DNA from: Dawidia soli
GTDB lineage: Bacteria > Bacteroidota > Bacteroidia > Cytophagales > Cyclobacteriaceae
Assembly (NCBI RefSeq): GCF_018598185.1
Contig: NZ_JAHESC010000010.1
Span: 62,001-126,000 of the forward strand
Reading direction: 5' to 3'
DNA: 64,000 nucleotides
Shown: piece after piece, positions 1 to 64,000 of the stretch
Numbering within the stretch: position 1 is the first letter of the stretch
How the letters are laid out: the number at the start of each line of letters is the position of its first letter
Made by a program: the position numbers and the translations under genes
Notes under the pieces: generated by a model
Databases searched by the model: none
Told to the model about the DNA's origin: nothing
Seen by the model: the letters and a program-made list of their open reading frames with translations, nothing else

Positions 1-133
1 CCTCCTTCACTTCTTCCCGCTCCTGGTCGAACTTGCGGCCGGCGGCTTCACCCTTGTTGCCTTCACACTGTATCAGCATCAGGGCCACAACAGTAACTCC
101 AACAAATGCGAGGATGATCTGCAAAAGCTTCAT
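1..133 (-). CDS. Small membrane-anchored hypothetical protein (C-terminus outside window)
   Basis: I do not recognise this protein. Only its first 44 residues are in the window. It starts MKLLQIILAFVGVTVVALML, a single hydrophobic helix, followed by IQCEG and a charged stretch rich in Lys, Glu and Arg. The Cys after the helix could be a lipobox, but it would sit late, at about residue 23. The gene begins 6 bp after the csbD-like gene on the same strand, so the two are probably co-transcribed. The frame is open to the window edge. Confidence 0.55.
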   Translation of the reverse strand, partial: MKLLQIILAFVGVTVVALMLIQCEGNKGEAAGRKFDQEREEVKE

Positions 134-139
134 ACAGTG

Positions 140-328
140 TTAGATTTCTGATTCAATCATCTTCCGGATCTCCTCTTTCTTTTTACCCAGCTTTTGTTGC
201 AGGCGTCCCAGCAGCTCGTCTTCTTTACCTTCGGCAAAGGCCAGGTCATCGTCGGTCAGCTCACCATATTTTTGCTTCAGTTTGCCTTTTACTTCGTTCC
301 AGCGTCCTTTCAAATCGAGCGTTGTCAT
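140..328 (-). CDS. CsbD family stress-response protein
   Basis: This is a 62-residue, highly charged protein with the CsbD core: a WNEVKGKLKQKYGELTDDDL segment and a Lys/Glu-rich helical tail. CsbD-like proteins are small soluble proteins induced by general stress in many bacteria, and their molecular role is unknown. Length and composition fit the family exactly. It lies just upstream of a small membrane-anchored protein on the same strand. Other small stress-type genes (DUF1328, YtxH, Lmo0937, DUF892) lie elsewhere in the first 23 kb. Confidence 0.9.
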   Translation of the reverse strand: MTTLDLKGRWNEVKGKLKQKYGELTDDDLAFAEGKEDELLGRLQQKLGKKKEEIRKMIESEI

Positions 329-573
329 AATCGTATGATTTAAGTGATTAGCGAATTTGTTTCAGAAGTATAACAAACAATCATACCGTTATTGAAAATC
401 AAGGTAATGCCGAGGTTAGATGAGCTCTTGTAAGTGTATTGGGTATTTCATTCTACAGTGAAGGCGTGTATATGCTATAAAATATAGCCTTGACAGTTCG
501 GCTCTGCATAGCGCTATGTACGTTGGCATGAATTTCTAAGAAGGTATACTCAAAAAACTAAACTCAATACACT

Positions 574-738
574 ATGATACGCTGGACAGTAATCTTTCTG
601 ATAATAGCGATTATCGCCGCTATTTTTGGATTCGGTGGAATTGCTGCAAGTGCAGCTTATTTTGCCAAAATAATTTTCTTCGTTGCCGTAGTCATCTTCC
701 TGATCTCGTTGATCGCCGGTGCTACGCGAAGGAATTAG
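574..738 (+). CDS. DUF1328 (YtjA-type) small membrane protein
   Basis: This 54-residue protein begins MIRWTVIFLIIAIIAAIFGF, has a Gly/Ala-rich turn, a second hydrophobic helix and a basic end (TRRN). Two short transmembrane helices joined by GGIAASAAYFAK are the hallmark of DUF1328 proteins. Their function is unknown, but they recur in stress regulons. A strong intrinsic terminator follows 42 bp downstream, so this is probably a monocistronic transcript. Confidence 0.85.
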   Translation: MIRWTVIFLIIAIIAAIFGFGGIAASAAYFAKIIFFVAVVIFLISLIAGATRRN

Positions 739-780
739 ATGTTTCAACAACGCCGATCTATAGGATTGGCAATACCTTCA

Positions 781-818
781 AAAGATCCCCTGCCTTAGGT
801 GACAGGGGATCTTTTTTG
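781..818 (+). terminator. Intrinsic terminator after the DUF1328 gene
   Basis: A perfect 13-bp stem (AAAAGATCCCCTG / CAGGGGATCTTTT) has a 10-nt loop and ends in a T run. The rest of the 340-bp gap up to the next gene at 1079 shows nothing else that I can support. Confidence 0.9.
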
Positions 819-1078
819 TGTATAACCAATACCTACTACAACGCCTAAGCCTGCACGCACATCCGCTATATAGTGTCAGGCAGGGTCCATGCCGATTGTA
901 GATTATATACCGAGCGGTGCGTGCTCATTATGAGGAGAAAAACGTGCTAAAATGTGGAGGCGATTGTACGGATAAGCGGTTGTAAAAAGGGGTTTACGGT
1001 AGGGTATGAAGTGGCATAGTTATTTTCCCGGATGTAGCAACAAAACTCAAAACAAACTTGTACTTAAGAATCAGACTT

Positions 1079-1708
1079 ATGAAAACACAATTGAAACACA
1101 TTCTGTTGGTTGCGGGGATAATGATATTGACCTCAGCTGCTACATTCGCCCAGGACCGCAAAGCGGGTATCAAAGGGGGCTTGAACGTCAGCAATATGTA
1201 CGTTGACGACGTAGACGATGAAAACGCCCGTTTCGGTTTCAACGCCGGTGTGTACGGCGAGATCATCTCGACAGAGGCATTCGGCCTGCAGGTGGAATTG
1301 TTGTATGATACAAAAGGTTCTAAATTCCAAACAGACGGTGCGATCGACCAGGAGTTCAAATTTAAACTGAACTATCTCGACTTGCCGGTACTGGCTGTCT
1401 TTAAACTGGGCGAGTCGGTAGAGCTTCATGCCGGTGGTTACGCAGGTTACCTGTTGAACGCCAGTACCAGCACCGACGGTGACCTGGGCAGCGGCACAGA
1501 CGATCTCGACAGAGATAACTTCCGCTCGCTCGACTACGGTCTGATCGGCGGTATAGGTTTCAACCTGGGTGCAGCCCAGATCGGTGCCCGCTATAACTAT
1601 GGTCTGGCTAGGATTGCCGATTCTAATACAGCCGAGGACTTCCTGGGCAACTCTAAGAACTCATACGGTCAGGTATATCTGGCACTCAATCTCAATCACA
1701 AGCCGTAG
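1079..1708 (+). CDS. PorT-family outer-membrane beta-barrel protein
   Basis: This is a 209-residue secreted protein. I chose the ATG at 1079 because it gives a clean signal peptide (MKTQLKHILLVAGIMILTSA, cleavage after FAQ). A TTG seven codons upstream in frame would only add charged residues. The mature part is made of amphipathic strands of alternating hydrophobic residues (AGIKGGLNVSN, LNYLDLPVLAVF, GLIGGIGFNLGAAQIGARYN) and ends NLNHKP. This matches the Bacteroidota outer-membrane beta-barrel domain of about 200 residues. Such proteins are integral outer-membrane barrels, and the ligand is unknown. It stands alone with its own terminator. Confidence 0.85.
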   Translation: MKTQLKHILLVAGIMILTSAATFAQDRKAGIKGGLNVSNMYVDDVDDENARFGFNAGVYGEIISTEAFGLQVELLYDTKGSKFQTDGAIDQEFKFKLNYLDLPVLAVFKLGESVELHAGGYAGYLLNASTSTDGDLGSGTDDLDRDNFRSLDYGLIGGIGFNLGAAQIGARYNYGLARIADSNTAEDFLGNSKNSYGQVYLALNLNHKP

Positions 1709-1741
1709 TACAGGTTTGATGCGGTAGTGATTGAATTGCCG

Positions 1742-1772
1742 GGGCCCGGAGATCTTTCTCCGGGCCCTTTTT
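1742..1772 (+). terminator. Intrinsic terminator after the beta-barrel gene
   Basis: A perfect 11-bp GC-rich stem (GGGCCCGGAGA / TCTCCGGGCCC) closes a TCTT loop and is followed by five T residues. Confidence 0.9.
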
Positions 1773-1796
1773 ATTGTTGCATAATATCCAACGCTA

Positions 1797-2044
1797 TTGA
1801 CGGGCTTCTCGCTCAATAAGGAGATCTCCCTCGACTCGGTTGTGCGCACGGCGTGGACATATGCCATCGACACGGCTACACGTTCGGCACGCATCGGGGT
1901 ACAGCGACTGCTGCGGGGCATTAACTTTTTTCCGGATAACCGGCACGCCGGTTTAACATCGTTGCCACGCTCGGCATCGTGCCCGATTTTTCGTTTGATG
2001 CCAAAGAGGGGGCTTACAAGGCGCCGTCCTGGTACAACTCATAG
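1797..2044 (+). pseudogene. Possible frameshifted gene remnant
   Basis: The 430-bp gap between the beta-barrel gene and the permease has no intact gene. Two protein-like stretches sit in different forward frames. One reads LDSVVRTAWTYAIDTATRSA from about 1830. The second, shifted near 1945, reads FNIVATLGIVPDFSFDAKEG and then AYKAPSWYNS before a TAG at 2042-2044. Together they look like the C-terminal part of a decayed gene. I cannot name the family. It could also be chance open frame in GC-rich DNA. Confidence 0.3.
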
Positions 2045-2139
2045 TATTCACCTAAAACAGCATCGTCACCGTGGTATCCGGCGTTGAAGGGAGCGCCGGC
2101 GTCGACGCTGGAAATACAGTTGTCGCAGGTGCCGCCGGA

Positions 2140-3234
2140 TCAATGTATCGCATCCTTGAGCTTCTCGCGTTGCTTATCGGCGCCCGGATCGCCCATGAGC
2201 GTGCCCCAGGCCTTTAAACCATCCACGCGATCGAATATCACTTTGAGCACCGCCACGCCGGGTATCGCCAGAAACATTCCCGGCACACCGCACAATGCGC
2301 CGCCAATCAACACCCCGACGATAGTAGCCAGGGCGTTGATGCGCACTTTCGAGCCCACGATCAGCGGCATCAGGAAATTGTTGTCGATGAACTGGACGGC
2401 CATCAATACCACGCCCACCCACAGCACATTGCTGATGTCCGGGCTGGATATAAGGGTGATGATCATACAAAAGATGTTGGCTACCAGCATGCCCACGTAG
2501 GGTATCAGGTTGAGCAACGCGCCCACCAGCGCCAGGAATATGGCGTAAGGAATGCCGAGGATCAAAAAGCCCGCGGCGTTGAGTGAAAAGACAATGGTCA
2601 TTTCGATCAGGAGTCCCAGGATATAATGTTGCGATACATTTTGACATTCCTGCAGGATGGTCACCACCTGGTGCTCGCTGCTGTTCCGAAAGGAGTCTAC
2701 CAGGAATTTCTTGATCAGGTCTTTGTAATACAGTAGCAGGAACGTATAGATCGGGATAAAGATGAGGTAGGAAAATATTTCCGTCAGGGAGAGGAATGTC
2801 TGGCCCACGAGTGCGGGGCCGGAGGTTTTGATCTTTTCGGCGGTATCGTGTATATATTGGTTTTGCTTGCGGATGCCGACGTGAAAGTTTTGCGAGACCC
2901 ACCGCTGGGCGTCGCGAATGAGTCCGTTGAACTTGTCTTCGATCATGTCGGAGTCATCGAGAAAGTTCAGCACTTGTGTGGTGAGGAAATAGAGAATGCC
3001 GAACACTAGCACGAGCGAGATCGTGAGTGACAAAATGATGGAAACGATCTTGGGGATCTTTTTTCGTTGCAGGAATTTTACGGCGGGTAACAGCAGCGCT
3101 GCCAGCAACATGGAAAAAAAGAGCGGCAGCAGGATGTCCTGTGCGATGTAGAGCGCTGCGGCGATGAGACCGATGCTGATCAGATTTAGTGACAGCCGCT
3201 TGTAAAACGGGTCGGATTCGTTAGAGATGGTCAT
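2140..3234 (-). CDS. AI-2E family (PerM/TqsA-like) membrane transporter
   Basis: This is a 364-residue polytopic inner-membrane protein. It has about seven or eight hydrophobic helices, an N-terminal pair around residues 12-60 and a central soluble-looking segment around 80-140. The Gly/Pro-rich end motifs (GALLNLIPYVG, DNNFLMPLIVGSKVRINALA, GVPGMFLAIPGVAVLK) are typical of the AI-2E transporter family. Members include autoinducer-2 exporters and Na+/H+ antiporter-like proteins, and the substrate cannot be read from sequence. The ATG at 3234 is preferred to an in-frame TTG ten codons upstream. It is transcribed away from the DUF2383 gene. Confidence 0.9.
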   Translation of the reverse strand: MTISNESDPFYKRLSLNLISIGLIAAALYIAQDILLPLFFSMLLAALLLPAVKFLQRKKIPKIVSIILSLTISLVLVFGILYFLTTQVLNFLDDSDMIEDKFNGLIRDAQRWVSQNFHVGIRKQNQYIHDTAEKIKTSGPALVGQTFLSLTEIFSYLIFIPIYTFLLLYYKDLIKKFLVDSFRNSSEHQVVTILQECQNVSQHYILGLLIEMTIVFSLNAAGFLILGIPYAIFLALVGALLNLIPYVGMLVANIFCMIITLISSPDISNVLWVGVVLMAVQFIDNNFLMPLIVGSKVRINALATIVGVLIGGALCGVPGMFLAIPGVAVLKVIFDRVDGLKAWGTLMGDPGADKQREKLKDAIH

Positions 3235-3447
3235 ATAGACGGTTGAAAAGGCATGTTTGGCCAAGGTATACTGTGTAAAATCGTGCCCCTCGGCAGGCGG
3301 TAGTGGTCGTTAAAATCCGAGTAATTCCAACGAAGGGACCACACAAATGGGGAATTTGTTCTACGCGGCCCCTGCGCCTAATGTACCTGGCGCGGGCACA
3401 GTTCTTTTCGGCGGAAAAGGGAAAACGTACTGTTCTATAATATAATT

Positions 3448-3933
3448 ATGACACACTCCCGCGAAATCAGTCACTTAAACACCCTTGTTAGTTTGCATTA
3501 CGACCGCATTGCTTGCTATGCACAGGCTACAGACCTATTGACACCGGTTGCGAAAGGACTTGATGCAGCGCCTTTTTTCGCCCAGTTGGCGCAAGGCTGT
3601 CTGCATGCCGTGAGAGAGCTGACGGCGGAGATCAAGCGGCTGGGCGGTGTGCCGGCAGCGGCACAGACGCTGGGAGGGAAGACGTTGTTGCTGTGGATGG
3701 AAGTGCAGACAGCGGTATCGGGCAACGCGTTACAGACCATCATGGGCTCGTGCCTGCGGATGAACCGCATGGCGGTGCGTGGCTATGAGCGGGCGATGGG
3801 CAGCCAGGCGGCGTTTAGCGACACCGTGCGGCAGCAGCTGCTCGATCAGAAGATCGGGCTGGAAGCGACCTCGACGCTAATTCAAACCTACAAGGACTTA
3901 CAGCGCTCGTACCTCGTCAGCGAGCAAGTATAA
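3448..3933 (+). CDS. DUF2383 / PA2169-type four-helix protein
   Basis: This 161-residue, mostly alpha-helical protein begins with a segment HLNTLVSLHYDRIACYAQAT typical of the ferritin-like DUF2383 family. The family has no established catalytic function and is often found near stress and envelope genes in Bacteroidota. It is followed 19 bp later by a DUF4142-like lipoprotein on the same strand, and the gene run continues to the YihY protein. Start and length fit the family. Confidence 0.75.
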   Translation: MTHSREISHLNTLVSLHYDRIACYAQATDLLTPVAKGLDAAPFFAQLAQGCLHAVRELTAEIKRLGGVPAAAQTLGGKTLLLWMEVQTAVSGNALQTIMGSCLRMNRMAVRGYERAMGSQAAFSDTVRQQLLDQKIGLEATSTLIQTYKDLQRSYLVSEQV

Positions 3934-3952
3934 ACCAAAATAAGGCAAGGGT

Positions 3953-4516
3953 ATGAAATACACTGTATTCACCCGCCTGCTGGCAATTGCCGCGTGGACC
4001 GTGGTTGCCGCCTGCAGCCGGCCGCCGGAAAGTAAAGACGTAGCCGAAGAAAAGAACCGGGAGAAGTTCGAGAATAAGACCGATGAGCGCGACGCGCAGT
4101 TTGTGGTCGAGACGGCCAGCAGCCTGCACACTCTCATTGCGCTGGCGGACGTGGCCATCGAAAAAAGCTCACCCCGCACCAGCAACGCCGCTATGGCGGT
4201 GAAGCCGGATTTTCAAAGCCTGCTTAGCGAGGTGGAAGTATTTGCGACATCACAGGTCATCACGCTGCCCGACGAAGCCACCGAGGCCGACATCAAACAT
4301 GTACGGGCTTTGCTGGATGAGAAGGCCAGCAAGTTTGATGAGAAATGGTGCGAAGAGATACGCGAAGAAAATAAACATCTGATCGGCAAGATCGAGTCGT
4401 ATGGCGCGACCACCCACGACATGAACTTAAAGACCTGGCTGAACAGTGCGCTGCCCCAGATCCGCGCGGTGCAAGACAAACTGGTCGACCTGGAGAATAC
4501 TATTTCAGAAATGTAA
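3953..4516 (+). CDS. DUF4142-like helical lipoprotein
   Basis: This 187-residue lipoprotein has an N-terminal hydrophobic stretch and lipobox (AWTVVAAC, Cys at about 21). A Lys/Glu-rich linker follows, and then a helical domain (DAQFVVETASSLHTLIALAD) like DUF4142, a ferritin-like fold of periplasmic or outer-membrane lipoproteins. The function of the family is unknown. The gene sits between a DUF2383 protein and a small conserved protein, with intergenic gaps under 20 bp. These three and the YihY gene probably form one operon. Confidence 0.7.
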   Translation: MKYTVFTRLLAIAAWTVVAACSRPPESKDVAEEKNREKFENKTDERDAQFVVETASSLHTLIALADVAIEKSSPRTSNAAMAVKPDFQSLLSEVEVFATSQVITLPDEATEADIKHVRALLDEKASKFDEKWCEEIREENKHLIGKIESYGATTHDMNLKTWLNSALPQIRAVQDKLVDLENTISEM

Positions 4517-4517
4517 G

Positions 4518-4844
4518 ATGATCATGAGACAGAACGCCACCCATATACCCTATATGAATACCCTGCGTGCATGCCGCACACGCATGTCGCAAGAAGGTTA
4601 TGACGAAGACTTCCATGCAACTTCGTCGGGCCTTCGCTCCCTGCAGACGAACCAGGTATATAAAGTGGAAGACGTGCGGGTCATTACTTCGTATCGGTTT
4701 GAAGGGCTTAGCAACCCGAGCGATCACGCTGTGATGTATGTCATCGAGACGAACGACGGTCGAAAGGGTACGCTGGTGGACTTATTCAGTGACCAGCCCC
4801 ATCCCTCTATTGCCAGGCTCCTGGCCAAGGCTGGCGTACGATAA
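4518..4844 (+). CDS. Small conserved Bacteroidota protein of unknown function
   Basis: This protein has about 108 residues. Its core (GYDEDFHA, YRFEGLSNPSDHAVMYVIE, GRKGTLVDLFSD) matches a family of roughly 100-residue Bacteroidota proteins often labelled phosphoribosylpyrophosphate synthetase in databases. That label cannot be right for so short a protein with no PRPP-binding motif. ATG codons at 4518, 4524 and 4554 are all possible starts. I chose 4518, one base after the upstream stop. The downstream YihY gene begins 6 bp after its stop. Confidence 0.65.
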   Translation: MIMRQNATHIPYMNTLRACRTRMSQEGYDEDFHATSSGLRSLQTNQVYKVEDVRVITSYRFEGLSNPSDHAVMYVIETNDGRKGTLVDLFSDQPHPSIARLLAKAGVR

Positions 4845-4850
4845 AGCCCT

Positions 4851-5783
4851 ATGCAAATGCTGCGGAAAATATGGTCCGTGTTGAAAAAAGCCGGTACTGA
4901 ATTTATTCAAGACAACGGCATGAAGTTGAGCGCTTCGCTTTCGTACTATACCATATTCTCCATCGGGCCCATTCTGATCATCATTATCTCCCTGGCGGGC
5001 ATATACTGGGGGCGTGACGCAGTGCAAGGCCGGATCTATGATGAGATCAACGGCCTGGTCGGCAATTCGGCCGCGCTGCAGATACAAGACATTATTATGA
5101 ACATCGAAAAGTCTCAGCTCGGTGCCTCGGGCGCTGCGATCGGATTTGTCGTATTGCTGATCGGGGCGACGGGTGTGTTCACCGAAATCCAGGACTCCAT
5201 CAATTACATTTGGTCGATCCGCTCCAAGCCCAAGAAAGGTTTGCTTAAGCTTCTGTTAAACCGTCTGATTTCATTCTCGCTGATCGTGAGCGTGGGTTTT
5301 TTGCTGATGGTGTCGCTTATTCTCAACGCCTTGCTGGAGCTGCTGCACGACCGGTTGGAGATCTATTTCAGCGATGTGTCGGTATACGTATTCCAGGTAC
5401 TGAATTTCGTGCTCATCTACGTAGTCATCACGTGTTTGTTTGCCATTATCTTTAAAGTATTGCCCGACGCCTCTATTCGTTGGCGCGATGCGTTTGTGGG
5501 GGCGGCGTTCACCGCCGTGTTGTTTTTGATCGGTAAGTCCCTTATCAGCTTGTATGTAACCAATTCCAGTATCGGGGTGACGTATGGCACGGCGGCATCG
5601 ATCATTATTTTGCTGCTGTGGATCTACTACACGTCCATCATTCTGTTTTATGGGGCCGAGTTTACAAAAGTATATACGGTCAACTATGGTGCGGGCATAA
5701 AGCCTGATAAGACCGCGGTATTCATTATTAAACAGGAAACGCGCGAGGTGCCGGGCAACCAGCGCATTAACGTCTTGCATTAG
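4851..5783 (+). CDS. YihY/BrkB family inner-membrane protein
   Basis: This 310-residue protein has about six transmembrane helices. It carries the YihY signature: MKLSASLSYYTIFSIGPILI near residue 25, GATGVFTEIQDSINYIW in the middle and SIGVTYGTAASIIILLLWIY late in the chain. The family was once called ribonuclease BN, but members are now regarded as membrane proteins of uncertain transport role. It is the last gene of a tight run starting with the DUF2383 gene, and an oxidoreductase follows 14 bp later on the same strand. Confidence 0.9.
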   Translation: MQMLRKIWSVLKKAGTEFIQDNGMKLSASLSYYTIFSIGPILIIIISLAGIYWGRDAVQGRIYDEINGLVGNSAALQIQDIIMNIEKSQLGASGAAIGFVVLLIGATGVFTEIQDSINYIWSIRSKPKKGLLKLLLNRLISFSLIVSVGFLLMVSLILNALLELLHDRLEIYFSDVSVYVFQVLNFVLIYVVITCLFAIIFKVLPDASIRWRDAFVGAAFTAVLFLIGKSLISLYVTNSSIGVTYGTAASIIILLLWIYYTSIILFYGAEFTKVYTVNYGAGIKPDKTAVFIIKQETREVPGNQRINVLH

Positions 5784-5797
5784 CTCACGCACACGCC

Positions 5798-7000
5798 ATG
5801 GACCTACGTTCGAACGCGCCCTTCTGGCTTCTCAAGCATGGTATCCTAAACAGCTATCCGTCCTTACAGGCGTCGACCCGGGCCTCTGTGGTAATCCTGG
5901 GGGCGGGTATTACCGGTGCCTTGATGGCTGATCATCTGTGCAAAGCCGGTTTTGATGTGTTGATACTGGACCGGCGCCATGCCGGCCATGGCAGTACCGC
6001 CGCCAGCACGGCATTGTTACAGTATGAGATCGATACGCCGCTGCACAGGCTGATATCGCTGGTCGGCGAGCAACACGCTGTGCGCAGCTATGAGCTTTGC
6101 CTGGAAGCGATCCAACGCATCGGCACGATCGCCCAGCGGTTCAAGGAGGTGGAATACGTGAAGAAACCCAGTTTTCAGTTTGCTTCCTTTCGCAAGCATG
6201 TGGACGATCTGCGAAAAGAATATACCCTGCGCCGCCAGTATGGCATCTCCACCGTACACTGGCTGGACGAAGCGGACGTGCGGGACAAATATACTTTCCG
6301 GGCTCCGGCGGGCTTACTTTCCAACGACGGAGCCGAGTTGGACTGTTATCATCTTACCCATGCGTTGCTGTCGGCCAACCAACGGCGTGGTTTGCGGGTT
6401 TACGATAACAGTGAGGTAGTGGGCATCCGGCACGCTAAACGCCATGTCGAGCTGCAGACAGCCAGTGGGCACACCGTTACCGCCCGCAAGCTGATCATCT
6501 GCTGTGGGTATGAGTCGCAGCGGTATGTGCCGAAGGTGATCGAGTCTCAACACTCGACATACGCCATTGTCAGCGAGCCTTTTGAAGCGAAGGATTTCTG
6601 GTATCGCAACAGCCTGATCTGGGAGACGGCCATGCCTTATCTATACATGCGTACCACCTCCGATAAACGCATCCTGATCGGCGGTAAAGACGACGATTTT
6701 TACCAGCCAGACAAACGCGACGCCCGGATACCGCAGAAGCGGCAGCAGCTCGAGCATACGTTCCGGAAGTTATTTCCCGCTATACCTTTTAAAACCGACT
6801 TTTCCTGGGCCGGTGTGTTTTGCGGGACAAAAGACGGTTTGCCCTACATCGGCGGTATCCGGCAACGGCCGCACACTTACTTTGCCCTGGGCTTTGGCGG
6901 GAACGGTATAACGTTTAGTGTAGTGGCCGCTGCGATCGTGCGGGATATGCTCCTGGGCAAACGTAATCCTGATAGTAAGATCTTTACCTTTGAGCGATAG
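5798..7000 (+). CDS. FAD-dependent oxidoreductase of the DAO (DadA-like) family
   Basis: This is a 400-residue protein. A Rossmann dinucleotide motif (VVILGAGITGALMADHL) sits around residues 31-48 and an acidic LILDRR segment follows for ribose binding. A C-terminal GGKDDDF ... GLPYIGG ... GFGGNGITFS block is typical of glycine/D-amino-acid oxidase-type flavoproteins. The substrate is not evident. A 7-bp hairpin (GCGTCTG/CAGACGC) overlaps the stop codon region but has no T run. Confidence 0.85.
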   Translation: MDLRSNAPFWLLKHGILNSYPSLQASTRASVVILGAGITGALMADHLCKAGFDVLILDRRHAGHGSTAASTALLQYEIDTPLHRLISLVGEQHAVRSYELCLEAIQRIGTIAQRFKEVEYVKKPSFQFASFRKHVDDLRKEYTLRRQYGISTVHWLDEADVRDKYTFRAPAGLLSNDGAELDCYHLTHALLSANQRRGLRVYDNSEVVGIRHAKRHVELQTASGHTVTARKLIICCGYESQRYVPKVIESQHSTYAIVSEPFEAKDFWYRNSLIWETAMPYLYMRTTSDKRILIGGKDDDFYQPDKRDARIPQKRQQLEHTFRKLFPAIPFKTDFSWAGVFCGTKDGLPYIGGIRQRPHTYFALGFGGNGITFSVVAAAIVRDMLLGKRNPDSKIFTFER

Positions 7001-7143
7001 CGTCTGCGTTCAGACGCGGGTCAACATGTATCCAGTATGATTGGGAATCGATTTCTCCCTGTGAAACGGGTATTTCCGCCTCCGGACCGCTTACCATGCT
7101 GGCACTATATTTTAGTATGTTTTCCCGGATAACACACTATCGT

Positions 7144-7560
7144 ATGAAACGCCGTCGCTCCATCGTCATTGCCGCCCTGGTACTCGGGAGTATGACTGCG
7201 TATAGTCAGGCTACCGACAATGTTGGCATAAAAGACTCTCTGCAGGTAGCGATGGAACGCGAGCAGCTTTCTACTTCACTGATGCAACTACGCGACTCCA
7301 TCGTGCAATCGGTGCAGGCGTTGGAAGCGCGCAAGCCGGGTATGGTGGCCAAGGCCAAGCGGCCCGTCGATAAAGCGCTCAAAGATCTTCATGTGTATCA
7401 AAAACGCGTTCAAAAAAACCTGGACGAACTCGTAGCCGCTTCAAAAAGGGGGTGGAACACCGATCTCGCTACACGTTTACGCGCCAGCCTCAACAGCGTG
7501 CGTCGGGAGCATAACCGCATTCGCCAAGACCTTCAGTCCGTGTTAACGTCTCAATCCTGA
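7144..7560 (+). CDS. Secreted helical hypothetical protein
   Basis: I chose the ATG at 7144 because it begins a signal peptide (MKRRRSIVIAALVLGSMTAY, probable cut after SQA). An in-frame start 16 codons earlier would spoil it. The mature part of about 115 residues is almost entirely charged helix (REQLSTSLMQLRDSIVQSVQ, RVQKNLDELVAASKRGW) and probably a periplasmic coiled coil or helical bundle. I do not recognise a family. Confidence 0.65.
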   Translation: MKRRRSIVIAALVLGSMTAYSQATDNVGIKDSLQVAMEREQLSTSLMQLRDSIVQSVQALEARKPGMVAKAKRPVDKALKDLHVYQKRVQKNLDELVAASKRGWNTDLATRLRASLNSVRREHNRIRQDLQSVLTSQS

Positions 7561-7796
7561 ATGACTTTTAGTTTGTAGCTTTTTACATCGTGCTTTAATC
7601 TCCGGATTGTCTCTCTGTGTTTGTTACGGCCCTGTCTATCGCTGTAATGACACAGGGAACCCTCCGGGAGGAATCTGTGTTTGTAAAAATGAGGCAAAAA
7701 AGCACCTCGATTTCCGAGTATTCCGATGCCTTTTTCGTGTAGATCAGGGTATTTTATCCCAACTTTGTCGCCCTTTTTGAGTAAAAAAATCCACAT
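7551..7796 (-). CDS. Possible small basic hypothetical protein
   Basis: The AT-rich gap of 378 bp before rpoN contains an 81-codon minus-strand frame encoding a basic protein. It ends RRLKHDVKSYKLKVIQD and has balanced codon use. It overlaps the end of the upstream secreted-protein gene by 10 bp, tail to tail. No family is recognised, and it may be chance. Nothing else is evident in this gap. Confidence 0.25.
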   Translation of the reverse strand: MWIFLLKKGDKVGIKYPDLHEKGIGILGNRGAFLPHFYKHRFLPEGSLCHYSDRQGRNKHRETIRRLKHDVKSYKLKVIQD

Positions 7797-7938
7797 ATTT
7801 GTACAAATACTTTTGGACAGGTTTGGTCTGAAAAATATTTATTGACCTGGTTTTCAGTCGTTTGCATAAAATTTTAAGGCGGGTCAGGTTTTTGGTGCTG
7901 AGGTTGCATAAGCTATTGTTCGATAAACCCGAAACATT

Positions 7939-9351
7939 ATGCTTCACCAGAACCTTACACAGAAGCAACAGCTTAAAATAAATCCCCAGCAATTACAGAT
8001 GCTGGAGCTGTTTCATTTGACGACGCTGCAACTGGAGCAACGCATAAAGCATGAACTCGAAGAGAACCCCATCATAGAAGAGAAAACTGACGAGGACGAC
8101 GTGGCCGCTGCCAGCAGCAAAGACGACGTGCAGGAGTATCAGGATTGGGACGAGTATGGTTATGACGATGTTCCGGACTACAAGACGGAGAACAAGCATT
8201 ATTACCAGCAGGACGATATGCCCGACAAGCCGATCATAGCGCGACGTGATTTTCGCGAAGACCTCAAAGAACAGCTCTCGGCCGCCAAGATGTCGGAAGC
8301 AGAAGAGACCTTTGCGCATTTCATTATCGACAACCTGAACGAGAAGGGCTTTCTGGAAACCGCCCTCGACACGCTGGCCGATGATTACTCCCTGAAGACT
8401 ATGAGCTGGATCGAGGCAGACGATGCCGAGAAGATCCTGCAGAAGATCCAACGCCTGGAGCCTGCCGGCGTGGGAGCCCGCACGCTGCAAGAATGCATGC
8501 TGCTGCAACTGTGCCGCATGAACACCAGGTGCCCCGACGTTAAGGCGGCTATCCGCATTCTCGAAGATTTTTATACCGACCTCAAGGGCCGCAACTTCGA
8601 AAAGATCGAAGAGGCGCTGGGCATCGACGAAGAAGAGCTGCGTATGGTGCTCGAGTTGATGGCCGGTTTGAACCTGAATCCCATCGGTACGACAGAGGAG
8701 AAAAGCGCTGCCGAAAGCATCATCCCCGATTTTATAGTTACCCATCGCGACGACGGTGTGGAGGTATGCCTGGCCAACCAGCGTTCGTCCAACCTGTTTA
8801 TCAATAACCGCATGAAGTCGATGGTGAAGGATGCCGAGAAGGGTAAAGACCAGCGGGCCTTCCAATACCTGAAGAGCAAGCTCAACTCCGCCGAGTGGTT
8901 TGTCAATGCCATCCGGCAGCGGGAAGGCACGATGCTGAACGTGATCAACGCCATTGTGCAATATCAGTACGACTATTTCCTGGAAGGCGACAAGTCATTG
9001 CTTAAGCCGATGATCCTGAAGAATATTGCCGAACGCGTCGGCGTAGATATTTCGACGGTGTCGCGCATTACCTGTAACAAGTATGTGCAGACGCCGTTCG
9101 GTACGATCCTCCTGAAAGATATTTTCAGCGAAGGCATTGAAAACAAACAAGGTGCCATTGTCAGCAACAAGGTCATTCAGAAAGAGATTGAAGAGGTGAT
9201 CAAGACCGAGGATAAGAAGACACCGTACTCTGATCAACAGCTGGCGGCGGTGCTGGCGACCAAGGGATTTAACATCGCCCGGAGGACTGTCACGAAATAT
9301 CGTGAACATCTCCAGATCCCGGTGGCGCAGATGCGTGCCTTCTGGGCTTGA
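7939..9351 (+). CDS. rpoN: RNA polymerase sigma-54 factor
   Basis: This 470-residue protein directs RNA polymerase to -24/-12 promoters that need an ATP-driven activator. Region I is clear (LTQKQQLKINPQQLQMLELF, Gln/Leu-rich, residues 6-25), followed by an acidic linker at about 50-75. A core-binding middle and a C-terminal DNA-binding part follow. The RpoN box ARRTVTKYRE is present at 447-456. The next gene, 32 bp downstream, encodes a sigma-54 activator, so the factor and one of its activators are probably co-expressed. Confidence 0.97.
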   Translation: MLHQNLTQKQQLKINPQQLQMLELFHLTTLQLEQRIKHELEENPIIEEKTDEDDVAAASSKDDVQEYQDWDEYGYDDVPDYKTENKHYYQQDDMPDKPIIARRDFREDLKEQLSAAKMSEAEETFAHFIIDNLNEKGFLETALDTLADDYSLKTMSWIEADDAEKILQKIQRLEPAGVGARTLQECMLLQLCRMNTRCPDVKAAIRILEDFYTDLKGRNFEKIEEALGIDEEELRMVLELMAGLNLNPIGTTEEKSAAESIIPDFIVTHRDDGVEVCLANQRSSNLFINNRMKSMVKDAEKGKDQRAFQYLKSKLNSAEWFVNAIRQREGTMLNVINAIVQYQYDYFLEGDKSLLKPMILKNIAERVGVDISTVSRITCNKYVQTPFGTILLKDIFSEGIENKQGAIVSNKVIQKEIEEVIKTEDKKTPYSDQQLAAVLATKGFNIARRTVTKYREHLQIPVAQMRAFWA

Positions 9352-9383
9352 TTTTTTCGTCTTGAAAAAGGTTACTAAAAGAT

Positions 9384-10892
9384 ATGGCAGAAAAAATTCT
9401 AATTATTGATGATGACAAGGACATGTGCCTTGTGCTAAAGCGCTTTTTATCGAAGCATGGCTTTGAAGCCATGGAAGCCAACAGCGGTAAGAAAGCGCTG
9501 GAGGTGCTGGAATCAACAAGTCCCGATCTGATCTTGTGCGATTTCAAGCTCGAAGATATGGATGGCACCACCATTCTGAAGAACATCAAAGAGCGGCTCC
9601 CCGCCGTGCCTGTGATCATCATTACCGGTTATAGCAACATCAAGACAGCCGTAGAAGTGATGCGGCTGGGGGCGATCGACTATGTTACCAAGCCCCTGCT
9701 GCCGGATGAAATTCTGCTGACCATCAAGCGCGCCCTGGCCAACCCGTCGAGTCCCGCCGAGTCGGTGCCGGCCAACGAGCCCGCTTCCGCCAGCTATGTG
9801 GCCAAAGCCCAGGCGCAGTATGCCAAGAAGAACGACCGTCAGATCTATATCTTCGGCAACAGCCCCGACTTTAAGAATATACTCAACCAGATCGACCTGG
9901 TAGCGCCCACCAACTATAGCATCATCATTTACGGTGAGAGCGGTAGCGGTAAGGAGGCGATTGCGCAGGAGATACACAAGCGCAGCAAACGCAGCGATAA
10001 ACCTTTTATTGCCATAGACTGCGGTGCGCTTTCCAAAGAGCTGGCCGGCAGCGAGCTGTTCGGTCACGAAAAAGGCTCCTTTACCGGCGCCCTGAGCCAG
10101 AAGATCGGTAGCTTCGAGCTTGCCAACGGCGGCACGATCCTGCTGGACGAAATCGCCAACCTGCCGTATGATGTGCAGGTATCGTTGCTGCGTGTTACGC
10201 AAGAGCGCAAGATGAAGCGCGTGGGCGGCACAAAGGATATCGACCTGGACGTACGCATTATCGTGGCGAGTAACGAAAAGCTGTGGGATGCCGCCCGTAC
10301 GGGCCGCTTCCGCGAGGATTTATACCACCGTTTCAACGAATTCCAGATCAACGTACCGCCGCTGCGCGAGCGCAAGAACGACATCATGACCTTTGCGATG
10401 CACTTCCTGAGCATTACCAACGGCGAGCTGGGCAAGAACGTGAAGGGTTTCAGCCCCGAGGTGGAGAATATATTCAAAAATTACGTATGGCATGGAAACC
10501 TGCGCGAGTTGAAGAATGTCGTAAAACGCGCCACGCTGCTGAGCGATACGGATGTTATCGAGACCCGTACGATCCCGTTCGAGGTGTCGAACTTTAGCAA
10601 GCTGCAGTTCGAGGGCGGTGGTGGCGAGTCGGCACCGATGAGCGCCAGCACATTGCCGGCCGAACATGGCCTGCCATACCAGCCGGCGCCTTCACGGCCG
10701 GTGATCAAGGAGTCCGGCTTGAAGGGTGCGGGCATCGATGCCGAGTATGAAATCATACTCGAAGCGCTGAAGCGTGTGAATTTCAACAAAAGTAAGGCAG
10801 CCAAGCTACTAAAGATCGATCGTAAAACGTTATACAATAAGATCAAGCAATACAAGGAACTCAACAATATCGAGTTTCAGCAGGAGGTATGA
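9384..10892 (+). CDS. Sigma-54-dependent response regulator (NtrC family)
   Basis: This 502-residue activator has three parts. A receiver covers residues 4-117, with phospho-acceptor Asp53 in LCDFKLED and Lys103 in VTKP. A sigma-54 AAA+ domain follows, with Walker A GESGSGKE at 184-191 and loop GSFTGA at 231-236 (canonical GAFTGA), and then LLDEIANLP. The chain ends in a Fis-type helix-turn-helix (AAKLLKIDRKTLYNKIKQYK). It follows rpoN by 32 bp and overlaps the next kinase gene by 4 bp, so that kinase is its likely partner. Target promoters are not evident. Confidence 0.95.
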   Translation: MAEKILIIDDDKDMCLVLKRFLSKHGFEAMEANSGKKALEVLESTSPDLILCDFKLEDMDGTTILKNIKERLPAVPVIIITGYSNIKTAVEVMRLGAIDYVTKPLLPDEILLTIKRALANPSSPAESVPANEPASASYVAKAQAQYAKKNDRQIYIFGNSPDFKNILNQIDLVAPTNYSIIIYGESGSGKEAIAQEIHKRSKRSDKPFIAIDCGALSKELAGSELFGHEKGSFTGALSQKIGSFELANGGTILLDEIANLPYDVQVSLLRVTQERKMKRVGGTKDIDLDVRIIVASNEKLWDAARTGRFREDLYHRFNEFQINVPPLRERKNDIMTFAMHFLSITNGELGKNVKGFSPEVENIFKNYVWHGNLRELKNVVKRATLLSDTDVIETRTIPFEVSNFSKLQFEGGGGESAPMSASTLPAEHGLPYQPAPSRPVIKESGLKGAGIDAEYEIILEALKRVNFNKSKAAKLLKIDRKTLYNKIKQYKELNNIEFQQEV

Positions 10893-12460
10893 GCGTGGAG
10901 GGCATAAACTATCTGAGCGAGATATTTGATATGGAAGAAGGTAAAGACTCTTTTGATGGGAGACTCGCCGATTTCTTCCCCGGGATAGTCTATGTCTACG
11001 ACGTCGACCGCCGTTGCTTGAAATATATCACCCGGCGTGTGACCGATTTTCTGGGTCTGCCGCTGGAAGATCTGAAGGACTGCTCGCTCGAGCAGCTTAT
11101 TTTTCCGGAAGACCTGGCACTGGTACAGCGCGAGCTGGAGAAGTTCCATCATTTGAAAGACAACGCCTCGCATACGTATAACAGCCGCATGGGCCACCGC
11201 GAGGGTGGCTGGCGCTACTTCCGCACGCAGGGTTCTGTATTTCGGCGTAAGGCCGATGGCACCCCTGCATCGCTGCTTTTCATGGCACAGGATATTACCG
11301 ATCAATGGAAAGGGCAGGAGGAAGTAAAGGCGTTGCGCGAGCTGCTGCACGAAACAGAAGCGTTGCTGCAGTTTGGCAGCTGGAGCTGGGATGCCGCGAC
11401 CGACACCACGCATTGGACGCAGGGTATATTCCAGCTGTTTGAATACCAACCCGAAGAAGTGGCGGACATCACCCGCGAGTTCTTTTTCAAGCACATGTCG
11501 CCGGAAGATGCCGCAAATTTCCAACACCAGGTAAAGGAAGCCATCGATACACAAACGGGTTTTGAATGCGAGTATGGTATCACCACACGATCGGGCGTGC
11601 AGAAGTTTGTTTCCACCAAAGGCAAAGTGATCCTGGGAGAAAGGAACGAGGTGGTGAAAATGATCGGCATTACGCGCGACATCACCCCCCTGAAATATTT
11701 CGAGCGTGAACGCGAGCGGAGCATTCGCGAGCTGAACCGCTCGAACCGCGAGCTGGAAGAGTTTGCCTATGTGGCCTCGCACGACTTGCAGGAACCACTG
11801 CGCAAGATCTCGACCTTTAGTGAGCGGTTGAAAGCGAAGTTTATGACGCCGTTGGGCAACGAAGGCTCTTTGTATGTAGAGCGGATCCTGGCGTCGACGG
11901 AGAACATGCGCATATTGATCGATAACCTGCTCGAATTTTCGCGCATGGCCCGGAGCTCCTATGCGTTTTCGCGCACAGACCTGAAGAAGATCATACAATC
12001 GGTCACCACGGACCTGGAGCTGAAGATCGAAGAGACGGGCGCCCAGATCATGATCGGCCCACTGCCAGAGATAGAGGTGGTCGAGGCCGAAATGAAGCAG
12101 CTGTTCAACAACCTGCTGGGCAACGCCATCAAATTCCGCAGCGAAGAGAAGCCGCCGTTGATCACGATCAGCGGGGGCAGGGCTACACGCAGCGACAAGG
12201 AGGACCAGCACTTGCCGCCCGACAAAGAGTTTGTCAGGATCACGATCCAGGACAACGGCATAGGCTTTGAAGAAGAGTATGCTGAAAAGATCTTCCAGAT
12301 CTTTCAGCGGTTGCACGGCAAATCAGAGTATCCCGGCTCCGGCATTGGCCTGGCCATTTGTAAAAAGATCATGGACAACCACAACGGTGCGATCTATGCC
12401 GAAAGCACGCCCGGCCAGGGTGCTGTCTTTCACCTGCTCCTTCCCGAAAAACAATTCTGA
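10889..12460 (+). CDS. Cytosolic PAS-domain sensor histidine kinase
   Basis: This 523-residue protein has no signal peptide or membrane helix. It has two PAS domains (about 25-140 and 155-275), a short coiled-coil linker, a HisKA domain with phospho-acceptor His298 in VASHDLQEPLRK, and a HATPase domain (NNLLGNAIKFRSEE; DNGIGFEEEY; GSGIGLAICKKI). The phytochrome-like HDLQEPL H-box is common in Bacteroidota soluble kinases. The start codon overlaps the stop of the sigma-54 activator (ATGA), which suggests translational coupling and a cognate pair. Confidence 0.93.
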   Translation: MSVEGINYLSEIFDMEEGKDSFDGRLADFFPGIVYVYDVDRRCLKYITRRVTDFLGLPLEDLKDCSLEQLIFPEDLALVQRELEKFHHLKDNASHTYNSRMGHREGGWRYFRTQGSVFRRKADGTPASLLFMAQDITDQWKGQEEVKALRELLHETEALLQFGSWSWDAATDTTHWTQGIFQLFEYQPEEVADITREFFFKHMSPEDAANFQHQVKEAIDTQTGFECEYGITTRSGVQKFVSTKGKVILGERNEVVKMIGITRDITPLKYFERERERSIRELNRSNRELEEFAYVASHDLQEPLRKISTFSERLKAKFMTPLGNEGSLYVERILASTENMRILIDNLLEFSRMARSSYAFSRTDLKKIIQSVTTDLELKIEETGAQIMIGPLPEIEVVEAEMKQLFNNLLGNAIKFRSEEKPPLITISGGRATRSDKEDQHLPPDKEFVRITIQDNGIGFEEEYAEKIFQIFQRLHGKSEYPGSGIGLAICKKIMDNHNGAIYAESTPGQGAVFHLLLPEKQF

Positions 12461-12474
12461 CAGTAATAGAGTAC

Positions 12475-13911
12475 ATGCAGCAGTCGAGCGTTACACGAAT
12501 TCTCATTGTAGACGACGATGAAGACGATTTCATCATTACCAGTGACTATATCCGCAGCATCGAAGGGGTGCACTACGAGATCGATTGGTGCCCTACCTAT
12601 GCCAGGGCCGTCGAACACATCCGTCAGCGTCAGTATCAACTATATTTGGTGGATTACCGCCTCGGCGCGAAGACGGGCCTGGACCTGTTGAAGGAGGCCG
12701 TGCGCTTGAACTGCGAAGATCCGATCATCCTGCTGACGGGTAAAGGCAACAAGGCGGTTGACAACGAGGCGATGGTGATCGGGGCGATGGACTACCTGAT
12801 CAAGTCGGAGCTGAACACGGAGAAGCTCGAGCGCAGCATTCGCTACTCGTTGGAGAGGGCTGGTGCGCTGAAGGCGCTGCGTGCGAATGAACGCAAATAC
12901 CGGATCATCTTCGAGCGCTCGAAAGACGCCGTGTTTATCGCCGACGAGGGGCTGCGTTTCCGGGATATGAACAACGCCACGTCGGAACTGCTGGGCTATG
13001 CGCAATCGGACCTGTTAAACCTCTCGTTATACGACCTGATCCTGGAGGGCAAAGACAAGGTGTACGCCGGCCTGGAGCAGTCGAAGGAAATTGACGATGT
13101 TGAGATCACGCTGGCCGACCGGCAGGGGGAAAAGAAGTACTGTATCATTTCCGCCTCGATGGAAACGGGTAATGAAGAAGGGGGCTCGTATGTGCAGGGC
13201 ATCATTCACGATATTACCAACCTGAAGCGGGCAGAGAAGGCTACGCTGCAAGCCGAGAAACTGGCGGCGACCGGCCGGCTGGTGCGGACGCTGGCGCACG
13301 AGGTGCGCAACCCGCTGAATAACATTCAGATGTCGGTAGAGCAGTTGATCCCGGTCAATCAGAGCGAAGAAGACACTCCGTTCCTGGAGATCATTCACCG
13401 TAACTCCAAACGCATCAACGACCTCATCACCGAGTTGCTGGATTCGTCGCGGCCGACGGAGATGATCTTTAAGCGCGTCATTTTGCAGACGGTGCTTGAC
13501 GAAAGCATCAGCGCGGCGCTGGATCGCATCACGCTGCAGCGCATCAGCATGAAAGTAAGCTACCCCGATGTGCCTTGCTATATTCAGGCCGATGCTGATA
13601 AACTGAAGGTGGCGTTCCTCAATATCATCATCAACGCGGTGGAAGCCATGCGTGACCGTCCGGGCGAGCTGAGCATTAAGGTGACACCGTCGGCCCTGCA
13701 ATACGCTGTCGAGATCTCAGACAACGGGTGCGGTATACCGCAGGAAAACATCTCGAAGCTGTTCGAGCCTTACTTCACATCCAAACGCAACGGTATGGGC
13801 CTTGGCCTGGCAGCGACGCTTAATATTTTACAAACACACAAGGCGCACATCGACGTGCGTTCTAGGGAAAATGTCGGGACCACGTTTGTGATCGCCTTCC
13901 CGGTACAATGA
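12475..13911 (+). CDS. Receiver-PAS-histidine kinase hybrid
   Basis: This 478-residue protein has an N-terminal receiver (ILIVDDDEDDF; Asp60 in YLVDYRLG; Lys110). A PAS domain follows (about 137-250), then HisKA with His275 in LAHEVRNPLNN, and a HATPase (NAVEAM, DNGCGIP, MGLGLAATLNIL). There are no membrane segments. It follows the PAS kinase by 14 bp, so rpoN, activator, kinase and hybrid kinase form one run. The N-terminal receiver suggests that it is an internal node of a phosphorelay. It abuts the oppositely oriented PPOX gene with no intervening base. Confidence 0.93.
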   Translation: MQQSSVTRILIVDDDEDDFIITSDYIRSIEGVHYEIDWCPTYARAVEHIRQRQYQLYLVDYRLGAKTGLDLLKEAVRLNCEDPIILLTGKGNKAVDNEAMVIGAMDYLIKSELNTEKLERSIRYSLERAGALKALRANERKYRIIFERSKDAVFIADEGLRFRDMNNATSELLGYAQSDLLNLSLYDLILEGKDKVYAGLEQSKEIDDVEITLADRQGEKKYCIISASMETGNEEGGSYVQGIIHDITNLKRAEKATLQAEKLAATGRLVRTLAHEVRNPLNNIQMSVEQLIPVNQSEEDTPFLEIIHRNSKRINDLITELLDSSRPTEMIFKRVILQTVLDESISAALDRITLQRISMKVSYPDVPCYIQADADKLKVAFLNIIINAVEAMRDRPGELSIKVTPSALQYAVEISDNGCGIPQENISKLFEPYFTSKRNGMGLGLAATLNILQTHKAHIDVRSRENVGTTFVIAFPVQ

Positions 13912-14346
13912 TCAGATAAACGCTATCATTTTACTGAGCGTGCTTTCCCAATAGTGGGCTTCGTCGGGCACGATACGGATGAGGCATAGTTTAGGATCCT
14001 GCAACCCCAGGGGGAACCACTCGGTTAGCGGCGGTACCCACAGCTCACGTTCTTTGGCCTTGTCGCGCACGATGGTACATGTGCCGTTGATGTGGATATA
14101 AATATTTTTCGATGGCCGTGCATAGATAAGCGAAACGGCCGTGTGCCCGGTAGCGTCTTGCACTTTGTCGGAGAGCTCGTTGGTAAAAAACCAGATATGC
14201 CCGTCGCGGTCCACGTCAAGGGTCATCATGGGGCGGCTGGTGGTTTTACCGGCGCTGTCGGTTGTCATCAGCATGCATACTTCGACATCGTTGAGCAGCT
14301 CCTTAAATTTCTGTATAGCCGGTGGGTACTCAGGTGCTGTTTTCAT
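13912..14346 (-). CDS. Pyridoxamine 5'-phosphate oxidase-like (general stress protein 26 type) flavin-binding protein
   Basis: This 144-residue protein has the FMN-binding split-barrel pattern: VCMLMTTDSAGKTTSRPMMT, HIWFFTNELSDKVQDA and VSLIYARPSKNIYIHINGT. Proteins of this size are single-domain flavin or heme binders grouped with B. subtilis general stress protein 26, and their reaction is generally unknown. Its stop codon touches the stop of the hybrid kinase on the other strand. A small Lys/Pro-rich gene lies upstream on the same strand. Confidence 0.8.
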   Translation of the reverse strand: MKTAPEYPPAIQKFKELLNDVEVCMLMTTDSAGKTTSRPMMTLDVDRDGHIWFFTNELSDKVQDATGHTAVSLIYARPSKNIYIHINGTCTIVRDKAKERELWVPPLTEWFPLGLQDPKLCLIRIVPDEAHYWESTLSKMIAFI

Positions 14347-14432
14347 GGTGTTGGTTAGTTCAAGGGGAACGATGTAAAGTGTCGGTATTCGCTCTCACAC
14401 CCGATGGCTATCGGGGCCACGCGCACACTGTT

Positions 14433-14690
14433 TTAGCTGTCGGTGTCTTCGGGTGCGATGTCGGACGTGTTGCCCCCGCGGTTGACGGCCTTTCGTTGCT
14501 CGTCTTCGTTTACCCGTACAGTATCGGGTGGGGTGTTTTGTACGACGGGCTGTCGTGCATGTTCGGCTTCTTCCTGAAGGCGTTCGTCCTGTGCCGTGGT
14601 TTTCTTTTTACGACCGGCTTTAGTCGCCTTTTCTTTTGTTTCGGGTTTGGGGGGAGTGGGAGAGCCCGGGGTGGTATGTTGCGTTTTCAT
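14433..14690 (-). CDS. Lys/Pro/Thr-rich disordered small protein
   Basis: This 85-residue protein has an N-terminus rich in Pro, Lys and Thr (PGSPTPPKPETKEKATKAGR) and an acidic C-terminus (SDIAPEDTDS). No hydrophobic core is visible, so it is probably intrinsically disordered. It resembles small basic stress-linked proteins seen in Bacteroidota stress clusters, but I do not recognise a named family. The start is the first in-frame ATG. The PPOX gene follows downstream on the same strand after 86 bp. Confidence 0.5.
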   Translation of the reverse strand: MKTQHTTPGSPTPPKPETKEKATKAGRKKKTTAQDERLQEEAEHARQPVVQNTPPDTVRVNEDEQRKAVNRGGNTSDIAPEDTDS

Positions 14691-14788
14691 GGTGTTTCAT
14701 TTAAGGGAACAACTAAAAAACGAATGCCAACACGGGAGCTTTTCCGAAGATACTTGTTTTTTTCTCAAATTGCAGTGCTGGCGCGATA

Positions 14789-14821
14789 TTGTATGCAATC
14801 GCAAGTGAATGCGTATATTTG
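14789..14821 (+). promoter_or_regulatory. Bacteroidota-type promoter for the receiver gene at 14839
   Basis: A TTG at 14789-14791 and TATATTTG at 14814-14821 match the Bacteroidota -33/-7 consensus (TTG, TAnnTTTG) with 22 bp between them. The transcript would start about 10 nt before the ATG, giving a very short leader. Confidence 0.5.
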
Positions 14822-14838
14822 GCTAATTTATTCACTTT

Positions 14839-15264
14839 ATGAGTAAAGTATTTATCCTGGTGGCTGAGGACGATGCCGACGACCGTTACCTTATGCAAAC
14901 CGCATTCCGCGAAAAAGGCTATTCCGACAGGATTGAATTTGTGGAAAACGGCGTGGAGCTGCTTCGGTTCCTGGAAACGGCAGAAACCGCCGACGGCGGG
15001 CCGGAGTTCCCGGGATTTATCTTACTGGACCTGAACATGCCAAAAAAAGACGGGCGCGAGGTGCTTCGTGACCTCAAGCAACATCCCGTGTTCAAGCGTA
15101 TCCCCGTCGTTGTATTTACCACCACCAAGAACGACGCCGAAATCAAGCGGTGTTATGAGCTGGGTGCGAACAGCTATGTTGTAAAACCTACCAGCTTTGA
15201 GTCGCTCCTGAGCGTCGTCGAAAACATCCGCAATTATTGGTTCCAGGTAGCGTCTACTCCCTAA
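14839..15264 (+). CDS. Stand-alone response regulator receiver (Rcp1-like)
   Basis: This 141-residue protein consists only of a receiver domain. It has the acidic pocket VAEDDADD, phospho-acceptor Asp64 in LLDLNMPKKDG, Thr in VVFTTTKND and Lys in VVKPTSFE. Single-domain receivers with the PKKDGREVL motif usually pair with phytochrome-like PAS kinases such as the one at 10889. No output domain is present. Its last 11 bp overlap the end of the convergent gene on the other strand. Confidence 0.9.
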   Translation: MSKVFILVAEDDADDRYLMQTAFREKGYSDRIEFVENGVELLRFLETAETADGGPEFPGFILLDLNMPKKDGREVLRDLKQHPVFKRIPVVVFTTTKNDAEIKRCYELGANSYVVKPTSFESLLSVVENIRNYWFQVASTP

Positions 15265-15637
15265 CGGCGACGCCGTTCTTTTTTGCTTTCTTTTGAAACA
15301 GTTTGCTGAGGAATGGGGCCACGTTGTTAAAAATGACGTGTGAAGAGATATTCTTTAACATCGGAGGCAGGAATAAACGCGCCAGTAGGTTATGGGATAC
15401 GAATTTTTTCAGGAGCAGGTCGATGGCAAGTGACGAGCCCGTGGAGACGAGCGCATGGTTACGCGTCTCGCCGTTGGTAAACTTTCCCACGATGCGCACC
15501 AGGCTCAATACGGGCTTAAACTGCTCCCGGATGCCGGCCAGGTCTTCGCGGATCTGCTCTTTTTGCACCTTCAGCTGCGACCGGAGGCGTTCCTGCTCGG
15601 TGCGTAAGTCTTCATAGGAACGGATGGTGCTATTCAT
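15254..15637 (-). CDS. Hypothetical protein with N-terminal coiled coil
   Basis: This 127-residue protein begins with a charged helix (about residues 7-40, RTEQERLRSQLKVQKEQIRE) that could form a coiled coil. It continues with a mildly hydrophobic helical part and a Lys-rich end. I do not recognise a family. It overlaps the stop of the upstream holin-X-type gene by 8 bp, so the two are co-translated. The neighbouring YtxH gene suggests membership of a Bacteroidota envelope-stress gene set. Confidence 0.65.
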   Translation of the reverse strand: MNSTIRSYEDLRTEQERLRSQLKVQKEQIREDLAGIREQFKPVLSLVRIVGKFTNGETRNHALVSTGSSLAIDLLLKKFVSHNLLARLFLPPMLKNISSHVIFNNVAPFLSKLFQKKAKKNGVAVRE

Positions 15638-15971
15638 AGATCTTTTGAATGATAAAGTCGCGGATAAAGGGCGCGATATATTTTTTTCGGAAGATGAAGA
15701 TGATGCCGATGAGAAATGTATATACGCCGGCCATGATAAAAAAGCCGCCGATCATATTGCCGATGGCTTTGCCGATCCACCAGCTAAAGCCGAAGCCGGA
15801 GAATAATAGTACAAAAAGTACCAGGAAGCCGATAAAGACAGCTGTAATGCTTACAGAGGCAATTCCTGCAGTCTTTTCAGTGGCGTTGAGAACGGTTAAT
15901 TTATAATACGTTTCCAGGTAATCGCTTACATGGTCTGTCAGGTTTTCTGCCTTCGTTTTCCGGTCGTCCAT
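15630..15971 (-). CDS. Phage holin family / DUF1469-type membrane protein
   Basis: This 113-residue protein has a charged N-terminal helix, two adjacent transmembrane helices at about 35-58 and 68-92, and a basic end. This is the layout of the putative actinobacterial holin-X (DUF1469) family. There is no prophage here, so a lytic function is unlikely. Bacterial members accompany YtxH and other stress genes. It is followed by an overlapping hypothetical gene and preceded, after 115 bp, by the YtxH gene. Confidence 0.75.
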   Translation of the reverse strand: MDDRKTKAENLTDHVSDYLETYYKLTVLNATEKTAGIASVSITAVFIGFLVLFVLLFSGFGFSWWIGKAIGNMIGGFFIMAGVYTFLIGIIFIFRKKYIAPFIRDFIIQKIYE

Positions 15972-16086
15972 GGTACAAAAGGTTTAGGCGGTTGGTTGAA
16001 GGGAACCGGAAGCAAGCATTCGGATCACTTGCTTCTGGCGCCGTGTACACGTGCTTGCAGGAACGAATTCGCGTACGTCGTTTTTG

Positions 16087-16356
16087 TTAGCTTAACGATT
16101 CCTTTACCCGACTGTACCGATTTGCAGCATCCTGGCTGAGGCCTTTGGCTTCCTTCAGGATCGTGTTTTTAGCGTCGCCCAGTTGCTCGCGGCTGTTTAC
16201 AATTGCTTTGGTCAGTTCTTCAGCAAAGTCGGTAGCTGCTTTGGAGATCTTTTTGCGCATGTCGTTACCACTTTCAGGAGCGACCAGCATGCCGATCACA
16301 GCGCCCGCGGCGGCAGCGCCGAGTATCCCGAGGATTATTTTACTCTTCGTGTTCAT
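16087..16356 (-). CDS. YtxH domain-containing protein
   Basis: This 89-residue protein begins MNTKSKIILGILGAAAAGAV, a Gly/Ala-rich transmembrane helix, followed by the YtxH signature GMLVAPESGNDMRKKISKAA and a long amphipathic helix. YtxH proteins are small general-stress membrane proteins without a known reaction. The ATG at 16356 was chosen because it places the helix at the N-terminus. A longer frame upstream adds an unlikely 17 residues. Confidence 0.85.
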   Translation of the reverse strand: MNTKSKIILGILGAAAAGAVIGMLVAPESGNDMRKKISKAATDFAEELTKAIVNSREQLGDAKNTILKEAKGLSQDAANRYSRVKESLS

Positions 16357-16523
16357 ATGCTTATTTGGTTTATTTGCAACAAATCGGTAAAAAATTGTTC
16401 CTTTCACAAAAACTTATTAGTATGGCTTGCCGACTGGGTATGAATATCTACAGGGGCCAAAATGGGGTTGGCAATATTCTTTTTAGCATTCTTGCATAGA
16501 TTTTGTATCATTGGACTGAGTTG

Positions 16524-16859
16524 ATGAAGCGTATATTGATTATCGATGACGAAGAGGACTTATGCGTGCTGATGCGCGCGTACCTGCAGCCCTTACAGTT
16601 CGATGTACACCTGGCATTTACCTTACGGGATGGGTTGCAAAAAGCGCGCGATCTCTCCCCTGACATACTGTTCCTGGATAACAACTTACCCGATGGCCTG
16701 GGCTGGGACACGGTAGGTCAGTTACTCACGCTTTTACCGCACAGTAAGATCAACCTGATGAGCGCCTTTACCCACCTGCCCCTGGAACTTGAAAATATAC
16801 CTTCGGTTAAGTTCCTGGAAAAACCGATCAGCCTCAGCACGCTGAAGAGCTTCCTTTGA
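16524..16859 (+). CDS. Stand-alone response regulator receiver
   Basis: This 111-residue receiver domain has the acidic pocket IDDEED, phospho-acceptor Asp52 in LFLDNNLPDGLGW, Ser in LMSAF and Lys in FLEKPIS. No output domain is attached. The ATG at 16524 (MKRILIIDDEED) is the natural start for this fold. Its stop lies one base from the stop of the AsmA-like gene on the opposite strand. The partner kinase is not identified, and the two kinases 3-6 kb away are candidates. Confidence 0.88.
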   Translation: MKRILIIDDEEDLCVLMRAYLQPLQFDVHLAFTLRDGLQKARDLSPDILFLDNNLPDGLGWDTVGQLLTLLPHSKINLMSAFTHLPLELENIPSVKFLEKPISLSTLKSFL

Positions 16860-16860
16860 C

Positions 16861-18471
16861 CTATTCTTTCTTTCGCTTTTTGCCGCGCGCCTTGTCGTTC
16901 TCGATGTTGAAGGACGACTTGATGCCCGAGAAGAGAGATTTCCACCAAAAATTAAAGATGGCCTTTTTACGGTCGCGGTAGAATAACACCGTTCCGGTCT
17001 TTTTTTCACCCGTGAAAAGCTTACCGGCGTCGTCCTGAATAAACGTGTTTAATGCAAAGGTCAGGAATTCATTCTTCAGCGCGCCGTCGTTGTCCTTGTC
17101 GCGATCTTTCTTGCGGTCCCTCTTTTTAGGTTTGCGCAGACCCGACACTTTCAGGTCGCGATAGCTCAGGTCAACTGAGCCGTCGGAGCGTACGTCGTTG
17201 AAGTGAAATTGAAAGGCCAGCAGGCTCATCACACCGCTTTCGATCTTGATCTTTGCCTGGGGTTGGAGCATATCATTCAGGCTGGACAACGGAAATGCTA
17301 CCAGCGTGCCTTTCAGGTAAGCCGGCTTCCTGGTGCGGGAGAAGGTACACTGTACCGACAGCTTGCCTTTGCCCATAAAATTTGCCGCGGCGATCATGAC
17401 CGGGGCTTTTTCCGTGCTGTCTTGCGTGATATGTGTGATTGTGGCATCCAGGTCCTGGAAAAATACGGTGCCGCTGGAGTCGGCCTCTTCTCCTACTTCT
17501 TCATACGATATATAGCTCCTCGTCAGACGTAACGTGTCTATATCTAAAAAGAAAGGGAGACGCTTCAAGGCATCGACGGGCAGCGGCGTATATGTCTTGT
17601 TAGGGAATGGATAGTGCTTATTGCGATATACACGCAGCCGGGTGCTTGTCTCCAGACGACTGGCGGTAACAAAGGTCGAGTCGCCTATGCCGAGCCGAAC
17701 ATTGCGCAGGCTCAGATACGGTACGGTCCCATCGAAGCGGTCGGCTTCCACGCCCACACGGCGCGCGAAGGCGCGTTTGGAATAACGCGGCTTGATCGTG
17801 AGGGTATCGGCTTCCAGTTGCTGCAACGTATTGTTGAATGTCAATTGGCGAACGCCAAAAGTATACAGGGCGGTCACGATCCGCGCAGAGTCCATGCGTA
17901 CACCGTCGGCCTGGAGGGCCTGCGGCAAACGCTTGTCGAAGGTGAGCGCACTGACGCGCAAATGCAGCGATGCCGCTACGGTATCTTTGCGGACGCTGTC
18001 GGTCTGCAATAACACAAGGTCGGGGACATGCAGAGAATCTATTTCCAGCGTAAGCGAAGATGCCGTGCGTTTCTTTTCTTCGACGTTTTTGGCGGCTTCT
18101 TCGACACTATCTTTTTTGACGACCTTTACCAGCGTAAGTGTGGGGTGATCCACGCGGGCGCGGGTGATGTGCAGGCGCTTGCGGAAAAGCAGGGGCAGGA
18201 GCCTGATGGAAGAGATCTCGATATACGGTGCGCGAAGGTGTAATCGTTGCGCGGGAATGTTCAGCTCGAACGAGTCCAGGGCCACATTCATGCTGGCCAG
18301 GTCGATGTGTAATGAATCATACCGTATTTCAATACCCTGCTGCTTCAGGTCAGCCACGGCGACGCGGGCCTTTTGCTGCAAAAGTGTGGGCAACTGTGTA
18401 TAGCCGATGTACGCCAGTAAACATACGGGAATGCAGGCAGCGAGGATCAGCAGGAGTTTTTTACGTTTCAT
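16861..18471 (-). CDS. AsmA/DUF748-like envelope protein
   Basis: This 536-residue protein has one N-terminal membrane helix (KLLLILAACIPVCLLAYIGY) and a long beta-rich region with repeated Asp-Ser-Leu strand patterns (YDSLHIDLASMNVALDSFEL, LTLEIDSLHVPDLVLL). A very basic Lys/Arg-rich end follows. This is the look of AsmA-like proteins, which span the periplasm and are linked to lipid movement or outer-membrane homeostasis. Assignment is by architecture, not by a diagnostic motif. It is the second gene on this strand after the OmpA lipoprotein, separated by a terminator. Confidence 0.6.
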   Translation of the reverse strand: MKRKKLLLILAACIPVCLLAYIGYTQLPTLLQQKARVAVADLKQQGIEIRYDSLHIDLASMNVALDSFELNIPAQRLHLRAPYIEISSIRLLPLLFRKRLHITRARVDHPTLTLVKVVKKDSVEEAAKNVEEKKRTASSLTLEIDSLHVPDLVLLQTDSVRKDTVAASLHLRVSALTFDKRLPQALQADGVRMDSARIVTALYTFGVRQLTFNNTLQQLEADTLTIKPRYSKRAFARRVGVEADRFDGTVPYLSLRNVRLGIGDSTFVTASRLETSTRLRVYRNKHYPFPNKTYTPLPVDALKRLPFFLDIDTLRLTRSYISYEEVGEEADSSGTVFFQDLDATITHITQDSTEKAPVMIAAANFMGKGKLSVQCTFSRTRKPAYLKGTLVAFPLSSLNDMLQPQAKIKIESGVMSLLAFQFHFNDVRSDGSVDLSYRDLKVSGLRKPKKRDRKKDRDKDNDGALKNEFLTFALNTFIQDDAGKLFTGEKKTGTVLFYRDRKKAIFNFWWKSLFSGIKSSFNIENDKARGKKRKKE

Positions 18472-18493
18472 AATACACCCGGGGCCGGGCTCT

Positions 18494-18530
18494 CAAAAAA
18501 ATCCCCGAAGGAGTTTCCTCCTCCAGGGAT
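18494..18530 (-). terminator. Intrinsic terminator after the OmpA-family gene
   Basis: Read on the minus strand, a 13-bp stem (ATCCCTGGAGGAG with CTCCTTCGGGGAT, including G-T pairs) closes a GAAA tetraloop and ends in a run of T. It lies 21 bp after the OmpA-family stop codon. Confidence 0.88.
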
Positions 18531-18551
18531 CAAAGATATAGCAGATGTTAC

Positions 18552-19247
18552 TTAGGAGTTACCCAACTGATTCTTTTCAGCGAGCTTCTTCATTTTTTTA
18601 TTCGCGTAGATCGCTACTTCCACCCGGCGATTCTGGTCGCGGCCGTTGTCGGTGGCATTGTCTGCAACCGGTTGGCTTTCGCCGTATCCGACAGTCTGGA
18701 GTCGTCCGTTTTTTACTGCCTGGCCCGCGAGGTAGGATGCTACAGCCCTTGCGCGTTCTTCCGACAGTTTTTGATTATGGTCGTCGGTACCGCTGTTGTC
18801 GGTATGACCTTCGATCAGGATCTCCGTGTCTTCATACTTGTTCAGCGTGGCGGCAAGCTCACGCAGGTTTTGCTGTGTGGTATTGTTCAGCTGCGACGAG
18901 TTCAGGGCAAAGAGCAATCCCGAGTTGAAGGTGATCTTGATGCCTTCGCCGACGCGCTCTACTTGCGCGCCTTCGAGGTCGCGCTTAATTTCTTCTGCCT
19001 GCTTATCCATCTGGCGGCCGATCAATGCGCCGGCAGCGCCGCCTACGGTGGCACCGATGATGGCGCCGATGGCGGTGTTACCCGACTGGTGACCGATCAC
19101 GCCGCCGATAGCACCCCCGGCACCGGCGCCGATGGCGCCGCCTTTCATGGTATTATTTGCCTGGCAGCCGCCAAGCAAACCTGCTGTAATGGCCGCGGCG
19201 GCCAGCAGCAAGGTCGATCTCGAAATCAATCGCTGTACGGTTTTCAT
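18552..19247 (-). CDS. OmpA-family lipoprotein with glycine zipper
   Basis: This is a 231-residue protein. It has a signal peptide and lipobox (GLLGGC, Cys28), a Gly-rich zipper at about 36-78 (GGAIGAGAGGAIGGVIG, AIIGATVGGAAGALIG), and an OmpA peptidoglycan-binding domain (IEGHTDNSGTDDHNQKLSEE, RAVASYL, GYGESQPVADN, NRRVEV). It resembles YiaD-type proteins, which anchor the outer membrane to peptidoglycan. A strong intrinsic terminator follows. Confidence 0.92.
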   Translation of the reverse strand: MKTVQRLISRSTLLLAAAAITAGLLGGCQANNTMKGGAIGAGAGGAIGGVIGHQSGNTAIGAIIGATVGGAAGALIGRQMDKQAEEIKRDLEGAQVERVGEGIKITFNSGLLFALNSSQLNNTTQQNLRELAATLNKYEDTEILIEGHTDNSGTDDHNQKLSEERARAVASYLAGQAVKNGRLQTVGYGESQPVADNATDNGRDQNRRVEVAIYANKKMKKLAEKNQLGNS

Positions 19248-19349
19248 ACACTTTTTATTTTAGTTTATATATACTCCCCGCCTACAAATATTGTGCATGG
19301 CCCGCTTACGCCAAGGCTTCGGCGGGCTTTCTTGCAGGTGGGGAGCGCG

Positions 19350-19496
19350 CTAGGCTCGTCGAATTATGCCCAGTAACAGGGAGACGACGGCCAATACAAT
19401 AAGGACGTGGATCAGGCCAGTAGCGCTATAATAGAATACGCCCAGCAACCAGCCGATGATCAGGATGACTGCGATCAGATACAATAGTGATCTCAT
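19350..19496 (-). CDS. Lmo0937-family small membrane protein
   Basis: This 48-residue protein begins MRSLLYLIAVILIIGWLLGV, continues FYYSATGLIHVLIVLAVVSL and ends IRRA. Two hydrophobic helices around a YSATGLIH turn are characteristic of the Lmo0937 family of tiny membrane proteins, which have no known function and are common in stress clusters. It lies 102 bp upstream of the OmpA-family gene on the same strand. The 241-bp gap to the divergent mlaE-like gene shows nothing that I can support. Confidence 0.8.
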   Translation of the reverse strand: MRSLLYLIAVILIIGWLLGVFYYSATGLIHVLIVLAVVSLLLGIIRRA

Positions 19497-19737
19497 ATAC
19501 AGTGTTTTTTTAGTTTGTTAATTGTTTCGGGAGTGTAGAATAAAAAAGCTTGCCATTGTAACACCGAGGCACTGTACCCTATATACAGTGCCTGCACAGC
19601 ACGGTCTGGGCGGTTCCGGGAAATAACCGTTCGTCTGCGCTATTGGGTATTTTTTTTCACAGCGCTGCCGTGCACAGGCGATTGCAGGCGGGGTACAAGT
19701 TTTACATAGTGCTGTTGAAAGCATAGCACTTCACTTC

Positions 19738-20493
19738 ATGAAAATCAGGACCTTTTTATTGCGCATTGCTGATATATACCGGTTTGTAGCGCGTGCGGTG
19801 CGCGAGACCGTCATGCCGCCGTATGAGTGGAAGGAGACACTGCACCAATGTTTTGTGGTGGGCAACCGGTCGTTATTCCTCATTACGTTTACATCGTTTT
19901 TGGCAGGCATCGTATTTACCCGTCAATCACGGCCGTCGCTCGCATCGTTTGGTGCAGAGTCGTGGCTGCCGTCGCTGGTATCGCAAGCGGTGGTGCGTTC
20001 GTTGGGTCCGTTGATCACAGGCTTGATCTGTGCCGGTAAGCTCGGGTCTAACATCGGCGCGGAGCTGGGGAGCATGCGTGTGTCGGAACAGATCGATGCC
20101 ATGGAGGTGTCAGGCACGCGGCCTTTCTCTTATCTGGTGGTAAGCCGCATCACAGCCACCACGCTGATGCTGCCGCTACTGGTCGTATATGCCGACGTGA
20201 TGGCATTGCTGGGGTCATATTTTACAGTAAACGTGATCAATCATTCCAGCTTTATGTTATACTTCAACGAGGTAGCCGTATCGGTTACTTATGTCGATAT
20301 ATTCTCGTCGATCATCAAGGCGGCATTCTTTGGCTTTGCGATCGGCATTGTGGGATGTTACGCGGGCTTTCATGCCGAGCGAGGTACGACAGGGGTTGGG
20401 CGCGCGGCCAATGCGGCCGTGGTGGCATCGATGATCCTGATCTTTATTCTGGACTTGCTAAGCCTTCAATTCATTAACCTCTTCCGTCGATGA
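19738..20493 (+). CDS. MlaE-type ABC transporter permease
   Basis: This 251-residue inner-membrane permease has about five helices and the MlaE/YrbE core (GLICAGKLGSNIGAELGSMR, then VSEQIDAMEVSGTRPFSYLV). It is the membrane subunit of an importer or exporter that moves phospholipids between inner and outer membranes. The start of the next gene overlaps its stop (ATGA), so permease and ATPase are translationally coupled. The MCE-domain gene follows, completing a minimal mlaEFD set. No mlaB/mlaC genes lie nearby. Confidence 0.92.
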   Translation: MKIRTFLLRIADIYRFVARAVRETVMPPYEWKETLHQCFVVGNRSLFLITFTSFLAGIVFTRQSRPSLASFGAESWLPSLVSQAVVRSLGPLITGLICAGKLGSNIGAELGSMRVSEQIDAMEVSGTRPFSYLVVSRITATTLMLPLLVVYADVMALLGSYFTVNVINHSSFMLYFNEVAVSVTYVDIFSSIIKAAFFGFAIGIVGCYAGFHAERGTTGVGRAANAAVVASMILIFILDLLSLQFINLFRR

Positions 20494-21281
20494 CCTCGCC
20501 GCTGCAAAACGATCGCTATACCTCTTCGGCCACGGGCCCTCGGTCTGACGATGCCGTTGTTGCACGGGTGCGCAACCTGCAAAAGTCTTTCGGTGATGTG
20601 GACGTGTTGCGCGATGTGAACCTGGATCTCTATGCAAGTGAGAACCTGGTGATCCTCGGCCGTTCGGGCACCGGTAAATCGGTGCTGATCAAATGCATGG
20701 TGGGGCTGATCAAACCCGATGCCGGCTCGATCAACATTCTCGGGTACGATGTGCTAAAGCTGAGCCAGGATGAGCTGAACGAGCTGCGACTCCAGGTAGG
20801 ATTTTCCTTTCAAGGCAGCGCTCTGTACGACTCGATGACGGTGCGACAGAACCTCGAGTTTCCACTCAAACGTAATTTGGGCATTTACGATCCCGCAGAA
20901 TTGAACGAGCGTGTGGTGCGCGCGTTGGAGGATGTGGGGTTAGAGTCGGCCATCGACAAGATGCCCTCGGAGCTGTCGGGGGGGATGAAAAAACGTGTGG
21001 GGATTGCCCGGACGTTGATCCTGAACCCGAAGATCATGCTGTACGACGAGCCTACGGCCGGGTTGGACCCGATCACGTCGATCGAGATCAATGAGCTGAT
21101 CGTCAAGGTGCGCGACAAATATAAAACAGCTTCCATCATCATTACCCATGACATCAGCAGTGCCCGCCACACGGCGGACCGCGTCATTGCGCTGGTGGGA
21201 GGATATAATAAACTGGAGGGTACGTTTGATGAGATCAAACAAACTACCGATCCCGAACTGGAGCCTTTCTTTAACTATTGA
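20490..21281 (+). CDS. MlaF-type ABC transporter ATP-binding protein
   Basis: This 263-residue ATPase has Walker A GRSGTGKSVLIK, a Q-loop in VGFSFQGSALYDSMTVRQN, the ABC signature LSGGMKKRVGIARTL, Walker B IMLYDEPTAGLDP and the switch His in IITHD. The MlaF-like FQGSALYDSMTV segment and the context (MlaE-type permease before, MCE protein after) support lipid transport. It energises the permease with which it overlaps by 4 bp. Confidence 0.93.
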   Translation: MTSPLQNDRYTSSATGPRSDDAVVARVRNLQKSFGDVDVLRDVNLDLYASENLVILGRSGTGKSVLIKCMVGLIKPDAGSINILGYDVLKLSQDELNELRLQVGFSFQGSALYDSMTVRQNLEFPLKRNLGIYDPAELNERVVRALEDVGLESAIDKMPSELSGGMKKRVGIARTLILNPKIMLYDEPTAGLDPITSIEINELIVKVRDKYKTASIIITHDISSARHTADRVIALVGGYNKLEGTFDEIKQTTDPELEPFFNY

Positions 21282-21314
21282 CAGTATTACCGGAAACATT
21301 AAGTCTATACGATC

Positions 21315-22319
21315 ATGAAAACAGCAGAAGTAAAACAGGATATCAAGCTCGGGATATTTGTCGTGGCCGGGGTATTGTTGTTTATCCTTGCGGCGTTCTT
21401 TATCGGCAGTGAAAACAACTTGTTCAGCCGCACGATCACCGTCATGGCGGTCTTCAAGAATGTGGAGGGCCTCAAGCGTGGTGATAACGTGTGGCTGTCC
21501 GGAGTAAAGATCGGCACGGTGCGCGATGTGAATATTGCTTCGGAGGGGAAGGTGCTGGTGACGATGCTGCTGAAGGAAAAGCAAAATGAATTTATCCGGC
21601 GCGATGCCATGGCGTCGGTCGGCTCGGACGGTTTGGTGGGTAACAAGATCGTGGTGATCCGGCCCGGCACTGCGCCGGAAAATATTGCGGACAACGATAC
21701 GATCAATTCATTGTCGCCTACCGATACGCAGGACCTCATTAACATTGCCAAGGATGTTGGCGAGAATACACGTTCGCTTACGTTCGATCTAAAGGAACTT
21801 TCGCGTCGCGTGAGCGACGGACAGGGTATCGTGGGAGATCTGATCACCGACAAGGGCTCCTTTTCGCATGATCTGCGCCAGACCGCTACAAACCTGCGGC
21901 AGGTGGGTGCGAACATGAACCGGGCGTCGGCAGAGCTTAATGCGCTGGTGTATGAGATGAAGCATGGCGAAGGGGTTATTCACAAGCTCGTGTCGGATAC
22001 GACGATGGCCACGGTGTTTGACGACGCGTTGGCCAATGTCCAAAAGGTATCGGCCAATTCTGCTAAGATCGCCGCCGAGCTGGAAGAAGTGGTGTCGAAG
22101 GTGAATAGCAACGATAACGCGCTGGGCAAATTACTGGCCGATACAACCTTCGCAAGCCGGATGGAAGAAACGATGATCAGCGCGCAGAGCGCGTCGGCCA
22201 AGCTGGATGAAAATATGGAGGCAATGCAGCACAATTTTTTGTTGCGAGGATATTTCCGCAAAAAAGAAAAGCGGGAACGCCGGGAAGCCGAGGCAAACAG
22301 CGCTGCTGTAGATAAATAG
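21315..22319 (+). CDS. MlaD-type MCE-domain protein
   Basis: This 334-residue protein has one N-terminal membrane helix (LGIFVVAGVLLFILAAFFIG). An MCE domain covers about residues 37-115 (VEGLKRGDNVWLSGVKIGTV, VGSDGLVGNKIVVI). A long helical C-terminal part contains repeated Asn/Ala/Ser heptads, probably a coiled coil that extends into the periplasm, and the tail is basic. MCE proteins form the hexameric lipid channel of Mla systems. It follows the ATPase by 33 bp. Confidence 0.93.
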   Translation: MKTAEVKQDIKLGIFVVAGVLLFILAAFFIGSENNLFSRTITVMAVFKNVEGLKRGDNVWLSGVKIGTVRDVNIASEGKVLVTMLLKEKQNEFIRRDAMASVGSDGLVGNKIVVIRPGTAPENIADNDTINSLSPTDTQDLINIAKDVGENTRSLTFDLKELSRRVSDGQGIVGDLITDKGSFSHDLRQTATNLRQVGANMNRASAELNALVYEMKHGEGVIHKLVSDTTMATVFDDALANVQKVSANSAKIAAELEEVVSKVNSNDNALGKLLADTTFASRMEETMISAQSASAKLDENMEAMQHNFLLRGYFRKKEKRERREAEANSAAVDK

Positions 22320-22446
22320 CGTCAATGCGGACAATTGTGCCGCAGGCGTGGATGCCTATCTACAGGGGGCTTTATCGTATACAAAGCCCGTGGCGTATAT
22401 GATTTTTTAGCGTTGCTGCAACAACCTATTAAACTTCAGGATTACC

Positions 22447-22986
22447 ATGGAAAAGACAACATCAAAATCGAAAAAAGCTGCATCGAAAGACGATGCTTCT
22501 TTGCTGGAGGATTTCTTTGTGGAAGAGCTCAAAGACATCTATTGGGCTGAAAAGCATTTGACAAAGGCCCTGCCGAAAATGCAAAAGGCGGCGACTTCAG
22601 AAGAGCTGGCCAATGCGTTTGCAGACCACCTGGTGGCAACACAAGAGCATATTTCCCGTCTGGAAAAGGTATTTGAGATGCTGGACAAAAAGCCGCAGGC
22701 CAAAAAATGCGACGCCATGGAAGGCATTATCAAAGAAGGCGAGAGCATCATTGCCGAGACCGAGGACGGTTCTGCTACGCGCGACGTGGGACTGATCCTG
22801 GCGGCGCAGAAAGCGGAGCATTATGAGATCGCCACGTACGGCGGCCTGGCCCAGCTGGCCAAAACCATGAGACGTGAGGACATCAAGAATTTGTTAGGTC
22901 AGACACTGGACGAAGAGAAAGAATGCGATGAGCTGCTCACGTCGCTGGCCGAAGAGGATATCAACGAAACGGCTGACCAGGAGTAA
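22447..22986 (+). CDS. DUF892 (YciE/YciF-type) ferritin-like protein
   Basis: This 179-residue protein has a Lys-rich N-terminus and a four-helix ferritin-like domain. The motifs are LLEDFFVEELKDIYWAEKHL, HISRLEKVFEML, AAQKAEHYEIATYGGLAQLA and ETLDEE-like TLDEEKECDELL. DUF892 proteins bind metal through Glu/His residues and are induced by stress. The 127-bp gap upstream contains a 7-bp GGGCTTT/AAAGCCC hairpin without a T run. A good terminator follows. Confidence 0.9.
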   Translation: MEKTTSKSKKAASKDDASLLEDFFVEELKDIYWAEKHLTKALPKMQKAATSEELANAFADHLVATQEHISRLEKVFEMLDKKPQAKKCDAMEGIIKEGESIIAETEDGSATRDVGLILAAQKAEHYEIATYGGLAQLAKTMRREDIKNLLGQTLDEEKECDELLTSLAEEDINETADQE

Positions 22987-23013
22987 GGTTACAGCTTCCC
23001 GTCAGCGTATCAG

Positions 23014-23041
23014 GTCAGGGTATTTTGCCCTGACTTTTTTC
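23014..23041 (+). terminator. Intrinsic terminator after the DUF892 gene
   Basis: A 7-bp stem (GTCAGGG / CCCTGAC) with a 7-nt loop is followed by six T residues, just before the topoisomerase start. Confidence 0.8.
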
Positions 23042-23052
23042 TATATACTGCT

Positions 23053-24138
23053 ATGGATATACCTTCCGTATCGTTAACACACCGCGAGTTCATTGGCATA
23101 GACCGCAACTACGCCAAGGCGGCGAAGGCGGTTTCCCTGAGATATATAACGGACACCTCACGCGGCATTTCCCGCTTGCGCAAGGGCAAGGGTTTTGCGT
23201 ATATCTTAGACCGAAAGCCCATCCGTGACAAAGAAGAGATCCTGCGGATCCGCAGGCTGGCCATTCCGCCGGCCTGGACCGACGTGTGGATCTGCGTCGA
23301 TCCGATGGGCCACATTCAGGCAACGGGGTTTGATCTGCGTAAGCGCAAACAATATCGGTACCATCCGTTGTGGTCGGCGTTGCGGAACGAAACCAAGTTC
23401 CACCGCCTCTATGAGTTTGGCAAGGCATTGCCGGCGTTGCGGCTACAATTGGAAAAGGACCTGAGCCGGCGGGAGCTCTGCGAAGAGAAGGTCTTGGCGG
23501 CGGTAATCGCCCTGATGGAACGCACCTATATCCGCATCGGTAATGAGGGGTATGAAAAGCTTTACGGCTCGTATGGGTTAACGACATTAAAGGACAAGCA
23601 CGTATCGATCGAGGGTAACAACCTGCAGTTTTCGTTCAAAGGCAAGAAGGGTATATTTCACAATGTGTCGTTACGCAACAAGCGCCTGGCGCGTATTGTG
23701 AAAGAGTGCCGCGAGATACCGGGCAAGGAGTTGTTCCAATATTACGGCCGCGACGGCTTGCGGCACCCGATCGACTCGGGCATGGTCAACGCGTATATAC
23801 AGCGTGTAACGGATTTTGAGTTTACGGCCAAGGACTTCCGTACCTGGGCGGGATCGTTGCACTTTCTACGGGAGCTGAAGACGGCGGGCGAAGTGGCCAC
23901 GGCGGCCGAAGTGAAGCGCAATATTTTAAGCGCGCTGGACGCGGTCAGTAAGAGGCTGGGGAACACGCGCACGGTGTGCCGTAAGTATTATGTTCACCCG
24001 TCGTTGGTTCGCCTCTACGAGGAGAACAACCTGCAACGTTACTTTCAGGAGCTGGATGCTATCGAAGTAAACGACGGACAGGCTGATCTCACCGCAGAGG
24101 AAAAGGTATTGATGAAGATCTTAAAGGCTATGCACTAG
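23053..24138 (+). CDS. Type IB DNA topoisomerase (poxvirus-like)
   Basis: This 361-residue enzyme relaxes DNA supercoils through a 3'-phosphotyrosine intermediate. Sequence marks are the N-terminal segment RIRRLAIPPAWTDVWICVDP, a catalytic Arg/Lys region (YIRIGNEGYEKLYGSYGLTT, VSIEGNNLQFSFKGKKG), FRTWAGSL and the C-terminal RTVCRKYYVHPSLV. The tyrosine of the YVHP motif (about 313) is the probable nucleophile. Bacterial IB enzymes are sporadic and usually not essential. It converges on the sugar-transporter gene with a 7-bp gap and no visible terminator. Confidence 0.93.
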   Translation: MDIPSVSLTHREFIGIDRNYAKAAKAVSLRYITDTSRGISRLRKGKGFAYILDRKPIRDKEEILRIRRLAIPPAWTDVWICVDPMGHIQATGFDLRKRKQYRYHPLWSALRNETKFHRLYEFGKALPALRLQLEKDLSRRELCEEKVLAAVIALMERTYIRIGNEGYEKLYGSYGLTTLKDKHVSIEGNNLQFSFKGKKGIFHNVSLRNKRLARIVKECREIPGKELFQYYGRDGLRHPIDSGMVNAYIQRVTDFEFTAKDFRTWAGSLHFLRELKTAGEVATAAEVKRNILSALDAVSKRLGNTRTVCRKYYVHPSLVRLYEENNLQRYFQELDAIEVNDGQADLTAEEKVLMKILKAMH

Positions 24139-24145
24139 CCGGCCA

Positions 24146-25411
24146 TTATTTCTTGCGGCCGACTAAGTGTCCTTTCGTGCCGAAATACAGAATATACAAG
24201 TAGCAGGGCAGCATGATCCAGTAGGCGGTCTGTGCGTTGTGCAGTTTGTCGGACAGCGAGCCGTAGATCAGCGGCAGGATAGCGCCGCCGGCGATGGCCA
24301 TTACCAGCAGGCCCGAGGCGAGCTTGGTGAATTTGCCGAGGCCTTCCAGCGCCAGCGGCCATACGGCCGGCCAGATGAGCGAATTCGAGAGACCCAGCAG
24401 GGCGATAAAAAGAACCGATGTCGCGCCTGATGTCAGCACGGCCAGCACGGTAAAGATGGCCCCCGAAATGGCGCAGATCTTCATGGCAAGCTCTTGTGAG
24501 AGTATGCGCGGGATCGTAAAGATGCCGGTGATATACCCCAACAACATAAAGCCCAACGTAGCCTGTGAGAAGTAGCGGGCCGTGGACATCTCAATATTTA
24601 AATATTTGCCGTAGCTAATGATCGTATCGGCCGCCATTACTTCTACTCCCACATATACAAAGAGCGCGAGCGCGCCTAAGAACAGGTGCGGAAACTGGAA
24701 GATGCTGGTCTTGCTGCTGGCAGAAGTGTCGGTACCTTCCTCGGAATCTTCTTCGTTGATCTCGGGTAGCGATGACAAGATGACGGCGACGGCCAGGACC
24801 ACGAGGACGGCCGTAATAATGATATAGGGAACGATTACGCGCGATGCGAGCTCGTTTAGCTGTGCTTCTTTTGCCACAGCGTCCATGGCCTTCAGGCTGG
24901 CGGTCAGGTGGTCGGCATCTTTGAGGGCGATATAGCCGAAAATTATACCCGCCAGGATACCTGCCACCTTGTTACAGACCCCCATGATGCTGATACGCTG
25001 GGCTGCGCTTTCGATCGGGCCGAGGATGGTAACGTACGGGTTGGAGGCCGTTTGCAGCAAGGCCAGGCCGGTGCCTATGATAAAGAGGCCGGTCAGGAAC
25101 AGGTTATAGTTGCGGGCTTGCGCCGCCGGTATAAAGGTAGCGGCACCCACGGCCATCACCAGCAGGCCGACGGCCATACCCTTTTTATAGCCGGTAAGGT
25201 TTAGTACATAGGAAGAAGGTATACCCATCACACCATAGGCAATAAAGAAAGCAGTGGTTACGAGATAGGCCTGGAAATCGCTCTCCAACTGGCAGGCTAT
25301 CTTGAGGTACGGTATAAGGGTACCGTTAACCCAGGTAACAAAGCCAAAGATGAAGAAGAGCGTTCCGATGATGATCATCGGCACCAGGTATCCATTCTTT
25401 TGATTGGTCAT
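24146..25411 (-). CDS. FucP/GluP-type sugar:proton symporter (MFS)
   Basis: This 421-residue transporter has about twelve transmembrane helices. It carries the FucP-family features FFIFGFVTWVNGTLIPYLKI in helix 1, AYLVTTAFFIAYGVMGIPSS in helix 2 and LLQTASNPYVTILGP in the first half. The family imports glucose, galactose, fucose or N-acetylglucosamine, and the exact sugar is uncertain. A Glu/Asp/Ser-rich loop lies between the two six-helix halves. Upstream is a 250-bp AT-rich divergent region with a candidate operator. Confidence 0.9.
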   Translation of the reverse strand: MTNQKNGYLVPMIIIGTLFFIFGFVTWVNGTLIPYLKIACQLESDFQAYLVTTAFFIAYGVMGIPSSYVLNLTGYKKGMAVGLLVMAVGAATFIPAAQARNYNLFLTGLFIIGTGLALLQTASNPYVTILGPIESAAQRISIMGVCNKVAGILAGIIFGYIALKDADHLTASLKAMDAVAKEAQLNELASRVIVPYIIITAVLVVLAVAVILSSLPEINEEDSEEGTDTSASSKTSIFQFPHLFLGALALFVYVGVEVMAADTIISYGKYLNIEMSTARYFSQATLGFMLLGYITGIFTIPRILSQELAMKICAISGAIFTVLAVLTSGATSVLFIALLGLSNSLIWPAVWPLALEGLGKFTKLASGLLVMAIAGGAILPLIYGSLSDKLHNAQTAYWIMLPCYLYILYFGTKGHLVGRKK

Positions 25412-25612
25412 ACAGGTGTGATTTAGGTTTTAGGGTTAGGTATTTAGGTTATTATTGTTCGTGTGTTTTATGCACACATGTTCTAAAACTCCTATTTTTG
25501 GGCCCTTATTACTTTTTAAAGCGCGGGCCTTTGAAGATTATTTTTTCAGTTTGTCCGGAGAAGACTTGGAGCATTCCCGTAGAACCCGTTAAAATCCTTC
25601 CAAAAAACAGAA

Positions 25613-25626
25613 TGTTTGCGCAAACA
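25613..25626. promoter_or_regulatory. Perfect 14-bp palindrome, possible LacI-type operator
   Basis: The site TGTTTGCGCAAACA is a perfect palindrome with a central CG, the usual form of LacI/PurR-family operators. It lies 35 bp before the nucleotidyltransferase start, in the divergent region shared with the sugar transporter. No regulator gene lies beside it, so the assignment is by shape only. Confidence 0.35.
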
Positions 25627-25661
25627 CTACGTTCTATTCATCTGAAATAAACTAAAACCCA

Positions 25662-26579
25662 ATGGACACACCAAATCGCACACAAAAAAAAGTCACCCTT
25701 TTAGTTATGGCCGCCGGCATGGGAAGCCGCTATGGGGGCATTAAACAGATAGACGGGTTTGGTCCCAGCGGCGAAACCATCATGGATTATTCCCTTTTTG
25801 ATGCTGTACGGGCGGGTTTTACAAAGGTCGTATTTATCGTGCGTGACGAGATCCTCGAAACGGTGAAGGAGAAGTTCCTGCCAAAACTGCAAGGCAAGGT
25901 AGCGGTTGAATTTGTTGTACAGTCCATCGATAAGCTCATCCCTGCTTCTTATGATATTACCGAGCGCACCAAGCCCTGGGGCACAGGCCATGCGTTGCTG
26001 TGTGCCAAGGATGTCATTCAGGAGCCGTTCGTGGCGATCAATGCCGACGACTTTTATGGCAAGGAGGCTTTCGCTTCTGTTGCCCATTATTTCAAGAACG
26101 ACACGACCGGGGCACACGCCATGGTAGGCTTTACCTTGAGCAATGTATTGTCCGAGCACGGCAGCGTATCGCGTGGTGTAGGCGAGCAGGATGCCGAGGG
26201 CTACCTGCAGTCGGTCGTGGAGCGCACGACTATTGTGACCGAGCAGGGTAAGGTTATTTCGAAGGAAGCCTCCGGCGACCGCGTGCTGGATCCGTCGGCA
26301 CCGACGTCGATGAACTTCTGGGGCTTTCACCCATCGGTGTTTGCGCTGGCCTCGTCGATGTTCGACGACTTTCTGAAAGAAAATCATCAGAACCTCAAGT
26401 CCGAGTTTTATATACCGCTGATCGTAAACGAGCTGATCCACCGTGGTCTGGGCAAAGTGAAGGTACTGGGCGGCGGCAACATCTGGTTTGGCGTTACCTA
26501 TAAAGAGGACAAAGAAGAAGTGTCGTCCAAGATCCGGGCGCTGATCGCAAAAGGCGAGTATCCTGAAAAGCTCTGGTAA
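25662..26579 (+). CDS. Sugar nucleotidyltransferase
   Basis: This 305-residue protein has the nucleotidyltransferase signature LLVMAAGMGSRYGGIKQIDG at about 12-31, a sugar-1-phosphate-type core (TKPWGTGHALLCAKDVI, FVAINADDFYGKEAF) and a C-terminal GVTYKEDKEEV segment. It probably joins a nucleotide to a sugar phosphate, but neither substrate can be fixed from sequence. It is divergent from the FucP-like transporter and ends 3 bp from the end of the convergent manC-like gene. Confidence 0.85.
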   Translation: MDTPNRTQKKVTLLVMAAGMGSRYGGIKQIDGFGPSGETIMDYSLFDAVRAGFTKVVFIVRDEILETVKEKFLPKLQGKVAVEFVVQSIDKLIPASYDITERTKPWGTGHALLCAKDVIQEPFVAINADDFYGKEAFASVAHYFKNDTTGAHAMVGFTLSNVLSEHGSVSRGVGEQDAEGYLQSVVERTTIVTEQGKVISKEASGDRVLDPSAPTSMNFWGFHPSVFALASSMFDDFLKENHQNLKSEFYIPLIVNELIHRGLGKVKVLGGGNIWFGVTYKEDKEEVSSKIRALIAKGEYPEKLW

Positions 26580-26582
26580 GGC

Positions 26583-27662
26583 TTATAAGTAATCGTTCGC
26601 GTTCGGGCGGGCTTTCAAGTCATTGACAAACCGCCTGAACTGCTCTTCCTTATCTTTCTCACACACGATCACCACGTTGCCGAACTCGCCGACGAGGTAG
26701 CCGTTCAATCCCTGTACAACGATCAGCTTATCGGGCGAGCCCTTGACGATACAGTTGCGGGTGTCGTACACCTGGGCATTGGCGCTGATGACGTTGTTGT
26801 TCTCGTCTTTGGGCGAGATGTCGTGTATCGATCCCCACGATCCCAGGTCGCTCCAGGTAAAGTTGCCTAAGCATACGTAGACGTTGGTGGCTTTCTCCAT
26901 GACGCCGTAGTCGATGGAGATGCTTTTGCATTGGGAGTAGGCGCTGAGGATGGCGTCCTTTTCGCCGGGTGTATCGAGGCGGGGCTTTACGCCTTCGTCA
27001 AACACTTCCGACATTTCTGGCAGGTGCTCGTGGAAGGCCTCCAGGATGGCTTGCACCCCCCAGATAAAGATGCCGGAGTTCCACACGAAGTCGCCGCTTT
27101 CAATGAATTTCTTGGCGAGCGACAGCTCGGGTTTTTCGGTAAAGGTCTTTACCTTTTTGGCGAAGGCCTTTTCGGTGTGATATTGTATGTAGCCATATCC
27201 CGTTTCGGGACGGGTGGGGGTAATGCCGAGGGTAATGAGCTTGTCTTGTACGCGGGCCTGATCGGCGGCCTTGCGGATGACATCCTGAAACTCTTGTTCT
27301 TTGAGGATGAGGTGATCGGAGGGGGTGACCATGATCACAGCTTCGCTGTTGCGTTTGGCGATCTTATAGCTGGCGTATGCAATGCAGCAGGCGGTGTTCT
27401 TCCGCATGGGCTCGGTCAGGACCTGGTCATCGCCCAGACCCGGCAGTTGTTGTCGTACGAGGGCGGCGTGCTCTTCATGTGTGACGACAAATATGTTCTC
27501 CTGGGGGCAGATCGGCAGGAAACGCTCAAACGTGGATTGAAGTAAGGTTTTTCCTGTACCGAGTACGTCTAAGAATTGCTTGGGTTTGGAATTACGGCTA
27601 TATGGCCAAAAGCGAACGCCTACGCCACCGGCCATGAGGACAACATACAGATTTCGATTCAT
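26583..27662 (-). CDS. manC: Mannose-1-phosphate guanylyltransferase
   Basis: This 359-residue single-domain enzyme makes GDP-mannose from GTP and mannose-1-phosphate. Motifs are VLMAGGVGVRFWPYSRNSKP and KQFLDVL near the N-terminus, VTPSDHLI, ETGYGYIQY, the FTEKPELSLAKKFIESGDF segment and WNSGIFIW. It lacks the C-terminal isomerase domain of bifunctional ManC/AlgA enzymes. It lies 74 bp downstream of kdsD on the same strand, which fits joint supply of activated sugars for surface glycans such as those of the locus at the end of the window. Confidence 0.9.
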   Translation of the reverse strand: MNRNLYVVLMAGGVGVRFWPYSRNSKPKQFLDVLGTGKTLLQSTFERFLPICPQENIFVVTHEEHAALVRQQLPGLGDDQVLTEPMRKNTACCIAYASYKIAKRNSEAVIMVTPSDHLILKEQEFQDVIRKAADQARVQDKLITLGITPTRPETGYGYIQYHTEKAFAKKVKTFTEKPELSLAKKFIESGDFVWNSGIFIWGVQAILEAFHEHLPEMSEVFDEGVKPRLDTPGEKDAILSAYSQCKSISIDYGVMEKATNVYVCLGNFTWSDLGSWGSIHDISPKDENNNVISANAQVYDTRNCIVKGSPDKLIVVQGLNGYLVGEFGNVVIVCEKDKEEQFRRFVNDLKARPNANDYL

Positions 27663-27736
27663 TTAAGTTTTTTGTCGATAAGACGTTTTACAAAAGACGT
27701 TAGATGCAGAATTTTATAAAAGACTTTTCTGGTTTT

Positions 27737-28747
27737 TTAAACGATTCCTTCCTTCAGCAGATCGTGCAGGTGAATAAAGCCGGCCACTTTGTTGCCTTCG
27801 AGCACAACCAATTGGGTAATATTATTGGCCTGCATTTGATGTAAGGCTTTGACGGCAAATTCATCTTTTTCGATCCTTTTGGGATTAGGGCTCATAATGT
27901 CGGCGGCCTGGAGGTGGGCAAGCTGGGTGAGGTCACTGCTCTTTTCGAGCATGCGTCGCAAGTCGCCGTCGGTAATGATGCCCAGGAGGTTGCGATCGGT
28001 GTCAACGACAGCGGTACAACCTAGTCTTTTTGACGAGATTTCCATGATAACATCTTTCAACGGCGATTCGGGACCTACCAGCGGTAACTGGTTGTTGATA
28101 TAGATGTCGGAGACCTTGAGGTATAATTGTTTGCCCAGGGATCCACCGGGGTGGAACTCGGCAAAGTCTTTGCTGCTAAAATTGCGAAGCTCGAGCAAGC
28201 ATACGGCCAGCGCATCGCCCATGGCCATGTGGGCGGTGGTGCTGGTGGTCGGCGCCAGGTTGTTGGGGCACGCTTCCTCCGCAATCGTTGCATTGAGTAT
28301 AAAATCGGCTTGCTGTGCTAAATATGAATTTGTATTGCTCACAAGGGCAACAAGCTTTGATCCTCTGCGTTTCAATAACGGAATTAGTACTTTGACTTCC
28401 GGGGTGTTGCCACTTTTGGAAATGCAAATGACGATGTCCTGTTTTTGGATCATGCCAAGATCGCCATGTATAGCATCTGCGGCGTGCATAAACAGCGCCG
28501 GGGTTCCGGTAGAGTTCAACGTAGCAACAATTTTATTGGCAATGATGGCACTTTTGCCAACGCCTGTAATGACAACCCGCCCGCTGGCAGAATAAATTTC
28601 GTTCACGCAGGCTTCGAAGCTATCGTCAATAAAATTGGTGAGTTTCTGAATTGCTAAGGATTCGTTTATTAATACCTCCTGTGCAATTTTTTTGATATTT
28701 TTTCCTAAATTCAATGCCTTTTCAAAATTATCTTTGTCTGTGGACAA
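27737..28747 (-). CDS. kdsD: Arabinose-5-phosphate isomerase (KdsD/KpsF family)
   Basis: This protein of up to 336 residues has an SIS domain (about 45-175, VVITGVGKSAIIANKIVATL, FMHAADAIHGDLGMI, ISKSGNTPEV) and two CBS domains (about 210-330). It makes the Kdo precursor for lipopolysaccharide. The start is uncertain because the frame has no early ATG. A TTG at 28747 lies inside the promoter palindrome, whereas a TTG at 28714 gives a 325-residue product that begins LNLGKNIKKIAQ, which fits family starts and the predicted transcript better. Confidence 0.9.
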   Translation of the reverse strand: MSTDKDNFEKALNLGKNIKKIAQEVLINESLAIQKLTNFIDDSFEACVNEIYSASGRVVITGVGKSAIIANKIVATLNSTGTPALFMHAADAIHGDLGMIQKQDIVICISKSGNTPEVKVLIPLLKRRGSKLVALVSNTNSYLAQQADFILNATIAEEACPNNLAPTTSTTAHMAMGDALAVCLLELRNFSSKDFAEFHPGGSLGKQLYLKVSDIYINNQLPLVGPESPLKDVIMEISSKRLGCTAVVDTDRNLLGIITDGDLRRMLEKSSDLTQLAHLQAADIMSPNPKRIEKDEFAVKALHQMQANNITQLVVLEGNKVAGFIHLHDLLKEGIV

Positions 28748-28752
28748 AGATA
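28729..28752. promoter_or_regulatory. Inverted-repeat back-to-back promoter between kdsD and recQ
   Basis: TATCTTTGTC and its exact reverse complement GACAAAGATA are separated by TGTG. Each arm contains TATCTTTG, a perfect match to the Bacteroidota -7 element TAnnTTTG, one facing recQ and the other kdsD. The predicted starts lie about 25 nt before the recQ ATG and about 24 nt before the TTG at 28714. No clear -33 TTG is visible on either side. The repeat could also bind a symmetric regulator. Confidence 0.55.
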
Positions 28753-28768
28753 TAACTTATCAGACGAA

Positions 28769-30961
28769 ATGATGTTGGTAGAAGAGAAAGATGCGCTAAA
28801 AGAAAGACTCAAAGAAATATTCGGGTACAGCCAGTTCAGAGGTAATCAGGAGACGATTATCCGCAATCTGCTGGATGGTAGAAATACATTTGTCATCATG
28901 CCTACGGGCGCTGGTAAGTCGTTGTGCTATCAGTTGCCGGCCATGATGAAAGACGGGCTTGCCATTGTTATATCGCCGCTCATCGCACTCATGAAGAACC
29001 AGGTGGATCAAATGAATGCGTATGGTGTAAACGCCCGCTTCTTAAACTCTACACTCAGCAAGAGTGAGATCACGCGACTGAAGAAAGATTGTATGAACGG
29101 CAACGTAAAACTGTTATACGTTGCGCCCGAGTCGCTGAACAAAGAAGAGACGATCGAGTTCCTCAAGAAAGTAAATGTAGCCTTTGTCGCGATCGATGAA
29201 GCGCACTGTATATCCGAATGGGGCCACGACTTCCGCCCGGAGTATCGCCGCATTAAGAACATGATCCAGAACCTGGGCGACATGCCGGTGATCGCATTGA
29301 CCGCGACGGCTACGCCGAAGGTACAGATCGATATCCAGAAGAACCTGCAGATGGAAGAGGCCGATGTGTTTATCTCTTCCTTCAACCGCAAGAACCTGTT
29401 CTACGAGGTTCGTCCGAAAAAAGAGACGAAGAAACAGCTGATCAAATTCCTGAAGGATAACAAAGGCAAGTCCGGTGTGATCTATTGCCTCAGCCGTAAA
29501 AAGGTAGAGGAGATCGCCCAGCTGCTGAATGTAAACGGCTTTAAAGCTGCTCCGTACCATGCCGGCCTCGATCCGGATGTGCGGATGAAGAACCAGGACG
29601 ACTTCCTGAACGAAGAAGTGGATATCATCGTGGCCACCATCGCCTTCGGCATGGGGATCGATAAGCCCGATGTTCGCTTTGTCGTGCACTACGACGTGCC
29701 GAAGTCGCTGGAAGGTTATTACCAGGAGACGGGCCGCGGTGGCCGTGACGGCCTGGAAGGGCACTGCCTGATGTTCTATAGCCACAACGACCTGAACAAG
29801 CTCGAAAAGTTCAATAAAGACAAGCCGGTACAAGAGCGTGAGAACGCACGCATCCTGTTACAGGAAATGGAATACTATGCCGAATCGCCGGTATGCCGCC
29901 GTCGCCAGTTGCTGCACTACTTCGGCGAGGAGTATACGCAGGAGAACTGCGGCATGTGCGACAACTGCGTACACCCGCGCGAGCGTTTTGACGGCACAGA
30001 AGCGGTAAAGCTGGTGCTGCAAGCGGTAAAACAAACCAACGAGCGCTTTGGGTTGAACCACCTGGTGAACGTGATCCGCGGTACGGAAGATGAGTATGTG
30101 AAAAGCTATGGTCACTTCGACCTGGCCGTGTATGGCAAGGGTGGTGACGAGGACATCGACTACTGGAAGTCGGTGATCCGCCAGACGCTGATCTATCAAT
30201 ACCTGGAAAAAGACATCGACAACATCGGTGCGCTGAAAATCTCGCGAAAAGGAGAGGACTTCCTGAAGAAGCCGCATGCGATCGAGCTCGCCCGCGACCA
30301 CGACTTTACCACGGCCGTGGACGAAGAGGAAGAGTCGGCCGAGCGCGTGCCGGTCAACACCAAATCGTACGATGTGAAGTTGTTCGAGATGCTGAAGACC
30401 CTGCGCAAGAAGATCGCCAAGGACAAGAACCTGCCGCCGTATGTGATCTTCCAGGATCCGTCGCTGGAGGAAATGGCGACTACGTACCCGACCACCAAGG
30501 ACGAGCTGGCCCAGGTGAACGGTGTCGGCATGGGCAAGGTGAACAAGTTCGGTCAGGAATTCCTGACGCTTATTCAGCAATTTGTCGACGAGCACGACAT
30601 CGAGACTGCCAACGAGGTGGTGGTGAAGTCGTCGGTGAACAAATCGAAGACCAAGATCCTGATCATCCAGCAGATCGATCGCAAAGTAGACCTGGAGGAG
30701 ATTGCCGAGACCGTGAAGCTGTCGTTCAGCGACATGCTGACAGAGATCGAAAACATCTGCTACTCGGGCACGAAGCTGAACCTGAACTATTACATTGACC
30801 AGGTTCTGGACGAGCACAAACAGGACGACATACACGATTACTTCATGAATACGGATACGGACAGTATGGAGGCCGCCCTGAATGACGATTCTATCGCCGA
30901 CTATTCAGAGGAAGAGATCCGCCTGATGCGCATCAAATTCATGTCGGAATACGCGAACTAA
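28769..30961 (+). CDS. recQ: ATP-dependent DNA helicase RecQ
   Basis: This 730-residue 3'-5' helicase has an N-terminal ATPase with Walker A PTGAGKS (45-51) and DEAH at 143-146, and the conserved motif QETGRGGRDG. The RQC zinc-binding segment contains the Cys set CGMCDNC, and a winged-helix part follows. An HRDC-like region lies at about 535-605 (VIFQDPSLEEMATTYPTTKD), and a long extra C-terminal helical region is present, as in many Bacteroidota RecQ proteins. It acts in recombination repair. It is divergent from kdsD with a very short shared promoter. Confidence 0.96.
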   Translation: MMLVEEKDALKERLKEIFGYSQFRGNQETIIRNLLDGRNTFVIMPTGAGKSLCYQLPAMMKDGLAIVISPLIALMKNQVDQMNAYGVNARFLNSTLSKSEITRLKKDCMNGNVKLLYVAPESLNKEETIEFLKKVNVAFVAIDEAHCISEWGHDFRPEYRRIKNMIQNLGDMPVIALTATATPKVQIDIQKNLQMEEADVFISSFNRKNLFYEVRPKKETKKQLIKFLKDNKGKSGVIYCLSRKKVEEIAQLLNVNGFKAAPYHAGLDPDVRMKNQDDFLNEEVDIIVATIAFGMGIDKPDVRFVVHYDVPKSLEGYYQETGRGGRDGLEGHCLMFYSHNDLNKLEKFNKDKPVQERENARILLQEMEYYAESPVCRRRQLLHYFGEEYTQENCGMCDNCVHPRERFDGTEAVKLVLQAVKQTNERFGLNHLVNVIRGTEDEYVKSYGHFDLAVYGKGGDEDIDYWKSVIRQTLIYQYLEKDIDNIGALKISRKGEDFLKKPHAIELARDHDFTTAVDEEEESAERVPVNTKSYDVKLFEMLKTLRKKIAKDKNLPPYVIFQDPSLEEMATTYPTTKDELAQVNGVGMGKVNKFGQEFLTLIQQFVDEHDIETANEVVVKSSVNKSKTKILIIQQIDRKVDLEEIAETVKLSFSDMLTEIENICYSGTKLNLNYYIDQVLDEHKQDDIHDYFMNTDTDSMEAALNDDSIADYSEEEIRLMRIKFMSEYAN

Positions 30962-30974
30962 GAAATCCCAGTTG

Positions 30975-31033
30975 CCGGCCGGCCGGTAGGGCACCCTTGT
31001 ATCGGGGCGCTACGGCCGGCCGGATTGTTTTTA
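30975..31033 (+). terminator. Strong GC-rich terminator after recQ
   Basis: A long stem made of CCGGCCGGCCGG and CGGCCGGCCGG, extended by TAG/CTA with one bulged G, is followed by ATTGTTTTT. It lies 14 bp after the recQ stop and just before the purD promoter. Confidence 0.8.
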
Positions 31034-31058
31034 TTACCGGATTTCGCGTCTATCTTTG
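31025..31058 (+). promoter_or_regulatory. Bacteroidota-type promoter for purD
   Basis: TTG at 31025-31027 and TATCTTTG at 31051-31058 (a perfect TAnnTTTG) are separated by 23 bp. The start would fall about 16 nt before the purD ATG, inside or next to the hairpin described next. Confidence 0.55.
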
Positions 31059-31059
31059 A

Positions 31060-31079
31060 GGTTCAACGAGATTTGAACC
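31060..31079 (+). promoter_or_regulatory. Hairpin abutting the purD start codon
   Basis: GGTTCAA and TTGAACC form a perfect 7-bp stem with a CGAGAT loop that ends two bases before the purD ATG. It would cover the ribosome loading region if transcribed, or act as a DNA operator next to the promoter. It is not part of a tRNA. Confidence 0.4.
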
Positions 31080-31080
31080 C

Positions 31081-32367
31081 ATGAATATCCTCATAATTGG
31101 TAACGGCGGCAGGGAGCATGCTTTGGCGTGGAAGATCCGTCAAAGCCCGCGGTGCAGCAAGCTGTTTGTGGCCCCCGGCAACCCCGGCACGGCCCAGGTA
31201 GCGGAGAATGTGCCTATTGCAGCCGATGACTTTTCTAAACTTGGCGAGTTTTGCATCGCCCAATCCATCAGTCTGCTGGTGGTCGGCCCCGAGGCCCCGC
31301 TGGTAAAAGGCATCCGCGACTATTTCGAGCAAGACGCAGCGCTGAAACATATCCTGATCGTAGGCCCCGGCAAAGTGGGTGCCCAGCTGGAGGGGAGCAA
31401 GGATTTTTCCAAGCAGTTTATGGTGCGGAATGGCATCCCTACCGCCAAGGCCCGCACGTTTATGGCCGCCGAACTGGACCAGGCCATGGATTATATCAGC
31501 ACGTGTAAGCCCCCGATCGTTTTAAAGGCCGACGGCCTGGCAGCGGGTAAGGGTGTGATCATCAGCCTGAGCCAGACTGAAGCGAAGGCGGTGATCAAAG
31601 ACATGCTGGTAAACAAGAAGTTCGGAGAGGCCAGCGCCAAGGTGCTGATCGAAGAGTTCCTGAACGGCATCGAGGTGTCGGTATTTGTTTTGACCGACGG
31701 CAAAGATTATGTCATCCTGCCAGAGGCAAAGGACTATAAGCGTATCGGCGACGGCGATACCGGTCCGAACACGGGCGGTATGGGTGCTGTGTCGCCGGTG
31801 GTGTTTGCTACCCCGACCTTTATGAAGCGGGTAGAAGACGAGGTAGTAAAACCTACTATTGCCGGACTTCAAAAAGATGGTATTGATTATAAAGGATTTA
31901 TATTCGTAGGGATAATGAATGTGGGGGGTACGCCCTATGTTATCGAGTATAACGCCCGCATGGGCGATCCCGAGACGCAGGCCGTGATGCCCCGGATCAA
32001 GAGCGACCTGGTGGACCTGCTGGTGGCCGTGGGCGAAGGCTCGCTGCAAGGCAAGACCATCGAGATCGATCCGGACCACGCCGTGACGATCGCACTGGTG
32101 TCGGGCGGCTACCCGGGCGACTACGAAAAAGGCAAGGTGATTGGCGGGCTGGGTAGTTATGAGCCTACGCTGGTCTTCCATGCCGGAACCCGGCAGCAAC
32201 AGGACAAGGTCGTGACCGAAGGCGGGCGTGTGCTGGCCGTGTCGGGCAAGGGATCGTCGCTGGAGGATGCTCGTGCAAAGGCCTACGCAGTGGCCGGTCA
32301 GATTCAATGGGATGGCCTGTACTTCCGGAAGGATATCGGCCAGGATTTGTTGAACTTTAAAATATAA
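31081..32367 (+). CDS. purD: Phosphoribosylamine-glycine ligase
   Basis: This 428-residue ATP-grasp enzyme catalyses the second step of purine synthesis. Motifs are MNILIIGNGGREHALAWKIR at the N-terminus, GSKDFSKQFM, LKADGLAAGKGVII, the ATP-grasp segment LIEEFLNGIEVSVF, GDTGPNTGGMGAVSP and EYNARMGDPETQAVMP. Length and all key motifs are intact. The ricT-like gene begins 5 bp downstream, and gldH overlaps that, so purD, ricT and gldH are probably co-transcribed from the promoter at 31025. Confidence 0.97.
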   Translation: MNILIIGNGGREHALAWKIRQSPRCSKLFVAPGNPGTAQVAENVPIAADDFSKLGEFCIAQSISLLVVGPEAPLVKGIRDYFEQDAALKHILIVGPGKVGAQLEGSKDFSKQFMVRNGIPTAKARTFMAAELDQAMDYISTCKPPIVLKADGLAAGKGVIISLSQTEAKAVIKDMLVNKKFGEASAKVLIEEFLNGIEVSVFVLTDGKDYVILPEAKDYKRIGDGDTGPNTGGMGAVSPVVFATPTFMKRVEDEVVKPTIAGLQKDGIDYKGFIFVGIMNVGGTPYVIEYNARMGDPETQAVMPRIKSDLVDLLVAVGEGSLQGKTIEIDPDHAVTIALVSGGYPGDYEKGKVIGGLGSYEPTLVFHAGTRQQQDKVVTEGGRVLAVSGKGSSLEDARAKAYAVAGQIQWDGLYFRKDIGQDLLNFKI

Positions 32368-32372
32368 CCACT

Positions 32373-33857
32373 ATGGGATGTTCCTGTGGAACCAAGAGCA
32401 AGGACGGCAAAGTCGCCGGCTGCCAGAACAACGGCGCCTGCGAGACCGGCGGCTGTAATAAGATGAATGTATTTGACTGGCTGTCGAACATGGACATGCC
32501 GGTAGAAGATAAATTTGCGATCGTCGAAGTACGCTTCAAGAACGGCCGTAAGGAGTTCTTTCGCAATGTTGACAAACTGCTGCTGACCACCGGCGACGCC
32601 GTGGTCGTAGAAGTTCCCAACGGCCACCACATCGGCCATGTATCGCTGCAGGGCGAGCTGGTGCGGTTGCAGATGCAAAAGAAGAAGATCGCCAACGACG
32701 GCGAGATCAAAAAGATATACCGCCTGGCCCACCAGAAGGACCTCGAGAAATTCGAAGAGGTAAAAAAACGCGAGCTGCCTACCCTGTATCGTACGCGCGA
32801 GATCATTCGCGACCTGAAACTGGAAATGAAACTGTCGGATATTGAATACCAGGCCGACAACATCAAGGCTACGTTCTTTTATTCGGCCGACGACCGCGTT
32901 GACTTTCGCGAGCTGATCAAAATACTGGCCGGCGAGTTTAAGATCCGCGTGGAGATGCGGCAGATCAGCCTGCGCCAGGAAGCGGGCCGCCTCGGCGGCA
33001 TCGGTGTCTGCGGCCGCGAGCTGTGCTGCTCGACGTGGCTGAGCGATTTCAAGAACGTGGCGACCAGCGCCGCGCGCTATCAAAACCTGTCACTGAACCC
33101 CAGCAAGCTTTCCGGGCAGTGCGGACGCCTGAAGTGCTGTCTGAACTACGAGTTGGAAACCTATATGGACGCGCTGGAAGATATACCCAAGATCGAAGCG
33201 CCGCTGCTGACCGAGAAGGGCGAAGCCACGCTGCAGAAGACGGATATCTTCCGCAAGATCATGTGGTTTGGCTTCAAGGAAGAAAATACCTGGTACCCGC
33301 TCAACATCGAGCGCGTGAACCACATCCTGCGGATGAACCGCGAGGGCAAACGCCCTGCGACACTGGACATCGACATAGTCGAGGAGAAGGTGACCACCGG
33401 GCCGCTGAACAGCGACCTGGACCAGATGGACAAGAAGTTCAAGAACAAGTCGCGCAACAAGAAGAAAAAGAAGAAACCCCACGGCGGTGGTCACGGAGGC
33501 GGAAATGCCAACGCTCAGGCTGCAGGTGCCGAAGGTACAGCACCAGCGAAAGAAGTGCACAATGCGCCGGGCGACCAGGCGCACGTCGGAGGGCGGCCGC
33601 AACAGCAACAACGAAATACGGGCGGCGGTGGCAACAGACAGCAGCAGAATAATCCGCAGAACCGTCAGGGCCAGGGTCAGAATCGTGGTAACCGCGAGCA
33701 GCGTGGCGGTGGTGGCGGCGAAGGTGGTGGCGGCAACCGCGAAGGGCGGAACCGAAACCGTAACCGTGGAAATCGCGACAACCGCGGTGGCGGTCAAAAC
33801 CGTGAGAACCGCGGCGAAAGAGATGGTCAAACGCCCAAACCCGAGAATCCGCAATGA
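32373..33857 (+). CDS. ricT: RicT-like PSP1-domain iron-sulfur protein with long low-complexity tail
   Basis: This 494-residue protein has a Cys-rich start (MGCSCG, CQNNGACETGGC). A PSP1 domain covers about 90-180 and contains EVKKRELPTLYRTREI. The conserved Cys pairs lie in CGRELCCSTWL and CGRLKCCLNYE. In B. subtilis RicT (YaaT) joins RicA and RicF in a [4Fe-4S] complex that affects RNA maturation. The last 140 residues are unusual: a Lys-rich patch, then Gly/Asn/Gln/Arg repeats with several RGG and RNRGNR motifs, suggesting RNA contact or phase behaviour. The gldH start overlaps the stop by 4 bp. Confidence 0.88.
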   Translation: MGCSCGTKSKDGKVAGCQNNGACETGGCNKMNVFDWLSNMDMPVEDKFAIVEVRFKNGRKEFFRNVDKLLLTTGDAVVVEVPNGHHIGHVSLQGELVRLQMQKKKIANDGEIKKIYRLAHQKDLEKFEEVKKRELPTLYRTREIIRDLKLEMKLSDIEYQADNIKATFFYSADDRVDFRELIKILAGEFKIRVEMRQISLRQEAGRLGGIGVCGRELCCSTWLSDFKNVATSAARYQNLSLNPSKLSGQCGRLKCCLNYELETYMDALEDIPKIEAPLLTEKGEATLQKTDIFRKIMWFGFKEENTWYPLNIERVNHILRMNREGKRPATLDIDIVEEKVTTGPLNSDLDQMDKKFKNKSRNKKKKKKPHGGGHGGGNANAQAAGAEGTAPAKEVHNAPGDQAHVGGRPQQQQRNTGGGGNRQQQNNPQNRQGQGQNRGNREQRGGGGGEGGGGNREGRNRNRNRGNRDNRGGGQNRENRGERDGQTPKPENPQ

Positions 33858-34342
33858 GCGTGAGAGCTGTATGGATGATCGTTGCAGGACTGCTGGTGGT
33901 GGCCTGTGGTGACGATAACCGCGTTTATGAAAAGTATGTAGACTTTGAGGACCGTCACTGGCTCGTGTCGGAGAAGCCGGAATTTGAATTTGATATACAC
34001 GATCCGCAGGCGCGGTATGATATTATCGGAAACATCCGGAATGAAGTGTCATACCCGTGGTCGAGGATCTTTATTACGTATTATCTACAGGACTCTACGG
34101 GCACACAGCTGCATAAGAACTTGCTCGGCAATTATTTGTTCGACGCCAAGTCGGGCAAGCCCCTGGGGACCAGCGGGCTGGGGGATATTTATGATCACCA
34201 GTTGGTGCTGCTCAGTAACTATCAGTTTCCCAAGGCTGGAAGGTATACGGTCAGGCTCGAGCAATTTATGCGGAAGGATACACTCGACGGGGTGTTGGCC
34301 GTGGGACTGCGCGTAGAGAAGATTGTGCCAGGGGAACAGTAA
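33854..34342 (+). CDS. gldH: Gliding motility lipoprotein GldH
   Basis: This 162-residue lipoprotein has an N-terminal hydrophobic stretch and lipobox ending VVAC (Cys18). The GldH-like features are VYEKYVDFEDRHWLVSEKPE, YDIIGNIRNEVSYPWSRIFI and GTSGLGDIYDHQLVLLSNYQ. GldH is needed for gliding in Flavobacterium johnsoniae and is linked to the type IX secretion system. Its pairing with the PSP1 gene is a recurrent Bacteroidota arrangement. Translation is coupled to the upstream gene through ATGA. Confidence 0.9.
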   Translation: MSVRAVWMIVAGLLVVACGDDNRVYEKYVDFEDRHWLVSEKPEFEFDIHDPQARYDIIGNIRNEVSYPWSRIFITYYLQDSTGTQLHKNLLGNYLFDAKSGKPLGTSGLGDIYDHQLVLLSNYQFPKAGRYTVRLEQFMRKDTLDGVLAVGLRVEKIVPGEQ

Positions 34343-34362
34343 TTTGATGCACGATATAGTAT

Positions 34363-34393
34363 AAAAGGCGGGATGAATGTCCCGCCTTTTTTT
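34363..34393. terminator. Bidirectional terminator between gldH and hom
   Basis: A perfect 11-bp stem (AAAAGGCGGGA / TCCCGCCTTTT) with a TGAATG loop is flanked by T runs in both directions. It can end both the purD-ricT-gldH and the metY-metX-hom transcripts. Confidence 0.92.
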
Positions 34394-34435
34394 GTGCGTC
34401 TGGTGTCGGTGTCCCGCCGGGGGGCGGGGCAGAGA

Positions 34436-35665
34436 CTAAGCCACAGCCTGCTCTGTCTTCACAGCCGAAGCCACCGGCGTGAAAGTAGCCTGTTGCGCCA
34501 GGATAATCCCCACGCCATCCTGCTGCGACCACTCACGCAGCTTCGAGAGGCGTACCTGGCCGACCATGTATTGCTTGCCGCTGGCGGCGTAGCCCGACTG
34601 GAACTGCTCGAAATCCTGGATGGAGATCTTGATCGAGTCGTCGAAGCTTACGTGCGCGTCTACGATCAGGTCGTTCGAGAACTCGAAGCGATCGGCCTGG
34701 TGGAATTTTTTATACTCGTAAGCGTAGTCGTAGGACAGGGCGGAGATATCGGACAATACGGCTGACCCGGTGGGATAGCTGCCGGCGCCTTTGCCGATGA
34801 ACAGCTGTTTTTCAGCAAACGCTCCTTGTACCTGTACGGCGTTGTATTCGTTCCGCACCGAGGCGAGCGGGTTAGTGGCTTCTACGAATTGGGGTGCTAC
34901 AAAACCGTATACTTTGTCCTGGATGCGGAAAGAGCGGGCGATGAGTTTGATGAAGTAACCGTTGTCGCGGGCGAACTTCAGGTCCTGGTCGGAGATCTTG
35001 TCGATGCCGATATTGATCACGTCTTCGGGGTTCACAAACAGACCGAAGGTATGGGCAATGGCAATGACCAGTTTATACTTGGGATCGTAGCCTTTTACGT
35101 CGAGGCTCGGGTCGCTTTCGGCAAAGCCCAGCTCCTGCGCTTTCTTCAGCGCGTCGGCGTAGCTCTTCTTTTCTTCAAATACCTTGGTGAGTATGTAGTT
35201 GGTGGAGCCGTTGAAGATGCCTTCGATGCTGTTGAGCAGATCGTTGTCATAATATTCTTCGAGGTTGCGCAGAATGGGGATACTGCCACACACGGCTCCT
35301 TCGTACAATACCGGCAGACCGGTTTGTTGCTGCAGGGTATAGATCTCCTGCAGGTGTTCGGCCAGCATTCTTTTGTTCGCGGTGATGACGGCTTTGCCGT
35401 TGAGGAGGGCGGTCTTTACAATTTCGTAAGCAGCACGGGCGTCATCGATGAGCTCGACGACCACGTCGATCTCGGGGTTGTTAAGGATCTCGTCTTTGTC
35501 GAAGGTAAAGAAGTTGTCGTTTACGGGACGTTCTTTGGTTTTATTCTTAACGCAAACCTTTTTGATCTCGGCTTGTACGCTGCCGTGCGTTTCGTTCAGT
35601 ACGTGATAGAGTCCTTGTCCCACACATCCGAATCCAAACAGACCTAACTTAAGTTTCTTTCTCAT
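34436..35665 (-). CDS. hom: Homoserine dehydrogenase
   Basis: This 409-residue enzyme makes homoserine from aspartate semialdehyde. It has a Rossmann start (KLGLFGFGCVGQGLYHVL), VVVELIDD, TANKRMLAEH, the active-site region YEGAVCGSIPILRNL and GIFNGSTNYIL, and AQELGFAESDPSLDVKGYD. The C-terminal 80 residues look like a small regulatory (ACT-like) domain. It is the last gene of the metY-metX-hom run and overlaps metX by 4 bp. It should therefore come under the SAM riboswitch and leader upstream of metY. Confidence 0.95.
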   Translation of the reverse strand: MRKKLKLGLFGFGCVGQGLYHVLNETHGSVQAEIKKVCVKNKTKERPVNDNFFTFDKDEILNNPEIDVVVELIDDARAAYEIVKTALLNGKAVITANKRMLAEHLQEIYTLQQQTGLPVLYEGAVCGSIPILRNLEEYYDNDLLNSIEGIFNGSTNYILTKVFEEKKSYADALKKAQELGFAESDPSLDVKGYDPKYKLVIAIAHTFGLFVNPEDVINIGIDKISDQDLKFARDNGYFIKLIARSFRIQDKVYGFVAPQFVEATNPLASVRNEYNAVQVQGAFAEKQLFIGKGAGSYPTGSAVLSDISALSYDYAYEYKKFHQADRFEFSNDLIVDAHVSFDDSIKISIQDFEQFQSGYAASGKQYMVGQVRLSKLREWSQQDGVGIILAQQATFTPVASAVKTEQAVA

Positions 35666-36708
35666 GATAATACCGTGCTTAATTGCTTTTGCTGATAAAA
35701 GTGTTTTATGACTGAATCCAATTGTTCGAACTCCACCAGGAAGCCGTCGTGTCCATAGAGCGAGGTGAGCTCGATGTACGTGGCGCCCGGAATATTAGCG
35801 GCCAGGAATTTTTGCTCGTGCACCGGGAAGAGGATATCGGTGTCGATGCCGACCACAAGGGTTCTGGCCCGGACGGTCTGCAATGCGGCCTCGATGCTTT
35901 CGCGCGTACGGCCGACGTTGTGGCTGTCCATCATTTTTGACAGTGTATAGTAGGAAAAGGCATTAAAGCGGTTCACGAGCTTCTCGCCCTGGTACCGTTG
36001 GTAGGTGGCGGCGCGGAAGTCGTCGAGCTTGTCGTGGTCCTTTTCGATCTGAGTCTGGTTGAATGTTTCGTAATAACGATAGGAGAGCATGCCGATGGCG
36101 CGCGCGGCCTTGAGGCCCTGGGCACCGGCGTGCGGTTCATTCTCTTTCCACGTAGGGTCGGCTTCGATCGACAGGCGTTGTGCTTCGTTGAAGGCGATGC
36201 CCCAGGGCGAATGCGCGGCATTTGTCGCCAGCGCGATAAAATGTTTAAAGACGCCGGGTTGCTGAATGGCCCACTCCAGCGCTTGTTGTCCGCCGAGAGA
36301 GCCGCCCAGGAGCGTATGGATGCTATCGATCTGGAGCTCTTGACGCAGCAGGTCAAAGGCCCGCACGGTATCGCGGTTTGTCAGCTTCGGGAAGGCGTGA
36401 TAGAACGGCTTGCCCGTTTCAGGGTTGATGGACAGCGGACCGGTAGAACCGTAGCAGCCGCCGAGCATGTTGGCGCAGATGATGAAGTAATGGTTGGGAT
36501 CAAACGCGCTGCCTTCGCGAAACAGATCGCCCCACCAGTCGGTGAAGTCGGAGCTGCCGGTTAGCGCGTGACAAACCCAGACGATGTTGGAACGATCGTG
36601 GTTGAGCTTCCCCAGGGTAGTATACCGCAGTTGAAAACCGGGCAGTACGCCGCCGGCTTCGAGCGGGAAGGGATGCTGGTGGTGGAATGTATGATCGTGT
36701 TTTTGCAT
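35662..36708 (-). CDS. metX: Homoserine O-acetyltransferase
   Basis: This 348-residue alpha/beta-hydrolase enzyme acetylates homoserine with acetyl-CoA. It has the HALTGSSDFTDWWG segment, the nucleophile elbow LGGSLGGQQALEW (Ser137), the acid in VGIDTDILFPVHEQ and the catalytic His in LYGHDGFLVE. It sits between metY (77 bp upstream) and hom (4-bp overlap). The three encoded steps are consecutive: homoserine, O-acetylhomoserine, homocysteine. Confidence 0.96.
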   Translation of the reverse strand: MQKHDHTFHHQHPFPLEAGGVLPGFQLRYTTLGKLNHDRSNIVWVCHALTGSSDFTDWWGDLFREGSAFDPNHYFIICANMLGGCYGSTGPLSINPETGKPFYHAFPKLTNRDTVRAFDLLRQELQIDSIHTLLGGSLGGQQALEWAIQQPGVFKHFIALATNAAHSPWGIAFNEAQRLSIEADPTWKENEPHAGAQGLKAARAIGMLSYRYYETFNQTQIEKDHDKLDDFRAATYQRYQGEKLVNRFNAFSYYTLSKMMDSHNVGRTRESIEAALQTVRARTLVVGIDTDILFPVHEQKFLAANIPGATYIELTSLYGHDGFLVEFEQLDSVIKHFYQQKQLSTVLS

Positions 36709-36732
36709 GCTTCACTTACTCTCCCGAAGTCG

Positions 36733-36754
36733 CCTTTCCGGCTTACCGGAAAGG
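36733..36754 (-). promoter_or_regulatory. Hairpin in the metY-metX intergenic gap
   Basis: A perfect 9-bp stem (CCTTTCCGG / CCGGAAAGG) with a 4-nt loop sits in the 77-bp gap. It lacks a T run on the minus strand, so it is more likely an mRNA-processing or stability element than a terminator. Confidence 0.5.
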
Positions 36755-36785
36755 GACGTTCAGGTACTCTATAAACTACTTTAAC

Positions 36786-38120
<1,335 letters not shown>

Positions 38121-38231
38121 TTATTCAGTGAAAAATGATTTGTCGGATGTTGTCAGACGTGGACGTAGCCGTAACCATACCTGTCACCGGGTAGATCGTG
38201 CGCTAGTGTGTTGCTGATGGGCGATGCGCTA

Positions 38232-38372
38232 TTAGCAACGGCACATACAACAACAGGCGTTGTTGCACATACAACAAATAATGGAACTGAATAAAACGGA
38301 GGCGTAAGCACGCGGACCCTGCAAAGGGGCCGATCCTGGGAAGATGGTGTTGATGATGCTTTTCATTTTCAT
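38232..38372 (-). CDS. Cys/Met-rich leader peptide upstream of metY (46 codons)
   Basis: The frame starts ATG AAA ATG right after the last base of the riboswitch P1 helix and stops at tandem TAA TAG. The first 32 residues are ordinary. The last fourteen are CCMCNNACCCMCRC, eight Cys and two Met. Inside the Cys codons, CAACAAC and GTTGTTG form a 7-bp hairpin (38248-38265). GTTGCT at the stop codon can pair with AGCAAC 18 nt further on (38210-38239). There is no poly-U terminator before metY. The codon content and position are those of an attenuation leader for the sulfur operon. The function is inferred. Confidence 0.7.
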   Translation of the reverse strand: MKMKSIINTIFPGSAPLQGPRAYASVLFSSIICCMCNNACCCMCRC

Positions 38373-38492
38373 CGTTTTATATTTCCCGGTCTGGACCATC
38401 CAGGCCGGAGTCAGGATTTAGCACCTTTTCCCTGTTGGGAGTGGTTGCTAGCGCTTCTCAGAGCCTGTCTCTCCGCGCTTCTTTATAAATCG
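38373..38492 (-). promoter_or_regulatory. SAM-I (S-box) riboswitch
   Basis: Minus-strand RNA shows the S-box core. It has a P1 5' arm (CGATTTATA), the P2 segment GCGCGGAGAGACAGGCTCTG closing with GAAGCGC, then GCTAGCAACC. A P3 follows, then the invariant GGTGCTAAATCC, a strong P4 (CCGGCCTGGA/TCCAGACCGG), and a P1 3' arm (TATAAAACG) that pairs with the 5' arm. Such aptamers bind S-adenosylmethionine and switch off methionine genes. Here the 3' arm of P1 directly precedes the leader-peptide ATG, so SAM binding could hide its ribosome site. No terminator hairpin follows. Confidence 0.92.
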
Positions 38493-38526
38493 ATCAGCAA
38501 GATGTGCCTATTCGACTTTGATACTA

Positions 38527-38557
38527 CAAACCTAGAGCCTGAAAAGCTGCTTTCCAA
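38527..38557 (-). promoter_or_regulatory. Bacteroidota promoter of the metY-metX-hom operon
   Basis: On the minus strand a TTG (38557-38555) is followed after exactly 20 bp by TAGGTTTG (38534-38527), a perfect TAnnTTTG. The start would fall near 38520, about 28 nt before the riboswitch. The transcript leader is therefore about 410 nt long. Confidence 0.7.
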
Positions 38558-38669
38558 ACACCGTCTGAAAAAAATTATGGCAAAACACCGTACAAGTGTT
38601 CGTGGAATTGTGTAAAAACCGCACTGGCAACGTCGCGAAGGCGCTTTTGAACCGCGCCGGGGGGGATGT

Positions 38670-38707
38670 AAAAGAGACCGCCACAAGCGCGTGACTTCCT
38701 GTGGCGG
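38670..38707 (-). terminator. Intrinsic terminator after fabG
   Basis: CCGCCACA and TGTGGCGG form a perfect 8-bp stem around a 14-nt loop. On the minus strand the hairpin is followed by TCTCTTTTA. It separates fabG from the met operon promoter. Confidence 0.7.
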
Positions 38708-38722
38708 ATAAGTTTTTAATGC

Positions 38723-39469
38723 CTAGGTCAGCATGCCGCCGTCTACCTGGAGCACCTGGCCGGAGATGTACGTAGACATATCAGAGCCCAGGAACACGCA
38801 TGCGTCGGCAACGTCTTCGGGGCGGCCGCCGCGTTTCAGCGGAATGGCGTCGCGCCAGGTTTGCACCACTTTCTGGTCCAGCACGGCGGTCATTTCGGTT
38901 TCGATGAAACCGGGAGCCACTGCGTTGGCGCGAATGCCACGCGAGCCTAATTCCAGGGCGACCGACTTGGTAAAGCCGATGATGCCGGCTTTTGATGCGG
39001 CATAGTTACCCTGACCGGCATTGCCTTTCAGGCCTACTACCGAGGTCATGTTGATGATCGAGCCACCTTTCTGTTTCATCATTTGTTTGGTGACCGCTTT
39101 CACGGTGTTGAAACATGACTTCAGGTTGACGTTGATGACTTTGTCCCACATCTCTTCGGTCATGCGCAGCAGCAGTGTATCCTGAGTGATGCCGGCATTG
39201 TTTACCAGGATGTCCAGCGAGCCGAAGTCGGCGATCACATCGTTGATCAGTTTCTCCGCCTGCGCGTAGTCGGATGCGTCTGAGCGGTATCCTTTCGCCT
39301 TCACACCTTTGGCGGCGAGCTCTGCCTCGAGGGCTTGTCCCTGCTCAACGCTGGACAAGTACGTGAAGGCTACCTGTGCGCCTTGCTCGGCATACTTCAA
39401 GGCAATAGACCTGCCGATGCCTTTTGATGCGCCTGTGACAAGCGCTGTTTTTCCTTGTAATAGCTTCAT
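38723..39469 (-). CDS. fabG: 3-oxoacyl-ACP reductase
   Basis: This 248-residue short-chain dehydrogenase performs the NADPH-dependent ketoreduction of fatty-acid elongation. It shows TGASKGIG at 12-19, NNAG, the catalytic Ser in MTSVVG and Tyr/Lys in YAASK (about 154-158), and the FabG ending ISGQVLQVDGGMLT. I chose the ATG at 39469 (MKLLQGKTALVTG). A longer frame upstream adds 36 residues unlike FabG. It is divergent from lpd. Confidence 0.95.
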   Translation of the reverse strand: MKLLQGKTALVTGASKGIGRSIALKYAEQGAQVAFTYLSSVEQGQALEAELAAKGVKAKGYRSDASDYAQAEKLINDVIADFGSLDILVNNAGITQDTLLLRMTEEMWDKVINVNLKSCFNTVKAVTKQMMKQKGGSIINMTSVVGLKGNAGQGNYAASKAGIIGFTKSVALELGSRGIRANAVAPGFIETEMTAVLDQKVVQTWRDAIPLKRGGRPEDVADACVFLGSDMSTYISGQVLQVDGGMLT

Positions 39470-39614
39470 ACGAAAAAGTTCAAGTTCCGGTGTTAAAATT
39501 AAATGTTGTGCCCGCTGGTTTTCCCAGAAGGACTGCTGCCAAAAAGTGCCAAAAATAGTCAATTCCAGCAAAAACACGAGAAAAGCATGCCGGGAGCATT
39601 CCTTATTTCAAACC

Positions 39615-39646
39615 TTGTGTAAATGTAGCGGCACCGCGTATATTTG
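39615..39646 (+). promoter_or_regulatory. Bacteroidota promoter for lpd
   Basis: TTG at 39615-39617 and TATATTTG at 39639-39646 are separated by 21 bp and match the Bacteroidota consensus. The predicted start is about 15-20 nt before the lpd ATG. Confidence 0.65.
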
Positions 39647-39670
39647 GCAGCGAATTATAAATCCTATACT

Positions 39671-41062
39671 ATGTCAAAATATGATCTGATTGTGATCGGG
39701 AGTGGTCCCGGGGGGTATGTGGCAGCCATCCGTGCCTCTCAGCTGGGAATGAAGGTAGGGGTAGTGGAGAAGGCCGAAATAGGTGGTGTCTGCCTCAACT
39801 GGGGCTGTATCCCCACCAAAGCATTGTTGAAAAGCGCGAACGTTTTTGAATACATCAAGCACGCCAAAGATTACGGCGTGGACGTAAAAGACTTTAAGGC
39901 CGATTTTGCAGGTATAGTGAAGCGCAGCCGCGATGTGGCCGGCAGCAACAGCAAAGGCGTTCAGTTCCTGTTCAAGAAGAATAAGATCGACCTCATCGAG
40001 GGTTTTGGTAAATTGAAAAAAGGCGGCAAAGTGGAAGTGACCGATGCCGCCGGTAAGAAGACCGACTACGAAGCCAAACATACCATCCTGGCTACCGGTG
40101 GCCGTTCACGCGAGCTGCCCGCCATGAAGATCGATGGCAAGAAGATCATCGGCTACCGTGAGGCGATGGTACTGCCGGAGCAACCGAAGAAAATGCTGGT
40201 GGTAGGCTCGGGCGCCATTGGCGTTGAGTTTGCTTACTTCTACAATACCCTGGGCACGGAAGTAACGATCGTCGAGTTCCTGCCGCGCATCGTGCCGGTA
40301 GAGGACGAGGAAGTGTCAAAAACACTCGATAAGATCTTCAAGAAAGACGGCATGAAGATCTATGTCAACTCCGAAGTGACCAAGGTCGATACCTCGGGCA
40401 AAGGCTGTGTAGCGACCGTAAAAACTCCGGACGGCGAGATCAAGCTGGAAGCAGACATCGTTCTGTCGGCTGTCGGCGTAGCGACCAACCTGGAAGGTAT
40501 AGGCCTGGAAGATGTCGGTGTGAAGACCGAGAAAGGCAAAGTAGTGGTAGACGACTTCTACAAAACCAACGTGCCGGGCGTATATGCCATCGGTGATATC
40601 GTAAAAGGCCAGGCGCTGGCGCACGTAGCCTCGGCCGAAGGGATCATTTGCGTAGAGAAGATCGCCGGCCAGAACCCCGAGCCGCTGAACTATAACAACA
40701 TTCCGGGCTGCACCTATTGCTCGCCGGAGATCGCTTCGGTAGGGTATACCGAAGAAGCTGCGAAGAAAGCAGGTTACGAGATTAAAGTAGGCAAGTTTCC
40801 CTTCTCGGCTTCAGGCAAAGCGAAGGCTGCCGGTGCAACCGACGGTTTTGTGAAGGTGATCTTCGATGCCAAGTATGGCGAATGGCTGGGTGCGCACTTT
40901 GTCGGTGCCAACGTGACGGAAATGATCGCCGAAGTGGTCGCAGCGCGTAAGCTGGAAACCACAGGACATGAGATCATCAAATCCGTGCACCCGCACCCGA
41001 CGATGAGTGAGGCGATCATGGAGGCTGCTGCTGCTGCGTATAATGAGGTGATTCACTTATAG
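39671..41062 (+). CDS. lpdA: Dihydrolipoyl dehydrogenase (E3)
   Basis: This 463-residue flavoprotein re-oxidises dihydrolipoamide in 2-oxoacid dehydrogenase and glycine-cleavage complexes. It has FAD-binding GSGPGG (10-15), the redox disulfide in GGVCLNWGCIPTKALL (Cys41, Cys46), the NAD motif VVGSGAIGVEFA, the second FAD contact GVYAIGDIV and the catalytic His-Glu in HPHPTMSEAIMEA. An in-frame TTG nine codons upstream is ignored because the promoter -7 box overlaps it. A terminator follows. Confidence 0.97.
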   Translation: MSKYDLIVIGSGPGGYVAAIRASQLGMKVGVVEKAEIGGVCLNWGCIPTKALLKSANVFEYIKHAKDYGVDVKDFKADFAGIVKRSRDVAGSNSKGVQFLFKKNKIDLIEGFGKLKKGGKVEVTDAAGKKTDYEAKHTILATGGRSRELPAMKIDGKKIIGYREAMVLPEQPKKMLVVGSGAIGVEFAYFYNTLGTEVTIVEFLPRIVPVEDEEVSKTLDKIFKKDGMKIYVNSEVTKVDTSGKGCVATVKTPDGEIKLEADIVLSAVGVATNLEGIGLEDVGVKTEKGKVVVDDFYKTNVPGVYAIGDIVKGQALAHVASAEGIICVEKIAGQNPEPLNYNNIPGCTYCSPEIASVGYTEEAAKKAGYEIKVGKFPFSASGKAKAAGATDGFVKVIFDAKYGEWLGAHFVGANVTEMIAEVVAARKLETTGHEIIKSVHPHPTMSEAIMEAAAAAYNEVIHL

Positions 41063-41086
41063 GTCGTTTCACGAAAAGGATTATAT

Positions 41087-41120
41087 AAAAGCGGCTGCCT
41101 CAGGGGAGCCGCTTTTTTTA
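41087..41120 (+). terminator. Intrinsic terminator after lpd
   Basis: A 10-bp stem (AAAAGCGGCT / AGCCGCTTTT) with a 10-nt loop is followed by a seven-T run. Confidence 0.9.
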
Positions 41121-41171
41121 TATCTCCTTCCGAAGCATGAACAGAGAATTGAAAAACGGACTGACACAAAA

Positions 41172-41780
41172 ATGGCTTTATATCAATTAGGTCAATACAA
41201 TCACAAAACGGACCTATCAGAACAGGGAACGATCATTCGGGATTTTGTTGTGAAAACGTATGATTATGACTCCATCAAGAAGTTAGTAGAACAATTCGAC
41301 TATTTGGAAGAGGAATCAATTTCCATTTTGCGCGCTGCTATTCTTGCCGGCAATTGGACTTCATATTATGGGTTTGATTGGAAGGCAAATCAGGAAATTG
41401 AATTTTGGGAAATGGTTTATAGCAAGAATCCAAATTCAGGAATTGCGATATTGACGTTAGCAGAGTCATATAGAGGGAATGAGATAAAGGAGCTTAGAGA
41501 AGTGATGGATTTGTACTTCAAGGCAATTGCGATAAATCTGATGCATTTTTTTTCGCTCACGCAGGATGATGGCTGCGAAGAACTGGACACATTAAGGGAC
41601 GATGTGGTTCTTAATAAGAAATTATTGAACGTGGAAATTGATATAATGAATGATTTATACCATTCTTCCAGGGAAGAATTCCTGGAGGAAAAACCACGTC
41701 TTTTAAAGAAGTGCAATGGCAATAAAGCGTTGGAAGAATATGTTTCGATGAGGATACATAATTTGATTGAAAGCAAGTAA
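41172..41780 (+). CDS. Orphan hypothetical protein in an AT-rich island
   Basis: This 202-residue soluble, acidic, probably all-helical protein is visibly poorer in G and C than both flanking genes, suggesting recent acquisition. Segments such as FDYLEEESISILRAAILAGN and ITLAESYRGNEIKELREV-like helices suggest a helical repeat or immunity-type fold, but I do not recognise the family. A short ATG frame starts at 41137 in another frame. It is followed by a possible gene fragment and palindromes, and no partner toxin is identifiable. Confidence 0.6.
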   Translation: MALYQLGQYNHKTDLSEQGTIIRDFVVKTYDYDSIKKLVEQFDYLEEESISILRAAILAGNWTSYYGFDWKANQEIEFWEMVYSKNPNSGIAILTLAESYRGNEIKELREVMDLYFKAIAINLMHFFSLTQDDGCEELDTLRDDVVLNKKLLNVEIDIMNDLYHSSREEFLEEKPRLLKKCNGNKALEEYVSMRIHNLIESK

Positions 41781-41944
41781 CATCGATAATCATTGCCGAA
41801 CGAAGAGATAAAACCAACAGCATGGTGTTCGGGGCGCCCGTGAATAGTCGGAGACTACTTCAAAGATACTCCGGGAAGGGTGATATTGTACAAGGATTCA
41901 TTGCGGAAAGAATGGGTCAGACGGTTCACTTCAAAAAACGCTGA
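41771..41944 (+). pseudogene. 3'-end fragment of an unidentified gene
   Basis: Overlapping the end of the orphan gene in another frame is a 58-codon open stretch, SIIIAERRDKTNSMVFGAPV, then NSRRLLQRYSGKGDIVQGFI, ending VHFKKR and TGA. It has protein-like composition but no start other than an internal ATG at 41822. I read it as the C-terminus of a gene whose front was lost when the island formed. Confidence 0.35.
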
Positions 41945-42136
41945 GCATGCACGCGTTGGTGTGTCATGCCGTTACCTCAGCCCATTGCCAGTACTTTTGC
42001 CATCCCTACCTTTTTAGCTTGCAGAACCGTTCCATCTCCCAGAAACATTCCATACCGTACGCCGACAGACAGTATCAAGCTAAACTCGTCCTCTGGCGGC
42101 CGCTGGGGCAGGCTGATCGTCAAACTGCCGGCCGCT

Positions 42137-42162
42137 GCCTGGACGCCGGCCGGCGTCCAGGC
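42137..42162. repeat. 26-bp perfect palindrome
   Basis: GCCTGGACGCCGG is followed with no spacer by its reverse complement CCGGCGTCCAGGC. It lies in the gene-poor island after lpd. It may be a REP-like unit, a recombination site or a cruciform-forming junction. Confidence 0.8.
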
Positions 42163-42236
42163 CGTTGATGCCATATAGTTTATATAATGTGTCTCGCGTT
42201 CGGTCGCGGTACGCTGTCCGGTACGTTGTCCTGGCC

Positions 42237-42258
42237 CGTGTCCTGTTTTCAGGACACG
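42237..42258. repeat. Perfect 9-bp hairpin with TTTT loop
   Basis: CGTGTCCTG and CAGGACACG enclose TTTT. The preceding 30 bp contain near-copies of GTCCTG and GTCCGGTAC. There is no T run, so it is not an ordinary terminator. Confidence 0.6.
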
Positions 42259-42431
42259 TAGAATACATGTAAATGGCAAGGTCTTAGCCTTGGTTACCCG
42301 CAGGCAGGCCGCCTCGGATAAAGATTGTATCTGGTATGGGTGGGCAAGAGCGTGGCACAAGTAACCACACACCTACGCTAACGTTCGGTGTTAAACACTC
42401 GTGCAGTGCGCGAGGGAAATTGTTTTTCGGA

Positions 42432-42761
42432 TTAAAGAAGGTGCTTGATCGACGCAAAGATTTCGTCATGCACCAGGGTGAGACAGTGTTCCATCGCTGC
42501 CTCGCGATCGGGGTCCTCTTGTAAGGTCAGCATGATGGGACTGTAGTGAACCCAATCGACAGGCTTGATCTGTAATTCCTTCAGGGATTTCCACATGAAG
42601 GTCGTTTTGATCTTTGATAGATTTTCGATCTGATACCGCTCTGAAAGATAAGCTCTTAGACTTGTTTCGCTCAGGATCTTCTTGATTTCATAATTTCGAA
42701 GGTCCTTTACAAATGAAGTGGCGTTGCTGAGGTTGAATACCTGATCTTTAATCTTCTGCAT
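42432..42761 (-). CDS. Orphan helical hypothetical protein
   Basis: This 110-residue protein begins MQKIKDQVFNLSNATSFVKD and contains LRNYEIKKILSETSLRAYLS and a C-terminal Asp/Glu/His-rich helix. The ATG at 42761 is the first in frame that follows non-coding-like sequence, and an upstream extension of 16 codons is possible. I recognise no family. It is less GC-rich than the genome average and lies at the right edge of the island, transcribed towards the palindromes. Confidence 0.55.
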   Translation of the reverse strand: MQKIKDQVFNLSNATSFVKDLRNYEIKKILSETSLRAYLSERYQIENLSKIKTTFMWKSLKELQIKPVDWVHYSPIMLTLQEDPDREAAMEHCLTLVHDEIFASIKHLL

Positions 42762-42878
42762 ACTATTTAAGGGGGCCAAATATAATCCTTCGCGATAAAT
42801 TAGTGGCATAAATCTATCGTCAACTCAAAAATCTTCGACCCGATATGCCCGGTGCCTAGGCACCACGTTGGTCACAGC

Positions 42879-42914
42879 AAAAAAAAATAGCCGGCCTGAA
42901 ACATCAGACCGGCC
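42879..42914 (-). terminator. Intrinsic terminator after the Ig-like lipoprotein gene
   Basis: Minus-strand GCCGGTCTGA and TCAGGCCGGC form a stem with one mismatch, and the hairpin is followed by a nine-T run. A 14-bp palindrome GGTGCCTAGGCACC lies just beyond (42851-42864). Confidence 0.85.
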
Positions 42915-42959
42915 AGCGTCGGTTGCTCCGAGCGACAGACAATATGCGAACAATGCTGG

Positions 42960-44543
42960 TTATTGCTTGTAATAGACATCAACCGATCGCTTTTCGTGTT
43001 GCCGCTTCAGCGACGTGAACCCGCGCGGATTGCCCCGCAGGTGTGTCATTACGCCGGCAAAGCCGTCCAGTGTAGTATGGTCGGTCATGCGCACATGGTC
43101 GGCGGGGTGTATAGCGCTGAGATCGGCACCGAACGGGAGCGCTTCGGCGATCTCGTCCGGCAGATCGGGCGTGCGGATCGTGCGGTTAGCGATGGAGGGG
43201 CCTACAACCTTCCAGTACCCGTCGGGAAACCTGGGATCCTCGCCGACTGTGAAGTCCATCTCGAAGAGGTCGAATGGGCCCGTGGTGCTTAAGGTCAGTT
43301 GCGTGGCAGATTCGTTGGTTACGGTAGCCTGTGCGTCGAGGCGGCTAAAGTCGTAGCGGCCAAAGCCGGCGTTCTCCACCACATAGTCCTCTCCGGTATA
43401 CTTGGTTATGGCGAAGTAATCCTGAAAGGGGTTGACCGTCGGCTTTGGAGTAAATATTCCGATCGTCTGGAGTGACTGCCCGTAGCGACCGATGACATAG
43501 GCTGCTTGCAAATCGCCAGGTCGGAGCAGTCCAAAAAGCTGTACCTGGGTGTCATTACCGGGGACGTCAACCATTTCTTTCGTCAACTCGTAGTCTGTGT
43601 CTGCGGTATTGACGCGTGACAGATCGATGGTATACTGGCCCCCTACAGTGATGGCAGGATCTGAAAACATCCGGAATGTAAATTTGCCGCCGATCACTGC
43701 GGAAACATAAATCTGCGCGGGAGACACCGATAGATCCAGGTCGTCTGGAAAAGGATTTTTGTCGCTTACGGTGGTGTTGCAACGCTGGCTGTAGGTGGTG
43801 AAGTTCGCGTTGGAGCTAACGGAATAGCTTACATCGCTGGTAAACCAGTTAAACGACAATCGTACACTGCTGCGTGGCACCGCCGGTTCCCAGGGATCAT
43901 TGAGCGTCCACGCGCCGGCGCCGGCCTGCAGGTAGGAGGTAGCGGTTACGTCTCCGTCCTCGTATACATACAGCTCCGTTACGGTAAAGCTTTGGCCCGC
44001 GTATGTGGTGGATGACAGGGTTAGATTGTCGCCGTTGCGGAGTTCCCGCCAGGTGATGAGCCCCCACTGCTCATCCGATAAAAGGATGTACCCTCGGTCG
44101 GCGCGCGCACTTACACCAAAGAAATCTGTAGGTACCTGCAGCGTTAGCAGCACCCGGGGAGCTTCATCCTGCCGAACCACCACTTGTACGGACGCCTGGC
44201 CCTGGCGCCCGTCGGGTGTGGTGGCGACGGCTTTGAGCGAATATGCGTCTGGGGACAGCGTCGCGGTGTTCCATGCGAACGAATACGGTATCGTGGTGAG
44301 TGTTTCGATCAATACGCCGTTCAGGTATAGATCGAGTTTTTCCGGTGTGCCAGGGCCTTCGGCCTCGAGGGTAATATTTACGATGCCACCGACCGTCTGG
44401 CCGTCGATGAGATTGGTAAAACGGACGGTGGGATTGGCGGAGGGATCGCCGCCACCGGTATCATCATCACTACATGAAGATGTGGTTAGCGAGAGCAGTA
44501 CCAGGCAACTGGCGTACAGCGGCAATAGAAACTTGGTTTGCAT
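42960..44543 (-). CDS. Cell-surface lipoprotein with Ig-like domain
   Basis: This 527-residue protein has a signal peptide and lipobox (TTSSC, Cys24) and an Asp/Gly-rich linker of the kind that directs lipoproteins to the surface in Bacteroidota (SDDDTGGGDPS). An Ig-like domain of about 80 residues follows (VRFTNLIDGQTVGGIVNITL, PYSFAWNTATLSPDAYSLKA). The remaining 400 residues are beta-rich and not recognised. The gene is transcribed in the same direction as the TonB receptor upstream but lies beyond that gene's terminator. Confidence 0.75.
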   Translation of the reverse strand: MQTKFLLPLYASCLVLLSLTTSSCSDDDTGGGDPSANPTVRFTNLIDGQTVGGIVNITLEAEGPGTPEKLDLYLNGVLIETLTTIPYSFAWNTATLSPDAYSLKAVATTPDGRQGQASVQVVVRQDEAPRVLLTLQVPTDFFGVSARADRGYILLSDEQWGLITWRELRNGDNLTLSSTTYAGQSFTVTELYVYEDGDVTATSYLQAGAGAWTLNDPWEPAVPRSSVRLSFNWFTSDVSYSVSSNANFTTYSQRCNTTVSDKNPFPDDLDLSVSPAQIYVSAVIGGKFTFRMFSDPAITVGGQYTIDLSRVNTADTDYELTKEMVDVPGNDTQVQLFGLLRPGDLQAAYVIGRYGQSLQTIGIFTPKPTVNPFQDYFAITKYTGEDYVVENAGFGRYDFSRLDAQATVTNESATQLTLSTTGPFDLFEMDFTVGEDPRFPDGYWKVVGPSIANRTIRTPDLPDEIAEALPFGADLSAIHPADHVRMTDHTTLDGFAGVMTHLRGNPRGFTSLKRQHEKRSVDVYYKQ

Positions 44544-44671
44544 GACAAAAACAGGGGGTTAGACAAGTGTGTTGTTGTTTTAACGTGTCCTAACAACGGG
44601 AAGAAATACAGCAGGGTTTCCCGTATCGCGTGTATACATAGCGTGATTTTTTGAGTAGAAAATAAATGATA

Positions 44672-44708
44672 AGAAGAGGCATTTGGTTCCCAACCAAATG
44701 CCTCTTTT
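44672..44708 (-). terminator. Hairpin terminator after the TonB receptor gene
   Basis: A perfect 15-bp inverted repeat (AAGAGGCATTTGGTT / AACCAAATGCCTCTT) around a 3-nt loop lies 26 bp after the receptor stop. The T tail on the minus strand is weak (CTTATCATTTATTTT). Confidence 0.75.
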
Positions 44709-44732
44709 GGGAGACTGCGTTAAAGCAGTGCG

Positions 44733-46997
44733 TTAGAAGAAGAACGAGATGCTGGTCTTAAAGATGAACGGCGTGCCGGGCGTGAAGTGTATTTCAGAAA
44801 CCGGGTCGATCTCGTTTTGGAGCCGCGACTCGGTGTCGAACTGGGCCTCCTTCCAGGCTTCGTTGAAGAGGTTCTCGGCTACAATGCTCACTTCGAACTT
44901 CGGGCGCGTATACTTCAACACGGCATCGGCCAGGAAGTATCCTTTTGCCTTAACAGAGTTGTCTTCATTGGCGGCGCGATCACCCAAATAACGGTACCGC
45001 AGGCTTCCATTGATGCCATTCTTCCAGCGGAACGAGAGGCCGCCGATGCTGGTAAACGTAGGCGCCAGCGGTATGTAGTCTTCGCCTTCGGGCGCGTCTT
45101 TCGCCTGGGGGTCCGTCAGGTTTACGTCGCCGTCGAGGTAAAGCCAGGGCATGATCTGGTACCGCAGCGAAAGGTCGAGGCCCTGACGCTGGGTCTTGCC
45201 ACCGGGCTCTACCACGCCTTCATCGCCTACGTAGACAAACTCCTGGTCGAGGTACAGCATCCAGGCGGAGGCGGTCAGCAGCAGCCTGTCGCTTACCTTT
45301 ACCGTTGCACCGGCGTCGACACCGTAAGCCTTCGGCAGAATGTCCTCGCCGTTTTGGGCCACGACAACGCGCGTGTCGTTGGAGTGGAACCCGATGCCGC
45401 TTTTTACAAACACGTTCAATTTACGGGTGGCGTTGTAACTGATATTGAACTTCGGGCTGACAGTGGCCTTGCTCACACTTTGCCGATCGTACCCCGGTGT
45501 GAGCGCGTCGGCATAATTGAAGGTGAAGTGGTCGAGGCGTACGGCGGCGTTTATCGACAGCTTGTGCGTGAGGTGCAACGTCTCCTGCAGATAGGCATAC
45601 AGGTTTGTCTCGTCGATGTCGCCCCGCGCAATGTCGTTTAAGGATACTTTGCGCGACCGGGTGTGGTACAGATGGATGTCGTTTACGTCGTCGTAACGGA
45701 AACCTGCGCTCACTTCGCTTTGCAACGGCAAGCCGCCGAGGGTGTGGTCCAGCGTATAGCTGCCACGGTAGCCATAAATGTTGCGTGCTTCGCGTTGGGT
45801 GATCTGGTCGCCGTTGACGGGATCGTTCAGGAAGAACGTGAAGTTCGAGATGAGGTTAAAGTCGTACCGGCTGTAGTATAGCTGGTTTTCGATCACCGCC
45901 CCGTTGTCCAGTGTCTTCAGGTGTTTGATCCAGGCGTTTGACCGCGATGTCTCGCCGCCTTCCGTGGGATCGATCGAACCAAACCGTGTGATGTCACCCG
46001 CGGCTACGGCACGTTCGGGTATTTGCCCGGAGGCATCCCATCGGCTGTTGAACGTCGAGAGTCCTACCATTACAACCTGGTTGCCGTCCAGATAGGCGGT
46101 ATACTTGCCCGTCAGGTTTAACCGGTTGAAATTCTGATTTGCGTCGAAGAACCCATCGGTCCGGAAGTATTCGGAGGCGATGTAGGCATTACTGCGGCGA
46201 TCACCGTCCTGCTTATCGAACAGGGTAATGGCGTTTACGTTGCGGAAGGTGCCGAACCGGCCGCCTTCGATCTTGATCATGTCCTGGTCGAGGGCATCGC
46301 GGGTGTGGAATGCAGCGTAGCCGGCGGTGGTCATGTTTCCTTTGGCAGCGTAATACGGGCCTTTATTAAAGTCTACCGTACCGACGATCTCGGGAATGAG
46401 AAAGTGCAGGTCGGAGTAACCCTGGCCGTGCGCGTGTGACACCATGTTGACGGGCAGGCCGTCTACTTCCAGGTTGATGTCGGTGCCGTGGTCGATGTCG
46501 AACCCGCGCAGGAAGATCTGCTCGGCTTTGCCACCACCGGCGTGTTGCGCGATGAAGAGGCCGGGCACCATGCGTAGAATGTCTTGCGACGTGTTGATGG
46601 GGCGTAAGCGGATGTCTACCTGCGATAGCGTGTTGGTTTCCTGCACCAATTGGTCCTGTACGACAACGTCTTCGAGCAGCAGGTCGCCGGGTTTGAGGGT
46701 GGCGTTGAAGACGGTCGTTTCGTTCGCCTGGATCATAACAGGTTGTTGAACCGCGGCGTAACCGACAAAAGATATATGGATATCATGTTGGCCCGCGGGC
46801 AGGTTCGTCAGTTTGAAACGGCCCAGCTTGTCGGTGGAGGTGCCTCGGCTGAGTGTGGGCAGGTAGATGTTTACGTCTTGCAAAGGGGCCTTGCCCTCTT
46901 GCGTGATCGTGCCTGTCAGCGTGCCGGTCTCTTGCGCGAACAAAAGGGTAGGAGCTAACAGTACTATGTATAGTATTGATAGTATACGGGGTTTCAT
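44733..46997 (-). CDS. TonB-dependent outer-membrane receptor
   Basis: This 754-residue receptor starts at the ATG of MKPRILSILYIVLLAPTLLF (signal peptide, cut after FAQ). A carboxypeptidase-like regulatory domain covers about 24-105 (DVNIYLPTLSRGTSTDKLGR, FKLTNLPAGQHDIHISFVGY). A plug follows (RMVPGLFIAQHAGGGKAEQI, FLRGFDIDHGTDINLEVDGL), and a 22-strand barrel ends in FKTSISFFF with a terminal aromatic. It imports a substrate with TonB energy. The neighbouring His-rich protein, 219 bp upstream on the same strand, hints at a metal or metal chelate. Confidence 0.93.
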   Translation of the reverse strand: MKPRILSILYIVLLAPTLLFAQETGTLTGTITQEGKAPLQDVNIYLPTLSRGTSTDKLGRFKLTNLPAGQHDIHISFVGYAAVQQPVMIQANETTVFNATLKPGDLLLEDVVVQDQLVQETNTLSQVDIRLRPINTSQDILRMVPGLFIAQHAGGGKAEQIFLRGFDIDHGTDINLEVDGLPVNMVSHAHGQGYSDLHFLIPEIVGTVDFNKGPYYAAKGNMTTAGYAAFHTRDALDQDMIKIEGGRFGTFRNVNAITLFDKQDGDRRSNAYIASEYFRTDGFFDANQNFNRLNLTGKYTAYLDGNQVVMVGLSTFNSRWDASGQIPERAVAAGDITRFGSIDPTEGGETSRSNAWIKHLKTLDNGAVIENQLYYSRYDFNLISNFTFFLNDPVNGDQITQREARNIYGYRGSYTLDHTLGGLPLQSEVSAGFRYDDVNDIHLYHTRSRKVSLNDIARGDIDETNLYAYLQETLHLTHKLSINAAVRLDHFTFNYADALTPGYDRQSVSKATVSPKFNISYNATRKLNVFVKSGIGFHSNDTRVVVAQNGEDILPKAYGVDAGATVKVSDRLLLTASAWMLYLDQEFVYVGDEGVVEPGGKTQRQGLDLSLRYQIMPWLYLDGDVNLTDPQAKDAPEGEDYIPLAPTFTSIGGLSFRWKNGINGSLRYRYLGDRAANEDNSVKAKGYFLADAVLKYTRPKFEVSIVAENLFNEAWKEAQFDTESRLQNEIDPVSEIHFTPGTPFIFKTSISFFF

Positions 46998-47018
46998 GGA
47001 AAAAATTAAATAGGACAA

Positions 47019-47216
47019 AAATCTGCCTCCCTGGCTGGCGCAAGTCGGAACCCCGCCCGTGGGGCGGTGACCCGATAACTATCGGGGGTGCCGCGACGGT
47101 TGGCAGTTTGCAATTGCCGTCGAGCCGGCCGACGCTTATACTGCCCGCCCGTTATAAACTGGCGACAGTATAGGCACAAGTTCCGTCCCTTCGGGACGAA
47201 AACCTGCGCCAGACGT
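47019..47216 (-). promoter_or_regulatory. Structured leader between the His-rich gene and the TonB receptor
   Basis: This gap contains CGTCCC/GGGACG with a 3-nt loop (47184-47198), CCCGATA/TATCGGG with a 2-nt loop (47071-47086) and CCGCCC/GGGCGG with a GTG loop just beside it. It also holds a GCAATTGC palindrome (47110-47117) and two copies of a CAGTATA motif. No T run separates the genes. It could be an RNA element controlling the receptor or a set of processing hairpins. It does not match a cobalamin riboswitch. Confidence 0.4.
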
Positions 47217-47597
47217 TTATGCCAGCCGTTGGGGTGGGGGCGTGGAAGGCAAGAAGTATATGGGAGGTGGTGTGTCAGCCCTGTCCGGCGTTAAGCGCTC
47301 CAGGAGCTGACGGAAAAAGGTGTGGTCGACGGGGGACTGCGTGTAGAGGAAGAGGCTTACCAGCGAAGGCAGCTCGGCGGTGACGGGTTCGGAAGTATGG
47401 GTATGCGTGTGGACTTCGCCGTGGGAGTGATGGTGGTGATCGTTGAAGGTGTGATCGTGGTCGTGTGCATGGTGGTGAATGTGAACGTGGCTGTGGGCGT
47501 CGAGGTAGTGCAGCAGGTCGTGACCCATTTCCAGGGCGCCATAGCTCAGCATGGTTATGGCGTATACGATCAGTATGATGGTGCTTCCCTGCGTCAC
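47217..47597 (-). CDS. His-rich small membrane protein, probable metal binder
   Basis: This 126-residue protein has an N-terminal membrane helix (STIILIVYAITMLSYGALEM). A stretch of about 35 residues follows in which roughly half are His, with Asp between them (HIHHHAHDHDHTFNDHHHHS), and then a Pro-rich end. Such tracts bind Zn, Ni, Co or Cu. The TonB receptor follows on the same strand, so a joint role in metal uptake or sensing is plausible but not proven. No named family is recognised. Confidence 0.7.
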   Translation of the reverse strand: MTQGSTIILIVYAITMLSYGALEMGHDLLHYLDAHSHVHIHHHAHDHDHTFNDHHHHSHGEVHTHTHTSEPVTAELPSLVSLFLYTQSPVDHTFFRQLLERLTPDRADTPPPIYFLPSTPPPQRLA

Positions 47598-47625
47598 GAG
47601 GCAAAAGTAGGAAAACGGTTGACTA

Positions 47626-47662
47626 TAAAAGAAAAGAGGTTGCCGGATGGCAACCTCTTTTT
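47626..47662 (-). terminator. Intrinsic terminator after the DUF2723 gene
   Basis: A perfect 12-bp stem (AAAGAGGTTGCC / GGCAACCTCTTT) with a 4-nt loop lies 24 bp after the stop. T-rich sequence follows on the minus strand (TTTTCTTTTATAG). Confidence 0.85.
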
Positions 47663-47683
47663 GTTATCGGATGACGGGAGATG

Positions 47684-50656
47684 TTAGAAGTTCGAGCGAT
47701 CCAGCTGCAGGGCTGCACCGTGCTTGGAGTAGGCGTTCTCGATCTTCTCGGCCAGTTCCTTTTCACCATATTGTGCCAGGACGCGTTGCAATTCGCCGAG
47801 GATAATGACGTTTACCTGCAAGTCGCGGCCGTAGTCGCGCTTGCGGATGTAATAGTCGGCCAGGGCGTCGGCACGGGGCCACATGACATTCGCGATCTCG
47901 ATGGCCTTTTCCTTCTCTCCTACCTCGAACAGCAGGGCCACGGCCTGGGCCGAAGTATAGTCGTAGGGGATCGACGTGTCGGGCATATGCGATAAGCTGA
48001 ACAGCAATACTTCGCGCGCCTTGGCGCTGTCGCCTTTGTTGACGAGTGCCTGGGCCAGGGAGTTGAAGCTGCTGCGGTGGTTGAGCACGAAGTTGCGATA
48101 GTCCTGTGTATAGTATACGTGCGGATCATCCAGGTTGCGGAACTGGAATTTCTTCAGCATGTTCTCGGCGCTCTTATCGGTGTCAACGAGCTCGGCCTGG
48201 TTGAACGAGTTCGGGTTGAACACCGGCAGGATGCGATAGGCGTTGCCTTCTTGTACCACGTAGCGGCTCAGGTCTACGTTGAACTGTGCCAGCGAGGTGT
48301 TGTTGACATACAGCGGACGCTCCCAGTCGGCGGAAGCCAGCAGGTCGAGCATCGCGAGGTCTTTTCTTTCCAGGGCATTGCCCTTTACACGCAGGTGCAT
48401 TTCCGGCACCAGCAGGCTATCCATGCCTTTGGGGATGATGCCCAGGCTACGCACTTTTTCTACATCTACTTTCAACACAATGTCTTTTGTGGGCAGCATG
48501 TAGCGCTCGCCGCGATACTCGGGGTGCAGCAGGCTCTTGTTGTTGTCGCGCAGCAGCTCCAGGTATTTTTTCAGGTCCATCTGTTTGATGCCTGCATTGT
48601 AGTACGGTACGTACTGAGTCTTGTCGTCGCGGTAGTTTTCTACCGTGAGCGTATACGGGAACGGCTTCGACTCGTAGGCGCTGCGGGTAGTCTGCTCGAT
48701 GTACCAGTCAGTGTTGTAGTAGCTCAGTACGATCACGCGTACGTCGGTGCGAACGCCTTCCACGTCTTGTGCGTACCAGAGGGGGAAGGTATCGTTATCA
48801 CCCCCGGTGAACAGCACCGCTTCCGGTGCGCAGGACTGCAGGTAGTTTACCGCGGAATCTACGGAGAAGTACCGGTTTGCACGGTTGTGATCGTCCCAGC
48901 CCTGCTGCGCCATGAGCGCGGGCGCCGACATAGACACAAGCGTGGCGATGATGGCAGCGGTCTTGAGGTTGCCCAGCACCTTGCCTAACCATTCGGCCAG
49001 GGCGATCACGGCAAAGCCGATCCAGAAACAGAAGGCGTAATAAGAGCCGGTGTAGATATAATCACGTTCGCGTGGCTCTGTCGGGGGAGAATTGAGGTAT
49101 ACGACCAGCGCGACACCCGTGAGGACGAAGAGCAGTGCCACAACCACGAAGTTGCGCGTGTTGTGTACGGATTGCCAGAACATGCCGATGAGGCCCAGCA
49201 CGAACGGGATCATGAAGAAGTTGTTGCGGCCGGCGTTCTCCGCCAGCTCTGTCGGCAGTTTTTCAAACCAATGCAGCGGGCTGAGCCAGTCTGCGCCCTG
49301 AATGTCGCTTTCGCGGCCGGCAAAGTTGAACATGAAATAACGCATGTACATGTTGCCGATCTGGTGGTCGAACATGAAGTACAGGTTGTCGGTGAAGAAC
49401 TTCGGCTTTTCGCCCTCTTGTAACCCCAGCTCCGAGCGGTAGATGCGTGCATGCTCGGGGTCGCTGCTGTAGATACGCGGCAGAAGTATTTGCTGACCGG
49501 GCTCGTATTCGTACTCAAACTTGTGGTCTTTGATCTCGTACTTGTCTTTGCCCTTTTTGTAAATGGGCGCACCTTCCTTGATGCCGATCACCTGCGCGGT
49601 GAAGTACGGCCCGTAGAGCAACGGGCGGCTGCCGTATTGCTCACGCTTGAGGTAGCTTACGAAGCTCATCACGTCCGACGGATCGTTTTCGTCGATCGGC
49701 GGGTTGTCGTTCGAGCGGATCACGACCAGGGCATACGACGCATAGCCGATGAGGATAAAGGCTACGGCGTTCAGAAAGGTATTGAGTACAACGCGCTGGT
49801 GCTTTTGTGAGAACATGATGCCCCATACCAGTACGGAGATCAGCAGCAATGTAAATACTACCGCACCCGAGCCGAACGGCAGGCCGAGGGTGTTGACAAA
49901 AAACACTTCGAAGTGGCCGGCGAACGTCGGCAGGCCCGGAATGATGATCTCGTTGATAAAGAAAATGATCAACAAGCTGATCAGCATCGAGGCGAGCACG
50001 CCCCAGGCGGTCGGTGTATATTTTTTGAAGTAGTATACCAGTGCCAGGGCGGGGATCGTCACGAGGTTCAGCAAGTGAACGCCGATGGAGAGGCCCATCA
50101 TGTAAAAGATCAGGATCAACCAACGGTTGGCTTTGGATTCGTCTTCAATGACATCCCACTTCATCATGGCCCACACCACAAACGCGGTGAAGAACGACGA
50201 CATGGCATACACTTCCGCTTCTACCGCCGAAAACCAGGCGGAGTCAGAGAAGGTGTAGGCCAGTGACCCGACCAGGCCGGCACCCAGCAGCACCCAGATC
50301 TTGTCGGACGGAATTTCTTCCGATGGGCTGATCCTCATCAGCTTGCGGCCGAAGAGGGTAATGGACCAGAACAGGAACAGTACGGTAAACGCGCTGGCGA
50401 GTACGCTGCTGAAGTTAATCCAATAGGCAACTTTTGTAACATCGCCCATGGCCAGGAAGGAGAACATGCGCCCGATGAGGAGGAACAATGGAGCTCCCGG
50501 AGGGTGGGGTACTTGCAGCTTATAAGAAACGGAAATAAACTCGCCGCAGTCCCAATAGCTGGCTGTTTCTTCCATGGTGAGCCAGTAGCTAATGAGCGCG
50601 ATCACGAAGACGCCCCAGCCAACGATATTGTTGAATTTCTGAAAAGTGGAATTCAT
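47684..50656 (-). CDS. DUF2723 (GT117-type) integral membrane protein
   Basis: This 990-residue protein has about twelve membrane helices in its first half. It begins with the family mark ISYWLTMEETASYWDCGEFI, then LQVPHPPGAPLFLLIGRMFS. The second half is soluble and includes LFTGGDNDTFPLWYAQDVEG and helical TPR-like segments near the C-terminus. DUF2723 proteins are Bacteroidota homologues of protein O-mannosyltransferase-type enzymes and are thought to glycosylate exported proteins. This is known only by family resemblance. Confidence 0.9.
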   Translation of the reverse strand: MNSTFQKFNNIVGWGVFVIALISYWLTMEETASYWDCGEFISVSYKLQVPHPPGAPLFLLIGRMFSFLAMGDVTKVAYWINFSSVLASAFTVLFLFWSITLFGRKLMRISPSEEIPSDKIWVLLGAGLVGSLAYTFSDSAWFSAVEAEVYAMSSFFTAFVVWAMMKWDVIEDESKANRWLILIFYMMGLSIGVHLLNLVTIPALALVYYFKKYTPTAWGVLASMLISLLIIFFINEIIIPGLPTFAGHFEVFFVNTLGLPFGSGAVVFTLLLISVLVWGIMFSQKHQRVVLNTFLNAVAFILIGYASYALVVIRSNDNPPIDENDPSDVMSFVSYLKREQYGSRPLLYGPYFTAQVIGIKEGAPIYKKGKDKYEIKDHKFEYEYEPGQQILLPRIYSSDPEHARIYRSELGLQEGEKPKFFTDNLYFMFDHQIGNMYMRYFMFNFAGRESDIQGADWLSPLHWFEKLPTELAENAGRNNFFMIPFVLGLIGMFWQSVHNTRNFVVVALLFVLTGVALVVYLNSPPTEPRERDYIYTGSYYAFCFWIGFAVIALAEWLGKVLGNLKTAAIIATLVSMSAPALMAQQGWDDHNRANRYFSVDSAVNYLQSCAPEAVLFTGGDNDTFPLWYAQDVEGVRTDVRVIVLSYYNTDWYIEQTTRSAYESKPFPYTLTVENYRDDKTQYVPYYNAGIKQMDLKKYLELLRDNNKSLLHPEYRGERYMLPTKDIVLKVDVEKVRSLGIIPKGMDSLLVPEMHLRVKGNALERKDLAMLDLLASADWERPLYVNNTSLAQFNVDLSRYVVQEGNAYRILPVFNPNSFNQAELVDTDKSAENMLKKFQFRNLDDPHVYYTQDYRNFVLNHRSSFNSLAQALVNKGDSAKAREVLLFSLSHMPDTSIPYDYTSAQAVALLFEVGEKEKAIEIANVMWPRADALADYYIRKRDYGRDLQVNVIILGELQRVLAQYGEKELAEKIENAYSKHGAALQLDRSNF

Positions 50657-50720
50657 GAGGTTAATTAAAGACTTAGGGGGCGAAAATAAGTAAATAATGC
50701 CTAAAAACGGTGCCCCGGGG

Positions 50721-51344
50721 TTATTTGTAGACGATCACGTAAAACCCCAGCCAAAGCAGGAAAATGAGCACATACGAGCACAAAACGATGGTCCAGACGT
50801 AGCGCCGGTCTTTTTGTGCGTAGAAGTGAATGCCGGCGACCAGGGCAAAGCAATAGGCGATCTCAAACACATTGAGCGCCCGCAAGGGGTAGGCCCAGCG
50901 TCTGTTGAGGGTGTTGTAATCAAAAAAATGCATGAGCGACAGCGGGTAGAACCCACGTATGTCGTTATAGGTAGGGTCGGTCTGGACACTCATGAACCAG
51001 GCGATTTTCAGTACTTCGGGAATGAGGAAGATAAATTCGGCCCCGATCACGACTCCGAAGCATTGGCGGTAGGTGACGCGGTAGCCGAACATGAAACATC
51101 CGACCCAGATGACAAAGGCGATGACGACGAATTTCCAGGCGTAGACAAAGGGGATAGAAAAGTATTTGATGGCATTTATGAGCTGCAGGACGGTGCCCTG
51201 GGGGCGGTCTTGCAGGAATTCGAATGCGGCGGTCTCATTTTCAATAAAGGCGATTTTGATGTATAACAACAACAGGGAGGCCAGACACAACAGGATAAAA
51301 AGCAGCTTTTTGTCGGCAGCAAAGAAAGATTTAGTTTCGTGCAT
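50721..51344 (-). CDS. Polytopic membrane protein of unknown function
   Basis: This 207-residue protein has about five transmembrane helices (LLFILLCLASLLLLYIKIAF, VYAWKFVVIAFVIWVGCFMF, and three near the C-terminus). The loops hold FYPLSLMHFFDYNTLNRRWA and ALNVFEIAYC. I recognise no characterised family, though the pattern looks like a conserved Bacteroidota protein. Its start codon overlaps, on the opposite strand, the start codon of the next gene: both ATGs come from one CATG at 51342-51345. Confidence 0.75.
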   Translation of the reverse strand: MHETKSFFAADKKLLFILLCLASLLLLYIKIAFIENETAAFEFLQDRPQGTVLQLINAIKYFSIPFVYAWKFVVIAFVIWVGCFMFGYRVTYRQCFGVVIGAEFIFLIPEVLKIAWFMSVQTDPTYNDIRGFYPLSLMHFFDYNTLNRRWAYPLRALNVFEIAYCFALVAGIHFYAQKDRRYVWTIVLCSYVLIFLLWLGFYVIVYK

Positions 51345-52551
51345 GGAGTTTTCTGTATTCAAGATTTTGCTTCTCGTGGTGGTTCTCCTGCTGGTTGCCG
51401 ACATCCGGAGCCAGGCGCAGCCCAGTACCCGAAAAGATACGACCATCATTTTGCTTTCCAACGTGGGCGTGCAATTGGAGTGTACCCAGGCGTTGAACGA
51501 TCTGTATAATTTTAAGTTTCCCCAGGCGGAGTTCCAGTTTCAGTATCTGCGGGCACGGTACCGGTGGCACCCGCTGCCCTATTTCCTGATGGGGCTGATC
51601 GAGTGGTGGAAGATCATGCCGAACACCAAGGATACCTCGCACGACGAGAAATTCCTGGCCTATATGGACTCCACCATCGAAGTGGGGGAGAAGCTGTACG
51701 ACGATTACCCGGCGTACAAAACCGAGGCGGCATTCTTCCTGGCGGCGGCCTACGGTTTTAAGGGCCGGTTGTACTCGGACGAAGAACGGAAGAACTGGCG
51801 CAAGGCGGCCGCCGCCGGGAAAAACGCGCTGGACTATCTGGAGGAAAGTAAGGAGCAGGAAAACCTCAGCCCCGAGCTGCTCTTTGGCGATGCGCTGTAC
51901 AATTACTTTTCCGTATGGGTACCCGAGAACTACCCGGCCCTGCGGCCGGTACTTTGGTTCTTCCGGAAAGGCGACAAGGCGTTGGGGTTGAAGCAGCTCA
52001 AGGAAGTATCGTACAATGCCTTTTATACACGCACGGAGGCCATGGTCTGGCTGATGCGTATTTTGAACAGTTACGAGAAAGACCAGCAGCAAGCCTTCCA
52101 AATCAGCGAATACCTTTTTCAAACCTATCCCGACAATCCCTATTTTCATCGTTACTACGCCCGGATGTTGTATTCGCTGGGCCGTTACATGGAAGCCGAG
52201 CCGGTGTGTAAGAATATACTGGCAAAGATCGATAGTGGCCAGGTTGGCTATGAAGCCACCAGCGGTCGCTATGCCGCGTTCTTCCTCGGGCAGATCTACG
52301 AGGCCCGGCGAAAGCTGGACGATGCCAAGAAGCACTACGAGCTCTGTATGAAGTTTGCCGAGCAGATCGGCGCAACAGATTCGGGGTATTATCTCTATTC
52401 CATGATTGCCCTGGGCGAGATTGCCGAGATGCAAGGGCGCAAGGCCGACGCCAAGGCCTGGTTTAAAGCGGTACAGAAGAAAGCGGGGCGCAAGGATGAG
52501 GCTTACAAAGATGCGAAGTGGAGGTTAAAACGATTGGAGAAAGGAGACTAG
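51343..52551 (+). CDS. Secreted TPR-repeat protein
   Basis: This 402-residue protein has a signal peptide (MEFSVFKILLLVVVLLLVAD, cut after AQA-like SQAQ). It continues as helical repeats with TPR spacing (FKFPQAEFQFQYLRARYRWH, YFHRYYARMLYSLGRYMEAE, LYSMIALGEIAEMQGRKADA). It is probably a periplasmic scaffold or assembly factor. The start was set by the signal peptide, although an upstream extension in frame exists inside the divergent gene. The polysaccharide locus begins 10 bp after its stop, so it may lead that transcript. Confidence 0.75.
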   Translation: MEFSVFKILLLVVVLLLVADIRSQAQPSTRKDTTIILLSNVGVQLECTQALNDLYNFKFPQAEFQFQYLRARYRWHPLPYFLMGLIEWWKIMPNTKDTSHDEKFLAYMDSTIEVGEKLYDDYPAYKTEAAFFLAAAYGFKGRLYSDEERKNWRKAAAAGKNALDYLEESKEQENLSPELLFGDALYNYFSVWVPENYPALRPVLWFFRKGDKALGLKQLKEVSYNAFYTRTEAMVWLMRILNSYEKDQQQAFQISEYLFQTYPDNPYFHRYYARMLYSLGRYMEAEPVCKNILAKIDSGQVGYEATSGRYAAFFLGQIYEARRKLDDAKKHYELCMKFAEQIGATDSGYYLYSMIALGEIAEMQGRKADAKAWFKAVQKKAGRKDEAYKDAKWRLKRLEKGD

Positions 52552-52561
52552 TAATTATAGG

Positions 52562-53500
52562 ATGAGACAACAGGGGCGTTATTATTTTTATCCCGTGCAG
52601 CACTGCAACATGTGCGGCGATACATCGGATCACCATCCTATTTTGGGGCACCGGCTGAACCGTTCACAAGGATTTCGGCCGCGTACCAAAACGGGTATTA
52701 CCACGACGATTCAGAAATGCTCGCGGTGCGGGCTGATTTATGCCAACCCCCAGCCGGTACCTTTCGATCTGCAAGATCACTATGGCGTGCCACCCGAGGA
52801 CTACTGGAAGCCTGAATATTTCCAGTATGATGCGCATTATTTTTCACAGGAGCTTGCCACGCTGCGCCAGCTCATGACCATCCAGCCGGGAATGAAAGCG
52901 ATGGATATCGGCGCCGGTCTGGGCAAGTGTATGTTGTCGCTGGCCGGGGCTGGTTTCGACGCCTATGGATTTGAAGGCTCTGAATCATTTCACCAGCGTG
53001 CGCTGGAACGCATGAAGATCGACCCCAGCAAGCTGAAGCAAGGTACGATGGAGAATGTTTCCTATGAACCGGAAACATTTGACTTTATCACCTTCGGTGC
53101 CGTGCTGGAGCACCTGTACGACCCGGCGCAAAGTATCGCCAAGGCCGTGACCTGGCTAAAGCCCGGCGGGGTCATGCACATTGAAGTACCATCTTCGCGC
53201 TACCTGATCAGCCGACTGATCAATACGTATTACAAACTGATTGCGACAAACTATGTAACGAACCTCAGCCCGATGCACGAGCCGTATCACTTATTCGAGT
53301 TCGGACTCCGGTCGTTTGAGGAACATGCACAAAAGACCGGATATACGATTGTCTTGCGCGAATACTATGTGTGCTCGATGGCGCCCTTCCCACGATTCTT
53401 ACATCCGCTGCTGTCGTATATCATGAAGAAGACCGGCACGGGCATGCAGCTGGCAGTATGGCTGAAAAAAAATGATATGAATACGCACCGTGGATCTTAG
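52562..53500 (+). CDS. SAM-dependent methyltransferase with N-terminal zinc ribbon
   Basis: This 312-residue protein begins with a Cys4 zinc ribbon (CNMCGD ... CSRCGLIYANPQP). A class I methyltransferase fold follows, with the SAM-binding glycines in AMDIGAGLGKCML and the acidic motif in DFITFGAVLEHLYDPAQS. This architecture recurs in O-antigen and capsule loci, where members methylate sugars or lipid-linked glycans. Its last 11 bp overlap the next gene. Confidence 0.85.
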   Translation: MRQQGRYYFYPVQHCNMCGDTSDHHPILGHRLNRSQGFRPRTKTGITTTIQKCSRCGLIYANPQPVPFDLQDHYGVPPEDYWKPEYFQYDAHYFSQELATLRQLMTIQPGMKAMDIGAGLGKCMLSLAGAGFDAYGFEGSESFHQRALERMKIDPSKLKQGTMENVSYEPETFDFITFGAVLEHLYDPAQSIAKAVTWLKPGGVMHIEVPSSRYLISRLINTYYKLIATNYVTNLSPMHEPYHLFEFGLRSFEEHAQKTGYTIVLREYYVCSMAPFPRFLHPLLSYIMKKTGTGMQLAVWLKKNDMNTHRGS

Positions 53501-54818
53501 AGATCTGATCGTAACACCGCTTGTGATCGTGCTGGTGTACATCAGCGCATACCTGTTGCGTGGCCGCGTAACCGACGGGATCACGCGACGGTATTTCATT
53601 CCGGCCTTAACGTGTAAGATCATCGGTGCGTTGGCGTTGGGCATACTGTACCAGTTTTACTACGGTGGCGGCGATACGTTCAACTTTCATACACACGGCA
53701 GCCGGCATATTTGGGAAGCTTTCTGGGATAGCCCGGAGAAAGGTTTAAAGCTGATGTTCTCCGATGGTACAGATTATCGGGGTATATACGAGTATGCGCG
53801 CCGTATTCCTTTCTTTCGTGATCCGACATCCTATACCGTCATACGACTGGCGGCTTTTTTTGATCTTTTTACCTTTTCGGCATATTCCGCCACGGCGGTT
53901 CTTTTTTCGGTCATTAGTTTTATCGGCTTGTGGATGCTCTTTCAGAGTTTTTATGAAATTATGCCGGAACGGCACAAGTATATTGCCGCGGCGACCTTGT
54001 TTATACCGTCTGTCGTTTTTTGGGGATCGGGATTGCTGAAGGATACCATTACGTTGGCTTGTTTGGGAATGGCGACATTTTGTGTTAAGCGCCTTTTTCT
54101 GGACCGGCGCGTGCGCGTGTCGTACGGTCTACTCTTGTTGGTGTCGCTCTATGGCATGTTCCTGATCAAAAAGTATATCCTTATAAATTATCTGCCCGCG
54201 GCGATTTTATGGATCTACACAGCCAACCTGGCGCATATACGTTCGATGGTTTTTAAGATCCTGCTGTTCCCTTTTATTTCGGCGCTGGTCGTGGTGGCGG
54301 GATATTATGCCGTGCAACAGGTAAGCAAGGACGACCCGCGTTACGCGTTGAACAAGCTGAGTAACACGGCCAAGGTCACGGCATACGACATTGCCTACCA
54401 GACCGGTCGTGATGCTGGTAGTACGTATACGCTAGGCGAGCTTGACGGCTCTTTTGGGAGTATGATAAAGTTGGCGCCGCAAGCCGTGAACGTGTCGCTT
54501 TTCCGCCCGTATCTGTGGGAAGTACGCAATCCCCTGATGCTAATGTCTGCCATGGAAGCGATGATCTTGCTGGCGTTGACGCTCTATGTTCTGCGGGCAC
54601 GCTGGACGCGGATCCTGTCCGTCCTGACCAACCCGCACGTGGTCTTCTGTTTGGTGTTCAGCATCACCTTTGCCTTTGCCGTGGGTGTGTCGACGTTCAA
54701 CTTTGGTACGCTGAGCCGCTATAAGATACCGTCGCTGCCATTCTACACGCTGGCGTTGATTCAGTTATATTTTTTGAAAAGCCCCAGCACCGTAGAAGAA
54801 TTTGAACGCACGGAATAA
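53490..54818 (+). CDS. Polytopic membrane protein of the polysaccharide locus
   Basis: This 442-residue protein has about ten or eleven transmembrane helices and one larger extracytoplasmic loop (QQVSKDDPRYALNKLSNTAK and following). The start is a GTG overlapping the upstream stop region, because no ATG fits. Its layout and location suggest a glycan polymerase or ligase-like role, or a membrane glycosyltransferase, but no diagnostic motif is seen. Its last 58 bp overlap, tail to tail, the glycosyltransferase on the other strand. Confidence 0.7.
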   Translation: MDLRDLIVTPLVIVLVYISAYLLRGRVTDGITRRYFIPALTCKIIGALALGILYQFYYGGGDTFNFHTHGSRHIWEAFWDSPEKGLKLMFSDGTDYRGIYEYARRIPFFRDPTSYTVIRLAAFFDLFTFSAYSATAVLFSVISFIGLWMLFQSFYEIMPERHKYIAAATLFIPSVVFWGSGLLKDTITLACLGMATFCVKRLFLDRRVRVSYGLLLLVSLYGMFLIKKYILINYLPAAILWIYTANLAHIRSMVFKILLFPFISALVVVAGYYAVQQVSKDDPRYALNKLSNTAKVTAYDIAYQTGRDAGSTYTLGELDGSFGSMIKLAPQAVNVSLFRPYLWEVRNPLMLMSAMEAMILLALTLYVLRARWTRILSVLTNPHVVFCLVFSITFAFAVGVSTFNFGTLSRYKIPSLPFYTLALIQLYFLKSPSTVEEFERTE

Positions 54819-55849
54819 GCGCGGATGATCTTTTCGCGTCCGTTTTCTCCAAAGGCTTGACGCATGTCAGGGCGTTGAATGAGCTCTTCCAGCGCGCTAA
54901 GCCACGCTTGTGGGGTGTCACACAAAAATCCATTCCGGCCATGGTCTACGATCTCGGTGTTGACGCCGACCGGCGAAATGACGGCCGGTATTTTCAGCGC
55001 CATGTATTGCAAGGCCTTGAATCCACACTTGCCTTTAGCCCAGATGTCGTCGGTCAGGGGCATGATGCCAATGTCGATCTGCAACAAGTCTTCTGCTTCC
55101 TGCTCTTTGCGCCAGGGCACAAAACGGAAGTTCTTCAAGGCCAGGGTGGGCGCCTTGTCGGCAATGACCACAAACTCGATGCTGTCGCCATGACGTGCTT
55201 CCAGTGTTTGCAGTACCGGCACGATGTCGTCAAGGTATTTCAAAGTGGAGTGCGACCCTGTCCAGCCCAGGGTAGTAACGGCTTTGCGCGGCTGCGGCGG
55301 GTAGAGGGCCGGGTTGTGCAGGTGGTCGGTGTCGATGGTGGTGGGATTGATCACCACGTGTGGATTGAATTGCCGGGCATAATCGGCCAGATAGGCATTG
55401 CCGCAACTCACCTTGTGGCTCCAGCGGCAGATCGACGCCACTTTGCTGTGCCACTTGATGCGAGCAGCGATGCTGTTGGCATCGGATGTATTGGCCAGCC
55501 AGATGGCATCGTCGAAGTCATAGATGATTTTTTTCCGTAAGATCTTCGCGATGAACCACTCGAATACGGGGGGACCGACGGGCATGGTTTCACGGTGAAT
55601 AAAGACCAGGTCGTATGAAAGAAGCAGGAAAGGCACCCATGTCCTTCGCACCAGGCCTCGTAGAAATCCCATGGCCTTTTGAACGGTATGGCCTTTCTTG
55701 TACAGGATTCTCCAGGCCTGGAGGTCCCAAAACGATTGGTACCGGTAGGAGATGCCGGTGGTGGCCAACAGGGAAAAATACTGTTCAAACCGAAAGCGCT
55801 GGGAGGGCGATTCTTTTACCGGATACGGTATGAGCAAAAATAATTTCAT
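54761..55849 (-). CDS. Glycosyltransferase family 4
   Basis: This 362-residue GT-B enzyme has the N-terminal segment MKLFLLIPYPVKESPSQRFR, an IYDFDDAIWLAN motif, a second Rossmann half beginning TTLGWTGSHSTLKYLDDIVP, and the nucleotide-binding region IGIMPLTDDIWAKGKCGFKA, where an EX7E-like motif is expected, followed by SPVGVNTEIV. It is the only gene of the locus on the minus strand and overlaps the preceding membrane-protein gene by 58 bp at the 3' ends. Confidence 0.88.
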   Translation of the reverse strand: MKLFLLIPYPVKESPSQRFRFEQYFSLLATTGISYRYQSFWDLQAWRILYKKGHTVQKAMGFLRGLVRRTWVPFLLLSYDLVFIHRETMPVGPPVFEWFIAKILRKKIIYDFDDAIWLANTSDANSIAARIKWHSKVASICRWSHKVSCGNAYLADYARQFNPHVVINPTTIDTDHLHNPALYPPQPRKAVTTLGWTGSHSTLKYLDDIVPVLQTLEARHGDSIEFVVIADKAPTLALKNFRFVPWRKEQEAEDLLQIDIGIMPLTDDIWAKGKCGFKALQYMALKIPAVISPVGVNTEIVDHGRNGFLCDTPQAWLSALEELIQRPDMRQAFGENGREKIIRAYSVRSNSSTVLGLFKKYN

Positions 55850-55916
55850 TCTAAATTCACCTAAAAGTCGGGAATTAGCTAGAATTTAGCGTCTTTCTAC
55901 CCCAGGAACTTTCCGA

Positions 55917-56266
55917 ATGAGTCCGCAAATATCATTCATCATACCGCTTTACAACGAGGCGCAGGTATTTCAGAAGCTTATCCAACGGATCAATGCGTTG
56001 GCAGAACGCGTGGAGCAAAGCCTCGAGGTAATTGGCCCCCGGCGATATCCGCGCTTTTGGTACTGGCCTACGCGCGTAAGTATTCCTTTGTTTTGTTGAA
56101 CATCCCCTGCATGACGGTCGTTATTTTTGTCGTGTTGCTTTGCCTGCTTCCGGTCTGCTATGCCGGTGGTCGCCCATGTTGCAAATCTCGTTTATCCTTT
56201 GCCGGTGCAAGCGTTCAGGACGATGCGATAACGGCGAAGACACCCTGGAAAATAGTCGTACCATGA
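55917..56266 (+). pseudogene. Chimeric remnant of a family 2 glycosyltransferase
   Basis: The gene begins like an intact GT2, MSPQISFIIPLYNEAQVFQK, for about 39 residues. Near 56033 the protein-like sequence jumps to another frame, ISALLVLAYARKYSFVLLNI, then IPCMTVVIFVVLLCLLPVCY, which is a membrane helix and not part of a GT2. It ends just at the ABC permease start (ATGA overlap). This looks like an internal deletion that joined the front of one gene to the back of another. The central catalytic part is missing, so it is probably inactive. Confidence 0.6.
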
Positions 56267-57096
56267 AGGATCTGAAGGATGTATTGATCATAGAACCCCC
56301 GCGTAAGTTTTCCCTGAATCTTACGGAGATCTGGCAATACCGCGAGCTGTTCTATTTTTTTACCTGGCGCGACGTCAAGGTGAAATACAAACAAACGGCC
56401 CTCGGTGTGGTCTGGGTCGTCATGCAGCCGTTGCTCATGGTGGTCATTTTTACATTGTTCTTCGGGCGCACGCTGAAGATCAACACGGCTCCCCTGCCAT
56501 ACCCATTGTTCGTCTTTTCGGGCTTGTTGTTGTGGAATTTTTTCTCTTCCAGTATCATCACTGCGGGGAACAGCATGCTGAACAACGCCTCCATCATTAA
56601 GAAGATATATTTTCCGCGGATCATCATTCCAACCTCGTCGCTACTTGTATCTTTCATCGATCTGTCCATTGCCTTTGTGGTCTTTCTCGGTATGCTGATG
56701 TACTATGCTGTAGACGTATCGTTACTGTCGATGCTGATCTTCTGGCCGCTGGCGTTGCTCATTACGGTGATAGGTACGCTGGGGCTTGGCAGTCTGCTGT
56801 CGGCGCTCACGGTAAAGTATCGCGACTTCCGCTATGTGGTGCCCTTTGGTCTGCAGCTGGCGCTGTTCGTCAGCCCTGTGATCTATCCCGCCACCGTCAC
56901 CGGCCACGCGTGGGTCGGCTATTGCCTGGCTGTCAACCCCATGTATGCGGCCATTACCCTGTTCCGCGCCGGGTTGATGCCGATGACGTTTGATATGCCG
57001 TTGTTGTTTATAAGTATGGTATCGACAGTTATTTTTCTGATGCTCGGATTATATTATTTTAGAAGAACGGAAGCATATTTTGCTGACATCGCGTGA
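56263..57096 (+). CDS. wzm: Polysaccharide ABC exporter permease (Wzm type)
   Basis: This 277-residue ABC-2 permease has six membrane helices. The N-terminal cytosolic segment contains IWQYRELFYFFTWRDVKVKY and KQTALGVVWVVMQPL, which is diagnostic for O-antigen and capsule exporters. The ATG at 56263 is chosen because the frame upstream belongs to the glycosyltransferase remnant. The ATPase gene overlaps by 4 bp. Together they export a lipid-linked polysaccharide across the inner membrane. Confidence 0.93.
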   Translation: MKDLKDVLIIEPPRKFSLNLTEIWQYRELFYFFTWRDVKVKYKQTALGVVWVVMQPLLMVVIFTLFFGRTLKINTAPLPYPLFVFSGLLLWNFFSSSIITAGNSMLNNASIIKKIYFPRIIIPTSSLLVSFIDLSIAFVVFLGMLMYYAVDVSLLSMLIFWPLALLITVIGTLGLGSLLSALTVKYRDFRYVVPFGLQLALFVSPVIYPATVTGHAWVGYCLAVNPMYAAITLFRAGLMPMTFDMPLLFISMVSTVIFLMLGLYYFRRTEAYFADIA

Positions 57097-58250
57097 AATC
57101 AATCTTAGACATTGAGCATATCTCCAAGCTCTTTCTGATCAGTCATCAAGGGCTTCCCTATTTAAGTTTGCGTGAGCGTCTTACGGGACTTTTGCGTGGC
57201 CGCGAAAAACAAGAACCGTTCTGGGCTTTACAAGACATATCGTTTTCGGTGGCGCCGGGCGAATCGCTCGGTATTATCGGTAAGAACGGCGCCGGTAAGT
57301 CGACCTTGTTGAAGATCCTTTCGCGCATTACGACGCCTACCAGTGGCCGCATCGTGAGCCGTGGGCGTATCGCCAGCTTGCTGGAAGTGGGCACAGGCTT
57401 TCACCTGGAGCTGACGGGCCGGGAAAACATCTATATGAACGGGTCGATCCTGGGCATGCGTCGTGCGGAGATCGCCGCAAGTTTCGATCAGATCGTAGAC
57501 TTCAGCGGCGTCGAGAACTTTCTCGATACGCCCATAAAGCATTACTCCAGCGGCATGCAATTGCGCCTGGCGTTTGCCGTAGCCGCGCACCTGGAGCCGG
57601 AGATATTGATTATCGATGAAGTATTGGCGGTGGGCGACGCAGAGTTTCAGAAGAAGTGTCTGAAGAAAATGGAAGATGTGGCCGGGCAAGGCCGGACGAT
57701 CTTGTTTGTAAGCCATAACATGGATGCGGTAACTTCGCTGTGTAAGAAGGGTGTCTTTTTGAAGCAGGGACGCGTGGAGGGGTATGGCGACATTCACGAG
57801 ATCGTACGGGACTACTATGATGAAACGCATCACAACAGCATGACGCTGGAGAAAGGAGCGGTGCGCGCGATCGGGATTGTACAGCAGGATGACAAGCTTG
57901 TGCTCAGCGTCTCGTACGAGCACGATGCGGTGATCGATTTTCCGAACCTGGGTTTTTCGATCCGCGATATGTTCGGCCACCCGCTGGCCGGCACCAACCC
58001 CATGAAGTCCCAAGTGGATATGCGTCCGTATAAGCCCGCGCGCGCGGGACACATCGAGGTGGTCATTTCGTCGCCGAAGCTGATGGAAGGAACGTATCAG
58101 CTGTACGTGTGGTTTGGCGACAGCCGCCGGAATTTCTTTGAAACGAAAGACCCCATCCTGTTTCAGGTAACGAAGATGAGTACCGGACAAGGCCGCAATG
58201 CCAAGCTTGACGGCTATATAATTCCTGAATGCCAGTGGAACTTTTTCTGA
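57093..58250 (+). CDS. wzt: Polysaccharide ABC exporter ATPase (Wzt type)
   Basis: This 385-residue ATPase starts at a GTG in the GTGA overlap with the permease. It has Walker A GKNGAGKSTLLKIL, an extended GRENIYMNGSILGMRRAEI segment, the signature YSSGMQLRLAFAVA, Walker B ILIIDEVLAVGD and switch His in FVSHNMD. The extra C-terminal 130 residues form a beta-rich domain like the Wzt carbohydrate-binding domain, which recognises the end cap of the glycan. A methyltransferase gene follows 9 bp later, consistent with a methyl-type cap, though that is inference. Confidence 0.92.
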   Translation: MKSILDIEHISKLFLISHQGLPYLSLRERLTGLLRGREKQEPFWALQDISFSVAPGESLGIIGKNGAGKSTLLKILSRITTPTSGRIVSRGRIASLLEVGTGFHLELTGRENIYMNGSILGMRRAEIAASFDQIVDFSGVENFLDTPIKHYSSGMQLRLAFAVAAHLEPEILIIDEVLAVGDAEFQKKCLKKMEDVAGQGRTILFVSHNMDAVTSLCKKGVFLKQGRVEGYGDIHEIVRDYYDETHHNSMTLEKGAVRAIGIVQQDDKLVLSVSYEHDAVIDFPNLGFSIRDMFGHPLAGTNPMKSQVDMRPYKPARAGHIEVVISSPKLMEGTYQLYVWFGDSRRNFFETKDPILFQVTKMSTGQGRNAKLDGYIIPECQWNFF

Positions 58251-58259
58251 CGACTTGCT

Positions 58260-58973
58260 ATGCTTGAACCATTAAAGAAAATATACCGGAAGGTTAAGTA
58301 CGGTGTTTTTACAACCCGGGATAAGGAATATATAAAATATCACAAGAATCGACGGCAAATGCTGCTGGATGCTTACCTGGAAAAGCATGCTGTACGAAAG
58401 CTTCAGATCGGGGCACAATGCAACTCGATCGACGGATGGCTCAATGTGGATATCCATCCAAAGGATAACGCAGTGGCCTATATGGATGCAACAGAAACGT
58501 TTCCGTTGCCTGACAATTCACTGGATTATGTTTTTAGCGAGCACATGATCGAGCACGTGACACTCGAAGGCGGTACGGCCATGCTGAAAGAGTGTTACCG
58601 CACGCTGAAGCCGGGCGGCAAGATCCGGATCGCCACGCCCGACATGCAAACCCTCGTGCGGGTGTTGTCCCATCCCGGCGACCCCGCGGTGCAAGGGTAT
58701 ATCCGGTTTTATATCGACCGGTTTGTGGGAGCGGGGATTCCGTACGATCCGGCCTATATGATCAATACATTGTTCTACCAGTTTGGACACCGGTTTATTT
58801 ACAATGAAGCCACGCTTTCGCATGTGCTGAAACAAGCAGGCTTTAAAAATGTGCGGCGGTGTTCGGTAGGCCAGAGCGACGACCCGGCACTGCAGAACAT
58901 CGAGCAGCATGCGAAGGAGATCGGCGAACAGAACAATGCGCTGGAGACGATGGTGATGGAAGGTACAAAATAA
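58260..58973 (+). CDS. SAM-dependent methyltransferase
   Basis: This 237-residue class I methyltransferase-like protein contains LQIGAQCNSIDGWLNVDIHP, an acidic segment DNSLDYVFSEHMIEHVTLEG, and LKPGGKIRIATPDMQTLVRV. It probably modifies a sugar of the surface glycan. Its stop overlaps the start of the next glycosyltransferase by one base (TAATG). Its location directly after the Wzt-type ATPase resembles loci where terminal methylation signals export. Confidence 0.82.
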   Translation: MLEPLKKIYRKVKYGVFTTRDKEYIKYHKNRRQMLLDAYLEKHAVRKLQIGAQCNSIDGWLNVDIHPKDNAVAYMDATETFPLPDNSLDYVFSEHMIEHVTLEGGTAMLKECYRTLKPGGKIRIATPDMQTLVRVLSHPGDPAVQGYIRFYIDRFVGAGIPYDPAYMINTLFYQFGHRFIYNEATLSHVLKQAGFKNVRRCSVGQSDDPALQNIEQHAKEIGEQNNALETMVMEGTK

Positions 58974-59932
58974 TGGCGGCGGTTTCTGTGATGATCCCCG
59001 TGTACAACGCGGGAAAATATATCGGCGCGACGATCGAGTCGGTGCTGCATCAAACCTTCGGGGACTGGGAGCTGATCGTCGTAGACGACTGTTCTACCGA
59101 TGATACCGTGGCGGTTGTCGAGCGCTATGTTCAGCAGGATACTCGCGTGAAACTATACCGCAACAGCGCCAACCTGGGGATGATGCGTAATTGGAACAAC
59201 GGTCTGCCGTACTGCACCGGCCGGTATTTTGCCAAGCTGGACGCCGATGATCTGTGGCACCCGGCGATGTTGCAAACCTGCTATACCGTGCTGGAGCAGG
59301 AGGCGTCGGTGGGCATGGTGTTCTCGCGCTATCGCCTGATCGACGAGCACGGCGTGGACTTGCCTGCCGTGGACGAGCCCCTGCCGGCGTTTGCCCGCAA
59401 TACTTCTTTTTGCGGTGTGGACCTGGTGAAGCGCGGTACTTACGGAATGCTGGCCGACAATGTGATGAAACAGGGTATCGGTCTGATCCGCCGTCGCCTC
59501 TTTGACGAGCTGGGACCTTTCTCGTTGCACGATGCCGGCGATACCGAAATGTGGTTTCGCATTGCCGCGCACTATCGCATTTATGGAATCGATGCCGTGT
59601 ATTATTCATACCGGATATGGCCCGATAATTTCACGCGCACACAGGTGCTGAAACAGGGGAAGCGGGATCGAAACCTGTACGAGGTACGTGCGCTGATCCT
59701 CGATTATTACCGGCAGCAGGGACTGATCACGTCGGCGGAGCACGGGGCGTTTACGCGGGACAACCAATACGAATATGACAAGAGCCGTGTGTATGCCTAT
59801 CGCCTGCAGGGAAAATGGCCGCAGGCGTTGGCGACGCTGTTGACGAATTTCCTGCGCTATCCCGTCAGAACCTGTGCGTTTTATACTACGCGACTGCGCG
59901 AGCGGATGGCTTCTAAACCGAAGACAATATGA
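58973..59932 (+). CDS. Glycosyltransferase family 2
   Basis: This 319-residue GT-A enzyme starts at MAAVSVMIPVYNAGKYIGAT. It has the nucleotide-binding Asp in VVDDCSTDD, the metal motif in AKLDADDLWHP, and a catalytic-acid region near DAGDTEMWFRIA. The ATG was chosen because it begins the fold. It overlaps the methyltransferase by one base and the next gene by four. Confidence 0.92.
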   Translation: MAAVSVMIPVYNAGKYIGATIESVLHQTFGDWELIVVDDCSTDDTVAVVERYVQQDTRVKLYRNSANLGMMRNWNNGLPYCTGRYFAKLDADDLWHPAMLQTCYTVLEQEASVGMVFSRYRLIDEHGVDLPAVDEPLPAFARNTSFCGVDLVKRGTYGMLADNVMKQGIGLIRRRLFDELGPFSLHDAGDTEMWFRIAAHYRIYGIDAVYYSYRIWPDNFTRTQVLKQGKRDRNLYEVRALILDYYRQQGLITSAEHGAFTRDNQYEYDKSRVYAYRLQGKWPQALATLLTNFLRYPVRTCAFYTTRLRERMASKPKTI

Positions 59933-60828
59933 TTAAAGTGGGCTTTTGCGTATCGTACGACTGGGAGTTTCTGAAAAGATCTCTGCCCCCTATCTATGAT
60001 CACGCGGATAAGATCTGTTTTTCGCTGGACAAAAACCGGCGCAGCTGGAGTCAGCAACCTTACGCGTTTGATGAAGCCGCCTTTGCCGCCTGGCTTCAGC
60101 AGGCTGACCCGCAGAAAAAGATCGACCTCTACGAAGACGACTTTTCACTCCCTGAATTGACAGCCTTGCAGAACGACAGCCGGCAGCGTATGTTGATGGC
60201 CCAGCGCCTGGGAGAAGGGGGCTGGCACGTACAGGTGGACAGTGATGAATATTTTCTGGACTTTGAGGCGTTTGTGCGGTTCCTTCTGAAAATAAACCCG
60301 GCGCCGACCGGCAAAGAGAAACCGCTGAATGTTTGTCCCTGCCTGGTACCGTTGATTAAGCGTGTGCCTGGCGGGTACTTATATGTAGACTTTCAGGGCT
60401 ATCCAGAAGTTGCACCTATGGCCACCACCCGGCCTCACTATAAAGCCGCCCGCAGAAGCGGTCATTTCAACAAGGTTGCTCCCAGCTATGTGATACATGA
60501 GACCTGGGCGCGTTCGGACGACGCGCTCTGGTATAAGATCAGCAACTGGGGCCATTCGGATGATGAGCTGAATGACCAGCGTGTACGACAGAGTTATTAC
60601 AACCTGTGGAAGGCGATGGATGCGTTCAACTATCAATACATAAAGGACTTCCATCCGGGAAAGGCTACCGACTGGCCGGCGCTCGGGTTCTGCGCGGCAG
60701 AGTCGGTGGAGGAGTTCATGCGCAACTATACACCGCCGCCGTTTCCACTTTCTTCAGGGGCCTTGTGGATAAAAAACAATCGGACCGTGGCCCGGATAAA
60801 GGCGCTGTATCATAAACTGTTTCGATGA
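59929..60828 (+). CDS. Probable glycosyltransferase (GT2/GT92-like)
   Basis: This 299-residue protein contains the metal-type motif VQVDSDEYFLDFEAFVRF at about 100-117 and an N-terminal strand-helix pattern (VGFCVSYDWEFLKRSLPPIY), plausibly a GT-A fold. It lacks the usual GT2 start, so the family assignment is uncertain. Conserved-looking HETWARSDDALWYKISNWGH follows in the second half. It overlaps both neighbours by 4 bp. Confidence 0.65.
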   Translation: MIKVGFCVSYDWEFLKRSLPPIYDHADKICFSLDKNRRSWSQQPYAFDEAAFAAWLQQADPQKKIDLYEDDFSLPELTALQNDSRQRMLMAQRLGEGGWHVQVDSDEYFLDFEAFVRFLLKINPAPTGKEKPLNVCPCLVPLIKRVPGGYLYVDFQGYPEVAPMATTRPHYKAARRSGHFNKVAPSYVIHETWARSDDALWYKISNWGHSDDELNDQRVRQSYYNLWKAMDAFNYQYIKDFHPGKATDWPALGFCAAESVEEFMRNYTPPPFPLSSGALWIKNNRTVARIKALYHKLFR

Positions 60829-61637
60829 TGGAGCTGTCGATCGTCATCATAAACTACAATACATTCGAGCTGACCTGTCAGTGCATCGATAGTATTGTCG
60901 ATAAAACCCACGACGTGTCCTACGAGATCATCGTAGTGGACAATGCCTCGCACGAGCGGGACCCCCAGGAGTTTGCACGTCGCTATCCGCAGATCAAGCT
61001 GGTGCGGAGCGAAAAGAATGTGGGTTTCGCCGGGGGCAATAACCTGGGTATAGCCGTGGCCGAAGGACAGTATATTGTGTTGCTCAACAGTGATACGGTG
61101 CTGTTGAACAACGCTATGGCTGTTTGCCTCAATTACCTGAAGGCCCATCCCGACGTGGCAGTGGTGGGATCTGCTCTTTTTTATCCCGATGGTACCCGGC
61201 AGCATAACTGCCAGCGGTTTCCATCCATTCGCTATAAGCTTTTCGAGTTGTTTCGGCTCCAGAAGTTTTTGCCCCGCAAAACCGGGGGGAAGATCTTGCT
61301 GGGAGGGTTCTTTGATCACGCCGAGCCTGTCGAAACCGACTGGATCTGGGGCACGTACTTTATGTTTGAAAAGAAACTGTTGAACCGCCTGAAGGGGGGG
61401 AAGTTGGCCGAAACATTTTTTATGTACGGAGAAGATGTGCAGTGGTGCCTGGAGTTTCGCAAGCTGGGCTACCGCATAGCCTATGAGCCGGCCGCCCACG
61501 TGCTGCATTTGATGGGAAAAAGCGGAGGTGCCAAAACGGACCTCATGAAGAAAAATGAGGCAACGTTCATGCAGTTGTATTATACACCCCTGGAGCGTTT
61601 CCTGATCAGGCAGTTAAACCGTTTACTCGCGCCATGA
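60825..61637 (+). CDS. Glycosyltransferase family 2 (rhamnosyltransferase-like)
   Basis: This 270-residue GT-A protein is of the WbbL/RfbF type. It starts LSIVIINYNTFELTCQCIDS, continues IVVDNASHERDP and VGFAGGNNLGIAVAEGQYIV, and has the metal motif in LLNSDTVLL. The acceptor end is FFMYGEDVQWCLEFRKLGYR. The family often transfers rhamnose or another deoxysugar. It overlaps both neighbours by 4 bp, as part of a tightly coupled operon. Confidence 0.9.
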   Translation: MMELSIVIINYNTFELTCQCIDSIVDKTHDVSYEIIVVDNASHERDPQEFARRYPQIKLVRSEKNVGFAGGNNLGIAVAEGQYIVLLNSDTVLLNNAMAVCLNYLKAHPDVAVVGSALFYPDGTRQHNCQRFPSIRYKLFELFRLQKFLPRKTGGKILLGGFFDHAEPVETDWIWGTYFMFEKKLLNRLKGGKLAETFFMYGEDVQWCLEFRKLGYRIAYEPAAHVLHLMGKSGGAKTDLMKKNEATFMQLYYTPLERFLIRQLNRLLAP

Positions 61638-62536
61638 GAACATCCCAGCACCCCGTATTGTCAGTGGTCATTCCTACCTACCAGGGTGCAGGTCGTATTT
61701 TGACGGTGCTTCGTTCGCTTGAAAAACAGACCCTACAGAACTTTGAAGTGGTGGTGGTGATCGATGGTAGCACCGACGACACAGAGGTTGTCATTCGCGA
61801 AGCCTCGCTTGCATTAGACCTTCGCCTGGTCATCCAGGAAAACAAAGGAAGGGCCGGCGCCCGCAACGCGGGCATCCATGAAACGCGGAGCAATGCGATC
61901 GTATTTTTCGACGATGACGTGACGGCGTCGGATCATACCGTGGCCACATACTATACACACTACGAGCAGGGAAAGGCGATGGTGATGGGAGGCATACGTC
62001 AGGTATGCGACGTGCCAAACGATTTTCTGAAATATTACGCATACCTGGATGCCAAGTGGATGTCTGGCGTTACCGATTCGGGTGCCGGTTATATGAAAGT
62101 CCCGTATATGTCTACGGCCAATGTGTTTATCCGCAAAGATGCCTTCCTGGAAGCGGGCGGCTTTGACGACGGCCTGCGCGACGCAGAAGATTTTGACCTG
62201 GCGGTAAGGTTGTTTGACAAAGGCATCAAGCTGTATTACGATCCTTCGGCATCGGTCGGCCACCTGCTGTACGGCAGCGTGGTGGAATACGTACAGCGGC
62301 AGCGGCAGTACCGGGCGGCGCGCAAGGTCTTGCGTGAACGGAACCCGCTGGTATTGAAGTATAGCTCGCCGCCACCGGGCGCGGGCAGCACGTTTAAGCG
62401 CCTGGTATTTCGGGCTTTGTCTGCGCCGCGGTATGTGCGGTGGATCGACGCAGGAGTATTCGGCATCCTGCCCAGACGGCTCCGCTACCGGCTGTACGAC
62501 GCGATCATGACGGCTAACACCATGGACTTTACATGA
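61634..62536 (+). CDS. Glycosyltransferase family 2
   Basis: This 300-residue GT-A enzyme has LSVVIPTYQGAGRILTVLRS, the nucleotide-binding Asp in VVIDGSTDDTE, NKGRAGARNAGI, and the metal motif in VFFDDDVTASDH. The C-terminal acceptor part contains GGFDDGLRDAEDFDLAVRLF. It overlaps both neighbours by 4 bp. Confidence 0.92.
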   Translation: MRTSQHPVLSVVIPTYQGAGRILTVLRSLEKQTLQNFEVVVVIDGSTDDTEVVIREASLALDLRLVIQENKGRAGARNAGIHETRSNAIVFFDDDVTASDHTVATYYTHYEQGKAMVMGGIRQVCDVPNDFLKYYAYLDAKWMSGVTDSGAGYMKVPYMSTANVFIRKDAFLEAGGFDDGLRDAEDFDLAVRLFDKGIKLYYDPSASVGHLLYGSVVEYVQRQRQYRAARKVLRERNPLVLKYSSPPPGAGSTFKRLVFRALSAPRYVRWIDAGVFGILPRRLRYRLYDAIMTANTMDFT

Positions 62537-63651
62537 GACAAAAGGTAGTATATATCATTTCCTTTTTGGAAAAATCGTTGCCGATGGAGTGGGTTGTCAT
62601 GAACCTGGACCGCACGCGATACGACTTGTCGTTTATTATGATCGGCAAGGAGGATACTCCCTTTATACGGTTTCTGGAAGCGCAGCAAGTGCCGTGCACC
62701 GTCGTGCCGTACAATGCAAAAAAGGATCTGTTATCGGGTTTTTTCACGATACTGCGATTGCTGCGCCGTCTGCGGCCGGAGGTCGTGCATGTGCATTTGT
62801 TTTATGCCGGCATGATTGGCATACCGGCAGCCTGGATGGCCGGTGTGCGGAAGCGTATTTATACACGGCATTACAGTACGTATCATCACGATTTTTACCC
62901 CAAGGGTGTATATATAGACCGGGTTATTAATTTTTTGTCGACGAAGGTAGTGGCGATCAGCCCCGTAGTCGAGAAGGTGCTGCTCGCGCGCGAGCACGTT
63001 CCGCCCGCCAAGGTCTTACGTATTCCGCACGGATTTGACTTTTCCTATTTTACCCGCCAGCCGGCGGAAGCGGAAGCGGCCCGCACACGGTACCACATTC
63101 CGGCGGACGCATACCCGGTGGTCGGAGTCATTTCGCGGTATATCAAATTGAAAGGCATTCAATATATCATAGAAGCTTTTGCCGCGTTACGCAAACAGTA
63201 TCCCCAAGCGCACCTGGTACTGGGAAATGCCCAGGGCGACTACAAGCCCGTACTGGCAAAGCAGCTTGCCGGGCTGCCGGCGGAAACCTATACAGAGATA
63301 TTGTTTGAGGAAAATGTCCGGGCACTGTACGCAATGTTTGATGTTTTTGTGCATGTGCCGATTACGCCGGAAGGCGAAGCCTTCGGACAGATTTATGTGG
63401 AAGCGCTGGCCATGAGAGTACCCAGTGTATTTACCCTGTCGGGTATTGCCCGCGAGTTTGTGGAGGACCGCGTCCATGCCCGCGTCGTTCCATACGAGAA
63501 CGCCGACGCGATCCGGGAGGCCACAGTCGATCTGCTGGAAGATGCCGGGTTGCGCGCAACGCTGGCGACACGGGGTTATGATGCCGTCGTAAACGAGTTT
63601 GGTATGCCGCAGATGATCCGGCGGTTGGACGCAGCATATTGCGAAGATTAA
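62533..63651 (+). CDS. Glycosyltransferase family 4
   Basis: This 372-residue GT-B enzyme has an N-terminal acceptor domain (PEVVHVHLFYAGMIGIPAAW, KRIYTRHYSTYHHDFYPKGV), VVAISPVVEKVLLAREHVPP, LRIPHGFDF, and the donor-binding half with GVISRYIKLKGIQYIIEAFA and the EX7E region PEGEAFGQIYVEALAMRVPS. It adds a hexose-type sugar with retention. The following 110 bp hold no gene. Confidence 0.93.
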   Translation: MRQKVVYIISFLEKSLPMEWVVMNLDRTRYDLSFIMIGKEDTPFIRFLEAQQVPCTVVPYNAKKDLLSGFFTILRLLRRLRPEVVHVHLFYAGMIGIPAAWMAGVRKRIYTRHYSTYHHDFYPKGVYIDRVINFLSTKVVAISPVVEKVLLAREHVPPAKVLRIPHGFDFSYFTRQPAEAEAARTRYHIPADAYPVVGVISRYIKLKGIQYIIEAFAALRKQYPQAHLVLGNAQGDYKPVLAKQLAGLPAETYTEILFEENVRALYAMFDVFVHVPITPEGEAFGQIYVEALAMRVPSVFTLSGIAREFVEDRVHARVVPYENADAIREATVDLLEDAGLRATLATRGYDAVVNEFGMPQMIRRLDAAYCED

Positions 63652-63761
63652 ACGCTTTGGATGAAAACGCACCTATTTAAGTTTTTCATGGAGCAATCTG
63701 ATTACCTTGAGAAAAGGTTCTGTATCATTGCTGACTGCTAAGACCACGGATCCTTCACCAG

Positions 63762-64000
63762 ATGCTTTTTTCGATCATTATTCCCACGTACAACCGGGCA
63801 GACCACATTGGCAGAACCATTACTTCCTTATTGTCGCAGAATACCACGGATGCAGCCGACTTTGAAATTATAGTAGTAGATGACGGCAGCACAGACAATA
63901 CAGCGGAAGTTGTGGGCGGGTTGATGAAAGACAGTCGCCTGCGCTATGTCAAAAAGGAAAATGGCGAACGGGCTGCGGCCCGGAACTTCGGCGCGCGCAT
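63762..64000 (+). CDS. Glycosyltransferase family 2 (3' end outside window)
   Basis: The first 79 residues are visible. They start MLFSIIIPTYNRADHIGRTI, continue FEIIVVDDGSTDNTAEVV and reach NGERAAARNFGAR at the window edge, all typical of the GT2 nucleotide-binding half. It continues the surface-polysaccharide locus beyond the window. Confidence 0.9.
   Translation, partial: MLFSIIIPTYNRADHIGRTITSLLSQNTTDAADFEIIVVDDGSTDNTAEVVGGLMKDSRLRYVKKENGERAAARNFGAR

Follow-up and report, generated by a model that had tools for sequence, protein, structure and literature searches.

A SAM-I riboswitch joined to a cysteine- and methionine-codon leader ORF: a probable two-input regulatory leader for metY-metX-hom in Bacteroidota

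In Dawidia soli, the metY, metX and hom genes are preceded by a SAM-I riboswitch aptamer and, immediately downstream of it, by a short leader ORF that ends in clusters of cysteine and methionine codons. Comparison with related loci indicates that this arrangement is real, far from chance and a widespread variant of leader-peptide control, and that the Cys and Met codons of the leader are under selection as codons. We suggest that the element is quite probably a two-input regulatory leader for metY-metX-hom: Translation of the leader would be gated by SAM, ribosome pausing at the Cys and Met codons would favour metY, and a Rho-type output seems likeliest. One transcript would then very probably read two sulfur signals at once. 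Judged from its sequence, the element would work like a riboswitch-gated leader-peptide attenuator, with an aptamer that the covariance model assigns to SAM-I. A two-input sulfur sensor had already been proposed in an initial annotation of this DNA; the comparative evidence strongly supports this core idea, while the initial interpretation as a whole is supported in part. Few amino-acid leader peptides are, to our knowledge, known from Bacteroidota. The literature searched, with most subscription journals outside it, contained no description of the combination of SAM-I with a Cys/Met leader, and the joined element ahead of metY appears to be undescribed.

The window, i.e. the whole 64-kb stretch of DNA analysed, stems from a Cytophagales genome (G000, 7.5 Mb) that is close to Parachryseolinea silvisoli; the MetY protein of locus L144 is 96% identical. 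The leader, metY, metX and hom all lie in this order on the minus strand, which the initial annotation had left unstated. The features are the following:

38374..38491, minus strand: SAM-I (S-box) riboswitch aptamer RF00162 (cmscan, 68.8 bits)
38364..38383, minus strand: A-rich leader initiation region, with the P1 3' arm of the aptamer as its upstream part (base profile of 126 leader starts)
38232..38372, minus strand: leader ORF, 46 codons plus TAA as written (sequence)
38286..38297, minus strand: GTTTTATTCAGT within the leader, perfectly complementary over 12 bases to metY positions -21 to -10, candidate metY mask in this genus only
38235..38276, minus strand: putative Cys/Met regulatory codons CC M C NNA CCC M C R C (sequence and positional enrichment in 143 homologous ORFs)
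38210..38215, minus strand: anti-Cys segment AGCAAC, the complement of GTTGCT in the last Cys codons (conservation within the Chryseolinea-type clade; complementarity z)
38166..38205, minus strand: clade-specific hairpin TAGC..(ACC..GTGACAGGT)..GGCTA between leader and metY (covariation, 23 sequences)
38118..38129, minus strand: ACTGAATAAAAC, A-rich metY initiation region, candidate partner of 38286-38297 (complementarity)
36786..38108, minus strand: metY, O-acetylhomoserine sulfhydrylase (PF01053; domain match), start at 38108
35662..36708, minus strand: metX, homoserine acetyltransferase (alpha/beta hydrolase PF00561; assigned by context)
34436..35665, minus strand: hom, homoserine dehydrogenase (PF00742, PF03447; domain matches)

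The aptamer is the sole Rfam match within the window. It covers the complete model (1-108) and scores well above the gathering score of 44.4 bits, and this bears out the SAM-I assignment made initially. The 46-codon frame, MKMKSIINTIFPGSAPLQGPRAYASVLFSSIICCMCNNACCCMCRC, runs from the ATG at 38372..38370 to the TAA at 38234..38232, which is directly followed by TAG, and its C-terminus is ICCMCNNACCCMCRC. Thus, the frame and the tandem stops are as first described, but P1 and ATG do not abut directly: aptamer and ORF share the strand, and a single base (38373) separates the P1 end given by Rfam (38374) from the first ATG. Moreover, the true start is more likely the second in-frame ATG (38366..38364), six bases past the first, which gives 44 codons; we prefer it because its spacing (9-12 nt past the P1 motif) and N-terminus match those of the homologues (MKKII.., MKNFI..). 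The Cys and Met codons form two clusters and run up to the stop codon. Both hairpins that had been noted initially are found in the sequence, TTGTTG..CAACAA within the run of Cys codons and GTTGCT..AGCAAC spanning the stop codon. Downstream of hom, a gene for a GldH gliding lipoprotein (PF14109; window positions 33854-34342) follows closely on the other strand.

For the comparative analysis, regions upstream of metY were gathered by family, phylum and named-genome searches. The first set, mostly from Cytophagales, Sphingobacteriaceae, Chitinophagaceae and Saprospiraceae, comprised 154 distinct metY loci with a recognisable SAM-I core, in which P1 ends were placed by motif, with an Rfam check on a subset. 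An ORF begins 0-30 nt past the P1 motif, typically 9-12 nt, in 143 of these loci, and 126 of the 143 ORFs have at least two Cys codons among their last 15. The conserved short frame with a C-terminal Cys cluster that the initial annotation had suggested looking for is thus present, and the Cys/Met cluster is kept while the rest of the leader drifts, so that the proposal withstood the refuting comparison named there. The ORFs have a median of 39 codons, and their stop lies a median of 114 nt ahead of metY. At the three final positions, 53-61% of the codons are for cysteine, as compared to about 1% farther from the stop than position -20, and the N-terminal part is not enriched in Cys or Met. 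The enrichment is specific to the reading frame: in the last 15 codons, Cys accounts for 30% in frame as compared to 9% and 3% in the other two frames, and Met for 9% in frame versus 1% out of frame. The related loci contain 649 Cys codons in these positions, as opposed to a mean of 114 and a maximum of 140 after base shuffling; since the loci share ancestry, p-values from shuffling overstate their independence. Both Cys codons are in use (432 TGT, 269 TGC). At the Cys sites of 23 close pairs, 97 positions were the same, 20 had synonymous and 33 non-synonymous substitutions, counts that are too coarse to use. The leaders vary from 13 to 63 codons and their tails from CCC to CCCCCCC with free order of M and C. 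The leader of P. silvisoli ends, as in the window, with ICCMCNNACCCMCRC; other tails before the stop are MRMCMCCCC (Marivirga sericea), CICMCCCC (Mucilaginibacter oryzae), NCMCCCIL (Pedobacter foliorum) and MCCCCCC (Cesiribacter andamanensis).

Some loci depart from this pattern. In the Cyclobacteriaceae-type loci L074, L076, L084, L122, L136, L168, L198 and L203, the ORF past P1 is kept and the Cys codons are mostly or all lost; in several of these Cys-poor leaders the stop is merely 10-50 nt before metY. In L048, L065, L075, L090, L092, L096, L114, L132 and L156, the stop is about 550-700 nt away from metY instead of the usual 110 or so, gaps that resemble the insertion of a small gene or element.

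The leader is associated with metY. By a strict count in related genomes, 11 of 18 SAM-I leaders of metY carry it, as compared to none of about 35 ahead of metH, metX, hom or a shorter cystathionine-synthase-like (CGS-like) gene (Fisher p ~4e-7, with gene classes taken from N-terminal sequences rather than profile searches). In many metH SAM-I leaders (L024-L032), an ATG within the 3' arm of P1 (GATGAGC) opens a short frame, MSERVFSF.. and similar, that is devoid of a Cys cluster.

How might SAM act on the leader? The base profile of the 126 leader starts has A at -3, -6 and -12 to -14, the same as metY starts. This context is Kozak-like at -3/-6 and fits the published rules for Flavobacterium johnsoniae, from which the use of A-rich upstream sequence for initiation in Bacteroidota is known (PMC6847099). 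The leader is a short ORF with a Bacteroidota-type start context upstream of metY-metX-hom, and the 3' arm of P1 covers about -20 to -11 of its start. The idea, put forward initially, that SAM binding hides the ribosome site of the leader fits this anatomy, its sole support, in that P1 lies over the A-rich initiation region: With SAM bound, P1 would be closed, the initiation region hidden and the leader left untranslated, and at low SAM the leader would be translated.

If charged tRNA-Cys or tRNA-Met is scarce, the translating ribosomes would pause at the C-terminal Cys/Met codons, the selection on which is evident from the comparison, and a paused ribosome would favour metY expression, so that low SAM together with low cysteine would give the strongest expression. 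The sign, i.e. that cysteine shortage means ON, is borrowed from relatives of another class that have a textbook attenuator on the same codons (see below). The physical link to metY is the least certain part of this mechanism. No poly-U terminator was found between the leader and metY at the window locus, in agreement with the initial annotation, and among 114 leader-ORF loci of the window's type, weak candidates for intrinsic terminators occurred in 23 as compared to 11 expected, with none conserved. An intrinsic terminator was therefore rejected as the general mechanism of this type, which lacks the U-run terminator and antiterminator of classical trp/his-type attenuators. A strong SAM terminator was present in nine of ten tested leaders that have no adjacent ORF, and the tenth (L110) has an ORF at +35; SAM terminators and adjacent leader ORFs thus seem to exclude each other. 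Most likely, Rho would terminate transcription within the leader and the gap, which are rich in C and poor in G, and translation of the leader with ribosome pausing would relieve this termination; exposure of the metY start possibly helps in this genus. Rho sites are biased to C over G. The C/G ratio is 1.67 in the leader versus 1.0 in gene starts, 1.70 in the gap, above the controls, and 1.43 versus 1.07 in the 150 nt upstream of metY, a bias that is compatible with Rho and would also be expected of any unstructured RNA. For the phylum as a whole, we lean towards the view that such composite leaders, in which a riboswitch gates an amino-acid-sensing peptide, form an AND gate on metY that responds to low SAM plus low Cys/Met.

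No downstream structure common to all loci of the window's type was found; complementarity to the Cys codons is strong only in one clade. In this clade, of the Chryseolinea type, the leader stop is followed by an anti-Cys segment (GCAACA) and by a hairpin with covariation. In a trimmed alignment of 23 sequences, 88.8% of the cells of this hairpin are paired, with 18 double-change cells; none of 500 shuffles reached its covariation score, and slid controls were far lower with at most 38% paired, though the hairpin had been named by hand after inspection of these same 23 sequences. RNAalifold over the whole gap between leader and metY, where the alignment is poor, found almost nothing.

The SAM and Cys/Met inputs seem to be combined in at least three arrangements in Bacteroidota: (i) In the window's type, SAM-I is joined to the Cys leader without a conserved terminator. 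(ii) In Chitinophagales, SAM-I is mostly followed by a strong terminator (AAGCTCATCTGA..TTTTTT) and then by a separate Cys leader that ends with CCxxMP before the stop (e.g. ..CCMP), about 90-150 nt before metY (L169, L174, L178, L182, L219). In most of these, the UAA stop lies within the GUAA loop of the hairpin TATGCC-GTAA-GGCATA. L166 and L188 have the CCxxMP leader without SAM-I. Other Cys leaders that had seemed to lack any SAM-I were mostly misses of the strict core pattern, and the candidate class was dropped: Rfam finds the riboswitch in L099, L107, L160, L161, L196, L209 and L182. (iii) Families f23 and f24, which belong to another class of the phylum, have a Cys/Met leader (e.g. MKFSTQYTANKPACRCMCMCKSHT) with a strong intrinsic terminator behind it. 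In f23, SAM-I lies downstream of this attenuator, and three fully read loci have a second terminator-like stem before metY. The attenuator precedes SAM-I and metY in L291, L298, L300, L309, L311-L317 and L319-L322, and it is present without SAM-I in L289 and L327; a scan found no Cys/Met leader in 6 of 20 further f23/f24 regions. In 17 of 17 leaders of this type, an antiterminator segment that overlaps or directly adjoins the leader stop (-12 to +16) can pair with the 5' arm of the terminator (mean -14.1 kcal/mol versus -6.4 kcal/mol for shuffled sequences). A ribosome that finishes the leader would cover this segment and let the terminator form, whereas one paused upstream would leave it free and allow read-through. 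From this anatomy, Cys/Met shortage would mean read-through, with starvation stalling as the ON signal.

The same inputs could also act on translation. Besides Rho, the initial annotation had named metY initiation as one possible route, and within this genus a mask is indeed predicted: Pairing of leader segment 38286-38297 with the metY initiation region 38118-38129 would be broken once a ribosome pauses on the first Cys cluster, which would free metY as in erm-type translational attenuation. The helix comprises a perfect 12 bp in the window. Two relatives have 9 bp at the same positions but with an unrelated sequence, and three others have 6-9 bp whose sequence is of the window's type; L038, of the same genus, has no good helix. 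With the first Cys codon occupied, the predicted opening of the translation initiation region (TIR) of metY rises from 0.42 to 0.64 in L035 and from 0.31 to 0.59 in L036, but just from 0.53 to 0.59 in the window itself. Across 114 loci, masking is absent (mean z +0.15, mean change of TIR accessibility +0.017), and a general mask was rejected beyond this genus. Because it is not general, masking cannot account for the conservation of the Cys codons across families, and we regard it as an unlikely main output, though one to be kept in mind for this genus. An opposite sign on the same anatomy is less probable still. By established biochemistry, MetY consumes sulfide directly, in competition with cysteine synthesis, so pausing at Cys codons might lower metY and spare sulfide for CysK when cysteine is short, and the leaders indeed go with metY rather than with metH, metX or the CGS-like gene. 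However, the antiterminator overlaps the stop in all 17 classical attenuators, where an upstream pause would let transcription continue, and a SAM-Cys leader ahead of a nitrite/sulfite reductase gene (L381, one genome) fits induction by sulfur shortage.

That the codons serve something other than regulation by pausing is very improbable for both forms of this idea. A functional small protein that binds metal or takes part in redox reactions could explain a widely conserved ORF with a Cys/Met-rich tail, yet neither the unconserved N-terminus nor the variable length and composition of the tails suits such a protein, and the ORF is mostly directly upstream of metY and in one class embedded in a terminator/antiterminator. 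Equally improbable is that RNA pairing (UGUUGU with ACAACA) maintains the TGT/TGC runs: The anti-Cys segments and hairpins of the Chryseolinea clade and the hairpin across the CCMP stop in Chitinophagales would agree with it, but the enrichment depends on the reading frame and does not extend past the stop codon, Met is enriched too, and TGT and TGC are both used. The frame specificity led us to reject pairing as the only origin of the Cys codons.

The SAM-gated, pausing-dependent leader that we favour shares parts with several known systems. Polycysteine leader ORFs precede mycobacterial cys operons (PMC1262725, 2005; Canestrari 2020, Mol Microbiol, as cited in PMC13236596). They too have Cys codons beside the stop of a short ORF, no obvious terminator and a suggested role for Rho, and they respond to cysteine, as the window's leader would; they differ in phylum and genes (cys operons, cbs), are leaderless, lack a riboswitch and have no Met codons described. 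The uORFC-8-2 leader of cysS in Rhodobacterales also has tandem Cys codons in an uORF with proposed ribosome-mediated attenuation, but it has an intrinsic terminator, two Cys codons only and no riboswitch (PMC8632094). SAM-I riboswitches have long been known in Bacteroidetes, and those with an initiation signal in the 3' strand of P1 belong to the same aptamer class; they hide the RBS of the regulated gene, whereas P1 in the window covers the start of a putative amino-acid-sensing leader peptide without a Shine-Dalgarno sequence (PMC2258182). Translational control by a SAM riboswitch at a distance would be shared with metA of Sinorhizobium, which however has SAM-II and no amino-acid-sensing peptide (PMC9373788). 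Two signals are integrated in one leader by tandem riboswitches and by the tandem attenuators of Salmonella mgtCBR, although the latter use two leader ORFs for different signals and have no metabolite aptamer that gates a leader peptide (PMC3641672). Control by leader attenuation has also been proposed for the amino-acid operons of Flavobacterium (PMC9723704).

If our interpretation is true, the immediate target of the aptamer would be a codon-reading peptide, which makes a natural two-signal gate: SAM would report the end-product state, and the Cys/Met codons would report the sulfur amino-acid pool. That MetY takes sulfide directly suggests why the cysteine status would matter. The three wirings of the same inputs would be a natural experiment on the evolution of RNA logic, and the element would show in a concrete case how a riboswitch exerts control where translation starts without Shine-Dalgarno sequences, as it does in this phylum.

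The SAM-Cys leader is also found ahead of other genes. In this genus it precedes a gene for a PhyH-like dioxygenase (L334, L336, L337, L343). In L329 it precedes one for an unassigned protein; in L381, SAM-I is followed by a leader ending with ACCCCCCC and then by the nitrite/sulfite reductase gene. An exact-pattern search for TGYTGYTGYTRR across the window genome itself gave matches swamped by other reading frames. This genome nevertheless has a second SAM-I with a leader ending ..DRCCC before the stop (G000:C93:235-440; L002, L254). Downstream of it lie a PhyH-like gene that appears to be broken, an ATP-grasp-like gene and a gene for a SAM hydroxide adenosyltransferase domain protein.
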